Under the pieces are notes generated by a model. It searched no databases and was not told the DNA's origin. It was given only the letters and a program-made list of their open reading frames with translations. DNA of 54,026 bases from an uncultured Erysipelotrichaceae bacterium (GTDB taxonomy: Bacteria > Bacillota_I > Bacilli_A > RFN20 > CAG-826). The DNA lies in NCBI GenBank assembly GCA_902797795.1, contig CADBUF010000027.1:1-54026 (forward strand), written 5' to 3'. Each line of letters opens with the position of its first letter. The first letter of the stretch is position 1. This document shows positions 1-54,026 of this stretch, one piece after another. The position numbers and the translations under genes were made by a program.

Positions 1-1
1 A

Positions 2-574
2 TACGCGGACAAAGGAAGATTTTATAGAGTTTTCCTAGTGAGAAACGATATTACTCTTAGTGACCTTGGTGAATTCATTGTTGAGATTTTTGGAGGAACA
101 ATGGAGCATTTCTTCCTCTACAAATTAAAAGACAAGCAATATGTTCATTCAAGTTGGCTTGATGGATATTATTCTCACCTCATTAAACAAGAAGCGTTTG
201 ATGACAAACTCATTTCCGATTTACCTGAATCTTTTGAATTTGATTATGACACTGGTGATGGTTGGGATTTCAAATGCAAGATTTATAAAAAAGTAGTGGT
301 CAAAGAATTTGAAGATGAAGATGACATTTGTTTTGGTTATGTCTTGGATGGCAAAGGTATGGGTATTTGGGAAGATAATATCCGTTCTCTTTATGCTTAT
401 TTAGAAGGAGAAATAGATAAAGAATATAACCAAATAGATGAAGAAAGAGGGATATATAAACCTTGGAATTTTGATATTGATAAATATTCTGAATTTGATG
501 ATCCAATTGATATTGAAGAACTTAATGACCTTGCGATGTATTTTGAACCGCTTGTTGAATATAATGTGGACTAA
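2..574 (+). CDS. pRiA4b ORF-3-like protein, 5' end outside window
   Basis: The frame is open from the first bases of the window, and the residues before the first in-window GTG (38) fit the family: an aromatic-R-V-x-L strand (FYRVFLV) followed by 'ITLSDLGEFIVEIFG'. The true start therefore lies upstream. The family hallmark is the acidic-aromatic stretch FEFDYDTGDGWDFKCKIYK in mid-protein. The C-terminal part is very acidic. The family (plasmid pRiA4b ORF-3/TnpR-associated) is frequent near mobile elements but its biochemical role is not established. Sure of the family, not of the function. Confidence 0.75.
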   Translation, partial: YADKGRFYRVFLVRNDITLSDLGEFIVEIFGGTMEHFFLYKLKDKQYVHSSWLDGYYSHLIKQEAFDDKLISDLPESFEFDYDTGDGWDFKCKIYKKVVVKEFEDEDDICFGYVLDGKGMGIWEDNIRSLYAYLEGEIDKEYNQIDEERGIYKPWNFDIDKYSEFDDPIDIEELNDLAMYFEPLVEYNVD

Positions 575-586
575 TGTTCACCCAGA

Positions 587-616
587 TTAACAGTTAACGA
601 GAAAAATAATTATAAT
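587..616 (+). promoter_or_regulatory. sigma-A-like promoter, leaderless type
   Basis: TTAACA (587-592), an 18-nt spacer and a perfect TATAAT (611-616). The start codon of the next gene is at 626, only 9 nt after the -10 box, so the transcript would begin at or next to the ATG. No Shine-Dalgarno site is present. Confidence 0.55.
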
Positions 617-625
617 GAAATCGGT

Positions 626-991
626 ATGAAAAAAGATAAAAACAAAGTAATTGTAATATCGGGATTTTCTTGTGTATTTTTATCAGCTACTTTTGCTATC
701 ATTTCTCTTCTTGGCATCTTTATTAAATATCCTTTTTGGATGTATATAGTTTTTCCTATTTTGGCTGTCGTCTTTTTTGTTTGTTGTATCGTGCTTACAC
801 CAAAGAAAAAAGTTGAACCAAAACCAGTAGTGATGGAAGAAAAGAAAAATATAGTTGTCACTCCTAAGAAAGTTAAAATTAAAAGAACAAAAGTCATTAA
901 AGAACCTTTTATAAGTGAAAAAGAGTTGATTGAATTAGAAGAAGAGGATGACGAAATGATGTTTATAGAAGAAGTCGTGGAGGATGACTAA
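626..991 (+). CDS. small two-TM membrane protein with acidic tail
   Basis: 121 residues. Two hydrophobic helices (about 8-32 and 40-58) are joined by a short loop and followed by a basic stretch (PKKKVEPKPV, KKVKIKRTKVIK) and a strongly acidic C-terminus (ELEEEDDE...EEVVEDD). I recognise no family. The topology suggests a membrane anchor with a charged cytoplasmic tail. It has its own promoter just upstream and is followed without a gap by the next gene, with which it is probably cotranscribed. Function unknown. Confidence 0.7.
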   Translation: MKKDKNKVIVISGFSCVFLSATFAIISLLGIFIKYPFWMYIVFPILAVVFFVCCIVLTPKKKVEPKPVVMEEKKNIVVTPKKVKIKRTKVIKEPFISEKELIELEEEDDEMMFIEEVVEDD

Positions 992-992
992 T

Positions 993-1973
993 ATGGATAA
1001 ATTTATTGATTTTGCTGATTATTTAAAACGTGATAAAAGAAATGATTTTTATATTTCTCTAAAAGAAATAGAAGAAATAATTGGTCAACCCCTTTGCCGC
1101 TCTGCTTATGTACATCCTACTTATTGGAGCACATCTGACACTCATAGATTTGCTCTAGTTATTGAGGATAGTGGTTTTAAAGTTCGTCCTGATTTAGTTA
1201 ATGAAAGAATTAGATTAATTAGAATTAGTAAGGCTGATGAATCGCTGGATGATGATTTGCTTGATGATGACTATGAATTTAAAAATTATTCCAAAAAACA
1301 TACAAAACCTTTAAAAGTTGATTTAACAAAACAGGTTGATAAGTTTATCAATGTATATTGGTCTGACCCTAATGGAAGATACTTATCTTATGACCACATT
1401 AGAAGAATATTTATTGAATATAGAAAAGATAAATCAAAGCTAGATTTATTAACTCTTAATTTATATGCTTATCTTGCTAGTTGGGGAATGTTAAGAAATT
1501 CATTTTTAATGCAAAAGGATTATAAATTTCTCACCCCAATAGTGGAGATATTATCAAGAGACAAATATGATCCAATATTAAACTATGAACCATTCAATGA
1601 CCCTGATAATAAACAACTTGATTTAATCCTAGCGGCGTATCATGAAATTAAATATTTCTTCATAGGTCAAACTTATTATGTTGAAGGTACCAGAACCAAG
1701 AAACGTATCGTTGATGTATCCGATACTCTTATCACCAAAATATTGCTGGGAACATTAGGCTGTGTAGTTGCGTTTGATACCTACGTAAGAAAAGGCTTAT
1801 CAAACTACAGATTAACACAAAAAGTTAATAAACAATCTTTGATTGAATTAAATAATTTTATTAGAGAAAACAAAGAAGAAGTTAAAGAAATCTTATCAAA
1901 ATTGAATGACTTATATACCCCAATGAAAGTAGCGGATATGTTCTTTTTTGAAGAAGGATTTTCTTTTGACTAA
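993..1973 (+). CDS. hypothetical protein with DUF7662-like N-terminus
   Basis: 326 residues. The start is the ATG at 993 rather than the one at 984, because GGAGG (979-983) sits 9 nt before 993 and directly abuts 984. The N-terminal 60 residues (ISLKEIEEIIG, AYVHPTYWS, GFKVRPDLVNERIRLIR) resemble the small DUF7662 fold. The rest carries the conserved-hypothetical signature 'NLYAYLASWGMLRNSFLMQKDYKF', seen in uncharacterised proteins of many Firmicutes genomes. No catalytic motif is visible. It overlaps no neighbour and ends before the promoter of the polysaccharide operon. Confidence 0.7.
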   Translation: MDKFIDFADYLKRDKRNDFYISLKEIEEIIGQPLCRSAYVHPTYWSTSDTHRFALVIEDSGFKVRPDLVNERIRLIRISKADESLDDDLLDDDYEFKNYSKKHTKPLKVDLTKQVDKFINVYWSDPNGRYLSYDHIRRIFIEYRKDKSKLDLLTLNLYAYLASWGMLRNSFLMQKDYKFLTPIVEILSRDKYDPILNYEPFNDPDNKQLDLILAAYHEIKYFFIGQTYYVEGTRTKKRIVDVSDTLITKILLGTLGCVVAFDTYVRKGLSNYRLTQKVNKQSLIELNNFIRENKEEVKEILSKLNDLYTPMKVADMFFFEEGFSFD

Positions 1974-2052
1974 TCCTTAATAAATAGATGCTTATTTTTT
2001 TAAAAAGTTTATCAAAATTTTGATTGTTTTTATTTCGGCTCTTAAGTTTTAC

Positions 2053-2081
2053 TTGTATGTGAACATTATTTACTATAAAAT
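2053..2081 (+). promoter_or_regulatory. probable promoter of the polysaccharide operon
   Basis: TTGTAT (2053-2058), 17-nt spacer, TAAAAT (2076-2081). It lies in the only sizeable gap before a long series of closely packed plus-strand polysaccharide genes starting at 2116. Match to consensus is moderate. Confidence 0.4.
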
Positions 2082-2115
2082 AATGAAAATTTATTTAGGA
2101 AAATAAGAAAACATC

Positions 2116-2724
2116 ATGAAAAGAAGTCAAAAAATCTATTTACCATTCAAATTCCTTATTGATTTTTTCGGAGCAATAGTTGGTATAGTTCTATGTTTTT
2201 TCTTTTTATGGTGGTGGATTTTTATTATTAATTTGTTTGTTACAAAAGGCCATCCATTTTTCTTGCAAGAAAGATATGGCAAAAACCAAAAAGTATTTAA
2301 AATGATTAAATTCAGATCAATGAAATTAGATGTAAACCCTAATCTCGCTCCAAGCGATATGGATGAAAAAACACAAAGAACTATGTACACAAAATTTGGT
2401 AAATTCTTACGTAGAACTTCTTTAGATGAAACTCCACAATTATTAAACATCTTAATTGGACAAATGGCGTTTATTGGTCCTCGACCAGGAAGCGCACACC
2501 ATGAAGAATTTCTAAGAGAGTGTAGATTGAAATATAATCCAAATGCTTTTGACGTTAAACCTGGTATCAGTGGATATGCGCAAATTAAAATGAAAAGGGA
2601 GCATGATCCAGAATTCAAAGCCTTTTGGGACCATAAGTATGTTGTTAGAATGAATTTTGTTTTCGATGCTGGCATTTTTGCTTATACATTTTTAAAACTG
2701 CTCGGTGCAGCGAAGGGCAGATAA
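2116..2724 (+). CDS. polyprenyl-phosphate sugar-1-phosphate transferase (initiating)
   Basis: 202 residues, the size of the minimal monotopic phosphoglycosyltransferase (Bac_transf) family. This enzyme would transfer a sugar 1-phosphate from a UDP-sugar to undecaprenyl phosphate at the membrane, the first committed step of repeat-unit assembly. Seen: N-terminal re-entrant/hydrophobic helix (about 15-42), KFRSMK (65-70), the Asp-Glu catalytic pair in TSLDETPQLLN (D104/E105) and GPRPG (121-125). It is the only initiating transferase in the window and is the first gene of the operon. The usual large N-terminal membrane domain of the WbaP type is absent. Sugar specificity cannot be read. Confidence 0.93.
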   Translation: MKRSQKIYLPFKFLIDFFGAIVGIVLCFFFLWWWIFIINLFVTKGHPFFLQERYGKNQKVFKMIKFRSMKLDVNPNLAPSDMDEKTQRTMYTKFGKFLRRTSLDETPQLLNILIGQMAFIGPRPGSAHHEEFLRECRLKYNPNAFDVKPGISGYAQIKMKREHDPEFKAFWDHKYVVRMNFVFDAGIFAYTFLKLLGAAKGR

Positions 2725-2725
2725 T

Positions 2726-3667
2726 ATGAAAAAATTTTTTCAAAAGCATTTTTTCTTCGTCAGGAATTGGTGGCACTCATTTTTGGTTTTTAAAAACAAA
2801 CTATATTTTAAAACCCACAAATCGTTAAAAAAGTGGTTTGAGAAGAAGTATAAAAAGAATTTTGGAAGAAAAATTGATTTTGATAATCCAAAACTGTTTA
2901 GCGAAAAGTTGTATCTACAAATGATGACATTTAATGACCCGTCAGGTAGTACAATGGTTGATAAAATTGCGGTTAAGGAATATTTGATTAAGCAAGGTTT
3001 TTCCAAGTACGTTACTCCAAATTACGCTTGCTTTGACAGCGAGAAGGATATTGATTTTACTAATCTTCCAAACGAATTTGTTATCAAATGCAATCATGAT
3101 TCTGGATCGACATATTTGGTTAACAAGGAATTGAAATTAATTAAAGACAGAGATGGAAGAAACTATTCGTTCAAAAAAATGAAAAAATATCTTCGCATTG
3201 CTTTAAAAACATCTATGTATTTTCAAGGATTTGAAGGTCAATATAAAGATGTTAAGCCTAGACTATTAACAGAAGAATTAATCAAAACCGATAAGAATGA
3301 ATTTTTGGCAGATTATAAAATCTTCTGTAATTATGGCAAACCTGTTTTTATTTATATTGTTGCCGGAAGATCTAAGAATGGCGAAAAAACAATCTTTGTT
3401 AACGAAAAGTTTGAATTAATTTTTACAAATTCAGAAGAATATAAAGATAATTATAAACAATTTAAGCCTGAACGCTTAGACGAGATGCTTGAATTCGCTT
3501 CATCAATTTCAAAAAAATACAGAATTGCTAGAGTTGATTTATATCACACAAAAAGTCTTGGCATCAGGTTTGGAGAGATTGCCTTCTCTCATTATGGGGG
3601 CACTAATACCGGGGCAAGCTATCCAGATTACGACAATGATTTGAAAATTGGAGGAATGTTTGAATAA
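2726..3667 (+). CDS. TupA-like ATP-grasp protein
   Basis: 313 residues. Start ATG 2726 is chosen over GTG 2705 because AAGGG (2713-2717) precedes it by 8 nt and the GTG start would run into the upstream gene. The family (ATPgrasp_TupA, named for teichuronopeptide synthesis) includes ATP-dependent carboxylate-amine ligases acting on cell-surface polymers. Seen: family opening 'FDNPKLFSEKLYLQMM', ATP-binding strand 'NEFVIKCNHDSGSTYLV', 'LTEELI...DYKIFC', and the metal-binding end 'ARVDLYHT...FGEIAFSHYGG'. Probably decorates the polymer or its precursor with an amino-acid-like group (inference). Two more members lie at 41311 and 42273. Confidence 0.85.
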   Translation: MKKFFQKHFFFVRNWWHSFLVFKNKLYFKTHKSLKKWFEKKYKKNFGRKIDFDNPKLFSEKLYLQMMTFNDPSGSTMVDKIAVKEYLIKQGFSKYVTPNYACFDSEKDIDFTNLPNEFVIKCNHDSGSTYLVNKELKLIKDRDGRNYSFKKMKKYLRIALKTSMYFQGFEGQYKDVKPRLLTEELIKTDKNEFLADYKIFCNYGKPVFIYIVAGRSKNGEKTIFVNEKFELIFTNSEEYKDNYKQFKPERLDEMLEFASSISKKYRIARVDLYHTKSLGIRFGEIAFSHYGGTNTGASYPDYDNDLKIGGMFE

Positions 3668-3683
3668 GCATTAAACATCTAAT

Positions 3684-4994
3684 ATGAAAAATTTTGAAAA
3701 TTTGATAAATAAAAAAAGCAAACTTGCTGTAATCGGATTAGGTTATGTAGGAATGCCAATAGCTATTCAATTTGCTAAAAAGGTTAGTGTTATTGGATTT
3801 GATGTTAATTCTTTCAAGATTGATGAATATAAAAAAGGACATGACGTTACTGGTGAAGCTGGTGATGATGAACTCAAAAAAACATCAATGCTCTTCACTG
3901 ATAAGGAGTCTGATTTAAAAGATGTTAATTTTTATATCGTTGCGGTTCCTACCCCTGTTAATCTAGACAAGACTCCAGATTTGACCCCTGTTGTTGGCGC
4001 TAGTGAAGTTGTAGGAAGGAACATTGAAAAGGGCTCTATTGTTGTTTTTGAATCCACCGTTTATCCTGGTGTTACAGAAGATGTCTGTGTCCCTATTATT
4101 GAAAAGATTTCTGGACTTAAAGCTGGCAAGGACTGGTGGATTGGCTATTCTCCAGAAAGAATTAATCCTGCTGACAAAGTTCATAGATTATGGAACATTA
4201 AAAAGATTGTTTCTGGAATGGATAAAGAATCGTGTGATGAAATCGCTAAAGTTTATGAATTAGTAGTGGAAGTAGGTGTTCATAAAGTTTCAACAATTAA
4301 AACAGCCGAGGCTGTTAAAGTTGTAGAAAATTCTCAACGAGATATTAATATTGCCTTCATGAACGAACTTGCCATGGTATTTGACCGCATGGGAATTGAC
4401 ACTATGGAAGTGGTGGAAGGCATGAACACTAAGTGGAATGCTCTTGGCTTTACCCCTGGATTAGTTGGCGGGCATTGTATCGGTGTTGATCCATATTATT
4501 TTACATATGAAGCCGAAAAATTAGGGTATCATTCGCAAATCATTTTATCTGGTAGAAAAGTTAATGATGATATGGGCAATTTCATTGCTACTTCTTCCGT
4601 TAAACAAATGATGAAAGCTGGTATTGATACATCTAAAGCTAAAGTGCTCATTCTTGGTGCTACATTCAAAGAAAACTGTCCTGATATCAGAAATTCAAAA
4701 GTTTTTGATATTTATCGCGGATTAAAAGATTTTGGAATTACTCCATTTGTTTTTGATGACAACGCTATCGATTTAGAAATTGAAAAGGAATATGGCATTA
4801 AACCAATTCATAAAGATCAATTAAAAGATTTTGATTGTGTCATTATTGCCGTCGCACATAAATCATTTGCCAATATTAATATTGATAGTCTTTTCAAAGA
4901 CGTAGTTAATAGCAAAAAAGTCATAATTGATGTAAAGAGTTATTTGAATAAAGAGTTCTATCTTAACAAAGGATATTCTCTTTGGAGATTATAA
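3684..4994 (+). CDS. UDP-N-acetylhexosamine 6-dehydrogenase, TviB/WbpO type
   Basis: 436 residues, normal family length. Oxidises the C6 hydroxyl of a UDP-hexose to a uronate with NAD+ in two steps. Seen: Rossmann motif GLGYVG (18-23), 'VTGEAGDDEL', 'YIVAVPTPVN', 'FESTVYPGVTEDVC', 'YSPERINP' and the active-site Cys265 in GGHCIGVDPYY. The motif set matches the TviB/WbpO/CapL branch (UDP-GlcNAc or UDP-GalNAc dehydrogenases) better than UDP-glucose dehydrogenase. It supplies a uronic-acid donor to the glycosyltransferases that follow. Its stop codon overlaps the next start (TAATG). Confidence 0.9.
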   Translation: MKNFENLINKKSKLAVIGLGYVGMPIAIQFAKKVSVIGFDVNSFKIDEYKKGHDVTGEAGDDELKKTSMLFTDKESDLKDVNFYIVAVPTPVNLDKTPDLTPVVGASEVVGRNIEKGSIVVFESTVYPGVTEDVCVPIIEKISGLKAGKDWWIGYSPERINPADKVHRLWNIKKIVSGMDKESCDEIAKVYELVVEVGVHKVSTIKTAEAVKVVENSQRDINIAFMNELAMVFDRMGIDTMEVVEGMNTKWNALGFTPGLVGGHCIGVDPYYFTYEAEKLGYHSQIILSGRKVNDDMGNFIATSSVKQMMKAGIDTSKAKVLILGATFKENCPDIRNSKVFDIYRGLKDFGITPFVFDDNAIDLEIEKEYGIKPIHKDQLKDFDCVIIAVAHKSFANINIDSLFKDVVNSKKVIIDVKSYLNKEFYLNKGYSLWRL

Positions 4995-5896
4995 TGCCGG
5001 TTGTTGTTTCAATAATAATACCTACATATAAGCGCAAAAAGGCAGTTTTAAAAAGAGCTGTTTTTTCTGCTTTGAATCAAGATTATAAAGATATAGAGGT
5101 TGTTGTTGTTGATGATAACTATGGAAATGAATTAAACGATTTTAGAAAAACAACAATTGAGCTAATTAAAGAAATCGAGAAAACCGATAAAAGAATAAAA
5201 TTGGTTTTAAACGAAATGAATCTTGGTGGGGCTCTATCAAGAAATGAGGGAGTCAAAAATTGTTCTGGGACTTATGTTTCTTTTTTGGATGATGATGATG
5301 AATATTTACCAAAAAAAGTCTCACATCAATTAACGTTTATGCTCGATAAAGGTGTGAATGTGTCATTCACTGATTTGAGCATTTATAACGAAAAGAACAA
5401 ATTGATTGATAGAAGAAATAGAAGTGAATTGACTTCTATGGATAAAGACTATCTTCTTAAATATCACATTATTAAAAATCTTACTGGGACAGAAACATTT
5501 ATGATTGAGAAATCAATTTTTGAAAAAGCAAATGGTTTTGATAATGTTAAGGTTGGCCATGAATTTTATTTAATATATAAACTTCTACAATTGCCTGAAT
5601 CATCTTTTGCATATTATCCTTTTGATGACATTAAAGCATATAGAACATCTGAAGAATCAATATCTAATGGGCCAAACAAAATTGCTGGCGAAAAGGCAAA
5701 TTATAAATTTAAGAAGCAGTTTTTTAAAAAACTTTCTCTATCTGAAAGAAGATATTTGAAGTGTAGATATAGAGCGGTTCTTTCCGTTTCTTACAAACGA
5801 AGAAAGAATTATTTCCTTTTTATCTTTTATTTAATGTTTGCTTTTGCTACTGACCCTATCATTTCTATAAAAGAAGCTTTTAAACATAAAAAATAA
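4994..5896 (+). CDS. glycosyltransferase family 2
   Basis: 300 residues. Start ATG 4994 (TAATG overlap with the previous stop) has GGAG at 4984-4987, 6 nt upstream; the TTG at 4982 is less likely. GT-A fold, cytoplasmic: 'VSIIIPTYKRKKAVLKRAV' at the N-terminus, 'EVVVVDDN', 'LGGALSRNEGV', and an Asp-rich metal/nucleotide-binding motif 'SFLDDDDEYL' (expanded DXD). A C-terminal hydrophobic segment (YFLFIFYLMFAFATDP) may associate with the membrane. Acceptor and donor are not predictable. The DDDDE version of the motif is typical of GT2 enzymes in capsule loci. Confidence 0.88.
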   Translation: MPVVVSIIIPTYKRKKAVLKRAVFSALNQDYKDIEVVVVDDNYGNELNDFRKTTIELIKEIEKTDKRIKLVLNEMNLGGALSRNEGVKNCSGTYVSFLDDDDEYLPKKVSHQLTFMLDKGVNVSFTDLSIYNEKNKLIDRRNRSELTSMDKDYLLKYHIIKNLTGTETFMIEKSIFEKANGFDNVKVGHEFYLIYKLLQLPESSFAYYPFDDIKAYRTSEESISNGPNKIAGEKANYKFKKQFFKKLSLSERRYLKCRYRAVLSVSYKRRKNYFLFIFYLMFAFATDPIISIKEAFKHKK

Positions 5897-5900
5897 ATCT

Positions 5901-6851
5901 ATGAAAAAAATATTAACGATTATAATTCCTTCATATAACATATCGAGATATATTGACTCAATAATGCCACATTATCTTTGTGAACCTTTGTTTGATAAAG
6001 TTAATTTGCTATTCATTGATGATGGTGCAACAGATAACACTGTAGAGTTATTAAAACCATTTTCAAAGAAATATCCAAATTATATCGCGATAATAAATAA
6101 ACCTAATGGCGGGCATGGTTCTGTCATAAATTATGGTGTTAACATTGCTAAAACTAAATATTTTAAGGTTGTTGATGGAGATGACTGGGTTGACCCAAAA
6201 GAATTATTGAGATTATGTGAATATTTAGATAATTGTGATGATGATTTAATCGTTTCTGATTTCATGTATGAATTTTCTGATAGATCATCGTTGTCTTTGG
6301 GATTTGATGAAAAACGACAATTCAAATATAAAATCCATCTACATAACGCAACTTTCAAAACAGGTATCTGGAAGGCAAACAACATTAAAGTAAGGGAAAA
6401 AGTGTTTTACGAAGATTCACAATATGTGCTTTTCCCATTAGAGTTTATAAAGAAAATAAGCTATTTTAAGGCCACAATTTACCATTATCGTTGTGATAAT
6501 CCAAACCAAAGTGTTAATCCAATGCAACAACTTAAACATAAGGACGATTATATTATTGTTACTAAAGATTTATGCGATTATTTGATGCGCATTTGGCCAA
6601 ATCAACAAATTGATCAAAAAATAAAAGAATATATTTTAGACAATACATCAAGAATCCTTTTTGGTGGATATGAAATTTGTTCATCTAAAGGCTTATCTTT
6701 TTCTGAATCGGTAAAACTTTGTAAAGAAATGGATAGCATTTTCAAAAAATATCCACTTGTTTTTAAGCAAATGAAAAAGCGATATAAAAAATATAGATAT
6801 TTATCCTTTATGAATTATTTGGGGCTAAGAATCTATTTAAAAAACAATTAG
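5901..6851 (+). CDS. glycosyltransferase family 2
   Basis: 316 residues, starting 4 nt after the previous stop. GT-A family 2 motifs are clear: 'LTIIIPSYNISRYI', 'VNLLFIDDGATDNTVELL', 'NKPNGGHGSVINYGV' and the catalytic DXD in 'KVVDGDDWV'. The NGGHGSVINYG variant is common in a Firmicutes subgroup in EPS/teichoic loci. Its 3' end overlaps the 3' end of the minus-strand gene by 4 nt (6848-6851), so the two genes converge without a terminator between them. Donor and acceptor unknown. Confidence 0.88.
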   Translation: MKKILTIIIPSYNISRYIDSIMPHYLCEPLFDKVNLLFIDDGATDNTVELLKPFSKKYPNYIAIINKPNGGHGSVINYGVNIAKTKYFKVVDGDDWVDPKELLRLCEYLDNCDDDLIVSDFMYEFSDRSSLSLGFDEKRQFKYKIHLHNATFKTGIWKANNIKVREKVFYEDSQYVLFPLEFIKKISYFKATIYHYRCDNPNQSVNPMQQLKHKDDYIIVTKDLCDYLMRIWPNQQIDQKIKEYILDNTSRILFGGYEICSSKGLSFSESVKLCKEMDSIFKKYPLVFKQMKKRYKKYRYLSFMNYLGLRIYLKNN

Positions 6852-8092
6852 TTCTTCTTTAAGATTTTTGCAATATACCACTTGATTCCAATTCTTGAAA
6901 AACAATTTGGCAAGTGTAAAATCAATCTAATGTTTCTCATAATTACCACAAACAATTTGTTGTTAACAAAATAATTTTTCTTGTGTGTAATTTTTTTATG
7001 ATTGTCGTTTTCTAAATCATTCAACAATGAAATCCAACTATCATAAAAAGTGTCTGGTTGAAACGATTTAAAATAACCCAAAGACTCTTCGTTTATTACA
7101 AGTGAGTCTTTATTTTTAAGTATTTTGTTTATATATCTTTTAGCACCAAACTTACTTCTAAATAAGAAACCAGTTTTTTTATTAACTACATCACAATAAC
7201 CAGTTGATTTAGGACACACTACAGGAACACCATTACCGATAGAATCGGTTGCCGCAATACAAAATGTTTCAATAGGATTCATAAAAACCGTAACTTTGGC
7301 TCTTGAAATTTTTTGTGACATATCACCTTTAACTAAACCAGCGAATTCGACAGTGCCAAAAAGATTGTTTTTAAGAATTGGCTTTAAAAATTTAACTTCG
7401 AATTTTTCCTCTGCTAATCTATAAGCGCCAAATTTTTTGCCCTTTCCGTATAGGTCCCCAGAGCCAAGCACAAGTAGTTTTGCGTCTGGGTTCTTTTTAA
7501 TTATTTTTGGCCAAATAGCAGTTAGCTTATCAAACATTTTATATGGTGATAAATCACCAATAAAGGCAACGATGTTCTCTTTTTTTGCTTTGTCATTAAT
7601 GACTCTTTTGCTTGGTATTGCGTTAAAAATAACAGCGCCTTTTTTAGATATGTCGTGATCATAATAGAAATCAGCTGCTTCTTGAGAGACAAACACGACT
7701 TTTTTAACTTTGCTGTTCTTCGCAATTAAAGTTGCAGATTTGTAATCAATAAAGTTGTGAACCCAATAAATAATTTTTGTTTCTTTAAGCTTGTCTATTG
7801 ATTTTAATCCATCGTTTGCTCTTAAAATAATGTATTTTGATTTGTTACGATTACAATAGTCAAACGCAGACTCAATATTATCCACAAACTCATATTTTAT
7901 TTCATAACTGAACTGTTGCTTGTGGGTGAGTAATAAAGTAAAAGGAATGTTATTTTTTGAAAACAATTCACACAACAAAAACATTTCGTATTGGGTTCCA
8001 CCCATTCCTGGATTTGCTTCTATTAGACTAGGCATAACCATGTTGGTTGTCCCATAATTGTTTATATAAATACAAATGCGTGATTTTTCCAT
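6848..8092 (-). CDS. glycosyltransferase family 4, antisense to the operon
   Basis: 414 residues. N-terminal acceptor domain with the GT4-type glycine motif 'NPGMGGTQYEMFLLC', then the C-terminal donor domain 'NIVAFIGDLSPYKMFDKL', 'KLLVLGSG', and the E-x7-E region 'NPIETFCIAATDSIGNGVPVV', which retains the first Glu while the second acidic position reads Asp. It is the only minus-strand gene within the polysaccharide block, converges with the upstream GT2 gene and diverges from the next GT4 gene across a 43-bp gap. It needs its own promoter, so its expression can be set independently. Probably recruited as a single-gene insertion; specificity unknown. Confidence 0.85.
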   Translation of the reverse strand: MEKSRICIYINNYGTTNMVMPSLIEANPGMGGTQYEMFLLCELFSKNNIPFTLLLTHKQQFSYEIKYEFVDNIESAFDYCNRNKSKYIILRANDGLKSIDKLKETKIIYWVHNFIDYKSATLIAKNSKVKKVVFVSQEAADFYYDHDISKKGAVIFNAIPSKRVINDKAKKENIVAFIGDLSPYKMFDKLTAIWPKIIKKNPDAKLLVLGSGDLYGKGKKFGAYRLAEEKFEVKFLKPILKNNLFGTVEFAGLVKGDMSQKISRAKVTVFMNPIETFCIAATDSIGNGVPVVCPKSTGYCDVVNKKTGFLFRSKFGAKRYINKILKNKDSLVINEESLGYFKSFQPDTFYDSWISLLNDLENDNHKKITHKKNYFVNNKLFVVIMRNIRLILHLPNCFSRIGIKWYIAKILKKN

Positions 8093-8135
8093 TTTTGCAT
8101 TCCGACTAATAATAGTATATATTATTATAAATCAC
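8093..8135. promoter_or_regulatory. short divergent promoter region
   Basis: The 43-bp AT-rich gap between two divergent GT4 genes. On the plus strand, TTGCAT (8095-8100), 17 nt, TATATT (8118-8123) can be proposed. The reverse strand carries TATTAT-like -10 candidates. The segment contains overlapping TAATAATA/TATTATTA half-sites. Both transcripts must be initiated in or beside these few bases. Confidence 0.4.
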
Positions 8136-9293
8136 ATGAAACCTAAAATTATTTTTGTCACAAAATCTCTTTGTTATCATCAAGTCGGAATAGCGGATAA
8201 ATTGTATTCCGCCTTTAAAGATGATTTTGCGTTTATTCAAATGAGAGAGCCTCTTGAATTTCGTGTCAAAAATAAGCAAGAAGGATTCGAAAGGCCATAT
8301 TTGTTTGGTTATTCCAAAGATGAACAATCCAACAAAATTTGTCATGACATAATAAAGAATGCCCAAGTTATTATTTGGGGAGAAGCGTCTTTAAAAGTTC
8401 TTAAAAACATAAAAAAGAACGCTGTAATACTCAAGTATAGCGAACGAATTTTCAAAAGAGGTTATTATAAAACTAATATATTGCATTTCTTTTTAAACTG
8501 CTTGAACCTATTAAGGCTCAAATTCTTTTTACGTAATAAAAATGCATATCTACTATCTGCTGGAGAATACTCATCAAAGGATTATAATCGCTTCGGCATC
8601 TTTAAAAACAAATCTTTAAGATGGGGCTATTTCCCTGAACTAAAAAAAGACGATAACGATAAACGCATTAACGGAAATACTTTATCTATCATTTGGGTTA
8701 ACAGATTAATTAAATGGAAACATCCAGAATACGCTATCGAGGCTGCAAAAATTCTTGAGTCAAAATCAATTGATTATTCACTTAATATTGTTGGTGATGG
8801 CGATTTGAAGTCAGGTGAAATGAAAAAGAAAATCAAAAAAATGATTGTTAGATATAATCTTTCTAAACATGTTCATATGCTTGGAAAAATTGAGCCGCAA
8901 AAAGTTCTTGAACTATACAAGGAAAGCGATGTTGCTCTTTTTACTTCTGGCCCTGCCGAAGGTTGGGGAGTTGGGTTGAGCGAAGCCATGAATTATGGTT
9001 GTGTATCTATTGCCTCAGATAAGATGGGGTCAACCCTATATTTGTTAAATGACAAAAATAACGGGTTTGTTTATAGATATCGCAATAAAAAATCTTTTAG
9101 AAAAGTTCTCTTAGAGGTAGTGGAGAACCGATCAATTTTTGAAAAGGTTGGCAAAAACGCAAAAGAAACAATTGATGGTCTTTGGAATTGCAATGAGGCA
9201 TCATCAAGATTAATCAATATCATAATTCAATTATTAGATAGTGGCGCAATTACTAACTTTCCAGAAGAAGGTCCTTGTTCTTTAATTAGGTAA
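8136..9293 (+). CDS. glycosyltransferase family 4
   Basis: 385 residues from ATG 8136; an in-frame start at 8076 would lie inside the divergent gene and add 20 hydrophobic residues foreign to the family. N-terminal Rossmann domain 'KPKIIFVTKSLCYHQVGIADKL', then the donor-binding half: 'LSIIWVNRLIKWKHPEYAIEA', 'SLNIVGDGDL', 'VHMLGKIEP', and the E-x7-E motif 'GPAEGWGVGLSEAMNYG'. Retaining GT-B enzyme, cytoplasmic. First gene of the second half of the operon. Substrate not predictable. Confidence 0.88.
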   Translation: MKPKIIFVTKSLCYHQVGIADKLYSAFKDDFAFIQMREPLEFRVKNKQEGFERPYLFGYSKDEQSNKICHDIIKNAQVIIWGEASLKVLKNIKKNAVILKYSERIFKRGYYKTNILHFFLNCLNLLRLKFFLRNKNAYLLSAGEYSSKDYNRFGIFKNKSLRWGYFPELKKDDNDKRINGNTLSIIWVNRLIKWKHPEYAIEAAKILESKSIDYSLNIVGDGDLKSGEMKKKIKKMIVRYNLSKHVHMLGKIEPQKVLELYKESDVALFTSGPAEGWGVGLSEAMNYGCVSIASDKMGSTLYLLNDKNNGFVYRYRNKKSFRKVLLEVVENRSIFEKVGKNAKETIDGLWNCNEASSRLINIIIQLLDSGAITNFPEEGPCSLIR

Positions 9294-9296
9294 CGT

Positions 9297-10226
9297 ATGG
9301 TAGAGGTTTCAATTATTGTTCCAGCTTATAACGCTGAGAAATTTATCCAACAAACAATTGATTCTTTATTGAACCAGTCTTTTAAAAACTGTGAATTCGT
9401 TTTTGTTAACGATGGATCAGAAGACAATACATTAAAAATTCTTGAAGAGAATAAGAATAAGGACGCTAGAATTGTCATTGTTAATACCGATAATCTTGGC
9501 ATATCTCACGCTCGCAACGCAGGAATAGAAGAAGCCAAAGGTAAATACATTCTTTTCTTAGATGCCGATGATATTTTGATAAGCGATGCTTTAGAAGTTA
9601 TGATTAGCGCAATTAAAGAAAACAAGGCTGATGTTGTTATTGGAAAATATATTACCTTTTCTAATGCTAATTCTTTAGTCTTCCCAAAGGATGAAGTGTT
9701 AAATAGTGTTGTTCTAGATAAGTTTGAAATGCAAAAGCTTCTTTCCGAATGCAAAAAGATTGAAAACCACGTTTGGGGAAAACTATTTAAAAAGACTATA
9801 TTCAACAATTTCAGATTCAATGATAATTACCGTATTTGGGAAGATGTGAAAGAAATGTACAAAGTAATTGATCTCTGTAGTATTGGTGTTTTGCTTAATA
9901 AAACAATCGTGATGTATAGAGTGAATGAATTATCTTTGTCAAAACAATTAAGCATAGAGAAAATAAATGAATTTTGTATTGCCCAAGCTAACAAAGCTGA
10001 TTTTTATCTTACAGCCTATCCCGAATTAGCAAGATACCATTGTGAATCAATGTTTCAATGTGCGGCTGAAGTTGTGACGAGAAGATTAGAAAAAAAAGTT
10101 GATTACTATAAACATTTTTTAAAAACATATAAGAAAGTAACTACAAGGTCAGGGTTTAAAAATAAAATTAAATATTTTATTATTAAATACAAATTCTTAA
10201 ATAGATTATTATTGAAAACAAAATGA
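9297..10226 (+). CDS. glycosyltransferase family 2
   Basis: 309 residues. GT2 signature from the first residues: 'VSIIVPAYNAEKFIQQTIDSLLNQ', 'CEFVFVNDGSEDNTLKIL', 'NLGISHARNAGIEEAKGKYILFLDADD' with the catalytic DXD. The C-terminal part is helical and basic. Ends in a 4-nt ATGA overlap with the downstream fusion gene (10223-10226), which suggests translational coupling. EpsH/EpsJ-like EPS enzyme; sugar unknown. Confidence 0.9.
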   Translation: MVEVSIIVPAYNAEKFIQQTIDSLLNQSFKNCEFVFVNDGSEDNTLKILEENKNKDARIVIVNTDNLGISHARNAGIEEAKGKYILFLDADDILISDALEVMISAIKENKADVVIGKYITFSNANSLVFPKDEVLNSVVLDKFEMQKLLSECKKIENHVWGKLFKKTIFNNFRFNDNYRIWEDVKEMYKVIDLCSIGVLLNKTIVMYRVNELSLSKQLSIEKINEFCIAQANKADFYLTAYPELARYHCESMFQCAAEVVTRRLEKKVDYYKHFLKTYKKVTTRSGFKNKIKYFIIKYKFLNRLLLKTK

Positions 10227-13200
10227 AAAAGATATCACTAAATAACGAGAGCAGCAATATCAAAATAGGGGTTATTTTATCTCTATTGTCTTTTGTTGTT
10301 TCCATGGTTGTGAATGTCTTTTTTATTCGTTTTATTAATAGACCTGATATTGCTGGGCAATCACAATATGGATTGTATACATTCTCAGCATCAATGACCT
10401 CTATGCTCCTTGCTTTGTCTTTTGGTATGAATAGCAGTTATATACGTTTTGCTACAATTGCCAAGAAAGAAAATGGTGAGGAAGGACTTAAAAAGATTAA
10501 CGGATCTTTCGCATTGCTTTTTATTGTCTCGTCTATTATTGCTGCAATATTAGGCGTGTTAATGATATTAGGCTTCCATTTTGGATTAATAGGATCAAAT
10601 TATGAGGGACCTAAAAGAATAATTATTGTTTCGTGTTTAAGTGTATCGGTGATAAATGTGGTTGTGTCGCTTATTTCAAACATTTTTACTTTATACACAA
10701 ATTACAACATGCGTTTTATTTGGGCTAGATCACTCACAATAACTACGTCAATATTAACTCCTCTTTTTACGTGTATCATAATTTATTTTAATCACAACAT
10801 TGTTACTTATGTTTGTGTTGAACTAGCAGTAAATGCATTAGCCTTGTTGGTTAATATGCTGTTCTGCATTAAATCACTTAATTACAAAGTTAAAATTTCG
10901 CTTCATAAGAGCGACTTTCACATTCTTAAAAGTATTATTGTTTTCACCTTCTTTATTTTCTTAGTTACTGTTGTTACCGAACTAACATCAAGCACACCGA
11001 AGGTTTTGCTTGGATTATTTCCTAATTCAACTGGTGATAGTGAAATTACTGTGGCTTATTATCAACTTGCCGCTACTTTTATTGGATCAATAGCGGTTGC
11101 ATCTTCTGCGGTTTCTTCAACATATATTCCACTTGTAAATCGCCATGTGGCATATGGAAGCAATGATGATATTAACCGATTATTTTTGAAGTCTACCAAA
11201 AGTATGATCGTCGCCTATGCTTTAGTTATGGGTGGTTTTATAGCGTGTGGAAGAGAATTTGTCGTAATTTGGCAGGGTAATTATTACGGAAACACTAAGT
11301 TAATTTATTATTTGGCTTGTGCCTTGTCTCTTATTAGCTTTGTTCCTTCTACTTTTGGCATAACCAGCGAAGTCCAAAGAGCAAAAAATAAGCATCATTT
11401 TAGATCGCTTGTCCTTCTAATAGGTTTTTTAGTTAACTTTTTAGTTAGTCTTATAATACTTATCTTATTGCCTAATTTTGTTAACCCAAGCGATCCGAAC
11501 TACTATGTCTATCAAGTAATCGCCTGTGCTATAGGATTCGCAATTGGAAATGTCGTTAACGCGGTAGCGATGTCCATATATAATCAAAAAGTCGTAAAAC
11601 TTGACATGTTTAGCTACTACAAGACTGTTTTGTTTTACTTGTTAATAGTTGGCATATCTTTTGGCTTTGTTTATCTGGCTTTCATGATACTCCCATTCAA
11701 CTTGAATATTATTGTCGCTATGATTGCTAAAGGCGTTCTCTTTGTTGTGGTCTTTGTTTCTTTGGTTTATCTACTCGATAGAAGATTCATCAAAGGCATA
11801 TTCAAAAAAGAAGAAATACAAATTTCGGCCGAAAAAACTTTTAAAGCCAACATTGATCAAATTGATATCAATAAAAAAATATTCGTTTTTAAAGATTTTT
11901 ATAAAGCGTTAAGACAAATTGATTTTTCAAAAAAAGAATATTCTATTTTTGATTCCCCATTAATGAAGGAATTGAAAGATTATCACGATTCTAACGGAAT
12001 GAAATTTGTTTTGCTTATTACTAAAGAAATAAGCGTTAGAAAATTACCAAAATCTATTTGTGTGGAGATAAGTGAAAACTCCGAATGGCTATCTGTTGCC
12101 TTTTCTTCCGGCAAACATTATCCTTATTCGTTTGTTGATGCACCATTCATCACTAATGATTTTGGAAATTTTGTTAATAAGTTCAGAAAACATAATTGTA
12201 GATTAGAAAGAATCGTTTTTCCTGAATTCGAGGCCAAAGAAACCCAAATTGGCTATTTCAAAAGATATTACGATTTTAGGATTTCTGGCATTGCAGAATT
12301 TGATATATTGAGTGGTTCTAAAGGAGTCAGCGTTTCTAATAACTTACTTTTATTTAGTTGTGCAAAGGCAATAGATGGTGAACAAAATTCTTCATTCTAT
12401 TATTTTGAATCAACAAATTTAAGTGTACTTAATAACTTTGTTAGCGATAATAATCCAACAATAGATGATGTTTTAAAAGATGTATTTATGGATAAAAAAT
12501 ATCCTGATTTTTATGGCAAGAGAATTGCAGTAATAAATACTTATAATGGTTTGTCTACTGGTAATCTTGCTAAACAAATAATGAAAGCTTCCAAAGAAGT
12601 TGGTTTAAAAACAAAACTCTATTATGGACGATTACGTGATGATAGTGATATGCAGTCGAATTACTTTGGCGCTAGTAAATTTGTTAATTTAATCAATAAC
12701 GTTTACGTCAAACTTTCCGGATGTATAGGACACGCTCATTATTTTGAAACGAAGAAATTAATAAGAATGCTAAATGATTATAATCCTGACATAATTCATC
12801 TTCATAATATTGCGGGTAATTGTCTTAACTATGGTCTCCTTTTTAATTACCTCAAAGACAAGAAGGTAGTTGTTACTATGCATGATTGCTTTTGGTTAAC
12901 AGGAAGATGTTCGCATTTCACTTATTCGGAGAAAGAGTGTGAAGAATGGAAAAACGGATGTAGAAAATGTCGCCATCTTGATTTCTACATGCAAACCTAC
13001 CTATTTGATAGGGCTTCGGATTTATACAAAGAGAAAAGAAGATTTATCAATGATTGTAAACATTTAAAACTCATCTGCATTTCTAATTGGCAAAAATCAT
13101 TCTTTGATATAAGTGGCATTCCTGAGAACAAAGTTAAACTTATTTATAATGGAATCGAATCAAAGCCACAAAAGACAATTGTATATAATCAAGAAGTTAA

Positions 13201-13696
13201 GAAATTGATATTTGTTTCTTCCTATTTAACAAAAGACAAAGGCATTGAAGAAATTAATAAACTTGCTGAAACACTTGATGAAAGTAAATACCGTATTGAA
13301 GTTATTGGACAGCTAAACAAAAAAACATGGCTTTCAAATAAAATAATTTATAGCGGCTCTCTTTCAAATGACGAAGTGCTTGAGCGAGTCGCGAATTCGG
13401 ATCTATTTGTTTACCCAACTCACGCTGACACATTGCCAACAGTGTTGATAGAATCTCTTATGGTAGGCACACCTATAGTTTCTTATGATGTCGGAGGTTG
13501 TTCTGATATCATTAGGGAATTTGGAAAAGTTGTTAGATATGGTGATTTTGGATCACTTAAGTCTGCTATAGAAGATTTTGATCCAAGTTCTTTTGATAGA
13601 GAAAAAATATCATATGAAACTCGTAAGAGGTTTGATGTGAGTATTATGAATAAAGAATACATTCAATTATATGATGAGGCGCTTAAAGATGAGTGA
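10223..13696 (+). CDS. Wzx-type flippase fused to a GT4 glycosyltransferase
   Basis: 1157 residues, roughly double a normal flippase. Residues 1 to about 523 form a multi-TM polysaccharide exporter of the MOP superfamily ('FVVSMVVNVFFIRFINR', 'YGLYTFSASMTSMLL', 'SFGMNSSYIRFA'). About 524-765 is a soluble region I cannot assign. From about 765 a GT4 enzyme begins ('RIAVINTYNGLSTGNLAKQI'), with 'IHLHNIAGNCLNYG', 'VVTMHDCFWLTGRCSHF', Cys-rich 'CRKCRHLDFY', and the E-x7-E-like region 'THADTLPTVLIESLMVG'. The frame is continuous with no stop. The fusion would tether a glycosyltransferase to the translocase of its own product on the cytoplasmic face (inference). Confidence 0.88.
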   Translation: MKKISLNNESSNIKIGVILSLLSFVVSMVVNVFFIRFINRPDIAGQSQYGLYTFSASMTSMLLALSFGMNSSYIRFATIAKKENGEEGLKKINGSFALLFIVSSIIAAILGVLMILGFHFGLIGSNYEGPKRIIIVSCLSVSVINVVVSLISNIFTLYTNYNMRFIWARSLTITTSILTPLFTCIIIYFNHNIVTYVCVELAVNALALLVNMLFCIKSLNYKVKISLHKSDFHILKSIIVFTFFIFLVTVVTELTSSTPKVLLGLFPNSTGDSEITVAYYQLAATFIGSIAVASSAVSSTYIPLVNRHVAYGSNDDINRLFLKSTKSMIVAYALVMGGFIACGREFVVIWQGNYYGNTKLIYYLACALSLISFVPSTFGITSEVQRAKNKHHFRSLVLLIGFLVNFLVSLIILILLPNFVNPSDPNYYVYQVIACAIGFAIGNVVNAVAMSIYNQKVVKLDMFSYYKTVLFYLLIVGISFGFVYLAFMILPFNLNIIVAMIAKGVLFVVVFVSLVYLLDRRFIKGIFKKEEIQISAEKTFKANIDQIDINKKIFVFKDFYKALRQIDFSKKEYSIFDSPLMKELKDYHDSNGMKFVLLITKEISVRKLPKSICVEISENSEWLSVAFSSGKHYPYSFVDAPFITNDFGNFVNKFRKHNCRLERIVFPEFEAKETQIGYFKRYYDFRISGIAEFDILSGSKGVSVSNNLLLFSCAKAIDGEQNSSFYYFESTNLSVLNNFVSDNNPTIDDVLKDVFMDKKYPDFYGKRIAVINTYNGLSTGNLAKQIMKASKEVGLKTKLYYGRLRDDSDMQSNYFGASKFVNLINNVYVKLSGCIGHAHYFETKKLIRMLNDYNPDIIHLHNIAGNCLNYGLLFNYLKDKKVVVTMHDCFWLTGRCSHFTYSEKECEEWKNGCRKCRHLDFYMQTYLFDRASDLYKEKRRFINDCKHLKLICISNWQKSFFDISGIPENKVKLIYNGIESKPQKTIVYNQEVKKLIFVSSYLTKDKGIEEINKLAETLDESKYRIEVIGQLNKKTWLSNKIIYSGSLSNDEVLERVANSDLFVYPTHADTLPTVLIESLMVGTPIVSYDVGGCSDIIREFGKVVRYGDFGSLKSAIEDFDPSSFDREKISYETRKRFDVSIMNKEYIQLYDEALKDE

Positions 13697-14876
13697 AAAG
13701 TATCTTGTTATTTGTAATGCTCATCCAAAAGAATATGATGATTATTACATCAAATTAAGTGGATGTGACACCACTTCTTCTAGTGCGATATATAGCAATT
13801 CTGTTATTCGTGGATTGAGTCTTAATAATTTTGATTTTGATGTAATCTCAGCGGCGTCTGTTGGTCATTATCCTTTCACTTCAAAAACCAAAAAACTTAA
13901 GGAAATAAAATACGATAATCATTTTTTTGGAGTTGGATACAACAATAACATTTTGATATCCCAACTTTCAAAAACTAAATCAATTGTTAAAAAGTATAAA
14001 GAAATTGATAATAGTGGTTCTCAAAATGGCCTTAATATTATTGTCACCGATGTCCATTATCCGTTTATTAAAGCCGCTTTTAAAATAAAGAAGAAGAACA
14101 AAAGAATTAAGATAGTTCTTGTTTGTTTGGATTTACCACAGTATGTGAAATCGTCGTCAAAAAATCCTATTCTTAAAATTTTAAAGATGATCTCTGTTAA
14201 TAGAGTGAATAAATTGTCTAAAAAAGTCGATGGTTATGTGTTTTTATCAAAATACATGGAAGAAATATATGGCAGTGATAAAAAAAGCATTGTGTCTCCG
14301 TGCATATTGGATACATCAATATATGACGGAATTCAAAAGGCAAGTAAAGAGACTATAGATTTTGTCTATTGTGGAGTATTGTCTAAACAATATAACGCTG
14401 ATTTTTTGTTGAAAGCATTCAGTATGCTTAACTCTGATAATTATCGTTTAATCCTTGCTGGAAAAGGCGATGTTGTTGAGCAAATCAAAGAAATGTCTAA
14501 GAGCGATAAAAGAATCAATTATCTTGGAGAAGTTTCTAGGGAAAAAGCTTACTTCTTACAAAAAAACGCTGATGTCTTAGTTAATCCAAGATTATCAAAC
14601 TCTGAATACACAAAATTGTCTTTCCCTTCAAAAACTGTTTCGTATCTATATAGTGGCAATCCTTTAGTGTGTTATTCTTTACCAAGTTTTCCTGATGGAT
14701 TAAAAAATGTAATAATCGAACCAAAAGATATTACGCCAGAATCGTTTGCTGAAGCAATGGAGTTTGCAATTGACAAAACCAATTTAAAGCAAATTGAGGA
14801 AGCGCTTAAATTTTCAGAAAAAAATGTTATAAAACAAATTGATAAATTATTTAGTGAGATAAGAAAAAATGGATAA
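13689..14876 (+). CDS. glycosyltransferase family 4
   Basis: 395 residues. Start ATG 13689 is selected because GAGG (13676-13679) lies 9 nt upstream; it overlaps the upstream gene by 8 nt. GT-B fold: N-terminal 'YLVICNAHPKEYDDYY', then 'IDFVYCGVLSKQYNADFLLKAF', 'YRLILAGKGD', 'INYLGEVSREKAYFLQKNADVLVNPRLS', 'KLSFPSKTVSYLYSGNPLV'. Here the canonical E-x7-E is replaced by 'YTKLSFPSKTVSY', a known variant subgroup (EpsF-like capsular enzymes). Translationally coupled to both neighbours. Donor and acceptor unknown. Confidence 0.85.
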   Translation: MSEKYLVICNAHPKEYDDYYIKLSGCDTTSSSAIYSNSVIRGLSLNNFDFDVISAASVGHYPFTSKTKKLKEIKYDNHFFGVGYNNNILISQLSKTKSIVKKYKEIDNSGSQNGLNIIVTDVHYPFIKAAFKIKKKNKRIKIVLVCLDLPQYVKSSSKNPILKILKMISVNRVNKLSKKVDGYVFLSKYMEEIYGSDKKSIVSPCILDTSIYDGIQKASKETIDFVYCGVLSKQYNADFLLKAFSMLNSDNYRLILAGKGDVVEQIKEMSKSDKRINYLGEVSREKAYFLQKNADVLVNPRLSNSEYTKLSFPSKTVSYLYSGNPLVCYSLPSFPDGLKNVIIEPKDITPESFAEAMEFAIDKTNLKQIEEALKFSEKNVIKQIDKLFSEIRKNG

Positions 14877-15585
14877 AAAGAAACAATATTCCCACATCAT
14901 GTCTTTTGGATGTATGTGTTCCACCGCATTATTTTTAAGAAAATATGGATTTAGATCAGAAAGCACCATTTATGATTGGTTTTCATCGTCGTTACTATCA
15001 AATTTAAAAATGTTAGATGATGGTTTTAAAAATTTGCTTAAAAAAGAATACCTATATCAACCATACAAAGAATTTCCACATATCGTGGACAATAGTTTTT
15101 ATGATGTTAGTCTCAATCACATATTTGATGAATACACTTCTTTTAAAAAACAAATTAAAAATGTAACGAAAATATGTAATACAAGAATTAACCGCTTTAT
15201 GGAAAATTTAAAAAGCGGGGGATCGTTACTCGTTTATTATTCAAGAGACGAAAAAGAGTGCAAATGGATAAGCAAAAACCAAGCTCTATTAAAAGGATAT
15301 TGTAAAAAATATGGGTTTGACTGGTTATTTATAACCAATTATAGATTGGAAGATGATTTCATTTTTCCAAATTATGTCGTCCCAACAAACAATATTCACA
15401 AGCCTTATGGTGGTGGTGTTTCTTTCCCATTTGAAAACGAAAAACCTATTGTTGATTATTTAGCAAATCACTATAGCCCAGAATTAATTAAAGAGAATTT
15501 AAAACATAAGGAAAAGAAACATGCTGTTAAAAAAATAATTCGCCGCTTAAAGAAAATGAGTGGAATTAAATTAAAAATTAAGTAG
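14869..15585 (+). CDS. DUF1796 putative papain-like cysteine peptidase
   Basis: 238 residues, overlapping the previous gene by 8 nt. The opening 'HIMSFGCMCSTALFLRKYGFRSESTIYDWFSSS' is the DUF1796 hallmark; the family is predicted from fold to be papain-like, with Cys in the SFGCxC motif as candidate nucleophile, and 'VDNSFYDVSLNHIF' provides a candidate His. The C-terminus is basic. Members occur in glycan loci of many bacteria, but no reaction has been shown to my knowledge. A role as hydrolase or transferase modifying the sugar chain is inference. Confidence 0.75.
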   Translation: MDKKKQYSHIMSFGCMCSTALFLRKYGFRSESTIYDWFSSSLLSNLKMLDDGFKNLLKKEYLYQPYKEFPHIVDNSFYDVSLNHIFDEYTSFKKQIKNVTKICNTRINRFMENLKSGGSLLVYYSRDEKECKWISKNQALLKGYCKKYGFDWLFITNYRLEDDFIFPNYVVPTNNIHKPYGGGVSFPFENEKPIVDYLANHYSPELIKENLKHKEKKHAVKKIIRRLKKMSGIKLKIK

Positions 15586-15594
15586 AATTTTTAT

Positions 15595-16461
15595 ATGAGT
15601 TTTAAAGGATTTCATCAACTAAGCAAAAATGAATTAGAGTCTTTAAAAAAAGTAGAACTAGAAATATTGAAAGTTGTAGTTTCTATTATTGATTCTTTAG
15701 GATTGTCTTATTATGCGGTTGGTGGAACAGCCTTAGGAGCTTATAAATATTCTGGTTTCATTCCTTGGGATGACGATATTGATATAGCAATGCCTAGAGA
15801 AGATTTTATGATTTTTGTGAAGGAGGCTCCTAAACTTTTACCAAATCATTTATCTTTACAAAGCTTATACACTGATAAAAATTACACCCTCGGAGTAGCA
15901 AAGGTGAGGGATGAAAGAACAACTTTTTTTGATGCATATACTGCTCAATATGATGTTTCTCATGGAGTGTTTATTGATATCTTTCCAATAGATTTTTGTG
16001 GAGAAAACATCCCTAGTAACAGCATTAAATATAAGATGAGAGAAAATAAAATTGCTTATAGCAATTATTTTAAACCAGACAATATTAAACTAAAGAATAG
16101 GATTGTCTCATTTTTTTCAAAACTATTTCTCTTATTTTTGAGCCCTTATAAATGTGCGCTAAAAAACGATTTATATTTAGCTTCCGTTAACAAAAAATAC
16201 AACAATAGTCCTTTATCGTTTATGAGAATTGAGCAACATCGTAGTGAATTTTTTAAAGAGAACAACAAACTTGATTTTGATGGCTTGTCTTTAAGAGTTC
16301 CTAACAAAATTGAAGAATACTTGAATAATTGTTATGGAGATGTCTCCATTGATCCTCCAGTTGAAAAACAATACCCACATCATTTTGTTTTGGCATTTGA
16401 TTTAAATAAGTCTTATAAAGAATATCGATTTAAAGATGGAATGGTGGTTCCAAAAGAATGA
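15595..16461 (+). CDS. LicD family phosphotransferase
   Basis: 288 residues. Nucleotidyltransferase-fold LicD enzyme; characterised members add phosphocholine or related phospho-groups to teichoic acid or capsule from a CDP-activated donor. Seen: 'YYAVGGTALGAYKYSGFIPWDDDIDIAMPREDF' with the GG and the metal-binding DDDID motif, and 'VSHGVFIDIFPID'. Ends in an ATGA overlap with the polymerase gene. No choline uptake/activation genes (licA-C) are in the window, so the transferred group may be something other than choline (inference). Confidence 0.9.
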   Translation: MSFKGFHQLSKNELESLKKVELEILKVVVSIIDSLGLSYYAVGGTALGAYKYSGFIPWDDDIDIAMPREDFMIFVKEAPKLLPNHLSLQSLYTDKNYTLGVAKVRDERTTFFDAYTAQYDVSHGVFIDIFPIDFCGENIPSNSIKYKMRENKIAYSNYFKPDNIKLKNRIVSFFSKLFLLFLSPYKCALKNDLYLASVNKKYNNSPLSFMRIEQHRSEFFKENNKLDFDGLSLRVPNKIEEYLNNCYGDVSIDPPVEKQYPHHFVLAFDLNKSYKEYRFKDGMVVPKE

Positions 16462-17642
16462 TCTTATCCACAGTTATTTATTTCGCCTTCATAGTCTTAC
16501 TTGCTTTGGCTTATATAGTCCCTCTTTTAATATTGGGAGATAAGTCAAAACCACGTGTTATTATCAGTGCCGCCATTTCCTGTGGCCTTTTATGGTTGCT
16601 TTTCTCATTTAAAGGGATAAATACTGGCGCTGATACAGAATCTTATTTTACTTTGTACGGGGCTATTTCTAACGATTCATTGTTATTAACCGAAGCATTA
16701 AAAAATCCTGTTCATTACGAAGTTGGCTTTTTGTTCTATATGTCGCTTATCGCACATACCGGCGTGCCTTATTTTATTTTCCAAGCATTTACTTATTTAA
16801 TCATTTCGTCCTGCTTATTTTACACTGTTTTCAAATTATCGAAAAATCCATCTTTTTCAATTTTTATCTTCTTCACTTTCACATTCTATAATTTCTTTAT
16901 TAGTGGTTTAAGACAGTCATTAGCTATTTCTTTGTGTTTGTTAGCATTAGCGATTGCTATTAGTAGAAAAAGAGACTTTTTATCATATCTTTTGTATTTT
17001 TTGATTGTTGCAATTGCATGTTCTATGCATAACAGTGCAATTTTATTTGCACCAATCATATTCCTTATTAATTTCAAAATGAACGAAAGACGTTTTTTGA
17101 TACTTATTTTTATCACAGTGATATTCTACATTTTTGGATACCAGATTTATAACATCGCTATGGCGATTGCTTCTCAAACAAATCTTGTATATGCCGAGGG
17201 TTATGTTGCTTATTCTGGAGGAATGGGAAAAACACCAATCTTAATGCTTATTTTTACAGCGTTTGCTTTTCTTCTTTTATATCCGAATTATGCAACTGAT
17301 AATTTAGGCGTTAAAATTCGAGACAAAATTAGACTAAGAGATGATGCCTTATGCACTGATAGAAAAGCAGAAACTAATAGATATACCGGTGTCCTAATAT
17401 TAATGATGTTCATCGGATGCTGGCTTGAATTTTTCAATCGTTTTAGTAGTGGTATCGGGAGAGCGTCAATGTATTTCACTATTGCCCTTATCATTCTCTT
17501 ACCTAATGCTTTAGAGAGTTTTTCAAATAAAATTACTAGATATATTTTCTTAGGCATATTCTCTGTTGGATTTATCGCCTTCTTGCTTTATTATTCTGTT
17601 CTTACAAACATTATGAACTTCCAATACGAGTTTTATTTTTGA
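16458..17642 (+). CDS. EpsG-like polysaccharide polymerase (Wzy-type)
   Basis: 394 residues, almost entirely membrane-embedded (10-12 TM predicted by eye). 'LLFSFKGINTGADTESYFTLYG' matches the EpsG-family signature (RxxxVGTDTxxY region), and 'GLRQSLAISLCLLALAI' its second conserved block (RQxlA). EpsG/Wzy proteins polymerise lipid-linked repeat units on the outer face of the membrane. ATGA overlap with licD and near-overlap with the next gene. It is the dedicated polymerase of this half of the locus. Confidence 0.85.
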   Translation: MILSTVIYFAFIVLLALAYIVPLLILGDKSKPRVIISAAISCGLLWLLFSFKGINTGADTESYFTLYGAISNDSLLLTEALKNPVHYEVGFLFYMSLIAHTGVPYFIFQAFTYLIISSCLFYTVFKLSKNPSFSIFIFFTFTFYNFFISGLRQSLAISLCLLALAIAISRKRDFLSYLLYFLIVAIACSMHNSAILFAPIIFLINFKMNERRFLILIFITVIFYIFGYQIYNIAMAIASQTNLVYAEGYVAYSGGMGKTPILMLIFTAFAFLLLYPNYATDNLGVKIRDKIRLRDDALCTDRKAETNRYTGVLILMMFIGCWLEFFNRFSSGIGRASMYFTIALIILLPNALESFSNKITRYIFLGIFSVGFIAFLLYYSVLTNIMNFQYEFYF

Positions 17643-17644
17643 TT

Positions 17645-19336
17645 ATGATTAAAAGGATTTTTACTAAAAAGAATATTATACGCGTTGCTATTTGCTTGGG
17701 ACTTTCTCTTGGAGTATGTGTTTCTTCGGTTATGGTTGGCGCTTTTGTGGATACAAATATCGTAGACACTCTAGTGTATGCCTCTAGAAGTGAAAGAAAG
17801 AGTGATGGTACTAATTTCACTTATATTGAAGCCACTTCAAAAGACAATTCATATTTGTTTAATGATTTTGTCGCTACAGACGCAGTTGTTTTTGATAATT
17901 ATTGGCATTTTGCTAATAGACCAGATAACTTTGCATTTAAAAAATGGGATATTTGTTTAAACAAAAAGACTGACGAATATGTTTACCCTTTAAGCTTTGA
18001 TTATAACGATGTCAATTACTCTACTCCTATTATTTCAATTATTGGAAATAGATGGGAAGGAGATTTAAGCCACTTAGGTTTAAAAGTGATGCAGGATGAT
18101 TTTAAATTTGATATTAACGATAACATCGCCATTCAAAATTCAGTTTTATTAAGTTATTCTTTGGCAGTTAAATTATCACCAACTGACGTTAATTTATTGG
18201 TTGGCCAAAAGGTTGATAGCAATGTAATGTTTTTAAATCCATATTTTAATCAAGCCAGATATAACAATTCTCCATCTTCTGATGTTATTGATGAAATGAA
18301 TATTGTTGGTGTTTTTGATTACAAGAGTAGCCAAAAAATGGCGAGGTATGTTGGAAACGATTTTGTCTTTATGTTTGGTGGAAGAGAAGGAACATATAAT
18401 CATTGTGGTATCAAGATTGGGTGTCATTTATCTACTGATGATTACGCAAATAATGTTTCTATATCTAGATTATTGATGCTTGATAATGAAAAATCTGATT
18501 TGACATTCTATAACTACAAAAATGGACAGATGACCATTGGTTCATTACATAGTAAATATTTGAAAACAAAAAATGTTCTTTCATCTTCTTTTGCTAAATT
18601 TTCACCAGTTCTCTTCTCTATGCTTTTATGTGCTTTTTTAGTTCTATACTGGTTCCTCATTATTAGAAGAAAAACCCTTCTTGATATTTTTGCTTGTGCA
18701 TTCTCACTAATATTTGTTGGTATATTAATTAGTCTTATCAAAATGATAAGTTTTGGTAGTCTTTGTATCACTTTGTTAAATCCGTTTGGGTCTGGTTTAT
18801 TTTTCCTAGTTGCCATTGCAATAGTGATTGTTTTGTCTTTCTCAAGAAAGAAAGAAATTGATCGAAGTGAAGAACGTTGCGCCGAAAAGAAAAAAACACA
18901 TCGTAAACTATTAAACGTTTTGTCATTTATTACTCAAACACTATCTTTTACTTCACTTTACATTGCCGCTCACTCTCTATTAGTTGGAAATAGATATTTC
19001 TTGCTTTCTTCTCTTGTTGCATTTGTAGGAATGTTTATGTGTCTTATTTTTGTTAAACCGTCGTTTAATATTTCGAAAAACAAGATTAGAAAGCCGGTTC
19101 TACTATATATCGTTAATTATATAGCGCCTATTTTTGCGTGTGCTTTAATCTCTATTGGTATTATATTTGTTACCTCAAGATTCATTCCGGATTTAACGTT
19201 TAATATCAAAGTTTTATTGATTTGCGTTGTTGGAATGGCGGTGCAATTTGTATTAACTAGAATTATTAAAAGCTTTATTGTTGACAAAGAATTTTCTTTT
19301 GGAAAATCAGATGATTATACGGAGACTGATATATGA
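17645..19336 (+). CDS. membrane protein, FtsX/MacB-like topology, unknown role
   Basis: 563 residues from ATG 17645 (TTG 17639 overlaps the previous stop; no RBS for either). One N-terminal TM (about 12-33), an extracellular region of about 280 residues, then a cluster of seven or so TMs from residue 317. TM, ectodomain, three TMs is the FtsX/MacB permease layout, and the first loop has MacB-like strands ('TPIISIIGNRWEGD', 'LVGQKVDSNVMF', 'EMNIVGVFDYKS'). Four further TMs follow a basic cytoplasmic loop (KKEIDRSEERCAEKKKTHRK). No ABC ATPase partner is nearby. Position between polymerase and deacetylase suggests a role in export or assembly; unproven. Confidence 0.7.
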   Translation: MIKRIFTKKNIIRVAICLGLSLGVCVSSVMVGAFVDTNIVDTLVYASRSERKSDGTNFTYIEATSKDNSYLFNDFVATDAVVFDNYWHFANRPDNFAFKKWDICLNKKTDEYVYPLSFDYNDVNYSTPIISIIGNRWEGDLSHLGLKVMQDDFKFDINDNIAIQNSVLLSYSLAVKLSPTDVNLLVGQKVDSNVMFLNPYFNQARYNNSPSSDVIDEMNIVGVFDYKSSQKMARYVGNDFVFMFGGREGTYNHCGIKIGCHLSTDDYANNVSISRLLMLDNEKSDLTFYNYKNGQMTIGSLHSKYLKTKNVLSSSFAKFSPVLFSMLLCAFLVLYWFLIIRRKTLLDIFACAFSLIFVGILISLIKMISFGSLCITLLNPFGSGLFFLVAIAIVIVLSFSRKKEIDRSEERCAEKKKTHRKLLNVLSFITQTLSFTSLYIAAHSLLVGNRYFLLSSLVAFVGMFMCLIFVKPSFNISKNKIRKPVLLYIVNYIAPIFACALISIGIIFVTSRFIPDLTFNIKVLLICVVGMAVQFVLTRIIKSFIVDKEFSFGKSDDYTETDI

Positions 19337-20094
19337 TGATAGTTATTTTGTCGTTTGATGATGGTAGATGTGATACATATTTCAATTCTTTTAGAATAAT
19401 CAAAAAATATAACTTAACAGCCTCGGTGCACATCACCACCGGCTTCATTGATAACACTTTTAAAACTGATGAATTTGGTGTTGGAATGAAACCACTTACT
19501 ATATCAGAAATAAAAGAAATGAATGAATATGGCATTGACATTTCTTCTCATGGTGATAAACACGTTATGGAGTCTTCTGATTATTTTATTTCAAAAAACA
19601 AAATTATTAGTTGGGTATCCAAAAATAGTGTTGGTTTTTCTGTTCCAAATTCGTCTGCTTCTAAAACACAAATTGATGAATTTTTAAAAAATACAAAATA
19701 TGACCCATTATATGTAAGAGTGGGAAGAAATTTAAAATGTAAGAGTTTTTTAAATAAGGCAAGATATGTAGTTTATAAAATACTCAAATTTCAATTAGCG
19801 TTTAACAAATTCAACAAGATCAACTTAAATACAAATAACGATAAATATTTTATTAAAAGTTGTGTAATTAAGTCACACACAAGAGCTAAAAGCGTTATTA
19901 ATTTTATTAAAAAATACCATTCCAATGATTATACTTTTGTTTTAATGCTACATTCGGTTTGTGATGATCCTTCTAACCAGTGGGAATGGTCTACTAAGAA
20001 TTTTGATGCTTTGTGTTCTTCTTTAAAAAGAATGTCTGATAATAAAGAGATTGTTGTAACAAACTTATTTGATAACTATGGGGGTAGAGAATAA
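19333..20094 (+). CDS. polysaccharide deacetylase (NodB/CE4-like)
   Basis: 253 residues. CE4 fold motifs: the catalytic/metal Asp pair in 'VILSFDDGRCDTY' (motif 1, FDDG) and His-x3-His in 'DISSHGDKHVME' (motif 2, SHGDKH). 'FVLMLHSVCDDPSNQWEWS' near the C-terminus supplies the late-motif His. There is no signal peptide, so it should be cytoplasmic and act on a precursor or lipid-linked sugar rather than on finished polymer. ATGA overlap with the preceding gene; the stop shares an A with the start of glf (TAATG). Confidence 0.85.
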   Translation: MMIVILSFDDGRCDTYFNSFRIIKKYNLTASVHITTGFIDNTFKTDEFGVGMKPLTISEIKEMNEYGIDISSHGDKHVMESSDYFISKNKIISWVSKNSVGFSVPNSSASKTQIDEFLKNTKYDPLYVRVGRNLKCKSFLNKARYVVYKILKFQLAFNKFNKINLNTNNDKYFIKSCVIKSHTRAKSVINFIKKYHSNDYTFVLMLHSVCDDPSNQWEWSTKNFDALCSSLKRMSDNKEIVVTNLFDNYGGRE

Positions 20095-21206
20095 TGAATA
20101 AAAAGTATGACTATCTCATAGTAGGTTCTGGATTATTTGGATCTACTTGCGCAAGATTATTGACTGATAAAGGTTACAAAGTCCTTGTTATTGAAAAGCG
20201 TAACCATATCGGCGGTAATGTATACACCGAAAAGATTGATGATATTGATGTTCATGTTTATGGATCTCACATTTTTCATACATCTAATGAAGAGGTTTGG
20301 TCTTTTGTTAATAGATTTGCAAAATTTAATAATTTCATAAATTCACCCTTAGCAAATTATCATGGTGAAATATATAACCTCCCATTTAATATGAATACAT
20401 TTGTGAGATTATGGCCTGATGTAAAAAGCGAAGAGGACGCTAAAAGGCATATTGAACAAGAAAAGCTTGAATACGGAATAAAAGAAAATCCAAAAAATCT
20501 TGAAGAACAAGCCGTAATGCTTGTAGGCACTACAATTTTTAAAAAACTTATTAAAGAATATACAGAGAAGCAGTGGAATAAGAAGTGCACTGAATTACCG
20601 CCATTTATTATTAAACGCCTTCCTTTAAGATTTACTTTTGACAACAACTATTTTAATGATATCTACCAAGGAATCCCTATTGATGGTTATACAAGGATGA
20701 TTTCTAATATGTTAGAAGGAATTGATGTTTCTCTTGGTGTTGATTTTCTTAAGAATAGAGATTTATATTCTTCGATTGCTGATCACATTATTTATACTGG
20801 ACCAATTGATGAATTTTATGATTACAAATACGGAATTCTTGAATACAGATCTTTAGTTTTTAAAACAAAATCGTTAGATATTAAATCGTTCCAAAATAAT
20901 GCGGTTGTAAATTACACCAGTCACGAAGTTCCTTATACAAGAATTATTGAACACAAATTTTTTAATGATAAAAATCAGAATACAACAATCATTTCTGAGG
21001 AATACCCAGACGATTGGAGTATTGGCAAAGAGCGTTTTTACACTGTTAATGATGAAAAGAATAATTCACTATATAAGCAATATTTGGAATTAGCAAAAAA
21101 AGAAAATAATTTATTTTTTGGCGGGCGCCTAGGCATGTACAATTATTTTGATATGGATGACACTATTGCGGCAGCTTTTGAACTTGTTAAAAACATTTCG
21201 AGGTAA
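20094..21206 (+). CDS. glf: UDP-galactopyranose mutase
   Basis: 370 residues, standard length. FAD enzyme converting UDP-galactopyranose to UDP-galactofuranose. Seen: N-terminal dinucleotide motif 'YLIVGSGLFGSTCARLL', 'VIEKRNHIGGNVYTE', 'VHVYGSHIFHTSNEEVW', 'YTEKQWNKKCTELPP', 'RLPLRFTFDNNYFND', 'YQGIPIDGYTRM', and the C-terminal 'FGGRLGMYNYFDMDDTIAAA'. Its presence implies galactofuranose in the polymer made by this locus. One of the most secure calls in the window. Confidence 0.97.
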   Translation: MNKKYDYLIVGSGLFGSTCARLLTDKGYKVLVIEKRNHIGGNVYTEKIDDIDVHVYGSHIFHTSNEEVWSFVNRFAKFNNFINSPLANYHGEIYNLPFNMNTFVRLWPDVKSEEDAKRHIEQEKLEYGIKENPKNLEEQAVMLVGTTIFKKLIKEYTEKQWNKKCTELPPFIIKRLPLRFTFDNNYFNDIYQGIPIDGYTRMISNMLEGIDVSLGVDFLKNRDLYSSIADHIIYTGPIDEFYDYKYGILEYRSLVFKTKSLDIKSFQNNAVVNYTSHEVPYTRIIEHKFFNDKNQNTTIISEEYPDDWSIGKERFYTVNDEKNNSLYKQYLELAKKENNLFFGGRLGMYNYFDMDDTIAAAFELVKNISR

Positions 21207-21209
21207 TTT

Positions 21210-21734
21210 ATGAGTTTTTTATATCGTATGAAGTTATCATTTGTAACAAGTCATTATTGTCGTAAATATCACATCAAAAAAGCCAAAGGACTTATTATCG
21301 AAAGCGGTTTTAAAGTTTATGATAAGACCCTTGTTGAATTATCGCCATATGTACATATATGTAAAAACTGTGTATTTGCTGGTGGTGGATATATTTCTAT
21401 TGGAGATCATACAACTATATTCCGTAACTCAGAGATACACTCTCTTAATGGAAGCAAGGTTGTTATTGGTCAAGACTCTTTAATCGCTAAAGAAGCTTAT
21501 ATTATTAACTCCAACCACAGTTTTAAAAAAGATGAATTAATAAGAAAACAAAAGCCACATTGTAGTGACATCACAATTGGTAATGATGTTTGGGTTGGTG
21601 GTAGGGTCACAATCCTTGAAGGTGTTACAATCGGAGATGGCAGTGTAATAGGTGCTGGTTCAGTTGTTAATAAAGATATACCCAGCTATGTTGTAGCTGT
21701 AGGAGTTCCTTGCAAAGAAATTAAAAAGAGATAA
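21210..21734 (+). CDS. hexapeptide-repeat O-acyltransferase
   Basis: 174 residues. Left-handed beta-helix acyltransferase (maltose/galactoside O-acetyltransferase class): hexapeptide turns 'GYISIGDHTTIFRNSEIH', 'VVIGQDSLIAKEAYIIN', 'DITIGNDVWVGGRVTILEGVTIGDGSVIGAGSVV', with the catalytic His in 'NSNHSF' and the CoA-loop end 'YVVAVGVPCKEI'. Probably acetylates a sugar of the repeat unit. Starts 3 nt after glf and is the last large gene of the operon. Confidence 0.9.
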   Translation: MSFLYRMKLSFVTSHYCRKYHIKKAKGLIIESGFKVYDKTLVELSPYVHICKNCVFAGGGYISIGDHTTIFRNSEIHSLNGSKVVIGQDSLIAKEAYIINSNHSFKKDELIRKQKPHCSDITIGNDVWVGGRVTILEGVTIGDGSVIGAGSVVNKDIPSYVVAVGVPCKEIKKR

Positions 21735-21751
21735 TTAAAGGAGAACAAAAG

Positions 21752-21847
21752 ATGAAAAAGAAGATATTTGAAATAACATTGATGCTTGCTGTTTTGCTTG
21801 GTGGGATATCATGTGGCAATGATTCAAGTGATAGTCAGCAACAATAG
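21752..21847 (+). CDS. 31-residue lipopeptide or truncated lipoprotein
   Basis: A small gene with the best Shine-Dalgarno site of the area, AAAGGAG (21737-21743), 8 nt before ATG 21752. The product has a lipoprotein signal: MKKK, hydrophobic core ITLMLAVLLGG, and a lipobox-like GISC with Cys21, leaving an 11-residue mature tail CGNDSSDSQQQ. The frame after the TAG continues for 18 codons (LGKRCEVIFDSK...), so a nonsense-truncated remnant of a longer lipoprotein is the main alternative to a genuine short lipopeptide. It follows the acyltransferase gene by 17 nt and may be the last gene of its mRNA. Confidence 0.6.
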   Translation: MKKKIFEITLMLAVLLGGISCGNDSSDSQQQ

Positions 21848-21879
21848 CTAGGAAAAAGATGTGAAGTTATATTTGATTC

Positions 21880-21910
21880 AAAGATTATAAATAAAAAGAT
21901 ATAATCTTTT
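21880..21910 (+). terminator. AT-rich hairpin, possible operon terminator
   Basis: Perfect 10-bp inverted repeat AAAGATTATA (21880-21889) and TATAATCTTT (21900-21909) with a 10-nt loop, followed by T and ATTG. It lies after the last polysaccharide gene and the lipopeptide. The stem lacks GC strength and the T tract is short. Confidence 0.4.
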
Positions 21911-22101
21911 ATTGATGTAAGCATTTGAACCTAGAACGATTTTAATTAATAAACTAGGAATGATTTGGTTCTACTATTAAATAGTGTTAACGGCGTTGAA
22001 CATTGAACATCAAATTATATTGTCCTGATGAATTGTTTAAAAATAAGTGAATTAAGTATTTCTTTGTTTTAAGTTTTAATATATTTACAAAGATCATAAT
22101 T

Positions 22102-22320
22102 ATGGAAATTGAAAGAGCTATCAGGATTATTAAATGCCCAAAATGTGGGAATGAAATTATTGTTAATCAAGTTTGGTATCCTGGTGGATGTAATGACTAT
22201 GGTAGTTTTATCTTGGAGTGCAATAATTGTAAAAACGTTTTTGATTTTTACCTAGGGCGTGATTTAGATGCTTCTAGTGTTGTTCAAGGAGCAATCTTAA
22301 TTGATAGAAAATACAAATAG
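22102..22320 (+). CDS. small zinc-ribbon (CpxC-like) protein
   Basis: 72 residues. Two CxxC knuckles, C12-P-K-C15 (KCPKCGNE) and C40-N-N-C43 (ECNNCKNV), 24 residues apart, make a zinc ribbon resembling the CpxC domain. An aromatic/acidic tail (FDFYLGRDLD) follows. No Shine-Dalgarno site is seen. It stands 6 nt before the truncated SIR2 gene and may have been the upstream member of that cassette. Function unknown; a nucleic-acid or protein-interaction adaptor is possible. Confidence 0.65.
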   Translation: MEIERAIRIIKCPKCGNEIIVNQVWYPGGCNDYGSFILECNNCKNVFDFYLGRDLDASSVVQGAILIDRKYK

Positions 22321-22326
22321 TATTTA

Positions 22327-22722
22327 ATGAAAAATAATAGCAAGTCACCATTTAAGCCAATTCCGGATATTCCAGAAGAAATTATTAACGCAATTGATAG
22401 CAAAAAATTGCTTATTTTTATTGGCGCCGGAGTATCTAAGCTATATGGCTATCCTTTGTGGAGAGAATTGGGCGAAAATATTGCAAAAATTGCTGTTAAT
22501 GAAAAAGTGATGTCTCGATCTGAAAAGGAAGTGCTGCTTGGCGGTAAGTTTACTCCTATGGAAATTGTTACAATCGTTTCCAAAAAGTTTGATAAAACAA
22601 GTTTAAGAAAAGGTATTGATTTTGTTATAGATGAACTTAGCATCAAAGTTAAAGAAGACAAAAAGCTGGTGAATAAAATTGCTAATTATTTATCTGCATA
22701 CAATGCTCCAATTTTTTGTTGA
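22327..22722 (+). pseudogene. SIR2-like NADase, C-terminally truncated
   Basis: 131 residues. 'KKLLIFIGAGVSKLYGYPLWRELGENIAKIA' is the N-terminal NAD-binding signature (GAGxS) of SIR2-like domains used as NAD+-depleting effectors in several anti-phage systems. The protein stops at 'NYLSAYNAPIFC', exactly where intact homologues continue into the TTNYD motif with catalytic residues, so two thirds of the domain are missing. About 60 codons downstream in broken frames show no clear remainder. Best read as the dead remnant of a defence gene; expression of an inactive fragment cannot be excluded. Confidence 0.7.
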
Positions 22723-22936
22723 TTCCAATCAGAGTGGAGAATTGATATTCTAAATGTGAACCCTGATTTACTTACTAAGTTAGAATTGAAAGAATAACAA
22801 AAAAATCGTTTTATTCGAATGGTTGCTGTTATAAATACAATCAAGCCTAAATATTTACTATATATTGTTAAACGTATGTAATATTACAGGCATAACCTTC
22901 TTTAGTTAATTGTCAATTAGCGAGATGCTGTATGTA

Positions 22937-22964
22937 TTGATTTTGTTTTTGATAAGATTATATT
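22937..22964 (+). promoter_or_regulatory. promoter of toxin-antitoxin pair, leaderless type
   Basis: TTGATT (22937-22942), 16-nt spacer, TATATT (22959-22964); the start codon at 22971 follows after only 6 nt, with no Shine-Dalgarno site. Confidence 0.5.
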
Positions 22965-22970
22965 AATTGT

Positions 22971-23657
22971 ATGTGCTTTAAGAAAAATAAAATTCAAATC
23001 ACCAATATTACAAATCTATTAAAAGACGTTCTTGAACTTTACGATACTGTTGACGGAAGGTTGATTTGCCGTGGAGCACCTATAAATTTGTCTTCAACTT
23101 ATGTGAAATCAATTTCTTTAAATAATCCTGTTTTCTATAGAGAAGCATACTTAGCCATTTCAAAATATAAGGAATTACTTAATGATGTTACGATTAGGTT
23201 TGAAATTATTCAGGAAAAATATAAGAAGTATTTTCATATAGACAAAAGGATTAAAAACATTAATTCAATTTATTCTAAATTAGATAGATATAATAATGAA
23301 AAGAAAGAAAAAGGAGAAATGCAAATTAACAAATGCTTAAACGATCTGTTTGGGTTTAGAATAATTTTAAATTGCTTATCTTTTAATAAATTAAAGAAAA
23401 TTGTAGAAGATTCAATATTTCCTTTTAAAAATACAAATAGATTAAAGTTTATACCGTCAATTAAAGACGGATATAGGGCATATCATGTTTATATTAAAAA
23501 TGGAAATTACTTGTTACAATGGGAGTTGCAGTTCTGGCTTAAGCGTGATTCAAGAAAAAACCTTGCTTCGCATCATGTACACAAACAATCATATACAGTC
23601 TGGGAGCAAAATTTTAAAAAAGGAGATTTGATAGAGGTGATTAGGGACCATGAATAA
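22971..23657 (+). CDS. RelA/SpoT-type synthetase, probable toxSAS toxin
   Basis: 228 residues. Single RelA/SpoT nucleotidyltransferase domain without hydrolase or regulatory domains. Seen: 'RIKNINSIYSKLDR' (93-106, the basic ATP-binding R-x-K-x-x-S-x-x-x-K element), 'CLNDLFGFRIIL' (122-133, catalytic Asp125), 'IKDGYRAYHVYI' (164-175), and the Glu-x-Gln strand 'WELQFWLK' (184-191) with 'SHHVHKQSYTVWE'. Such small synthetases either make (p)ppGpp/(p)ppApp or pyrophosphorylate tRNA; when paired with an antitoxin they are toxSAS toxins. The overlap with a Panacea-like gene favours the toxin reading. Substrate cannot be decided from sequence. Confidence 0.8.
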   Translation: MCFKKNKIQITNITNLLKDVLELYDTVDGRLICRGAPINLSSTYVKSISLNNPVFYREAYLAISKYKELLNDVTIRFEIIQEKYKKYFHIDKRIKNINSIYSKLDRYNNEKKEKGEMQINKCLNDLFGFRIILNCLSFNKLKKIVEDSIFPFKNTNRLKFIPSIKDGYRAYHVYIKNGNYLLQWELQFWLKRDSRKNLASHHVHKQSYTVWEQNFKKGDLIEVIRDHE

Positions 23658-24438
23658 GAATTATACCCATGTTGTATATTTATCAAGTGACTATGAAAAT
23701 GGCAATAGAATTTGTCTTCATTTTATTGCCGGTGAGTTTATAATGCACGATGTTGAAAAAATTATATATAAACAAAAAAACGCCAGTGGTGTTTCGTTAT
23801 ACACAATTGAAACAAATTCAAGGAAATGGGAGTCTGTAGTGGAAAAAGATGCTTTCTATAAAGATGTAGTTGTCATAGGCAAAATGAATCCTTCAAAAGA
23901 CGACATTGAAAAGTTTAATAATAGAAGAAAAGGAAGAATTACATTGGTGGACATCTCTTTGCTTATTTTATCTTTATTTGAATGCAACTATATTGAGCTT
24001 ATTGTTTATTTGTATCACTGTTATTGTGAATACGCCAAAAAAAATGGAACTCTAATTGATGAAGCAAGAACAAAAATTAGATTTGATGATTATTATTATG
24101 GCCCTATAAGTGTAGAACTTAATTTTGGAGAAAACGCAGAGATTTTGCCTTTGTCTTATCCAAGAACAATTGAAGAATTTAAGGATATTTCACAATATGC
24201 GGTCCATTATAAGTCAAATAAAGCAGATGTCATCGCTTCTAAATTTTTTAATACAGAAAATGGTGCCGAAGTTATGAATGAATGTATAGTTATTCTTCTT
24301 AAATTAAAGGAGCTGGATATACTTGATTTATATTTGGAAACAATTAACGAAAACTCAATATATAAAAAAAGAGATTCTAAGCAGACATATGTGTCTAGGA
24401 ATTTAATTAAAAATCATTATTTATCACATTTAACATAA
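23650..24438 (+). CDS. Panacea (PanA)-like antitoxin candidate
   Basis: 262 residues, overlapping the synthetase gene by 8 nt. The segment from about residue 100 ('DISLLILSLFECNYIELIVYLYH') through 'FDDYYYGPISVELNFGE' (146-161) resembles the Panacea/SocA-like (DUF4065) fold, whose hallmark is an aromatic-YGPVV-like strand. Panacea domains neutralise many unrelated toxins, including toxSAS enzymes. The N-terminal ~95 residues (beta-rich, 'THVVYLSSDYENGNRICLHFIAGEF') are unassigned and may give toxin specificity. Similarity is weak; the call rests on motif plus operon context. Confidence 0.5.
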   Translation: MNKNYTHVVYLSSDYENGNRICLHFIAGEFIMHDVEKIIYKQKNASGVSLYTIETNSRKWESVVEKDAFYKDVVVIGKMNPSKDDIEKFNNRRKGRITLVDISLLILSLFECNYIELIVYLYHCYCEYAKKNGTLIDEARTKIRFDDYYYGPISVELNFGENAEILPLSYPRTIEEFKDISQYAVHYKSNKADVIASKFFNTENGAEVMNECIVILLKLKELDILDLYLETINENSIYKKRDSKQTYVSRNLIKNHYLSHLT

Positions 24439-24506
24439 TCTTGAATAAAAAACAATTCATCATTTTTAAATGATTTATACATAATTGATGAAAAAAACAC
24501 TTTTCT

Positions 24507-24698
24507 TTAATTAATTATGCTATTAGATGCGTTACCCAGGAAGTCCCTTCCATGGTAACCGCTTTGATGAATTGTGGCTTCAGTCATTTCAAAAACATCG
24601 ATAACGCCTTTATCGCATAATTCTTCTAAGACATATAGACAGATGTTATATTCGTATGAAAGTTTCTTATCAAAGATAACCTTGTCTTTATTATGCAT
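24507..24698 (-). CDS. small hypothetical protein
   Basis: 63 residues on the minus strand, beginning MHNKDKVIFDKKLSYEYN. An AAGGA site lies about 11 nt before its ATG. 'NICLYVLEELCDKGVIDVFEMTEA' resembles short SHOCT-type helical proteins found beside recombinases and in phages, but the C-terminus (GYHGRDFLGNASNSIIN) does not. No partner is adjacent. It could be a fragment of a lost mobile element or a spurious frame. Confidence 0.35.
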   Translation of the reverse strand: MHNKDKVIFDKKLSYEYNICLYVLEELCDKGVIDVFEMTEATIHQSGYHGRDFLGNASNSIIN

Positions 24699-24786
24699 AG
24701 TGGTGCCTGTTCCTTATGTGTCTATAAATCCGATAATAAAAAGAATATTTCAAGTAATAATTAATTGCGTCTATTAACAAATAGAC

Positions 24787-24879
24787 AATCGTATTTCGTT
24801 TGTTAGGTTGATGGCCTTACTAAATAAGGAAGAAATTGAGAATAACATCAGCAATATGTTGATTGGACATAAAACTTGA
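24787..24879 (+). pseudogene. duplicated 3' fragment of the AbiEi-like gene
   Basis: Encodes NRISFVRLMALLNKE and NNISNMLIG, matching the last ~28 residues of the intact gene at 27857-28483 (NRIAFVRLMALLNKE, NNIRNMLTG) at protein and DNA level. The match ends abruptly upstream, and no start or N-terminal part is found. It is immediately followed by an inverted-repeat element that also has a second copy in the island (29356). Confidence 0.75.
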
Positions 24880-24882
24880 GAT

Positions 24883-24945
24883 AAACGGCTGTTAACGACA
24901 CCAAAACTGATAAAAAATCAAAAATGGTGTCCTTAACTTGCATTT
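24883..24945 (+). repeat. inverted-repeat element, copy A
   Basis: Begins AAACGGCTGTTAA and ends TTAACTTGCATTT, the same bounding blocks and the same 37-nt interval as copy B at 29356-29418. Inside are arms GTTAA-C-GACACCA (24891-24903) and TGGTGTC-C-TTAAC (24925-24937), a 12-bp stem with one C-C mismatch. No T tract follows. Confidence 0.65.
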
Positions 24946-25056
24946 GCATTAACTATAATTAAAAAAGACAGTTTGCATATTATCCGAGTAAAATCATGCA
25001 AATTATCTGCATAATTGTATTGATAGTTTGCATATAAAACGCTAAAATATATGCAG
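24938..25056 (+). promoter_or_regulatory. operator array and promoter of the fic gene
   Basis: Promoter TTGATA (25020-25025), 17 nt, TAAAAT (25043-25048). Across ~120 bp there are six TTTGCAT/ATGCAAA-type sites: TTGCATTTGCAT (24938-24949), AGTTTGCATAT (24970-24980), inverted ATGCAAAT (24996-25003), TCTGCATAAT (25006-25015), AGTTTGCATAT again (25025-25035, inside the promoter spacer) and ATATGCAGA (25048-25056). This is the arrangement expected for cooperative repression, probably by the winged-helix domain of the Fic protein itself. Confidence 0.6.
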
Positions 25057-25079
25057 ACTTAGATAAAAAGGAGGCAAAA

Positions 25080-26126
25080 ATGAGAAAATTCGATTATTCA
25101 TTCTTAAAAACCATTAAGTTGCCTAGTGAGTTTTTATCATTAACAAGCATTATTTCCGCTTTAAAAAATGAGGAAGAACATAAAAAGAAAGAATATCCTG
25201 TTATTTTTACTAATCTCCAAAAGATCGCAATTGTTCAATCTGTTAAAGGCAGTAACGCAATTGAAGGTATCGTTACTACTGATAAACGTATTGAAGAGAT
25301 TGTTAATCAAAATAGTGCCCCTTTGAATCATAACGAACAAGAAATCGCCGGATATAGAGATGCATTAAATCTTGTTCATACAAATTTTAAAGACATAAGT
25401 TTCAATTTAGAGACTATGCTTAATATTCACAAAATAATGCTTAATCAGACTTCTCTAAATTATGGTGGCCAGTTTAAAACTAATGACAACGTTATTAGAG
25501 AACTATATCCAGATGGTACATCTAAAATTAGATTTGTTCCAACTCCCGCTAGTGAAGTTAAAGAAACAATGGAACAACTTGTTTTAGCGTATATTGACGC
25601 TAGAGATGATTATGGAGTTAACCAATTGCTATTGATTCCGTGCGTTATTTTAGATTTCTTATGTATTCACCCATTTAGAGATGGTAATGGTAGAATGTCT
25701 AGATTATTGTCTTTATTACTTTTATATAAAGAAGGGTTTGATGTTTCTAGATATATTTCTTTTGAAGAACAAATAAATAACGACAAAGGCAATTATTATG
25801 ACGCTTTAGGGAAATCATCTTTTAATTGGCATGAAGGGACAAATGATTATATTCCATTTATATATAATTTCTTAGTTACTCTTGTTAGATGTTATCAAGA
25901 ATTAGATAAACGATTCTTAACCGTGAAGAGTGGCAAAGTTAGCAAGACTAAAAGAATAGAAGAAATAGTGCTTAATGCATTTATCCCTGTTTCCAAAAAA
26001 GAAATCAGAGATTTACTTCCGGATATTTCTATTACCACAATTGAAAAGGTCTTATCAGAAATGCTAAAAGATGGAAGAATCACCAAGATAGGATCAACCA
26101 GCAAAGCACGATATATTAAAAAATAG
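25080..26126 (+). CDS. Fic family protein with C-terminal winged helix
   Basis: 348 residues; strong RBS AAGGAGG (25068-25074). Fic enzymes transfer AMP (or another phosphate-linked group) from a nucleotide to target hydroxyls. Seen: inhibitory motif SNAIEG (58-63), placing it in the class II group with an N-terminal self-inhibitory helix; the full catalytic loop HPFRDGNGR (197-205); and a C-terminal winged-helix-like domain from about 290 ('SKKEIRDLLPDISITTIEKVLSEMLKDGRI') common in Fic proteins that control their own genes. All catalytic residues are present. Target unknown. Separate unit from the DUF2971 gene downstream, or cotranscribed across a 35-nt gap. Confidence 0.93.
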   Translation: MRKFDYSFLKTIKLPSEFLSLTSIISALKNEEEHKKKEYPVIFTNLQKIAIVQSVKGSNAIEGIVTTDKRIEEIVNQNSAPLNHNEQEIAGYRDALNLVHTNFKDISFNLETMLNIHKIMLNQTSLNYGGQFKTNDNVIRELYPDGTSKIRFVPTPASEVKETMEQLVLAYIDARDDYGVNQLLLIPCVILDFLCIHPFRDGNGRMSRLLSLLLLYKEGFDVSRYISFEEQINNDKGNYYDALGKSSFNWHEGTNDYIPFIYNFLVTLVRCYQELDKRFLTVKSGKVSKTKRIEEIVLNAFIPVSKKEIRDLLPDISITTIEKVLSEMLKDGRITKIGSTSKARYIKK

Positions 26127-26161
26127 ATAATTGCCATTGTAAAATTGGTTAAAGGTATTTA

Positions 26162-27316
26162 ATGATGAAAAGAATTTGGGATAAATATAGTGAAATAGAA
26201 GAGAAAATTAAATCCCTAGATTTTAAATTGTGCAAATATTACTCGTTCGATAATGGCTCAAGAAGTTTTTCTGTCCAAAATCTCTCTAACTCACAAATTT
26301 ATTTTAGTTCGCCATCAATTTTTAATGATCCTTTTGACTCTAATATAGGCGCTGATTTTTCTGATACTTTCTACGGACACAAGAAAACCATGGTTAAAGA
26401 CAAGATTAAATCTCTTGTCATAGAAAAAATAATAACTCTATGTTTAGAATCAAATAATAGTAATATTTATATTGATTTTTGGAGAGAATTTGCAGCTTAT
26501 ATTGATTATAGTGTTACGAAGTCAGTATATTTTTTTGATTTGCTCAGATATTTGTATTTTCTAAAATCGACAGATAAATTAGGCCAATTGTATGTGCTTT
26601 TTCAAGCAAATCTTAATAATGAGTACGAATTCATCGACTACCTTATTTCAAACGACACAGTGGAAAAATATTTGAATACTAAAGTTATCGTTAACGAAAG
26701 AATCGAATTAACCGCCATAGATTATAAAAAATGCCTTTCCTCAATGTATAAATTGTTTGGAAAAGACAAAGACTTTAAAGAATGTGACTATGTTAATGAA
26801 AAAATATTAAAACTTAGACATCAGTTATTTAAATCAATTAATTCGCTATTTAGAGTATCGTGCTTTTGCGAAAGCCCTTTGAATATTCTTATGTGGTCTC
26901 ACTATGGTGATAAGCATAGAGGTTTTTGCGTTGAGTATGATTTTAGAAAGTATTTTGAAGAGAGCGGTTTTGATCATTTATTTTGTCCCGTTGTTTATTC
27001 GAACAAAAGAATTAGCGTGAAACTCAATAAAAAGGAATCAACATACATGGGTTATGACATAAATCTAGTTAGAGCTCTCGACTCCTTGTTTTCCAAATCA
27101 TCTGCTTGGTCATATGAAAAAGAATGGAGAAAAGTAATTTCTAATGAAGAAGATGGCAATCCTACTCAAAAAGTTAAAATATCCAAAGTTTTCTTAGGGT
27201 GTTCTATCTCGAAAAAACATGAAAAATTAATTCGAAAAATTTGTGATGATATGGGTATTAGTGTTGTAAAAGTTAGTTTAGATAGCTCATTCTATAAATT
27301 AGTTGAAATTGAATAG
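26162..27316 (+). CDS. DUF2971 domain protein
   Basis: 384 residues. DUF2971 hallmarks: N-terminal 'YYSFDNGS...QIYFSSPSIFNDPFDS', 'RVSCFCESPLNILMWSHYGDKHRGFCVEYDF' and 'WSYEKEWRKVIS', 'VFLGCSIS'. The family is widespread in accessory and defence-rich regions; its biochemical role is not established. The N-terminal half has a longer helical insert (about 75-215) than minimal members. It follows fic by 35 nt without its own clear promoter. An effector or phage-sensing role is possible but unproven. Confidence 0.85.
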   Translation: MMKRIWDKYSEIEEKIKSLDFKLCKYYSFDNGSRSFSVQNLSNSQIYFSSPSIFNDPFDSNIGADFSDTFYGHKKTMVKDKIKSLVIEKIITLCLESNNSNIYIDFWREFAAYIDYSVTKSVYFFDLLRYLYFLKSTDKLGQLYVLFQANLNNEYEFIDYLISNDTVEKYLNTKVIVNERIELTAIDYKKCLSSMYKLFGKDKDFKECDYVNEKILKLRHQLFKSINSLFRVSCFCESPLNILMWSHYGDKHRGFCVEYDFRKYFEESGFDHLFCPVVYSNKRISVKLNKKESTYMGYDINLVRALDSLFSKSSAWSYEKEWRKVISNEEDGNPTQKVKISKVFLGCSISKKHEKLIRKICDDMGISVVKVSLDSSFYKLVEIE

Positions 27317-27468
27317 ACATTATCTTTAAGCTTTTTGACGTGCTTTACATTTTAGAAAGTTTGGAATTAGCAAGCTTGTTAAAGGCTGGTTGAAACCATT
27401 AAATTTCCTGTTGTATCATCCAACAAGTTTGAGTTTGGCTGATCACAAATCGTCACTAGTTATGGTTA
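27317..27468. other. intergenic, no recognisable content
   Basis: Between the DUF2971 stop and the duplicated segment. I find no convincing ORF, terminator or RNA gene here. Confidence 0.4.
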
Positions 27469-27727
27469 GGATTGTTATAGTCGGTTAATAATCTTCATCA
27501 TTTCCAAATCTATTTTTGTTCGTTTTTGTACTGTCTGGATTGAAATGGTCGGGATAGTTTTTACTTCAACTCAAGATTTTGTACTATTATAAGTGTATCT
27601 CAAAATTAACACACTATATTATTAATAATATAGTATATATGATTAACACACCTATAATAGGGATTATAACAGTCGGAATAATTTGCAGCAAATAAAAATT
27701 AGGGATTACTACAGTACGTTAAAGACA
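27469..27727 (+). repeat. ~260-bp duplicated segment, copy 1
   Basis: Collinear with 32781-33041. Four internal GGATT-N3/4-ACAGT-like units start at 27469, 27537, 27661 and 27703 (spacings 68, 124, 42; in copy 2: 68, 124, 44). Contains a perfect 22-bp palindrome with half-site ACTATATTATT (27612-27633), and ends in a stretch coding IRDYYSTLKT in the same relative frame as the helicase fragment of copy 2. By eye the right 145 bp are about 85% identical, the left part less. Confidence 0.7.
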
Positions 27728-27735
27728 ATGCGGAC

Positions 27736-27848
27736 TTGCGAGACACTTATAATTTGATATAGTCATTATTATATATAAAATATATAAAAGCAAGTATCAA
27801 GTTATTTTTGATATTTCTTCTTGTCTCGCAATTACATTTATATATAAT
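27736..27848 (+). promoter_or_regulatory. promoter with inverted-repeat operator for the AbiEi-like gene
   Basis: TTGTCT (27821-27826), 16 nt, TATAAT (27843-27848), then ATG after 8 nt. A perfect 10-bp inverted repeat TTGCGAGACA (27736-27745)/TGTCTCGCAA (27822-27831) brackets the upstream DNA; its right arm covers the -35 box. AbiEi-type proteins are known to repress their own promoters through inverted repeats, which fits. Confidence 0.65.
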
Positions 27849-27856
27849 ATAGATGT

Positions 27857-28483
27857 ATGGAAAAACTATCTGTTACTCAACAAATTATTAATTACTGCAA
27901 ATCCAATCCAAATAGTATCTTTGATGTAGAACTAATGTTCGGTAATGTTTTCCAGTGCGATGATTTTGATTCATTTAGAAAATATGTTAGTAGAGCTAAA
28001 GAACAAGGTAACTTATATGAAGTTGGTAAAGGTGTCTACTATATTGGAAAGTATCCTACTGAAGAAGATATTCAAAGAGCAATAGTGGACTTCTATGTTG
28101 ATAATAACTACGGAATGTTATCAGGCTTATCCTTATTATATAAATATAGATTAATAGAAGATGCACCTAGTTATGTTGAGATTAAGTGCTCTGTAAAAAG
28201 GAATAAGGCTATTGGTAATAATAAGATCATTCCAACAAAAACAATGATAACCAAGGACAATAGATCTTTTAGAGAGCTGCTTGAAATATTAAGTCAACAA
28301 ACAAAGATTGAATGTTTAGAGAATTTGGAAGTTTTGAAAGAACTTGCCAAAGGATACAAAGACTCATATATTACCGCTCATCTTTTAGTGGAATATAATC
28401 GTATTGCCTTTGTCAGGCTAATGGCCTTATTGAATAAAGAAGGGATTGAAAATAACATCCGCAATATGTTGACGGGCATTTAA
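27857..28483 (+). CDS. AbiEi-like antitoxin/transcriptional regulator
   Basis: 208 residues. N-terminal winged helix ('VTQQIINYCKSNPNSIFDVELMF', 'FRKYVSRAKEQGNLYEVGKGVYYIG') followed by the AbiEi/DUF6088-type domain ('IVDFYVDNNYGMLSGLSLLYKYRL', 'SYVEIKCSVKRNKAIGNNKIIP'). In type IV abortive-infection modules AbiEi is the antitoxin and autorepressor of the nucleotidyltransferase toxin AbiEii. No AbiEii gene is adjacent; the next gene, 11 nt on, encodes a membrane protein. Either an orphan regulator or the antitoxin of a non-canonical pair. A fragment of a second copy lies at 24787. Confidence 0.75.
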   Translation: MEKLSVTQQIINYCKSNPNSIFDVELMFGNVFQCDDFDSFRKYVSRAKEQGNLYEVGKGVYYIGKYPTEEDIQRAIVDFYVDNNYGMLSGLSLLYKYRLIEDAPSYVEIKCSVKRNKAIGNNKIIPTKTMITKDNRSFRELLEILSQQTKIECLENLEVLKELAKGYKDSYITAHLLVEYNRIAFVRLMALLNKEGIENNIRNMLTGI

Positions 28484-28494
28484 GGAGTGTTGAT

Positions 28495-29346
28495 ATGAGG
28501 AATAGAGTTGTGATTATTTATGTTTCTTTCGCGGTTTTACTAATATCTGTTGGATTAATAATTCTTTCGTCACGTTTTAGCTGGGCGATCACTATTAATA
28601 TTGGTTATGGCATTTTTGGTAGTTCCTTTGTAACTCTTTTCATATACGTGTTTGAGTACTTTGTAGAGAAAAAGAAATCGTTCGAGTTGTTTTATATCAA
28701 ATGTATCGAGATTTTGAATTCGGTTAAGAGAATAAAGTATTTTGATTTCAACGAGCAAAACGATGCCCTTATGATGTATTCTTTATTTGAAAATCAAATG
28801 GGTAACAAGGACACACTAGCGGCTTTTTATAAAGAAATGGCGGATAAATGCAGAAAGCATAATCAAAATTTTTCAATGCCGCAAAAAGATTTTAAGCAAC
28901 TATCTATTGCTGCGATTGGACATTTTAAAGAATGTGCACAAACATATTTGAAATTTATGGACGCTAATTTTATGGGATTAGGGCTTGCTATTGGTGATAA
29001 TAAGTATTTAATTCCTTTCCTTGCACACAAACAAAATAAATTGATAAGAAGCACCTATGAATACATAATGATGCTTTGCAAAGAAGTGAACCAAAATATA
29101 GGTGTAATATATTCATTTATCACTGGTGGACCAGCTAAAATTTCTTACAAAATTCTAAGAAATAACTATCGTCATCTTAATGATTTATTTTTCTACAAAA
29201 AGATAGATAATAATGAAAAAGTTGTTTATGCAAAGGCTTGTGATGAACTGTTTGATATGATTGAAATGATGCGTGCTAATTTTTATCACAAGAAGTATGT
29301 TAAAAAAGATCATTATCCAGCTTTTGAGGAGCTGAATAGTCATTAA
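28495..29346 (+). CDS. membrane-anchored helical protein of unknown function
   Basis: 283 residues; AAGGAG RBS (28482-28487), start at 28495. Two N-terminal TMs (about 5-25 and 33-53), then a ~230-residue cytoplasmic, mostly helical domain ('KKKSFELFYIKCIEILNSVKRIKYFDF', 'IRSTYEYIMMLCKEVNQNIGVIYSFI'). I recognise no family. Tight spacing behind the AbiEi-like gene suggests one transcript under its autoregulated promoter, so this is the candidate toxin or effector of a new pair. The layout (short TM hairpin plus helical cytosolic domain) recalls membrane effectors of abortive-infection systems, but that is inference. Confidence 0.65.
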   Translation: MRNRVVIIYVSFAVLLISVGLIILSSRFSWAITINIGYGIFGSSFVTLFIYVFEYFVEKKKSFELFYIKCIEILNSVKRIKYFDFNEQNDALMMYSLFENQMGNKDTLAAFYKEMADKCRKHNQNFSMPQKDFKQLSIAAIGHFKECAQTYLKFMDANFMGLGLAIGDNKYLIPFLAHKQNKLIRSTYEYIMMLCKEVNQNIGVIYSFITGGPAKISYKILRNNYRHLNDLFFYKKIDNNEKVVYAKACDELFDMIEMMRANFYHKKYVKKDHYPAFEELNSH

Positions 29347-29355
29347 TTTATCGTT

Positions 29356-29418
29356 AAACTGCTGTTAAAGCGGAAAAATATGAAAAAATATCAAATTATT
29401 ACGCGTTAACTTGCATTT
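29356..29418 (+). repeat. inverted-repeat element, copy B
   Basis: Begins AAACTGCTGTTAA and ends TTAACTTGCATTT with a 37-nt interval, as in copy A (24883). Arms GTTAA-a-GCG (29364-29372) and CGC-g-TTAAC (29402-29410): the stem keeps the mismatch at the same position as copy A, while the inner base pairs differ but still pair. Lies between the membrane-protein gene and the AAA ATPase gene. Confidence 0.65.
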
Positions 29419-29439
29419 AACTACTAAAACCGATAATAT
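29411..29439 (+). promoter_or_regulatory. possible promoter of the AAA/GHKL gene pair
   Basis: TTGCAT (29411-29416), 17 nt, TAATAT (29434-29439), 13 nt before ATG 29453. The -35 box lies in the conserved right end of the inverted-repeat element. Confidence 0.35.
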
Positions 29440-29452
29440 AGAATCAGAAAAT

Positions 29453-30691
29453 ATGAAAAAGAAACTATTTAAAAGAGAAAACTATTTATCCAAGATTAGA
29501 CCTTTTTATCATGAAACGGATTTGATTAAGGTCATTACAGGAATTCGTAGATGTGGGAAGTCTTCCATTATGGAAATGATTGCTGACGAATTAGTGGAAG
29601 GTGGGGTTAATTCTGAAAACATTATTTATATCGATCTAGATAAAAGAGGATATAAAAGTATAAAGACTCCAGATGAGTTGGAATCTCTTATCGATACAAT
29701 GTCTAAGGGAATCAAGGGCATTAAATACTTATTTATAGATGAAATCCAAAACGTTAAAGACTTTGAGAGAATGATTAATGCCTTTAGAACAGAAGAAGAT
29801 TATTCAATATTTATTACTGGAAGCAACTCCTATTTATTAAGCGGAGAATTGATGACACATCTTACGGGTCGTTACCTAGAATTTGAAGTATTCACACTAA
29901 ATTTTGAAGAATATCTTAAAATGAAGGAATTCTACAAAATGCCAATTGATCAAAATCCTTCTATTGAGCTGGATAAATATTTATTAGAAGGCGGGTTTCC
30001 TAGGACTTTATTTTTGCCAGACCTAGCATCTAAAAGATTATATATTCATGAAGTAGTGGATGAAATCTTTAAGAAAGACATTAAAAAAAGAGTCAAGATA
30101 AGAAAAACCGCTGTTTTCAATCTGGTTAGAGATTACATCATTAATAATTATGGTGCAACAACTAGCATTAACAACATTGTTAAAGAACTAAATAAGAACG
30201 GAGCTTCTGTTCGTTTTGAGACTGTTTCAAAATATATTCAACATCTAATTGATGCTAAGATTATTTATGAATGTGATAGATTCGATATGAAATCTAAAAA
30301 GATGTTTCAAAATGAAAAGAAATACTATTTGGCCGATTTATCTTTGGCTATGTTTACAAATCCTGATAGTAGGATTAATTATGGACCCGCTCTTGAAAAC
30401 GTCGTTTATTTATATGCTAGGTCTAAGAGATATGAAGTATCTGTTGGCAGAATCGGGAAACTAGAATGTGATTTTATTTTAAAGGATATTAGTCTTAATT
30501 ATTCATATGTTCAAGTTGCTTACACTATTTTAGATAGTGAAAAAACAGAAAATAGAGAATATGCTCCTTTGGAGAAGATTCAAGATAATTTCCCTAAATA
30601 TGTATTAACGACAGATTTCTTGATTCAAAGGAGAAAAGGAATCATACATGCAAATTTTATGACATTTATCAAAGAAGGACGAACGTTTTAA
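29453..30691 (+). CDS. AAA_14/DUF4143 ATPase
   Basis: 412 residues; ATG 29453 is preferred to TTG 29411 because homologues begin near 'KKKLFKRENYLSKIRPF'. AAA+ domain: Walker A GIRRCGKSS (30-38), Walker B 'YLFIDEIQN', sensor 'FITGSNSYLLSGEL', then the family's 'LTGRYLEFEVFTLNFEEYL' and a C-terminal DUF4143 domain ('FVRDYI/SINNIVKELN', 'YLADLSLAMF', 'LENVVYLYARSKRYEVSVGR...ECDFIL') with a nuclease-like fold. These proteins are common and poorly understood; some act in conflict systems. Followed 20 nt later by the GHKL gene, probably cotranscribed. Confidence 0.85.
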   Translation: MKKKLFKRENYLSKIRPFYHETDLIKVITGIRRCGKSSIMEMIADELVEGGVNSENIIYIDLDKRGYKSIKTPDELESLIDTMSKGIKGIKYLFIDEIQNVKDFERMINAFRTEEDYSIFITGSNSYLLSGELMTHLTGRYLEFEVFTLNFEEYLKMKEFYKMPIDQNPSIELDKYLLEGGFPRTLFLPDLASKRLYIHEVVDEIFKKDIKKRVKIRKTAVFNLVRDYIINNYGATTSINNIVKELNKNGASVRFETVSKYIQHLIDAKIIYECDRFDMKSKKMFQNEKKYYLADLSLAMFTNPDSRINYGPALENVVYLYARSKRYEVSVGRIGKLECDFILKDISLNYSYVQVAYTILDSEKTENREYAPLEKIQDNFPKYVLTTDFLIQRRKGIIHANFMTFIKEGRTF

Positions 30692-30711
30692 TTGTTTTAT
30701 GGAGGGAATTT

Positions 30712-32625
30712 ATGCTAGATGTTGATGTTAAATCTATTGTGAGAAATCTAAGTTCAGAAATAAAATTTTTGCAACCATTATTTGAATCCATAACAAACTC
30801 TTTGGAAGCTAATGCGAGGAATATTTCAATAAAAGTTTTCGAATCGGAAGTGTTGGATGAAAACATGACTCCACAAATGGTAGGCTTCTCTATTACAGAT
30901 GATGGAGATGGCTTTACAGAAGATAATATAGATTCTTTTTGTACACTTTGGAGTGATAAAAAAATAGAATTGGGTTGCAAAGGAAGCGGAAGATTCACAT
31001 GGTTAAAGGTTTTTAATGAAATTACTATTATAAGCGAAATAAAAGAAACAAATACCATTGTCACAATCCCATTTACTGTTAATTTTTCAAAAAATGATGT
31101 TAAAAGAGAAAAGCCTTCATTACCTATTGCTATTAATAAAACAACAATTATATTTAAACATGTAACGAGTAAATATTATTCTGTAAAACAAGGCGGTGGC
31201 GGAGTAGATAAAAGAGTTGAAGCTGATACTTCTCAAATTAAAAACGCTATCATGGATTATTTGTTTATTACATTTGATCAATTAAAGGAGAAGGGAGAAG
31301 TTTTTTCTATCACCATTTCAACTGATAAATCTCAGGAATCAATAAACAATAGCGATATTCCCGAATTATCTGAAAAGAATTTTTCATTAGAAGGAAACCT
31401 AACTAATCCGATTGTCAATTTCAGAATTAAATACATCGTTAAAACAGATAACAAATCTAATCGTCTCCTTTATTTGTGCTCTAATAATAGAAGTTCGCAT
31501 AAAATACGCCCCGCTTCTCTGAATGTGTTTGATAAATTGCCTAACGGAGACTCCATCTATCTTTATGTTATTTCTGATTATTTGGATGAATTAGATACCG
31601 ATGATAGGCAAGGGCTTGATTACTATGCATCGTTAAAAGAAAAGGATGAGTTACATTATATCCTATATTCAGACTTGCTTGAGGCGTTGTCACTTCAATT
31701 AAAAGATATTTTGGTGGCTCAATATCCAAAAATAAAAGAAGATACAGTGAAAATAATTGAAGAGATTAAGAATGAAAAACCTTACCTATCTAAGTATCTT
31801 TCCAAAGTCCCGGTTACAATTGCTTCAAAACAGACTATTGAGAAGGCCGCATCCAAAGCATACGAACAAGACAAAATTGACACAAACGACAAATTTGAAA
31901 AAGCTTTGGAAAACAGAAATATTGATCCAGAAGGTTTCAGAGAAGCTGTGAATGCCGTTTCTTCCATATCATCTGCTGAATTGTGTGAATACATCTTGTA
32001 TCGTTCAAAAATTTTGTCTGTGCTTTCACCAACGGACTTGGTCGATAAAGCAGAAGAGTATTTACACAATATCTTTATGCCAAAAAATGATTCTTCGGAT
32101 AATAGCAATTATCTAAGTACCAATATGTGGATTTTAGATGATAAGTTTATGAGCTATTTATATGTTTCCAGCGATTTATCCATTTTTCGAATTAACAACG
32201 ACATTTCCGATGATTACAATAGGTCAAACCACGATTTGCGAAGACCTGATATGTTTTTAGCTTTCGATAGAGATGGCGATGTTTATAAAAATGCCGTCTT
32301 AGTTGAGTTTAAAAAATACTCAGCATCACTAGATGAAAAAAGTAAAGCTCTTCACGAGTTGCCAAATAATATTGGAGAGATACGCAAGAGTAACAGCAAC
32401 ATTCAAACAATTTGGGCATACATTATCACCAAATTAGATGATGACTTTATTGAAACGATTGAAAATGATGGTGGATATACCGAAATATTTAGTAACGGCA
32501 AGAGAGGAGCTTTCTACAGATATAACGATAAAAGAAATGCTCACATTTATATTTGCGATATTGATTCTTTGGTTAAAGATGCCCAGATAAGAAACAAAGT
32601 CTTTGTTGATATAATAAAAAAGTAG
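30712..32625 (+). CDS. GHKL ATPase with C-terminal PD-(D/E)XK-like motif
   Basis: 637 residues; RBS GGAGGG just upstream of 30712. The N-terminal GHKL (Hsp90/MutL/MORC-type) ATPase shows all boxes: 'LFESITNSLEANARNI' (E25, N29), DDGDGF (63-68), 'KGSGRFTWLK' (90-99). The central part is a transducer-like region and a helical segment (about 330-450). Near the C-terminus 'DLRRPDMFLAF' (D513) and 'AVLVEFKKYS' (E532-x-K534) form a PD-(D/E)XK nuclease-type motif. ATPase plus nuclease in a defence island suggests an ATP-gated DNA-cleaving effector (inference). A bidirectional terminator follows, so it closes the transcript. Confidence 0.75.
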   Translation: MLDVDVKSIVRNLSSEIKFLQPLFESITNSLEANARNISIKVFESEVLDENMTPQMVGFSITDDGDGFTEDNIDSFCTLWSDKKIELGCKGSGRFTWLKVFNEITIISEIKETNTIVTIPFTVNFSKNDVKREKPSLPIAINKTTIIFKHVTSKYYSVKQGGGGVDKRVEADTSQIKNAIMDYLFITFDQLKEKGEVFSITISTDKSQESINNSDIPELSEKNFSLEGNLTNPIVNFRIKYIVKTDNKSNRLLYLCSNNRSSHKIRPASLNVFDKLPNGDSIYLYVISDYLDELDTDDRQGLDYYASLKEKDELHYILYSDLLEALSLQLKDILVAQYPKIKEDTVKIIEEIKNEKPYLSKYLSKVPVTIASKQTIEKAASKAYEQDKIDTNDKFEKALENRNIDPEGFREAVNAVSSISSAELCEYILYRSKILSVLSPTDLVDKAEEYLHNIFMPKNDSSDNSNYLSTNMWILDDKFMSYLYVSSDLSIFRINNDISDDYNRSNHDLRRPDMFLAFDRDGDVYKNAVLVEFKKYSASLDEKSKALHELPNNIGEIRKSNSNIQTIWAYIITKLDDDFIETIENDGGYTEIFSNGKRGAFYRYNDKRNAHIYICDIDSLVKDAQIRNKVFVDIIKK

Positions 32626-32636
32626 TGAATTTTTTA

Positions 32637-32681
32637 TTTTTCAAACACTGCCAGAAATGGTGGTGTTTTTATATTGAAAAA
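32637..32681. terminator. bidirectional Rho-independent terminator
   Basis: Inner stem AAACACTGCC (32643-32652)/GGTGGTGTTT (32659-32668), 10 pairs with two G-U, loop AGAAAT, running into TTTTTATATT. An outer TTTTTCAA/TTGAAAAA pair gives T tracts on both sides, so it can act on either strand. It starts 12 nt after the GHKL stop. Confidence 0.8.
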
Positions 32682-32780
32682 TGATTTTTAACTAAAATGG
32701 GCAAACAATCAATATCTTTTAATATGGAAATATTACATTTTTGACTTATTAGAAAAACTGACTATCTTTGATAATAATTG

Positions 32781-33041
32781 GGATTGAGACAGTCCGTTAA
32801 TAATCCTGCCTTCATACACATAAAGTCTAATACGCGTTTTATATGTTTGGGATTGATATAGTTGTACCGGTTTTTGCTCTAAAGGCATTTCTCTTACTAT
32901 TATCAGTGTACCTTAACATTAACACACTATATTATTAATAATATAATATATATGCTTAACATACCTCAAAGCTGGATTGTCACAGTGGGAATAATTTGTA
33001 GCAAAAAAATAATTAGGGATTATTACAGTACGTTAAAGACA
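32781..33041 (+). repeat. ~260-bp duplicated segment, copy 2
   Basis: Collinear with 27469-27727. GGATT units start at 32781, 32849, 32973 and 33017. Carries the near-perfect version of the palindrome (one mismatch) and overlaps the first ~30 codons of the helicase fragment. Similarity between the copies ends at GTTAAAGACA in both. Confidence 0.7.
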
Positions 33042-33722
33042 TTAGATGAAACAGTATTTGATAAAAACGGAGGCGAAGATCAAATTATTCTTTGTTATAA
33101 CTACGATGGACTATATGGCATAAATAGTATTAATCGCTATTTGCAATCTAAAAACAAAAACGAAGAAGTTCATTGGAATCAGTATATATACAAAGTTGGA
33201 GATCCAGTTATTTTTCATAATTCAAAAATATATTCAACGATACTCCATAACAATCTCAAAGGTAAAATTCAGAAAATCGAGAAAACTGACGATAAAATAA
33301 CCTTTGACCTAGCTGTTGATGCTTCTTATAACGAAATGAATTTTAAATACACAAATTTGGGATATGTTGAAAGTTTAGATAATGGATGGACAGTAATCAG
33401 ATTGACAGTGTATAGATATGACGACGAAGAAGAAAGTGATGAACCAAGAGAAATACATACAGTTCCATTTCAAGTTTCTTACGCTATTTCAATACACAAA
33501 TCTCAAGGGCTAGAATATGATTCAGTCAAGATTATAATTGCAAATAATGTTGAAGAACTTATTTCTCATAATGTTTTCTACACTGCAATTACCAGGGCAA
33601 AGAAAGATTTGATGATTTATTGGACACCGGAAACTGCAGCAAAAATTTTATCTAATTTTAAAAGTCACTTTGATGAAACAGATAGTTTGATTATCAGAAA
33701 TATTTTTTTTAAATTAAATTGA
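32952..33722 (+). pseudogene. SF1 helicase C-terminal fragment (5' part missing)
   Basis: 256 codons from ATG 32952. From about residue 25 the sequence is the C-terminal part of a UvrD/RecD-like superfamily 1 helicase: 'DQIILCYNYDGLYGINSINRYLQ', 'YKVGDPVIFHNS', 'VSYAISIHKSQGLEYDSVKIII' (motif V, UvrD_C_2) and 'FYTAITRAKKDLMIYW' (motif VI, Arg-containing). Walker A and B and the whole first RecA domain are absent; the upstream DNA is instead the duplicated 260-bp segment. Without ATP-binding motifs it cannot be an active helicase. The reading frame after the break is intact, so the loss may be recent. Confidence 0.75.
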
Positions 33723-33746
33723 TTAACGTTGTATTCGTAAACTTTG

Positions 33747-33816
33747 CAACCAAAAACGATTGATAAAATAATATCAACCAAAAACGATTGATATGATTAA
33801 GATTACGACATATAAT
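33747..33816 (+). promoter_or_regulatory. promoter with direct-repeat operator for the cyclase operon
   Basis: Promoter TTGATA (33788-33793), 17 nt, perfect TATAAT (33811-33816), start codon at 33823 after 6 nt. A 19-bp exact direct repeat, CAACCAAAAACGATTGATA, occurs at 33747-33765 and 33775-33793; the second copy contains the -35 box. The repeats are on the same helix face within error (28-bp period), as for a repressor or activator that reads tandem sites. Confidence 0.7.
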
Positions 33817-33822
33817 AATGCC

Positions 33823-34713
33823 ATGAAAATAAAACGAGTTGCCTTGTTGGCAGATATAGTCGATTCGAAATCCTTTGAAGACAAGGATAGATTTGTACTA
33901 CAAGAAAGACTTCGCAAAATTAAAGATATTTTGAATGACATTTTTAAAATTAATATTATGTCCCCATTTGAATTTTCCTCTGGTGATTCAATCCAGTGTT
34001 TATTGTCAAACCCAATGGTGGCGATAGAGTGTTCCTATCTTTTAAGAACATTATTTTATCCATTTAGGATAAGATGCGGAATAGGTGTTGGTGATGTAAA
34101 TGATATGCTATATGATGAAAGCAAAGAATTATTTGATGATGGCAGTTCTAACTATGTAGATGGGAAGGCATATCATTTAGCTAAAGATGCCTTAGATATA
34201 GCGAAAATCAGAGATGATGATTTTTTTATTGAATCCGAAGACAGATTTTCAGATTTTCAAATTAATTATTATTTTTCGATGTCTTCTTTCTTAAGAAGAA
34301 AGAACACAGAAACAAGGGCTAAACTTCTTAACATTTTTGAATACATTAATCCCTTGATTGATTCCACTAGTATTAATAATTACAAGAATAATTTTAATAA
34401 ATGTATTGAACTTTTAAAAATTGATAATGAAATATTGGATAATTACATGTATACGGATAAGTTTTATTCTGAATTAAGGAATATCATGGAACTTAATATT
34501 GAACCAGCTGAGTATTTCTTTGATGTAATGTTTGACAGTCATAGTGGTGAAGTTGAAATACTATCTCGCAGTTCTGATATATATATTTCAAAGCTATTGT
34601 CTGTGTCTCACCAAAACATTTCTATGATCAAAAAAAGAGGACATATGAATAAAATTAGAACTACAGATCTTTTGGCTCTCATGTGTGCAGAAAGGAGTTA
34701 TAAAAATGGTTAG
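33823..34713 (+). CDS. SatD family protein with class III cyclase-like core
   Basis: 296 residues. ATG 33823 is chosen over ATG 33793 because the latter lies in the promoter -35 box and homologues begin 'MK.KRVALLADIVDSK'. The N-terminal ~110 residues follow class III nucleotidyl cyclase order: 'LLADIVDSK' (D11 and D14), 'FEFSSGDSIQCLL' (D55), 'RIRCGIGVGDV' (83-92). The usual Asn-x-x-x-Arg transition-state motif is not evident ('VDGKAYHLAKDAL' sits in its place). A helical C-terminus ends with a helix-turn-helix-like 'SVSHQNISMIKKRGHMNKI'. SatD-family function is unknown. First gene of a four-gene operon ending in Pycsar genes. Confidence 0.75.
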   Translation: MKIKRVALLADIVDSKSFEDKDRFVLQERLRKIKDILNDIFKINIMSPFEFSSGDSIQCLLSNPMVAIECSYLLRTLFYPFRIRCGIGVGDVNDMLYDESKELFDDGSSNYVDGKAYHLAKDALDIAKIRDDDFFIESEDRFSDFQINYYFSMSSFLRRKNTETRAKLLNIFEYINPLIDSTSINNYKNNFNKCIELLKIDNEILDNYMYTDKFYSELRNIMELNIEPAEYFFDVMFDSHSGEVEILSRSSDIYISKLLSVSHQNISMIKKRGHMNKIRTTDLLALMCAERSYKNG

Positions 34714-35482
34714 CACAAGTTTACTTTTACTTTTAATTGCCCATTTACTAGGCGATTTTTATCTTCAACCAAAAATAATGGTTGATAAAAAGAATAAACA
34801 TTCAATTGTATTTCATCTTTTTCACGCATTAATATATGGCTCATTTGTTTATGTTGCCTCTATATTTTTTGGCGAATGGTGGATTGCTTTGGTTGTCGCA
34901 TTATCTATTGCAGTATTACATTTTGGTGTTGATTTTATTAAAGGCGTTGTCACAAATAAAGTAAAACGCACAACGATTAGGTTGACTGTTTTTACACTAG
35001 ATCAGATTTTACATATTGTAACACTAATTGTGGCATCAGTGTTTTTGAAAGAGTTTAACAAATATGGAACATGGGCATTTGTTGAAAAATATCCAGGTCT
35101 AGAATTTCCGTTTTCTTATAATATAATGCTTGTACATTTATTTTCTATTTTGTTTTTATTTCAACCTGCAAATATTTTAAATAAATATATTTTGTCTGAA
35201 ATTTTTGATAAAAAACAAAATAATTTAGACAAAACAAACAACGAAGCTAAGGCTGGCACGATTATAGGAATTTTAGAAAGATTAACGATGTACGCTTTTT
35301 GTGGTTTCCTTTCATGGTATGCCATAATTCCTGTTGTATTAACAGCTAAAACTTTTGCCCGTTTTAAACGCTTTTCAAATGAAGAAAACGGCGATCTCTT
35401 TACAGAGAAATATATTGTTGGGACATTATTAAGCACCATGTATGTTGGAATTAGTTTGGTTTTAGGAGTGTTGGCGGCATAA
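34706..35482 (+). CDS. DUF3307 membrane protein
   Basis: 258 residues; start ATG 34706 with AAAGGAG (34691-34697) 8 nt upstream, overlapping SatD by 8 nt. Polytopic (six or more TMs). DUF3307 hallmarks: 'LLLIAHLLGDFYLQPKIMVDKK', with acidic residues in the first TM, 'HFGVDFIKG' and 'LDQILHIVTL'. Several His/Asp residues inside membrane helices look functional. SatD and DUF3307 genes often occur together in my recollection of genome neighbourhoods. No function is known. Here the pair sits directly before a Pycsar module on one transcript. Confidence 0.8.
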   Translation: MVSTSLLLLLIAHLLGDFYLQPKIMVDKKNKHSIVFHLFHALIYGSFVYVASIFFGEWWIALVVALSIAVLHFGVDFIKGVVTNKVKRTTIRLTVFTLDQILHIVTLIVASVFLKEFNKYGTWAFVEKYPGLEFPFSYNIMLVHLFSILFLFQPANILNKYILSEIFDKKQNNLDKTNNEAKAGTIIGILERLTMYAFCGFLSWYAIIPVVLTAKTFARFKRFSNEENGDLFTEKYIVGTLLSTMYVGISLVLGVLAA

Positions 35483-35483
35483 T

Positions 35484-36224
35484 ATGAGTTACGATTTTAA
35501 GCAAGGGAAAAGAGATGTAGAAGAGATTTTAAATTCTAAAACCCCTATTCAAGAGGCGGATGAAATTCCAGATGAATCTGAATTTACATACGATAACGGT
35601 GTTCGTACATGGGTAGGCTCGATTTTTGTTGATATAGTAGATTCTACAACGCTTTTTAAATCAAATAATATAAGTGATGATGTTACAGCTAGAATCTTAC
35701 GTTCATTTACCGAACAAATTGTTTTAATAATGAATGATAATGAAAATATTTATCAAATAGGAATAAGAGGTGACTGTGTTTACGGAGTTTTCCGCGCGAA
35801 CTATAAAGAAAAAATTGTAAAAATGTTTAGGACGGCTTACTGCATTAATACATTTTTGAAATTGTTTAATGTTTTGCTAAAGAAAAGAAATTTGCCCCAA
35901 ATTAAGGCTGGAATAGGAATTGGCTGCAATAAAGATGTTGTAATTAAATCCGGAAGAAAAAGAATAACACATGACTATATATGGGTTGGGGACGCAGTTG
36001 TTAATGCTTCAAATTTATCCGGAATTGCTAATAGATCATATAATGAACCTATCTGTATGGATGATGTTACTTATCAAAATATTATTGATATTCTTATAAA
36101 AGAAAACCCTAAATATTCAAATTGGATTAGGAAAGCATACTCATCAAAATATGGAGGTAATTTTTACGAGTGCGATATTGTTCAAACCGACTTTAATGAT
36201 TGGATTGATGAAGAGGTAGCATAA
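35484..36224 (+). CDS. pycC: Pycsar nucleotide cyclase (PycC-like)
   Basis: 246 residues, begins 1 nt after the DUF3307 stop. Class III cyclase: 'VGSIFVDIVDSTTLF' (metal Asp50, Asp53), 'IYQIGIRGDCVYGVF' (Asp97), 'IKAGIGIGCNKDVVI', 'DYIWVGDAVVNASNLSGIAN' with the Asn of the transition-state motif. In Pycsar, phage infection triggers synthesis of cCMP or cUMP, which activates a companion effector. The next gene is a PycTM-type effector, so the assignment is firm. Which pyrimidine is used cannot be told. Confidence 0.88.
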   Translation: MSYDFKQGKRDVEEILNSKTPIQEADEIPDESEFTYDNGVRTWVGSIFVDIVDSTTLFKSNNISDDVTARILRSFTEQIVLIMNDNENIYQIGIRGDCVYGVFRANYKEKIVKMFRTAYCINTFLKLFNVLLKKRNLPQIKAGIGIGCNKDVVIKSGRKRITHDYIWVGDAVVNASNLSGIANRSYNEPICMDDVTYQNIIDILIKENPKYSNWIRKAYSSKYGGNFYECDIVQTDFNDWIDEEVA

Positions 36225-36225
36225 G

Positions 36226-36723
36226 ATGAATGAAGAAGAAAGGCTTATCAAAATATTAGATTCTGTTCAGACAACGATATCAAATTGTGATAACAAGGCA
36301 ATGTTGTTTTTAACAGCGGTCGGATTGGTCTTTGGGTTATCATCTTTTTCCACGGATTCTCTTTACAATAAGCAAGGCTCGCTTAAGATTGCTATAATCA
36401 TAATTGGTTTACTATATTTGCTGACATTTATATGCTCCGTAGTTTTGCTTATTTTGGTTGTTTATCCTCGTGGGAAAAACAAAAAAGAATCAAAGAACAA
36501 GAAATATTATCAGTGTTACAGCGAAGACTTATACTATCACCTTAAAAATGGGTCGATTGATAATTTTGTTAATAGCGAATTGTGCGAAGATGTTATCATT
36601 GATCAAATAAAGGTTTGTACTCGAATAGCTCATTTGAAACAGACGCTTCTTAAAATATCTAGCCTTTTACTAATCGCTTTTATTTCTTTTTTACTTGCCA
36701 TAACCATTATTATTTTTGTTTAG
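36226..36723 (+). CDS. pycTM: Pycsar transmembrane effector (PycTM-like)
   Basis: 165 residues; GAGG (36213-36216) 9 nt upstream. N-terminal helix ending in the family motif 'CDNKAMLFLTAVGLVFG' (DNKA, 22-25) leading into TM1 (24-40), TM2 (55-79), a polar loop with basic residues (GKNKKESKNKK) and TM3 (137-165). This is the Pycsar effector layout in which cyclic pyrimidine binding leads to membrane disruption and death of the infected cell. Last gene of the operon; no clear terminator follows. Confidence 0.85.
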   Translation: MNEEERLIKILDSVQTTISNCDNKAMLFLTAVGLVFGLSSFSTDSLYNKQGSLKIAIIIIGLLYLLTFICSVVLLILVVYPRGKNKKESKNKKYYQCYSEDLYYHLKNGSIDNFVNSELCEDVIIDQIKVCTRIAHLKQTLLKISSLLLIAFISFLLAITIIIFV

Positions 36724-36898
36724 GTTAACTTTTCTAAAAATGCAATTTGATTTATAACAGTTATGTATAAGATTTGAATTGTTAAAAGATTTTCATGAGG
36801 ATATTTAAATTAGCCCATAAATGTTTTTATTGTACATGACACATAGTTCGTGTTTGACATCAACTGATTTTGATATAAAATAGCAGGCTCGGACAAAC
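36724..36898. other. intergenic, no recognisable content
   Basis: AT-rich sequence after PycTM. No convincing ORF, promoter or hairpin. May include the decayed N-terminal part of the acetyltransferase pseudogene that follows. Confidence 0.35.
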
Positions 36899-37248
36899 AC
36901 TCGCCGAAATAAAACAATTATTGGGCCTGGATTATATACGGCCATCAATATGGAACAACTGTTAACGCTGATGTTGTTATTGGGAGAAATTGCAATATAC
37001 ATAAAGGTGTTACCATTGGGCAAGAAAATAGAGACAAAAGAAAAGGTGTGCCTACTATTGGTAATGAGGTTTGGATTGGAGCTAATGCTACAATTGTTGG
37101 CAAAGTATTAATTGGAGATGATGTATTAATTGCCCATAATGCATTTGATAATTGTGATATACCTTCTAACAGTGTGGTCTTTGGCAATCCATGTATTATT
37201 AAACATAGAGTTAATGCGACTGAAGGATATGTTAATAATAAAACTTAA
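36899..37248 (+). pseudogene. frameshifted serine-acetyltransferase-like (LbH) gene
   Basis: One frame encodes 'RNKTIIGPGLY' (from about 36904) and another continues 'HQYGTTVNADVVIGRNC' (from about 36943), then 'IHKGVTIGQENRDKRKGVPTIGNEVWIGANATIVGKVLIGDDVLI' to the stop at 37248. Together they rebuild the hexapeptide region of a CysE-like capsule acetyltransferase (GPGLYIGH-GTxVN), split by an indel around 36940. The N-terminal half is not recognisable. A surface-glycan gene fragment inside the defence island, and followed by a good terminator, it is a relic of the locus before the defence genes arrived, or of an exchange. Confidence 0.75.
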
Positions 37249-37269
37249 CATTCGATTGTCTGAAACATT

Positions 37270-37301
37270 ACCTGGTTCAATTTTGTACTAGGTGTTTTTT
37301 T
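37270..37301 (+). terminator. Rho-independent terminator
   Basis: Stem ACCTGGT (37270-37276)/ACTAGGT (37287-37293), seven pairs including one G-U, loop of 10 nt, then GTTTTTTT. It follows the acetyltransferase pseudogene and would end any transcript running out of the Pycsar operon. Confidence 0.75.
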
Positions 37302-37423
37302 GGTTGTAGTAGTGGGGATGTTCGCTGATATAGATAATATGGCTAATATATTTTTTCAATTCATAAATGTTGGAATAGAATTATTATCAATCAACAATAG
37401 TAATAGACGCAGCTAATATTTAA

Positions 37424-37452
37424 TTGAGATTATGATATTTAATTTATATACT
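37424..37452 (+). promoter_or_regulatory. promoter of the ABC three-component operon
   Basis: TTGAGA (37424-37429), 17 nt, TATACT (37447-37452); start codon at 37466, 13 nt further. No Shine-Dalgarno site, so the 5' leader would be only a few bases. Confidence 0.55.
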
Positions 37453-37465
37453 TATTAGAGAATCT

Positions 37466-38560
37466 ATGAGTGATTTATCCGGAGTCTATTCCCTGCGTGG
37501 TTTTTTATATCAAATGCAATTATTTGAATTATTATCTTTTAAACATGGTTGGGAAGAAAACGATGAAATGATTTATGAGGGACTTGATGATATAGATTCT
37601 GGAAAGACCACTCTAATTTCAACGGGACGTAAATTTGTACAAATAAAAAGTGGGCAACTAACTAAAAATATTTACTATGGTGTTTTGTCAAATTGGCTAT
37701 TGCTTGATGGCAGATGCCCAAATTCTTACTTTACTTTAATTTATGAATATGGAGATGATTCAAAGTACAAATCAGATTCTTTTTTCGATGATTATTATAA
37801 TTATATTTCCTCTAAAAATATGAAAGCTAATCATCCAAATTGCAAGCATTCTAAAGTATGCCAACTTTTTTCTTCAAAGGAAAATTTGAAAACGGTTTTT
37901 ACTAATATTAACTCTAGAATTACTTTCAGTTCTATTAAAGCTAATGAGATTTATTCCCTTTTACTAGACGAAGCTGATGCTAAATCTATTAAAAATGAAA
38001 TGATGGCAAAAGCATTTGTGTTTCATTTCATAGACTCTCTACACCGCGATGTTGAGAAAAGCATTCTTGAATCATCCAAGTTCAAACTAACAAAAAAGAA
38101 ATATTACGATTTATACAATTCAACACTTTTATCTGTTCAAAATAAAAAATATGTTTTTAAAATGAAAGATGTCCCTGGAGTTGATTATTCTCAGCTATTT
38201 TCCATTGCTGATAATCGCTTTTTAAATGAAATTAAGAGCGTCTCTGAGCAAGAAAGCTTCTTGATTCAAAACATAATAGACGAGATTGAGTATGAAATAT
38301 TTAAATCTTCGTATGATGATAATGATTCCATTGATAAAATTGAATCATTAGAAAGTTGTGTTCACTCCAGATATATGATTCTTCTTGGAAACCCAAATAT
38401 AAAAAGCAACTGGGATTTTTATGAGCAATTAATAGGCAGTACGTTTTATTCTGATGTGTTGGAAATGGATTATAGAGCAAAGACTGGATGTTGTAATTAT
38501 CTCACAAGTTCAAAAGCATCTCCTTCTAATGTGATAAAATGGGATAATAAAAATGAATAA
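37466..38560 (+). CDS. ABC three-component system effector (nuclease-like N-terminus)
   Basis: 364 residues. The N-terminus 'GVYSLRGFLYQMQLFELLSF' and 'EGLDDIDSG...KFVQIKSGQL' (E38, D41, Q59-x-K61) match the DUF4297-like restriction-endonuclease fold used by effectors of ABC-3C systems. The C-terminal half is helical and ends in a region expected to contact the other components. ABC-3C systems combine an effector, a small middle component and an SMC-like ATPase, and are predicted to sense invading DNA. The two following genes supply the other parts with overlapping frames. Confidence 0.75.
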   Translation: MSDLSGVYSLRGFLYQMQLFELLSFKHGWEENDEMIYEGLDDIDSGKTTLISTGRKFVQIKSGQLTKNIYYGVLSNWLLLDGRCPNSYFTLIYEYGDDSKYKSDSFFDDYYNYISSKNMKANHPNCKHSKVCQLFSSKENLKTVFTNINSRITFSSIKANEIYSLLLDEADAKSIKNEMMAKAFVFHFIDSLHRDVEKSILESSKFKLTKKKYYDLYNSTLLSVQNKKYVFKMKDVPGVDYSQLFSIADNRFLNEIKSVSEQESFLIQNIIDEIEYEIFKSSYDDNDSIDKIESLESCVHSRYMILLGNPNIKSNWDFYEQLIGSTFYSDVLEMDYRAKTGCCNYLTSSKASPSNVIKWDNKNE

Positions 38561-38984
38561 TAGAAAAGTGATTCCCATGTCCGAAAGACTCCAAATCCTC
38601 TATTTTTTGATGCAAGTTGTTGGTGTTAAAAGCATTTTAAAATTAATATTTTTGACTGAAATAATTTTCGGAGCTAAAGGAAGCATTGATAAATTAGCTA
38701 ATGCAAAAAAAATGTATGACTTTTGTTCGGAATTGTTAAAAACATCTAATTTTACAATACAAAACCAAAGATCAAAAAAAGATGTAATCGATATTTTAGC
38801 AATGCTTAGAAAAAAACATTTTATTGCAATAAATGGAATGGATATCGAATTACTCTCTAGCTTTAATAAAGTGGTTGAACTTAATGTTTTATCAGACACT
38901 TTAGCTAAGAAATTAGAGCCATTTATTGAAATGACAAATGAATCATTTTTGGAGGAAATAATAAAGTATGCTAAAGATTATTAA
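38553..38984 (+). CDS. ABC three-component system middle component
   Basis: 143 residues, overlapping the effector gene by 8 nt and the ATPase gene by 17 nt. Helical protein; 'MSERLQILYFLMQVVGVKSILKLIFLTEIIFG' and a winged-helix-like 'KKDVIDILAMLRKKHFIAINGMDIELL'. Size, position and helix pattern fit the middle component (MC) of ABC-3C conflict systems, which links ATPase and effector. An internal ATG at 38577 is an alternative start. Identification depends mainly on context. Confidence 0.65.
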   Translation: MNNRKVIPMSERLQILYFLMQVVGVKSILKLIFLTEIIFGAKGSIDKLANAKKMYDFCSELLKTSNFTIQNQRSKKDVIDILAMLRKKHFIAINGMDIELLSSFNKVVELNVLSDTLAKKLEPFIEMTNESFLEEIIKYAKDY

Positions 38985-40662
38985 ATTATCGTTATTTTCT
39001 GATGACAAGGAGATACAAGCATTTGATTTTTCAAAAGATATTTGTTTTATAAAAATGGGTAACTCAAAAGGCAAAACATCTTTATTTTTATTGATTGATT
39101 ATTTGCTTGGCTCCTCGAGCATATTTCTATCTTCTAAGACATTTTACAAAATAGATTATGCCGAATTACATACAAATCATGGAATATTTGTCAGAAAGAT
39201 TTTTGATAAAAATTACTTTGGTTTTAAATTAAGATCAAACGATGGGATGCAAGTAGTTAGTGAAGATTATTATAAGACTTTAATTGAAAATTCGTGTCTA
39301 GACGGCGACTACTCTGAAAGAGATTCTGTTCGACTCCTTGCTGATGAAAACATCACTTATAGAACATATACATTGTTTAATTTTTTAGACGAACATTATC
39401 TTGGACAAATTGAAAAGAATATCTTTTCAAAACAATCATTATTCGAATATTACCGCGGTAAATATATTTTTGATTATATTTTTAATAAAAATAATATAAA
39501 TAAAATAAACAAATTAAAGAGCGATATTGACGAGTTACGCCAGAAGAAAGCTAAAGTTGATTCTAATCGTGAAAGTCGAAAAAACAAGTCTGATAGATTG
39601 CAATTTATTTTTGCTGAATTGGGAATTAACTATTATGCCTCAAGCAACAAAAGAAATATTGAGGAATTAGATGCATATGAAAATAGATTAATGATATCTA
39701 ATTCAACGATAAAAGAATCGAACAATTACTATTATTTATGGGATGTATTGAACAACATCACTAATACTCTTAGAAAAATTAAAGAACAAAAAAAATCCTT
39801 TAAAAGCCAAAGTGATTTTAACGATAAAAGAATCATGATGTTAGAATCTTTAAAAGAATTGTTTGATGGTGAAAACAACGATATTATCGAACCGATTATC
39901 GAATTGGTAAATAAATGTGAAATAATAACTTCTGCCACAAGTGGTTCAGATTTTGATGAGACAGTAAGAGAGCTCGAAAAAAGAAGAAAAGAAATCCAAA
40001 GTGAATTATATAAAATCAAAGCAGCTAATAGTGATATCGATATTAATGCAAAAAGATCCCGTGTTGCAGAAGCAAGAGTATTACTAGAAGATATTAATTC
40101 ATTCATTGATAAAAGCTATGTTAATTACGAAGAATTAATTAGACAAAAAAACAAAGAAATAAGAGTCTTGCGAGATAGCTATGATATAGATATTGAAAAA
40201 AAAGTATCCAACTTAATCAATTTTTATTATTCAAATTTAAAGAATAAAGGATATGAATTTGTTGAAAAAGATTTCGAAAAAGAAAACTTTAGGCTTCACT
40301 TTGATTACAAAAAAATGACTGTGTATGGATACACAACCGTCAAAGTAGAAAATGGCGAATCATATGATGTTGTTACAATGATTGAAAGCATGTCTCGACA
40401 AACGGTCATTCAACTATGCACATATTTTGCTTTTAATAGTTTGCTAAAAAAGGAATTTAAATTCCCTATTATTTGTACTCTATTTTTAGATAATGTCTCA
40501 AAGCCGCTTGAAAGCGTAAATAAACTGATTATATATGATTTAATTACTTTATTTACAAATGAAAACAAGGATTTTAACGTTATAGTCACTACTGATTGCA
40601 ACGAAGATAATAATGGTACTTGTGTATCTTATAACGGAGGTTTGAATCCTCATATTATTTAA
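38968..40662 (+). CDS. ABC three-component system SMC-like ATPase
   Basis: 564 residues. N-terminal Walker A GNSKGKTS (31-38), a long coiled-coil middle (about 170-425; 'INKLKSDIDELRQKKAKVDSNRESRKNK', 'ELEKRRKEIQSELYKIKAA'), then signature-like 'ESMSRQTVIQLCTYFAF' and Walker B 'IICTLFLDN' (D507 with Asn508 where most ABC ATPases have Glu). This is the RecF/SMC-type ABC layout of ABC-3C systems. The Asn after the Walker B Asp implies weak or regulated hydrolysis. Third gene of the operon; no terminator is evident downstream. Confidence 0.85.
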   Translation: MLKIIKLSLFSDDKEIQAFDFSKDICFIKMGNSKGKTSLFLLIDYLLGSSSIFLSSKTFYKIDYAELHTNHGIFVRKIFDKNYFGFKLRSNDGMQVVSEDYYKTLIENSCLDGDYSERDSVRLLADENITYRTYTLFNFLDEHYLGQIEKNIFSKQSLFEYYRGKYIFDYIFNKNNINKINKLKSDIDELRQKKAKVDSNRESRKNKSDRLQFIFAELGINYYASSNKRNIEELDAYENRLMISNSTIKESNNYYYLWDVLNNITNTLRKIKEQKKSFKSQSDFNDKRIMMLESLKELFDGENNDIIEPIIELVNKCEIITSATSGSDFDETVRELEKRRKEIQSELYKIKAANSDIDINAKRSRVAEARVLLEDINSFIDKSYVNYEELIRQKNKEIRVLRDSYDIDIEKKVSNLINFYYSNLKNKGYEFVEKDFEKENFRLHFDYKKMTVYGYTTVKVENGESYDVVTMIESMSRQTVIQLCTYFAFNSLLKKEFKFPIICTLFLDNVSKPLESVNKLIIYDLITLFTNENKDFNVIVTTDCNEDNNGTCVSYNGGLNPHII

Positions 40663-40946
40663 GCACTATTTCTCTTTAACAAGCCTATAACATCCTACTA
40701 TTTTTTAAATCGAATAAATGCATTTGTATCGCGTTGTCCATTATTAGTCACTATTTTTTATGTTTTTTTAAAGCATATAATAATATGGTGATTGCACTTT
40801 AAAATTATCAACATTTAAAAAGAAATAGTGGTCTAGACGATTGCGGTGTTTTAATGATTCTGGGTAGATGTTTTAAATGTACATTGGTCATTAATAACAT
40901 GCAGAATTTCGTTTAACGTATATCTTCTTTGTGATATCATTCATTA
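40663..40946. other. intergenic, possible decayed coding DNA on minus strand
   Basis: No intact gene. On the minus strand (about 40774-40875) a 34-codon stretch reads NIYPESLKHRNRLDHYF then FLNVDNFKVQSPYYYML, protein-like in composition and ending at a stop, but with no start and no family I can name. Otherwise nothing recognised. Confidence 0.3.
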
Positions 40947-41081
40947 ATGAATACAAAACTAGAAATTTATTTTAGCAAGGTATTTTGTAGAATGCGTCAT
41001 AAGACACAATTGTTTAATGGTGAAGCTGACGACCATTATCACACAAGATTACAGCATACAATTGAAGTAGTTGTCTTATGA
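40947..41081 (+). pseudogene. fragment of an HD-domain dNTPase (dGTPase-like)
   Basis: 44 codons. 'VFCRMRHKTQLFNGEADDHYHTRLQHTIEV' matches the N-terminal signature of dGTP triphosphohydrolases (R-x-x-KTQ-V, DH-x-RTRL-H-x-LEV) with the first HD-domain His present. The frame ends in TGA after 44 residues; the catalytic HD pair and the remaining ~300 residues are missing. dGTPases are known phage-defence effectors that deplete dNTPs, so it may be another discarded defence gene. Confidence 0.6.
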
Positions 41082-41202
41082 AAAAAGAAACGAAAGAATT
41101 GTTAATGACATAAAAAATGCATACAAAACAAAAAGAAATATTATTGTTCTAACAGATAGGATTGAGCATTTCTTTCGCTCAATTAACAAGCGAAATAATT
41201 GA
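41077..41202 (+). pseudogene. fragment of a DEAD/DEAH-type helicase
   Basis: An open stretch in another frame, directly joined to the dGTPase fragment: 'YEKRNERIVNDIKNAYKTKRNIIVLTDRIEHFF'. The pattern R-N-x-x-I-x-x-D-I and 'R-N-I-x-V-L-T-x-R-x-E-H' is that of the second RecA domain of SNF2/DEAH-like helicases found in phage-defence and restriction genes. No start codon, no Walker motifs. A hairpin ATTGAGC/GCTCAAT (41161-41183) lies inside it. Confidence 0.45.
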
Positions 41203-41274
41203 TTTTATAGCTTAAGACCTGCGTATTATAATACCTTTCTTCAAAACTTCATGTCTAGTATTTAAATATTAAAA

Positions 41275-41302
41275 TTGCTTTTTTTAAAACTATGACTATA
41301 AT
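41275..41302 (+). promoter_or_regulatory. promoter of the second polysaccharide block, leaderless type
   Basis: Perfect TATAAT (41297-41302) with TTGCTT (41275-41280) 16 nt upstream; ATG 41311 follows after 8 nt. No Shine-Dalgarno site. Confidence 0.5.
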
Positions 41303-41310
41303 GTAATGAA

Positions 41311-42246
41311 ATGGTAAAAAAACTAAGCAAATTAAGATTTCTAATAAGAAATAAAACCCTTTTAAAAACACTTGTTCATTCATCTAAGATAAAAAACATT
41401 GATTGCAACACGATAAATGGAACAAACCTTAGAGGAAAGTATCATTTTAATTATAAATTTGACTGTACCAGGCCAATTACTTTTAATGAAATAATTTGTT
41501 GGCTGAAGTTTAATTATAAAAACAATCTTTGGAAAAAATGTGCTGACAAGCTAGGATCCAAAGACTTTTTGCTAGAAAACGGTTTTGGAAAGTATGTTGT
41601 TAAAACCTACAAGATTTATCATTCTTCGAAAGATATTGATCTTGACGAGCTTCCAAACAAGTTTGTTTTAAAAACAAACCACGATAGTGGAACGGTTTTT
41701 GTTTGTGAGAAGGGCAAAACAAATTTTAATGAAGTTTTTTCTAAATTAGATGAATCTATAAAAACAAAATATAGCTCAAGATTAGGTGAATGGGTATATG
41801 AAGATATAGTCCCGCTAATTTTTGCAGAAGAATTTTTAGAAACCAAAAATGATATTATCGATTATAAATTGTTTTGCTTTAACGGAAAATTTGAATGGGG
41901 TTATACAGTTCAAAATAGGCAAGTTGACTCCAGATCCTCTTTGTTTGAAAAAAACTTCGAGTTCCAGAATGTTGATTATATATTTTTAAGACCAAGAAAG
42001 AAAGATCTACCCCCTAAACCAGATTGTTATGATGAAATGATTAATGTAGCAGAAGAAATAAGCAAGATATTAGATTTCGTTCGTGTTGATTTTTATGACA
42101 CTATTCATGGTCCGAAAATTGGTGAGTTAACTTTTTTCTCGATGGCTGGTTTTGGTCGCTTTACCAAAAAACAATACGATTTTAAATTTGGAAAATGTTT
42201 TGAGAGAACCAATCTTTTTAGACTAATTAATTCCAAAAAGGGTTAA
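41311..42246 (+). CDS. TupA-like ATP-grasp protein
   Basis: 311 residues. Same family as 2726 and 42273: 'RPITFNEIICWLKFNYK', 'DKLGSKDFLLENGFGKYVV', ATP-binding 'NKFVLKTNHDSGTVFVCEKG', 'FAEEFLETKND...DYKLFCFNG' and the metal-site end 'VRVDFYDTIHGPKIGELTFFSMAGFGRF'. Cytoplasmic ligase-type enzyme probably modifying a surface glycan or its precursor. The first gene after the defence island, it has its own near-leaderless promoter. Confidence 0.82.
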   Translation: MVKKLSKLRFLIRNKTLLKTLVHSSKIKNIDCNTINGTNLRGKYHFNYKFDCTRPITFNEIICWLKFNYKNNLWKKCADKLGSKDFLLENGFGKYVVKTYKIYHSSKDIDLDELPNKFVLKTNHDSGTVFVCEKGKTNFNEVFSKLDESIKTKYSSRLGEWVYEDIVPLIFAEEFLETKNDIIDYKLFCFNGKFEWGYTVQNRQVDSRSSLFEKNFEFQNVDYIFLRPRKKDLPPKPDCYDEMINVAEEISKILDFVRVDFYDTIHGPKIGELTFFSMAGFGRFTKKQYDFKFGKCFERTNLFRLINSKKG

Positions 42247-42272
42247 AATGTAATAAAGGCAATAATACTAAT

Positions 42273-43259
42273 ATGTATTTATCTAAAATTATTAAGATTA
42301 TATGCCCATCTTTATATTTCAAAATCCATTTAGGAAAGTTCGAAAAGGATTTTTCTAGTGTTGAAAACAAAGAAGAATTTGTTAAGAAAAAGTATTTAAG
42401 CAGTTTTGGATATGAACTAAATCTTGATAATCCAGAAACTTTCTATGAAAAAATTAATTATTTAAAATTGTTTTATGATGAACCAAATCCTGAAATACTC
42501 GTAGATAAGGTGCTTGTCAAAGAGTATCTAAAAGCTAAAGGATATGATTGCTACGTTTCTAAACTGATTGCTTCTTTTGATTCTGCTAATGACTTTCGAT
42601 TGTCCATCAAAAACATTGGAAATAAATTCCGATGCTTTGTGGTTAAAACGAACCATACTAGCGGTGATGTATTTTTCTATGAGAATGGAAAGTGGAGAGA
42701 CAAAAAGGGGCATAAAACTAGCAAAAGATATGTATTTGCCTGCTTAAAATATATGCTCAACTTTAATTATTATCATTTAGCCCTTGAAAAGGTATATTTG
42801 AATATCAAACCAAAAATATTTATAGAAGAGTACATCCCATCTATGAATAATCTTGGGTTGGATGAATATAAATTTTTTGTAAATAATGGCGATATCAAAC
42901 TTTTGAACGTTGTTTACGGAAGACAAAATAAGGGAAAAATTAAAGAAGCATTTACTACACCTGATTTGAAAGTTTTGCCTGTCAATCAAGGCAACGAGAT
43001 TATTAAACAAAGCGAAATCAAAAGACCACCTTGCTTTGATGATATGGTTTCATTTTGCAAAAATACAGTTGCTGATAGACCTCTGATAAGGGTTGATTTG
43101 ATGACAGATGGCAAAACATTTAGATTTTGTGAATTCACTTTTTATGATTGTGGTGGCATGAACATTTTTTACCCACTCGAATATAATAAAATTATTGGTA
43201 GTTATTTTGATATTGGTAAGTGCTTATTGAAATCTAATAAGACCATTTTTAAAAGTTAA
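42273..43259 (+). CDS. TupA-like ATP-grasp protein
   Basis: 328 residues, 26 nt after the preceding paralogue. Family features: 'LNLDNPETFYEKINYLKLFYDEPNPEILVDKVLVKEYL', 'FVVKTNHTSGDVFFYENG', 'IFIEEYIPSM...DEYKFFVNNG' and 'IRVDLMTDGKTFRFCEFTFYDCGGM'. The glycan substrate is unknown. Its sequence differs enough from the neighbour to suggest distinct acceptors rather than a recent duplication. Two ATP-grasp ligases in tandem are consistent with sequential addition of two groups (inference). Confidence 0.82.
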   Translation: MYLSKIIKIICPSLYFKIHLGKFEKDFSSVENKEEFVKKKYLSSFGYELNLDNPETFYEKINYLKLFYDEPNPEILVDKVLVKEYLKAKGYDCYVSKLIASFDSANDFRLSIKNIGNKFRCFVVKTNHTSGDVFFYENGKWRDKKGHKTSKRYVFACLKYMLNFNYYHLALEKVYLNIKPKIFIEEYIPSMNNLGLDEYKFFVNNGDIKLLNVVYGRQNKGKIKEAFTTPDLKVLPVNQGNEIIKQSEIKRPPCFDDMVSFCKNTVADRPLIRVDLMTDGKTFRFCEFTFYDCGGMNIFYPLEYNKIIGSYFDIGKCLLKSNKTIFKS

Positions 43260-43272
43260 TAATTTATATTGT

Positions 43273-43310
43273 ATTAGAAAGTTTTCTAATAGATGTTTTT
43301 GTAGTAAAAT
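43273..43310 (+). promoter_or_regulatory. palindrome and -10 box before the Big_2-VanZ gene
   Basis: Perfect inverted repeat ATTAGAAA/TTTCTAAT (43273-43290) 13 nt after the previous stop, followed by AGATGTTTTTG: a weak terminator or an operator. TAAAAT (43305-43310) ends 9 nt before ATG 43320; the -35 region would fall in the palindrome, without a good match. Confidence 0.4.
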
Positions 43311-43319
43311 AATTAAAAT

Positions 43320-45041
43320 ATGGCTAACAAAAAATCATTTATTAAATGGATTATGCTTGGTTTGGCAGTTTTAACAAACGGAATTACAATTGCTTATTCT
43401 GCTTTGCCCGCTGATTTAACAAACTCATGGACATCAAGTATTGCTAACTTTTTCACGCGCATCGTCAACAATGCTACGAAGAAAGAAGTTACTGTTATCC
43501 CAATGGAAAAGTTGAATGTTTTTCTTTCGCCGAAGGAAAATTATGTGTATAACGATATACTTGGATATAAAAATAATGAAATTCCATTAGGAAGTGCTAA
43601 GCAGATTGAGTATTCTTTTGCTCCGGAAGACACCACTGATAGTTCTGTAAGATTTTATACTGAAGATGCTGACAAAATAACTTTAAGCCAATCCGGAAAT
43701 ACCGTTTCTGTTGTTGGTATGGGTGTTGGTAAGGCTACTGTTTATGCTGAAAACAAATCCTCACACCTTGTTTCATCCTGTGAGGTTGTTGTTACGAAAG
43801 TGGTGGAGCCATTCTCTTTTGACACATCAATTGCCTCAAATGATATTTGCATTAATGAGCAAGGAACTATCCTTATTGATGTTGATGGCGGAGTATTAGG
43901 CCATGGAGAACTTGTTAATAGTAGGTATTATGATAACAGGGAACTCGAATACATATCTTCTGATGAAGAAATTTTCACAATAGATAATTATGGTGTTATA
44001 CATCCAATTTCTACTGGTACTGCTGAGGTTACTGTGAAAAATAAAGCAGGATGTGTAAGAGCCAAAGAAATTAATATTATTCCTGGTGGTGTAAAACCGG
44101 TTTACACATCTTTGGCTATTAGTGGATCAGATGTTTGTTATGAAAACGATATGATTAAAGATCAAAATGATAATAAGCATCATTACCAGCTAACCATTTC
44201 CGATGAAGGCGAGGAACTTAATCCTGAGGATTTCATTTGGGAAAGTTCCAATGATCTTTTAGTAAGAGTTGATAGGCATGGGGTTGTTCGTGGATTTAGA
44301 AAAAGCACCAAAGAAGACGAATGGGCCACAATTACTGCAACATCTAAAATCACTGGTGATTGTGCAACGTTTGATATTTCCGTTAAAGAGCAACTTCCTA
44401 GCTCAATGTATTATTCTGTTAATGTCGGAGAGAATACATCTTGGAATCCAACTGATTTTGTTGCTTGTGTTGGTGACACAATAACTGTATCCATTGGCTA
44501 TGATGTGAGCGTGTCTAACAAACAAATGAATGTTACATCTAGTGATGAGAATGTGATAACAGTCACAAATCAAGGTGACAAAATTATTATCTACGTTAAT
44601 AGTGTAGGTAATGTTACTATCAATTTTTCTTCTGTTATTAATGGTGAACTCAAAGGCACAATAAATTTTGAGTTAATCCAAGCTGGCGCCATTTCTTCTG
44701 ATGAAATCAAAAACGTTGGTAAGAATATTAGAAAAACAGCCGGTCATGCAATGATGTTCGCTATAGCACAAGCTTTTACACTAATCACAATCATTATGTT
44801 TTTGAAGAAAAAGAGTTTATGGGTCTGTGCATCATTTTCTCTATTTTTTGGATTTGTTATGTCTTCAATTTCAGAACTAATACAACATTTTGTTCCTTCT
44901 AGACAAGGAAATTTAATTGATATCCTCATAGATTTTTCGGGTGTTGCTATTGGTGCACTTATAGTTATTGTTATAATTGTTATTCACAATATTATGAAAA
45001 ACAAAAGAATAGAGCATCTTATCCAAGAAGAGAAAAAATAA
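43320..45041 (+). CDS. Big_2 Ig-like repeat protein with C-terminal VanZ domain
   Basis: 573 residues. N-terminal signal/anchor TM (about 9-29, 'WIMLGLAVLTNGITIAYSALP'), then an extracellular region of about 400 residues with bacterial Ig-like (Big_2) repeats: 'ITLSQSGNTVSVVGMGVGKATVYAEN', 'EIFTIDNYGVIHPISTGTAEVTVKN', 'VRVDRHGVVRGF...ATITATSKITG', 'NVITVTNQGDKIIIYVNSVG'. The C-terminus is a VanZ-like four-TM domain ('AGHAMMFAIAQAF', 'SELIQHFVPSRQGNLIDILIDFSGV'). VanZ homologues confer low-level teicoplanin resistance by an unknown mechanism. The fusion may present an adhesion or glycan-binding stalk beside a membrane enzyme. Confidence 0.85.
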   Translation: MANKKSFIKWIMLGLAVLTNGITIAYSALPADLTNSWTSSIANFFTRIVNNATKKEVTVIPMEKLNVFLSPKENYVYNDILGYKNNEIPLGSAKQIEYSFAPEDTTDSSVRFYTEDADKITLSQSGNTVSVVGMGVGKATVYAENKSSHLVSSCEVVVTKVVEPFSFDTSIASNDICINEQGTILIDVDGGVLGHGELVNSRYYDNRELEYISSDEEIFTIDNYGVIHPISTGTAEVTVKNKAGCVRAKEINIIPGGVKPVYTSLAISGSDVCYENDMIKDQNDNKHHYQLTISDEGEELNPEDFIWESSNDLLVRVDRHGVVRGFRKSTKEDEWATITATSKITGDCATFDISVKEQLPSSMYYSVNVGENTSWNPTDFVACVGDTITVSIGYDVSVSNKQMNVTSSDENVITVTNQGDKIIIYVNSVGNVTINFSSVINGELKGTINFELIQAGAISSDEIKNVGKNIRKTAGHAMMFAIAQAFTLITIIMFLKKKSLWVCASFSLFFGFVMSSISELIQHFVPSRQGNLIDILIDFSGVAIGALIVIVIIVIHNIMKNKRIEHLIQEEKK

Positions 45042-45050
45042 TTATTTTTC

Positions 45051-45078
45051 TTGAAAAATATATACCTTCGTTTAGAAT
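45051..45078 (+). promoter_or_regulatory. strong promoter, leaderless type, before the triple-fusion gene
   Basis: TTGAAA (45051-45056), 16 nt, TAGAAT (45073-45078), each 5 of 6 to consensus. ATG 45085 follows after 6 nt, so transcription should start at the start codon. No Shine-Dalgarno site. Confidence 0.65.
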
Positions 45079-45084
45079 ACACGT

Positions 45085-48000
45085 ATGCCTTCAATCGTTA
45101 AAAACAACTCAAGAACAGGAAAATCAACAGTTAATTTATTGACTGGTGTTTTATCACAGCTAGTGATATTGGTTTTAAATTTTGCTGTTAGATATGTCTT
45201 TATTCAAAATATTGGATATGAATATCTTGGTATAAATTCATTATTCACCAGTATCTTAACAGTTTTGTCTGTTGCTGATTTAGGTTTTGGATCTGCGCTT
45301 GGAATCGTTTTGTATTCTTCTCTTAGTAGGAAGAACGAAGAAGAGATTGCAGGATTGATGAACTTCTTCAAAAAAGTTTATTTGATCATAGGTCTTGTTG
45401 TTACTGCTGCTGGTTTAATAACAACCCCGTTTGTGAAATATTTGGTTAATACTAATCAAGATATCCCACATCTATCTTTATATTTTCTTTTGTTCTTATT
45501 GAACACTGTCTCATCGTACTTTATTAGCTATCGTGCCATATTAATTAGAGCCGATCAGAAAAATAGTGTTGTTAATAACGTAACCACAATTGTGAAAGTT
45601 GCAAAAGCTATTCTTGAAGTGCTTGTTTTGGTGCTTATTCCAAAACTATGGGGATTAACCGCAACATATTTCATATATCTTGGTGTTATGGTTCTATCAA
45701 CTTATGCGATTGGCTTTATAACTTCTGTCTATGCCAAAAAGAAATATGCATACGCTTTTAGAAATAAGGTCACTGTTAGTGAAGAGAAGAAAAAAGATAT
45801 TATTTCTACCACAAAAGATTTATTCATATATCGATTGTGCTCGGCATTCTCCTCACCAATTGATAGTATTATTATTTCTCTTTTTGTTGGGACACTGATT
45901 CTTGGTGTTTACAGCAATTATCTTCTTATTTTAACTACTCTTTTGGAGTTTATTTGTTTAATATCGAGAAACGTTATTTCCAGTGTTGGAAACTTTGTTG
46001 TTGAACGACCTTTGCAAGAACAAAAGAAGTTATATTTTGAGATGCAAGTAGTGTACTTTGCTATCATCATCTTTTGTACAATTAACTTTGTTTCTCTTGT
46101 TTCACCATTTATTTCTTTGGTATTTAAGCCAGAAAGCGCATTATCCATTTGGGTTGTTTTCCTTCTTGGCGCAACCTTAATAACAAGATGCATTGGTGAA
46201 TTATTTATTATCTTTAGAGAAACAACAAGAATATATAAGAAAACAAAATATATCTCGTTATTCTATACCGCTATCCACGTGGGTCTATCTTTATTATTTG
46301 GATACTACATGGGTCTAGAAGGAATTTTACTCGGTAATGTTATCGCTTATTTTATTACAAACTTCTGGTTTGAATTGTTTGCCCTTTTTAAATGGTATTT
46401 CAAAGAAAAATCATTAAAAGCTTTTGGCATGTTTTTCTATGTAATCTTATTGACATGCGGTTTATCTGTAGGAATGTATTATCTATCAGAATTTATATAT
46501 GGTTCAGGTGGAGTTGTAAGATTAATTATCACCGCTGGTGTATCACTTTTGGTATCGTCACTGGCTTTGCTTGCACTATACCCTCTAGATGGGTTTAAAT
46601 TTGTTTTTAGAAGAGTTAAAAGAATTGTTTTGTCCTTTTATAACAAAATATCGTTCATCTATAAATCAAAGAAAGTTCAGATTTCTGTCTTAATTGGTTA
46701 CGTTGTAATTTTAGCTGCTTTAGTATTGGCTAGAGATATTTTTGGAGTAAATATTAATAAGTTTATCTTCTTATTTTTGATTATTGCCGCTCTACTCGTT
46801 TTAAATAAGAAAAACGCTATTGCGGTGATAATGTTTACGCTTCCGATATCGCCATCTCTTGCCGAACTATATATTTTAATCCTGTCACTGGCTTATTTGA
46901 TTTTTGCTTCTGCTAAATGTCACAAGATTAAAAACTGGGCAATTATTTTTGCAATACCATTATTAATTTTTGTGCTAGAACTGGTGTTATCTTTTGTGTA
47001 TGGCTATGCCCAATTTAATTTGGCCTTTAGAATTTTTGTCCTGCTTAGTATTCTTGCCATTGTTTTTTATGATAGAAAGATTTTTACCAAATTTCACTTG
47101 ATGTCCTTTGTGGTTGGCGTTCTTTTCTTGCTTGCTGTTCTTTCTATAAATTGGATTGTTCCTGCTATTTATGGCGTGAAACATAGAGGGAAAACGGAGT
47201 GGCTGACATTATCTTTATTATTTAAAGAATGTAGATTTGGGTTTTCAACAGGATCGTGGATTTTAACTAATGCACATATACAAAATCCTTATGTGGATGG
47301 CGTTAGAACAACAGAAAATCCAAACAATATTGGTCTTTTGTCTATTGTTTCTATTGCAACCTTATTCTCAATTTACGGCACATACAGAAGAAAAGGTAAA
47401 ATTTCCATTTTACTAATGATGTCATTATTGGTTGCTTTTGGCATATGGTCGCAGTCAAGAACATTTATTATCATACTTCTTGCTTTTGTCTTGATTATGA
47501 TTTTTGCTCCATTCATCGCAAAAAGAAAGAGTTTATTAGTTACCCTTTTATATTTATCTTTTGCAATAACTGTTGCTTCGATTGTGCTTTTTTCTTCTCC
47601 CGCATTTATAAAAAATATTATTAATAGATTTAGTGAAAAAAGTACTGCAACAGGTGGGGGCCGATTTGAACTTATTGGCGATTATTTTAGATTTATCTTC
47701 TCTGACTGGAGATATGCTTTGTTTGGTGTCGGTTGTTCATCACTCAGGCCTTTATCAGGTATAGAAGTTGTACCACATACTAATTTTGTTCAATTTATTG
47801 GATCATATGGTCTATTAACATTTATTTTCTTTATAACATTCCTAGTATTTTCGTTTATAAAGACAAAAAGAATTAAAATAAGATCTGGGCAGCTTTATTT
47901 ATTATTGCCTGTCTTGTTCACGGTAGGATTTACTTTAACACTTCAATTGTTCTTGCCATCTATTGTTTTGTTATCTTTTATTCCTGGCGTTGGCGCTTTG

Positions 48001-49194
48001 TCTTTCTTAAACAAAGAAATTGACAATGGAAAGAAGATAGAGTATTACCCTGCCTTACCTTCTAAAGTTTCTGAAAATGATACTCTTCGACTCGCTATGT
48101 GCTCAACATCGTTTGGTGGTGGTATAGGCTCTTATATTTCTAATGTATATCCGTTCTTCAAAAAATGTAAGGTTGATGCAACTATTGTTCTTAATCCAAA
48201 TTCACCAGAAAGCGATATAAAAGCCTTTAGTAGAAAAGGTATCAAAAAGATAACATATGCAAAGTCTTCACACAAATTAAAGATAAAAAGGCTAATTGAT
48301 AAATACGATTATTATCTTGATAGTTTTTATGCCATTAGACCAGATGTCGTTTATGTTAATACCTCTTCCTTTGTTAGGGCGTTGGTTCTTATTTTTGCAG
48401 CAATTAAATATAAGGGTGCGAAAATTATTGTTCACTGCCATATTAATTCAGAATTATCTTTTGCGGAAAAAGTTGCCAGATGGTTTATTACATTTGAAAA
48501 AATAGCCTGTTTTGCGTGTTCTAAGGAATCCGGAAAGAGTTTCTTTGGAAAATCATTTTTGGAAAACAAAAACAATCATGATGCTGTTATAACAAACTTC
48601 ATTAACACCGATAAATTCACTTTTAATGAAAAATATAGAGATGAAATTAGAACAAAACTTAATTTCAAAAAGGACGATATTGTTATCGGAAACGTTGGGC
48701 GTTTTGATCCACAAAAGAACCAAAAATTCATTGTCGATGTTATTAGCAAATTGCCACCTAGATTTAAATTAGTTTTAATTGGTGGTGGTGGAGATTTAAA
48801 ACCTGATATCGAAAGGCAGATAGTTGATTTGAAATTACAAAAAAGAATAACTATGATCGATAGCACTGATGAGATTTACAAATATTATAATGCGTTTGAT
48901 TATTTTGCCCTCCCATCTATTAAAGAGGGATTACCATTTGTGTGTGTTGAAGCACAATGTTGTGGCGCGATGAATATTTTGAGTAGCGAACTTTCGGATG
49001 AATTGAAAATGAGCAATATTGTTGTTTTCTTGCCACTAAATGTTGATTCTTGGTGCAAATACTTCTTAGAGTCGAAACCTGTATCGTTTAAAGAGAGGTC
49101 TAAGGCGTACCAAGCAATTATTGATGCTGGATATTCAAATAAGACAACCCCTTACTCAATAATTAATATAATCAAAGAAATTGCGTATGAATAA
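45085..49194 (+). CDS. flippase-polymerase/ligase-GT4 triple fusion
   Basis: 1369 residues in one uninterrupted frame. Residues 1 to about 510: Wzx-type exporter of the MOP superfamily ('LLTGVLSQLVILVLNFAVRYVFI', 'YEYLGINSLFTSILTVLSVADLGFGSALG'). About 526-970: O-antigen ligase/polymerase-like (Wzy_C) membrane domain, with long outer loop, 'GIWSQSRTFIIILLAF', 'TGGGRFELIGDYF' (from 858), 'LFGVGCSS' and 'PHTNFVQFIGSYGLLTF'. About 1000-1369: GT4 glycosyltransferase ('GGGIGSYISNVYPFF', 'IGNVGRFDPQKNQKFIVDVI' at about 1202, E-x7-E 'SIKEGLPFVCVEAQCCG'). Export, polymerisation and sugar addition are thus joined in a single polypeptide. Confidence 0.88.
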   Translation: MPSIVKNNSRTGKSTVNLLTGVLSQLVILVLNFAVRYVFIQNIGYEYLGINSLFTSILTVLSVADLGFGSALGIVLYSSLSRKNEEEIAGLMNFFKKVYLIIGLVVTAAGLITTPFVKYLVNTNQDIPHLSLYFLLFLLNTVSSYFISYRAILIRADQKNSVVNNVTTIVKVAKAILEVLVLVLIPKLWGLTATYFIYLGVMVLSTYAIGFITSVYAKKKYAYAFRNKVTVSEEKKKDIISTTKDLFIYRLCSAFSSPIDSIIISLFVGTLILGVYSNYLLILTTLLEFICLISRNVISSVGNFVVERPLQEQKKLYFEMQVVYFAIIIFCTINFVSLVSPFISLVFKPESALSIWVVFLLGATLITRCIGELFIIFRETTRIYKKTKYISLFYTAIHVGLSLLFGYYMGLEGILLGNVIAYFITNFWFELFALFKWYFKEKSLKAFGMFFYVILLTCGLSVGMYYLSEFIYGSGGVVRLIITAGVSLLVSSLALLALYPLDGFKFVFRRVKRIVLSFYNKISFIYKSKKVQISVLIGYVVILAALVLARDIFGVNINKFIFLFLIIAALLVLNKKNAIAVIMFTLPISPSLAELYILILSLAYLIFASAKCHKIKNWAIIFAIPLLIFVLELVLSFVYGYAQFNLAFRIFVLLSILAIVFYDRKIFTKFHLMSFVVGVLFLLAVLSINWIVPAIYGVKHRGKTEWLTLSLLFKECRFGFSTGSWILTNAHIQNPYVDGVRTTENPNNIGLLSIVSIATLFSIYGTYRRKGKISILLMMSLLVAFGIWSQSRTFIIILLAFVLIMIFAPFIAKRKSLLVTLLYLSFAITVASIVLFSSPAFIKNIINRFSEKSTATGGGRFELIGDYFRFIFSDWRYALFGVGCSSLRPLSGIEVVPHTNFVQFIGSYGLLTFIFFITFLVFSFIKTKRIKIRSGQLYLLLPVLFTVGFTLTLQLFLPSIVLLSFIPGVGALSFLNKEIDNGKKIEYYPALPSKVSENDTLRLAMCSTSFGGGIGSYISNVYPFFKKCKVDATIVLNPNSPESDIKAFSRKGIKKITYAKSSHKLKIKRLIDKYDYYLDSFYAIRPDVVYVNTSSFVRALVLIFAAIKYKGAKIIVHCHINSELSFAEKVARWFITFEKIACFACSKESGKSFFGKSFLENKNNHDAVITNFINTDKFTFNEKYRDEIRTKLNFKKDDIVIGNVGRFDPQKNQKFIVDVISKLPPRFKLVLIGGGGDLKPDIERQIVDLKLQKRITMIDSTDEIYKYYNAFDYFALPSIKEGLPFVCVEAQCCGAMNILSSELSDELKMSNIVVFLPLNVDSWCKYFLESKPVSFKERSKAYQAIIDAGYSNKTTPYSIINIIKEIAYE

Positions 49195-49224
49195 AGTTTG
49201 TCTGCTGTTTAAACGTTTTAGATG

Positions 49225-49253
49225 TTGTCACAAATGATATTAAATATCATAAT
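49225..49253 (+). promoter_or_regulatory. promoter overlapping a small palindrome
   Basis: TTGTCA (49225-49230), 17 nt, CATAAT (49248-49253), each 5 of 6 to consensus. The palindrome ATGATAT-TAA-ATATCAT (49234-49250) occupies the spacer and the first -10 bases, a natural repressor site. ATG 49284 lies about 30 nt downstream. Confidence 0.55.
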
Positions 49254-49283
49254 ATATTTTGATTGTTATTTTTTAAGAATTGT

Positions 49284-51671
49284 ATGAAAAAAACATTTAT
49301 AGTTTCTTGCTATTTTAAAAAGAATTTTGGATCAGCATTACAGGCTTATGCGACTCAATATTTTTTAGACGAAAACGGAATTGATAATGAAACCATTAAT
49401 GTATCATGTCTAAAAGATTTTTCCAAAGGAAAGAAAAAGTATTATCGTTCACAAATTTTTAATTTTAGTTTTTATAAAGCAAAATTTGGAATGATTAGAT
49501 TACTTTTTAAAAAGAGAATTAATAAAAAACTTAAGTCAGGATTTAGGCTTCGTAATAAAGAATTCTTAAAGTTTCAGAATCGCTATTTTAGACTTACCAA
49601 GCCTTTAAAAAAATATAGTGAATTATCAAAACTTTGTGAAGAAGAAGCGTGCAACGTTGTTGTGGGTAGTGATCAGTTGTGGCTTCCTGTTAATGTTGTT
49701 GCGGATTATTACACATTAAATTTTGTTCCAAACAATATCAATAAAGTTTCTTATGCCACAAGCCTGGGAATTAGTAGCTTGCCAAAAAAATATGAAAGTA
49801 GATACACCAATTTTTTGAACCGCTTTAACAAATTGTCTGTTAGAGAATTATCTGGAAAAAAGATAGTTGAGAGCTTGACTAATAAGGAATGCAAGGTGGT
49901 TTGTGATCCAACCTTTCTTTTAACAAAACAAGATTGGGACAAAATAATTGATGATGGTAGATTTGTTGAAGAAAAATATATCTTTTGTTATTTTCTAGGA
50001 AAAACCAAAGAACACAGACAATTTGCCGAAAATATTAGAAAACTTACTGGATATAAAATTGTATCAATCAATCATTGTGATGAGTTTGTCAAATATGATG
50101 ATAAATATTCTGACTTTGCGCCATATAATGTTGGTCCAAGCGAATGGCTAAACCTTATTAAAAATGCCGAATTTGTTTGCACTGATTCATTCCATGGCAC
50201 TGTCTTTTCTCTATTGTTTAATAAACAATTTTTCTCTTTTAGAAGGTTTGCAAAAAAAACATCGTTCTCTACTAATTCTAGATTAGATACATTGCTCGGC
50301 GTTGTTGGATTGCAGAATAGAATATTTTTGGGTAATGAATCTATTGATGAGATAAGTTCGTTGATTGCCAACATTATAGATTATGGAGAAGTTGACTTAA
50401 AAATTAATTCTTATGTTACTTCGTCTAAACAATTTTTCCTTGATGCATTGACAAAAGATTCTTTTGTTAAACAAAAAGGGATATCTATTTATTCAAAACA
50501 AATGTGTTCTGGCTGTAGCGCGTGCAAATCAATTTGTCCAAAGGATGCGATTGAGATGGTTGCTGATGAGGAAGGTTTTTTATACCCGCGTGTTAATCAA
50601 AATAAATGCATTGATTGTCGTCTATGTATTAATACCTGCCCTATCCTGAATTTAAAAAAGGAAAGCAAAAAAGAACAAAAGGCCTTTTTGATTAGAAATC
50701 TTGATGAGAACGTGCTTCTTGAGAGCACTTCTGGTGGATGTTTTTCTGCTTTAGCAGAATGTGTGTTAAAACAAAATGGTGTTGTTTTTGGTGCCTCTTT
50801 TGATGAGAATTACAAAGTAAGACATAAGTATATTGAAAATATCGATGAGTTAAAGCAGTTTAGAAACAGCAAATATGTTCAAAGCGATTTAAAAGATACT
50901 TTTATTGAAGTTAAAAAATATTTGATTGATAAAAGAATTGTTCTTTATTCTGGAACTCCATGTCAAATAGAGGGATTAAAAGCATATTTATTACATTCTC
51001 GTGTTAATATAGACAATCTTTATCTCGTTGATTTAGTTTGTCATAGTGTTCCATCTCCGCTTGTTTGGGAAAAGTACAAGGAAATTAAGGGACAGGATGG
51101 TTGTATGCCTCATTCGTTTAGAAACAAAGAAAAATATGGGTACGAATATTCGCAAATGTGCTTGCAGAAAGGCGACAAGAAGTTATACGTTGGTGTTGAA
51201 TCAGATCCATACTTTAGAGCATTTCTTAGTGACTTAAGTATTAGACCAGCTTGTGTTGCTTGCAAATTTAAAAAGAGATATCGTGAGTCAGACCTTACAT
51301 TATGGGACTGCTTTACTATTCATAAGTTTGATAAATCGTTAGATGATAATAAAGGCGTGACTAGATGTTTGACACATTCACAAAAAGGACTGTTGTTGAT
51401 TGACAAAATTAAAGATAATTGTCTGATTAAAGAAATTGAACCTGACAAGGCTGTTTGTGACGCAAAGGAATTGGTTAGAAGTGCCAATTGGAATATAAAT
51501 CGTGAACAATTCTTTAAAGATGTTAATGGAATGGAAAGTAATCAGTTATTTAAAAAGTGGTTTCCAATAAATGTTAAAGTTAGAACAATGAAATTTATAC
51601 GTGTAAGTCTTGAAAAGCTTGGCATTTATAGACCGGTAAAACGTTTTGCCAAGCGTATAATAGGTAAATAA
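49284..51671 (+). CDS. polysaccharide pyruvyltransferase fused to FrhB-type iron-sulfur protein
   Basis: 795 residues from ATG 49284 (an in-frame TTG at 49263 lacks support). N-terminal ~390 residues: PS_pyruv_trans/CsaB-like domain ('NFGSALQAYATQYFL', 'NVVVGSDQLW', 'SYATSLGISSLP', 'FVCTDSFHGTVFSLLF'), which adds ketal pyruvate from PEP to a sugar. From about 405: two 4Fe-4S ferredoxin motifs 'CSGCSACKSICPKDAI' and 'CIDCRLCINTCPI', then an FrhB (F420 hydrogenase/dehydrogenase beta) domain ('STSGGCFSALAECVL', 'YSGTPCQIEGLKAYL', 'DLVCHSVPSPLVW', 'CKFKKRYRESDLTLWDCF'). In glycan loci this pair is common as separate genes; substrate of the redox half is unknown. Confidence 0.88.
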   Translation: MKKTFIVSCYFKKNFGSALQAYATQYFLDENGIDNETINVSCLKDFSKGKKKYYRSQIFNFSFYKAKFGMIRLLFKKRINKKLKSGFRLRNKEFLKFQNRYFRLTKPLKKYSELSKLCEEEACNVVVGSDQLWLPVNVVADYYTLNFVPNNINKVSYATSLGISSLPKKYESRYTNFLNRFNKLSVRELSGKKIVESLTNKECKVVCDPTFLLTKQDWDKIIDDGRFVEEKYIFCYFLGKTKEHRQFAENIRKLTGYKIVSINHCDEFVKYDDKYSDFAPYNVGPSEWLNLIKNAEFVCTDSFHGTVFSLLFNKQFFSFRRFAKKTSFSTNSRLDTLLGVVGLQNRIFLGNESIDEISSLIANIIDYGEVDLKINSYVTSSKQFFLDALTKDSFVKQKGISIYSKQMCSGCSACKSICPKDAIEMVADEEGFLYPRVNQNKCIDCRLCINTCPILNLKKESKKEQKAFLIRNLDENVLLESTSGGCFSALAECVLKQNGVVFGASFDENYKVRHKYIENIDELKQFRNSKYVQSDLKDTFIEVKKYLIDKRIVLYSGTPCQIEGLKAYLLHSRVNIDNLYLVDLVCHSVPSPLVWEKYKEIKGQDGCMPHSFRNKEKYGYEYSQMCLQKGDKKLYVGVESDPYFRAFLSDLSIRPACVACKFKKRYRESDLTLWDCFTIHKFDKSLDDNKGVTRCLTHSQKGLLLIDKIKDNCLIKEIEPDKAVCDAKELVRSANWNINREQFFKDVNGMESNQLFKKWFPINVKVRTMKFIRVSLEKLGIYRPVKRFAKRIIGK

Positions 51672-51675
51672 TATT

Positions 51676-52788
51676 ATGAGACGTATTTTGTTTTTTGTTG
51701 ATAGATTACTTAGAGGTGGTATTCAATCATTTTTAAAAGTTGTTTGTTCTAATCTTCCAAAAGATAAATTTGATATTAGCATTTTAGTCCTTGACGACGG
51801 AAAAGATTATTCTGAGCTTGAAAAGGAATTTATTGATGTAGGTGTTAAATTATATAAACTTGATGGAATCTGGTTAACTCATTTTTCTGACTACAAAGAA
51901 TACAAAAATAAATTGGATAACTTCTTTTCTTTGAATCAATTTGACATAGTACACATTAATTCGGGGCCTAAAAATTGTGTGGTTGCAAGATACGCAAAAA
52001 AACATAATGTTAAGAAGATTATCTATCATTCCCATAATACGAACTATCAAACAAAGAACCTTTTAAAGAAGTTATATGGCAATTATCTTAAATTTAAAGT
52101 TAAGAAATATTGCACTCATTATCTTGCGTGCTCATATAAGGCTGCAGAGTGGTTGTTTTTTAAGAAGACTTTAAGATCGAGCAATTTCGAGATTATTCAC
52201 AACCCTATTTCCGTAGACGATTTTGCTTTCAATCAAAATAAAAGAAATGTGGTAAGAAATGAATTTGGTTTGGGCAACGACTTCGTTATAGGCAACATTG
52301 GAAGATTTAGCAGGCAAAAAAACCAATCATTTTTAGTTGAAGTTGTTTCTGAGCTATCAAAAATATACCCTAACGTTAAATTGGCCTTTGTTGGCTGTGG
52401 CGAATTAGAGCAAGAGCTTAAAAAACACACTGAAGAATTACATATTATGGAAAATGTAGTTTTCTTTGGATTTAGAAAAGATGTTGAAACCGTTATTAAT
52501 TCATTTGATTTGTTTGTTTTAACTAGTTTGTATGAAGGATATCCAATCGTATCAATAGAAGCGCAAGCCAATGGTCTTCCATGCTTGATGTCAAACACAA
52601 TTACAGAAGAAGCATTATTGAAAGAAAATAGTAATATGCTAGATTTGAAATCTGGTCCAAAGAATTGGGCTAATTTTATATTGTCTAACTATATCAATAA
52701 GCCGAATAAGCGCATTCCGCCTGAAAACATTAACGAATACGGTTGCGACTATATTGTTAATCAATTAATTGAATTTTATGATCGTTAG
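51676..52788 (+). CDS. glycosyltransferase family 4 (EpsF-like)
   Basis: 370 residues, 4 nt after the fusion gene. GT-B enzyme: 'RILFFVDRLLRGGIQSFLKVV' (glycine loop), 'FDIVHINSGPKNCVVARYAK', 'YHSHNTNYQ', and the donor half 'VIGNIGRFSRQKNQSFLVEVV', 'LAFVGCGELEQELK', E-x7-E 'SLYEGYPIVSIEAQANGLP'. Close in motif pattern to EpsF/CapM-type enzymes and to the GT4 module of the triple fusion at 45085. Donor sugar unknown. Confidence 0.92.
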   Translation: MRRILFFVDRLLRGGIQSFLKVVCSNLPKDKFDISILVLDDGKDYSELEKEFIDVGVKLYKLDGIWLTHFSDYKEYKNKLDNFFSLNQFDIVHINSGPKNCVVARYAKKHNVKKIIYHSHNTNYQTKNLLKKLYGNYLKFKVKKYCTHYLACSYKAAEWLFFKKTLRSSNFEIIHNPISVDDFAFNQNKRNVVRNEFGLGNDFVIGNIGRFSRQKNQSFLVEVVSELSKIYPNVKLAFVGCGELEQELKKHTEELHIMENVVFFGFRKDVETVINSFDLFVLTSLYEGYPIVSIEAQANGLPCLMSNTITEEALLKENSNMLDLKSGPKNWANFILSNYINKPNKRIPPENINEYGCDYIVNQLIEFYDR

Positions 52789-52855
52789 TTGCTCACATCT
52801 GAATAAATAAACTTATTAATTGATTCCAATATCAAAGGGTATGAAGGTAAATCAC

Positions 52856-53899
52856 ATGAACAAAATATTATTTGTAATAGGAGCAACAAGCAGTGGTGGC
52901 GCTGAAAAAAGGGCGATTCTAACTGCCACTATATTAAAAGATAGGTTTGATACAAATGTTTTTGCGCTTCACGGCGAAAAAAGTTCAAACATAGATTTTG
53001 TTTTTAAAAAATCGTACAGAGATTATAAAAAAACAAGCGTAAAAAAAAGAATTAGATCTTTGAGAAAATACATTGATACCTATAATCCGGATACTGTTAT
53101 TTCTTTTATGCCACATATTAATTTGATTACAACTTTTGCTTTGAGACCAAAAAAATATAAAAAAATCAAGCATGTTGTTGCCATGGCACATTACTATTTT
53201 GATTTCAAAAATAGTGTATTTCTAAAATATTCAATTAAAAAAGCTGATGCGGTTTATTATCAGAGCGTTGAGCAAAAAGAGTATTTTGATACCAAACATT
53301 TTAATTTTGTTTTAAGCAATCCGATAAAAATCCCGAAATTAGAAAAGAAGAATTGCAAATATAAATTTATATCTGTGGGTAGACTTGAGCCTCAAAAAGA
53401 TTTTGAATTATTAATTAAATCCTTTTATCACATAACAAAAGAAATTTCAGAGGCTTCTTTAGACATATTTGGAAATGGGTCACAAAAGGATAAATTATTA
53501 TCTTTGATTAGTAATCTAAAACTAGAGTCTAAAGTCACTATTCATGAATATACAAAGGATATAGCGAAAGAATATCAATCACATGATGTGTTTTTGTTTA
53601 CCACTAGAAGAGAAGGATTTCCAAACGTTTTAGCAGAAGCTATGGCAAATGGATTGATTTGCTTCTCAACGATATTTAAAACCGGATGCAAAGAATTGCT
53701 GATTGACAATGAAACAGGATATATTTGTTATTCAAGAGATCCTTTTGATTTTTCTAGTATTGTTGTTAACAAACTTAAAGAGTATGATTCGGCAAAAAAA
53801 GTTGCTGAAAATGGTTATGAACATATATCTTCGGTCTGTGACATAAATGTTTTCAAAGATAAAATAGAAGAAAAAATTAAAACGCTTAATAAAATTTAG
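52856..53899 (+). CDS. glycosyltransferase family 4
   Basis: 347 residues. ATG 52856 is chosen because AAGG (52844-52847) lies 8 nt upstream; starts at 52820 or 52841 add a tail foreign to the family. Motifs: 'KILFVIGATSSGGAEKRAIL' (glycine-rich acceptor loop), 'YNPDTVISFMPHINLITTFAL', 'FISVGRLEPQKDFELLIKSF', 'LDIFGNGSQKDKLLSLI', E-x7-E 'TRREGFPNVLAEAMANGL'. Resembles GalNAc-alpha-GalNAc-type and Cap/WbnE-like enzymes; specificity not predictable. A strong terminator follows about 90 nt later. Confidence 0.92.
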   Translation: MNKILFVIGATSSGGAEKRAILTATILKDRFDTNVFALHGEKSSNIDFVFKKSYRDYKKTSVKKRIRSLRKYIDTYNPDTVISFMPHINLITTFALRPKKYKKIKHVVAMAHYYFDFKNSVFLKYSIKKADAVYYQSVEQKEYFDTKHFNFVLSNPIKIPKLEKKNCKYKFISVGRLEPQKDFELLIKSFYHITKEISEASLDIFGNGSQKDKLLSLISNLKLESKVTIHEYTKDIAKEYQSHDVFLFTTRREGFPNVLAEAMANGLICFSTIFKTGCKELLIDNETGYICYSRDPFDFSSIVVNKLKEYDSAKKVAENGYEHISSVCDINVFKDKIEEKIKTLNKI

Positions 53900-53980
53900 C
53901 ATTTTGTTGCCACTTATTTTAATAAGCAGTTATTCTTTTATACAACTATTATCTTATAAATTTTTATAAAAAGATACGAC

Positions 53981-54007
53981 AAAAAGAAGCAAAAGCTTTG
54001 CTTTTTT
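53981..54007 (+). terminator. Rho-independent terminator
   Basis: Stem AAGCAAA (53987-53993)/TTTGCTT (53997-54003), loop AGC, followed by a run of T to 54007 and preceded by five A. Ends the second polysaccharide block; the A/T flanks could allow some activity in both directions. Confidence 0.85.
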
Positions 54008-54026
54008 AAAAACTAGAGATTTTAGC

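Follow-up and report, generated by a model that had tools for sequence, protein, structure and literature searches.

Does one gene of this uncultured Erysipelotrichaceae bacterium encode a flippase, a polymerase and a glycosyltransferase as a single protein, and what would such a chain do? From the letters of the 54,026-nucleotide stretch of DNA analyzed here (the window), an earlier note had described one 1369-residue frame carrying Wzx-like, Wzy/WaaL-like and GT4 modules. We found the frame intact and identified the three modules independently, in the order flippase (residues ∼1-505), polymerase (∼526-978) and GT4 (∼1003-1369). The host is described as a gut-type bacterium. No RNA families or tRNAs were found within the window.

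One intact reading frame

The gene and its parts are as follows.

45051..45078, + strand: TTGAAA-16-TAGAAT, a candidate promoter whose end lies 6 nt ahead of the ATG, which would imply a leaderless mRNA
45085..49194, + strand: triple-fusion gene, 1369 aa, ATG to TAA, with homologues in L021/G128 and L002/G011
45085..46599, + strand: flippase module of the Wzx type (MOP superfamily), predicted to have 14 TM helices and cytosolic termini
46579..46674, + strand: flippase-polymerase junction, residues 499-530, 9 K/R, one continuous helix in the model
46660..48018, + strand: Wzy/WaaL-type (O-antigen ligase superfamily) polymerase module, PF04932 in homologues, WaaL profile and fold matches
48016..48090, + strand: polymerase-GT4 junction, residues 978-1002
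48091..49191, + strand: GT4 glycosyltransferase module, residues 1003-1369, E1281-X7-E1289

The forward-strand frame at 45085-49194 runs for 1369 codons with zero internal stops. Since each of the other five frames over this interval contains 42 to 138 stops, an open frame of such length is not a chance event, and we confirm that it is real and intact. TTGAAA-16-TAGAAT is the top-scoring promoter-like site, yet its total score is not above chance; in L021, a TATAAT likewise lies 6 nt before the corresponding ATG.

Because the source is a draft metagenome-type genome of 78 contigs, separate genes could have been joined by an assembly error or chimera, the outcome that the earlier note had named as fatal to its claim. 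This is excluded as far as the genomes permit. L021 (G128, CAMYZF010000005.1), from a different genus, carries this trio of modules in a single frame of 1380 aa that is 54% identical overall, and L002 (G011), from a congener of the window's source, carries the flippase-polymerase core at 37% identity. In a tree of flippase modules the three fusions group together as a fully supported clade, and GC3 is level across all modules of 45085-49194. We therefore judge an artefact to be vanishingly improbable.

A genuine frame might also be translated from internal starts into separate proteins. The genome is AT rich and uses Shine-Dalgarno sequences weakly (8 of 33 starts), an in-frame ATG occurs at codon 1005, and isolated Shine-Dalgarno-like starts are present in one genome each (G128 codon 506, G011 codon 987). 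However, at neither window junction is an in-frame start codon preceded by a Shine-Dalgarno sequence, no start is common to the three genomes, and no promoter-like site was found on the coding strand at either window junction. Separate translation is thus very unlikely.

Module identity, topology and gene neighborhood

When the full-length protein was compared with Pfam, only GT4 was detected, and separate module slices were needed for the rest. The flippase slice matched PF01943 (Polysacc_synt) with an E value of 7e-8 and 32.6 bits, over the curated 28.2. A flippase-family profile matched the MATE structures 5c6o and 4lz6 in the PDB (6.6e-11), and Foldseek searches with the modelled flippase returned MurJ (6nc6, 7waw), MATE transporters and WzxE (9g9p), with E values down to 2e-5. 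The structure of residues 1-978 was modelled with AlphaFold2 (mean pLDDT 88.2, pTM 0.74) from 49 alignment rows (12 of them, from distant polymerases, wrongly placed over the flippase half, and only five covering the polymerase half); a run with only 3 sequences was useless (pLDDT 44). Hydropathy and K/R counts resolved 14 helices, with 3, 4, 3, 10, 3, 5, 4 and 9 K/R in the cytosolic loops and 0 to 1 on the opposite side. The MATE-like fold of the model, the 14 predicted TM helices (12-14 being the flippase range) and the predicted cytosolic termini all fit a flippase, and residues 1-505 are predicted to flip undecaprenyl-PP-linked repeat units. At the other end of the chain, the GT4 slice matched PF00534 (E = 2e-20, 73 bits) and PF13692 (1.5e-16, 61 bits), both beyond the cut-off.

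The middle module is more divergent from Pfam. The window slice alone gave no match to PF04932 (Wzy_C), which was detected in 15 of the 17 rows of its alignment; L002 (2e-4) and L003 (9e-7) also match it. The polymerase-family profile matched an oligosaccharyltransferase (9rmk, 1e-7) and the WaaL ligase (7tpg, 6e-7) in the PDB. Foldseek matched the modelled polymerase to 7tpg with a probability of 1.00, a TM-score by target length of 0.52 and an E value of 0.03, with five alignment rows only over that half. Across the 17 polymerase homologues, three residues align with WaaL.

47458..47460, + strand: Arg792, aligned with a conserved WaaL Arg; K in G011 and G179
47662..47664, + strand: Arg860, invariant in the 17 homologues, aligned with a WaaL Arg
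47776..47778, + strand: His898, invariant in the 17 homologues, aligned with the WaaL catalytic-loop His

We take these aligned Arg/Arg/His positions to be the WaaL active-site residues, on the extracytoplasmic side. Pfam slices, PDB profiles and fold matches together bear out the domain identities and order that had first been proposed.

Both junctions and the GT4 module are predicted to be cytosolic by the positive-inside pattern. The 9 K/R at residues 499-530, taken with the K/R loop pattern, place the flippase-polymerase junction in the cytosol, and loop inspection has the polymerase starting and finishing on the cytosolic side, so that the GT4 tail would be located with its donor sugars. 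On this predicted layout, both joins make topological sense. The flippase-polymerase junction is of equal length in all three fusions. Between the window and L021, the two linkers are 34% and 17% identical, the flippases 73% and the other two modules 43-44%.

The neighboring genes in the cluster are these.

41311..42246, + strand: TupA-like ATP-grasp protein (PF14305)
42273..43259, + strand: TupA-like ATP-grasp protein (PF14305)
43320..45041, + strand: Big_2 and VanZ-like membrane protein (Pfam), directly upstream of the triple fusion
49263..51671, + strand: polysaccharide pyruvyl transferase fused to an F420-hydrogenase beta-subunit-like protein (PF04230, PF04432)
51676..52788, + strand: stand-alone GT4 (PF00534)
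52820..53899, + strand: stand-alone GT4 (PF00534); the contig ends at 54026

Homologues of the Big_2 and VanZ protein, as a gene or gene pair, immediately precede the fusion in G128, and in G011 they lie 6.6 kb before it. The components of a Wzx/Wzy-dependent locus, an initiating phosphoglycosyl transferase and glycosyltransferases, were found: glycosyltransferases in both the window and G128 clusters, and the initiating Bac_transf in the matching G128 locus. The window's triple-fusion cluster is cut by the contig end; the window's other cluster carries a Bac_transf at 2116.

This setting bears on whether the middle module is instead WaaL/PglL-like, a ligase or oligosaccharyltransferase transferring flipped glycans to an acceptor. 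Its best PDB profile matches are to such enzymes, and PF04932 spans both activities; however, few Wzy structures were present in the PDB search to be matched. Moreover, the examined genes of the window cluster and the G128 stretch include no other polymerase candidate, and both clusters look Wzx/Wzy-type, though each is truncated by a contig end or region limit. The module probably belongs to the Wzy/WaaL superfamily, within which sequence does not tell ligases from polymerases; with the clusters considered, we regard a ligase as unlikely and treat the module as a putative polymerase.

Distribution of this and other fusions

A core alignment search of 224 family and 279 order genomes recovered three full fusions only (window, L021 and L002), that is, the triple fusion in a second genus and the core in a third genome. 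The proposal that flippase and polymerase are normally separate proteins is upheld by stand-alone homologues: close flippase relatives in several genera of the family and order are separate genes encoding about 500-545 aa. Across the 296 genomes of the class sample, frames among the full-length flippase matches listed were ≤543 aa except the window's (1372), and one weak partial flippase match among those listed lay inside an 803-aa frame; PF04932 polymerase frames in the class were mostly 390-510 aa. In the phylum sample (392 genomes), only the window's frame exceeded 549 aa among the matches listed, stand-alone flippases being ∼500 aa. The earlier note knew of no described protein with this domain order, and we likewise found no Wzx-Wzy fusion described in the open-access PMC literature searched, including titles and summaries in broader searches; unnamed protein-database entries with the same architecture may exist. 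Each module comes from a known family, and what appears new is the single chain joining them.

The third module is interchangeable. It is GT4 in the window and G128, and in G011 its place is taken, over the final 347 residues, by an NAD-dependent sugar-nucleotide epimerase (PF01370, 8e-57) that is 78% identical to relatives' stand-alone epimerases. In the polymerase tree, a stand-alone polymerase from G016 groups with the window and L021, and a contig-edge polymerase from G179 groups with L002. With this interleaving, the trees fit a single fusion that was later undone and two separate fusion events alike. The G179 frame is open up to the contig end, and its polymerase may be fused too.

Three further types of flippase-polymerase fusion occur in the same bacterial family, in 14, 2 and 1 genomes, the latter two being Wzx-Wzy combinations unrelated to the window's. 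The first is a reversed Wzy-Wzx protein of ∼900 aa with 27-60% identity across eight genera (G022, G090, G006, G003, G012, G024, G201, G109, G186, G181, G063, G015, G030 and G093; the G201 copy ends at a contig end). Both halves of the G022 protein match above the cut-off (PF04932 and PF01943), and of 28 half-length slices taken across the family, Wzy_C was matched by 8 and Polysacc_synt by 11. G103 and G104 encode a Wzx-Wzy protein of 949 aa. Its polymerase is akin to the one in the reversed family, but its flippase is of a different type and sits on the opposite side. G123 encodes a 995-aa Wzx-Wzy protein with yet another polymerase. We conclude that flippase and polymerase have been joined at least four times in this bacterial family, in at least four combinations and in both orders.

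Other glycan-assembly proteins are also fused often in this lineage: flippase with acyltransferase (G010, G014, G016), polymerase with GT4 (G013, G001, G006, G011, and by inspection G424 in the wider class), polymerase with ATP-grasp (G306), and flippase with GT4 (G023 and a second fusion in the window, which sits in a separate, complete Wzx/Wzy-type cluster).

10223..13696, + strand: second window fusion, probable flippase (1-520), unknown (521-779) and GT4 (780-1157)

This abundance supports the strongest rival explanation, in which stop codons between adjacent glycan genes were lost by drift in small AT-rich genomes and the modules work as if apart. Many of the family's fusions are unrelated (pyruvyl transferase-FrhB, acyltransferase-flippase, polymerase-GT4, GT4-flippase), the tail module has been exchanged for an epimerase, and the linkers are poorly conserved. 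Drift would not readily account for the repeated joining of flippase to polymerase in both orders, one such protein being kept in 14 genomes of 8 genera down to 27% identity, or for same-family stand-alone flippases elsewhere in the class and phylum being almost never fused among the matches listed. We rate drift without functional coupling as a real but lesser prospect.

Proposed function and comparison with known systems

Our preferred reading, to which we assign a probability of roughly 0.7, is an ordinary Wzx/Wzy pathway in which flippase and polymerase are tethered 1:1 and an interchangeable cytosolic enzyme forms the tail. The gene product would be a single membrane protein working in the Wzx/Wzy-dependent synthesis of a surface polysaccharide. 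In the cytosol, its GT4 tail would extend the repeat unit carried on undecaprenyl-PP by a sugar, which may be the final one. The Wzx module, with its 14 helices, would then flip the unit, and the Wzy module (Arg792/Arg860/His898) would polymerise flipped units at the outer face. That a single chain fixes stoichiometry, as had been proposed, follows from there being one polypeptide; the fusion would compel flippase and polymerase to be made 1:1 and to lie close together, which may be its benefit.

The tail slot would hold whichever cytosolic pathway enzyme became joined, GT4 here and epimerase in G011. Because these enzymes act at different steps, the epimerase several steps earlier, strict step-to-step channelling is not required, and co-localisation and co-production are favored over it. 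Fixing of position together with substrate hand-over is plausible, and the flippase may hand its substrate directly to the polymerase. A stronger version, which we advance only tentatively, is that this family has repeatedly evolved one-chain flippase-polymerases in which the polymerase receives each flipped unit straight from the flippase it is joined to, at a fixed 1:1 ratio, with the last cytosolic step docked on the tail. If this is true, export and polymerisation are coupled within one machine.

A 2025 review names as not yet described how flippase, polymerase and chain-length regulator are arranged and how they interact stoichiometrically (PMC12004945), which gives one-to-one fusions found in nature their value. 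For these species, such single-chain flippase-polymerases settle the flippase:polymerase ratio. They also provide a complex locked by covalent bonds, of use in cryo-EM and reconstitution, as well as a natural test of joint working. Recurrence in both orders is evolutionary evidence for flippase and polymerase acting side by side.

The flippase module resembles Wzx/WzxE, TacF and MurJ of the MOP superfamily in its MATE-like fold and PF01943 match, with 14 TM helices as in MurJ and TM-scores by target length of 0.68-0.73 to MurJ and 0.69 to WzxE; unlike those proteins, it does not end after its last helix but runs on into the polymerase. The polymerase module resembles Wzy polymerases and the WaaL O-antigen ligase (PF04932) in its profile and fold match to 7tpg and its aligned Arg/Arg/His, but it is joined N-terminally to a flippase and C-terminally to GT4 or epimerase. 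The GT4 module is like cluster GT4s (WbnH, PglJ/PglH-like) in PF00534/PF13692, EX7E and profile matches to WbnH and PglJ models, whereas here it is membrane tethered as the tail of a flippase-polymerase. Among fusions, the reversed Wzy-Wzx family (G022 type) likewise places polymerase and flippase in one ∼900-aa chain, but in the opposite order and with no third module, and neither of its modules gives a phmmer match (E < 1e-3) to the window's. The Wzy-GT4 fusions of the same genus (G013, G001, G006, G011) also run from polymerase to GT4 in one chain; unlike the window's protein, they have no flippase and belong to a separate polymerase lineage.

Sequences upstream of the triple fusion

A candidate -10-like hexamer precedes the start codon by exactly 6 nt both in the window (TAGAAT, within 45051-45085) and in G128, a genome of another genus that carries the same triple fusion (TATAAT, upstream of L021:8001). 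This exact spacing suggests that transcripts may be leaderless at the fusion start in both genomes. Across the window, TANNNT occurs 5 to 8 nt before 9 of 38 starts, versus a background of 11.8%. The Big_2/VanZ membrane-protein gene upstream of the fusion forms a single frame in the window and in the congeneric genome G011, and two frames in G128 (L021:6194-7915).

Other multi-module proteins

The window encodes two other fusions:

10223-13696, 1157 aa: probable flippase, unknown middle domain and GT4
49263-51671: polysaccharide pyruvyl transferase and F420-hydrogenase beta-subunit-like iron-sulfur protein

The former belongs to a separate, complete Wzx/Wzy-type cluster that also encodes an EpsG polymerase and UDP-galactopyranose mutase. 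Other loci contain the following:

L146:1135-3759, L147:1011-3629, L148:2399-4996: acyltransferase-flippase fusions
L144:3624-7781, 1386 aa: unknown N-terminal part, then GT4, then flippase
L071:8431-10335 (G016): stand-alone polymerase, same type as in the window, plus an unassigned C-terminal module of ∼155 aa
L077:2393-5335 (G105), 980 aa: Wzy_C domain, then ∼500 aa

In the acyltransferase-flippase chains (866 to 875 aa), the PF01757 domain is N-terminal. The G016 polymerase adjoins an unrelated flippase, and the ∼500 aa following Wzy_C in the G105 protein had no Pfam match.

Two-module and reversed fusions

Flippase and polymerase modules are also joined in both orders:

L142:1336-4182, L143:1423-4269, L145:1650-4634: two-module Wzx-Wzy fusions
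L065:4897-7632 and L129-L141: reversed Wzy-Wzx fusions

These Wzx-Wzy chains are of two kinds, 949 aa (L142, L143) and 995 aa (L145), which lack a third module and have different flippase and polymerase types. The reversed proteins (∼900 aa) form a conserved fusion family found in 14 genomes from 8 genera of the bacterial family to which the window belongs.
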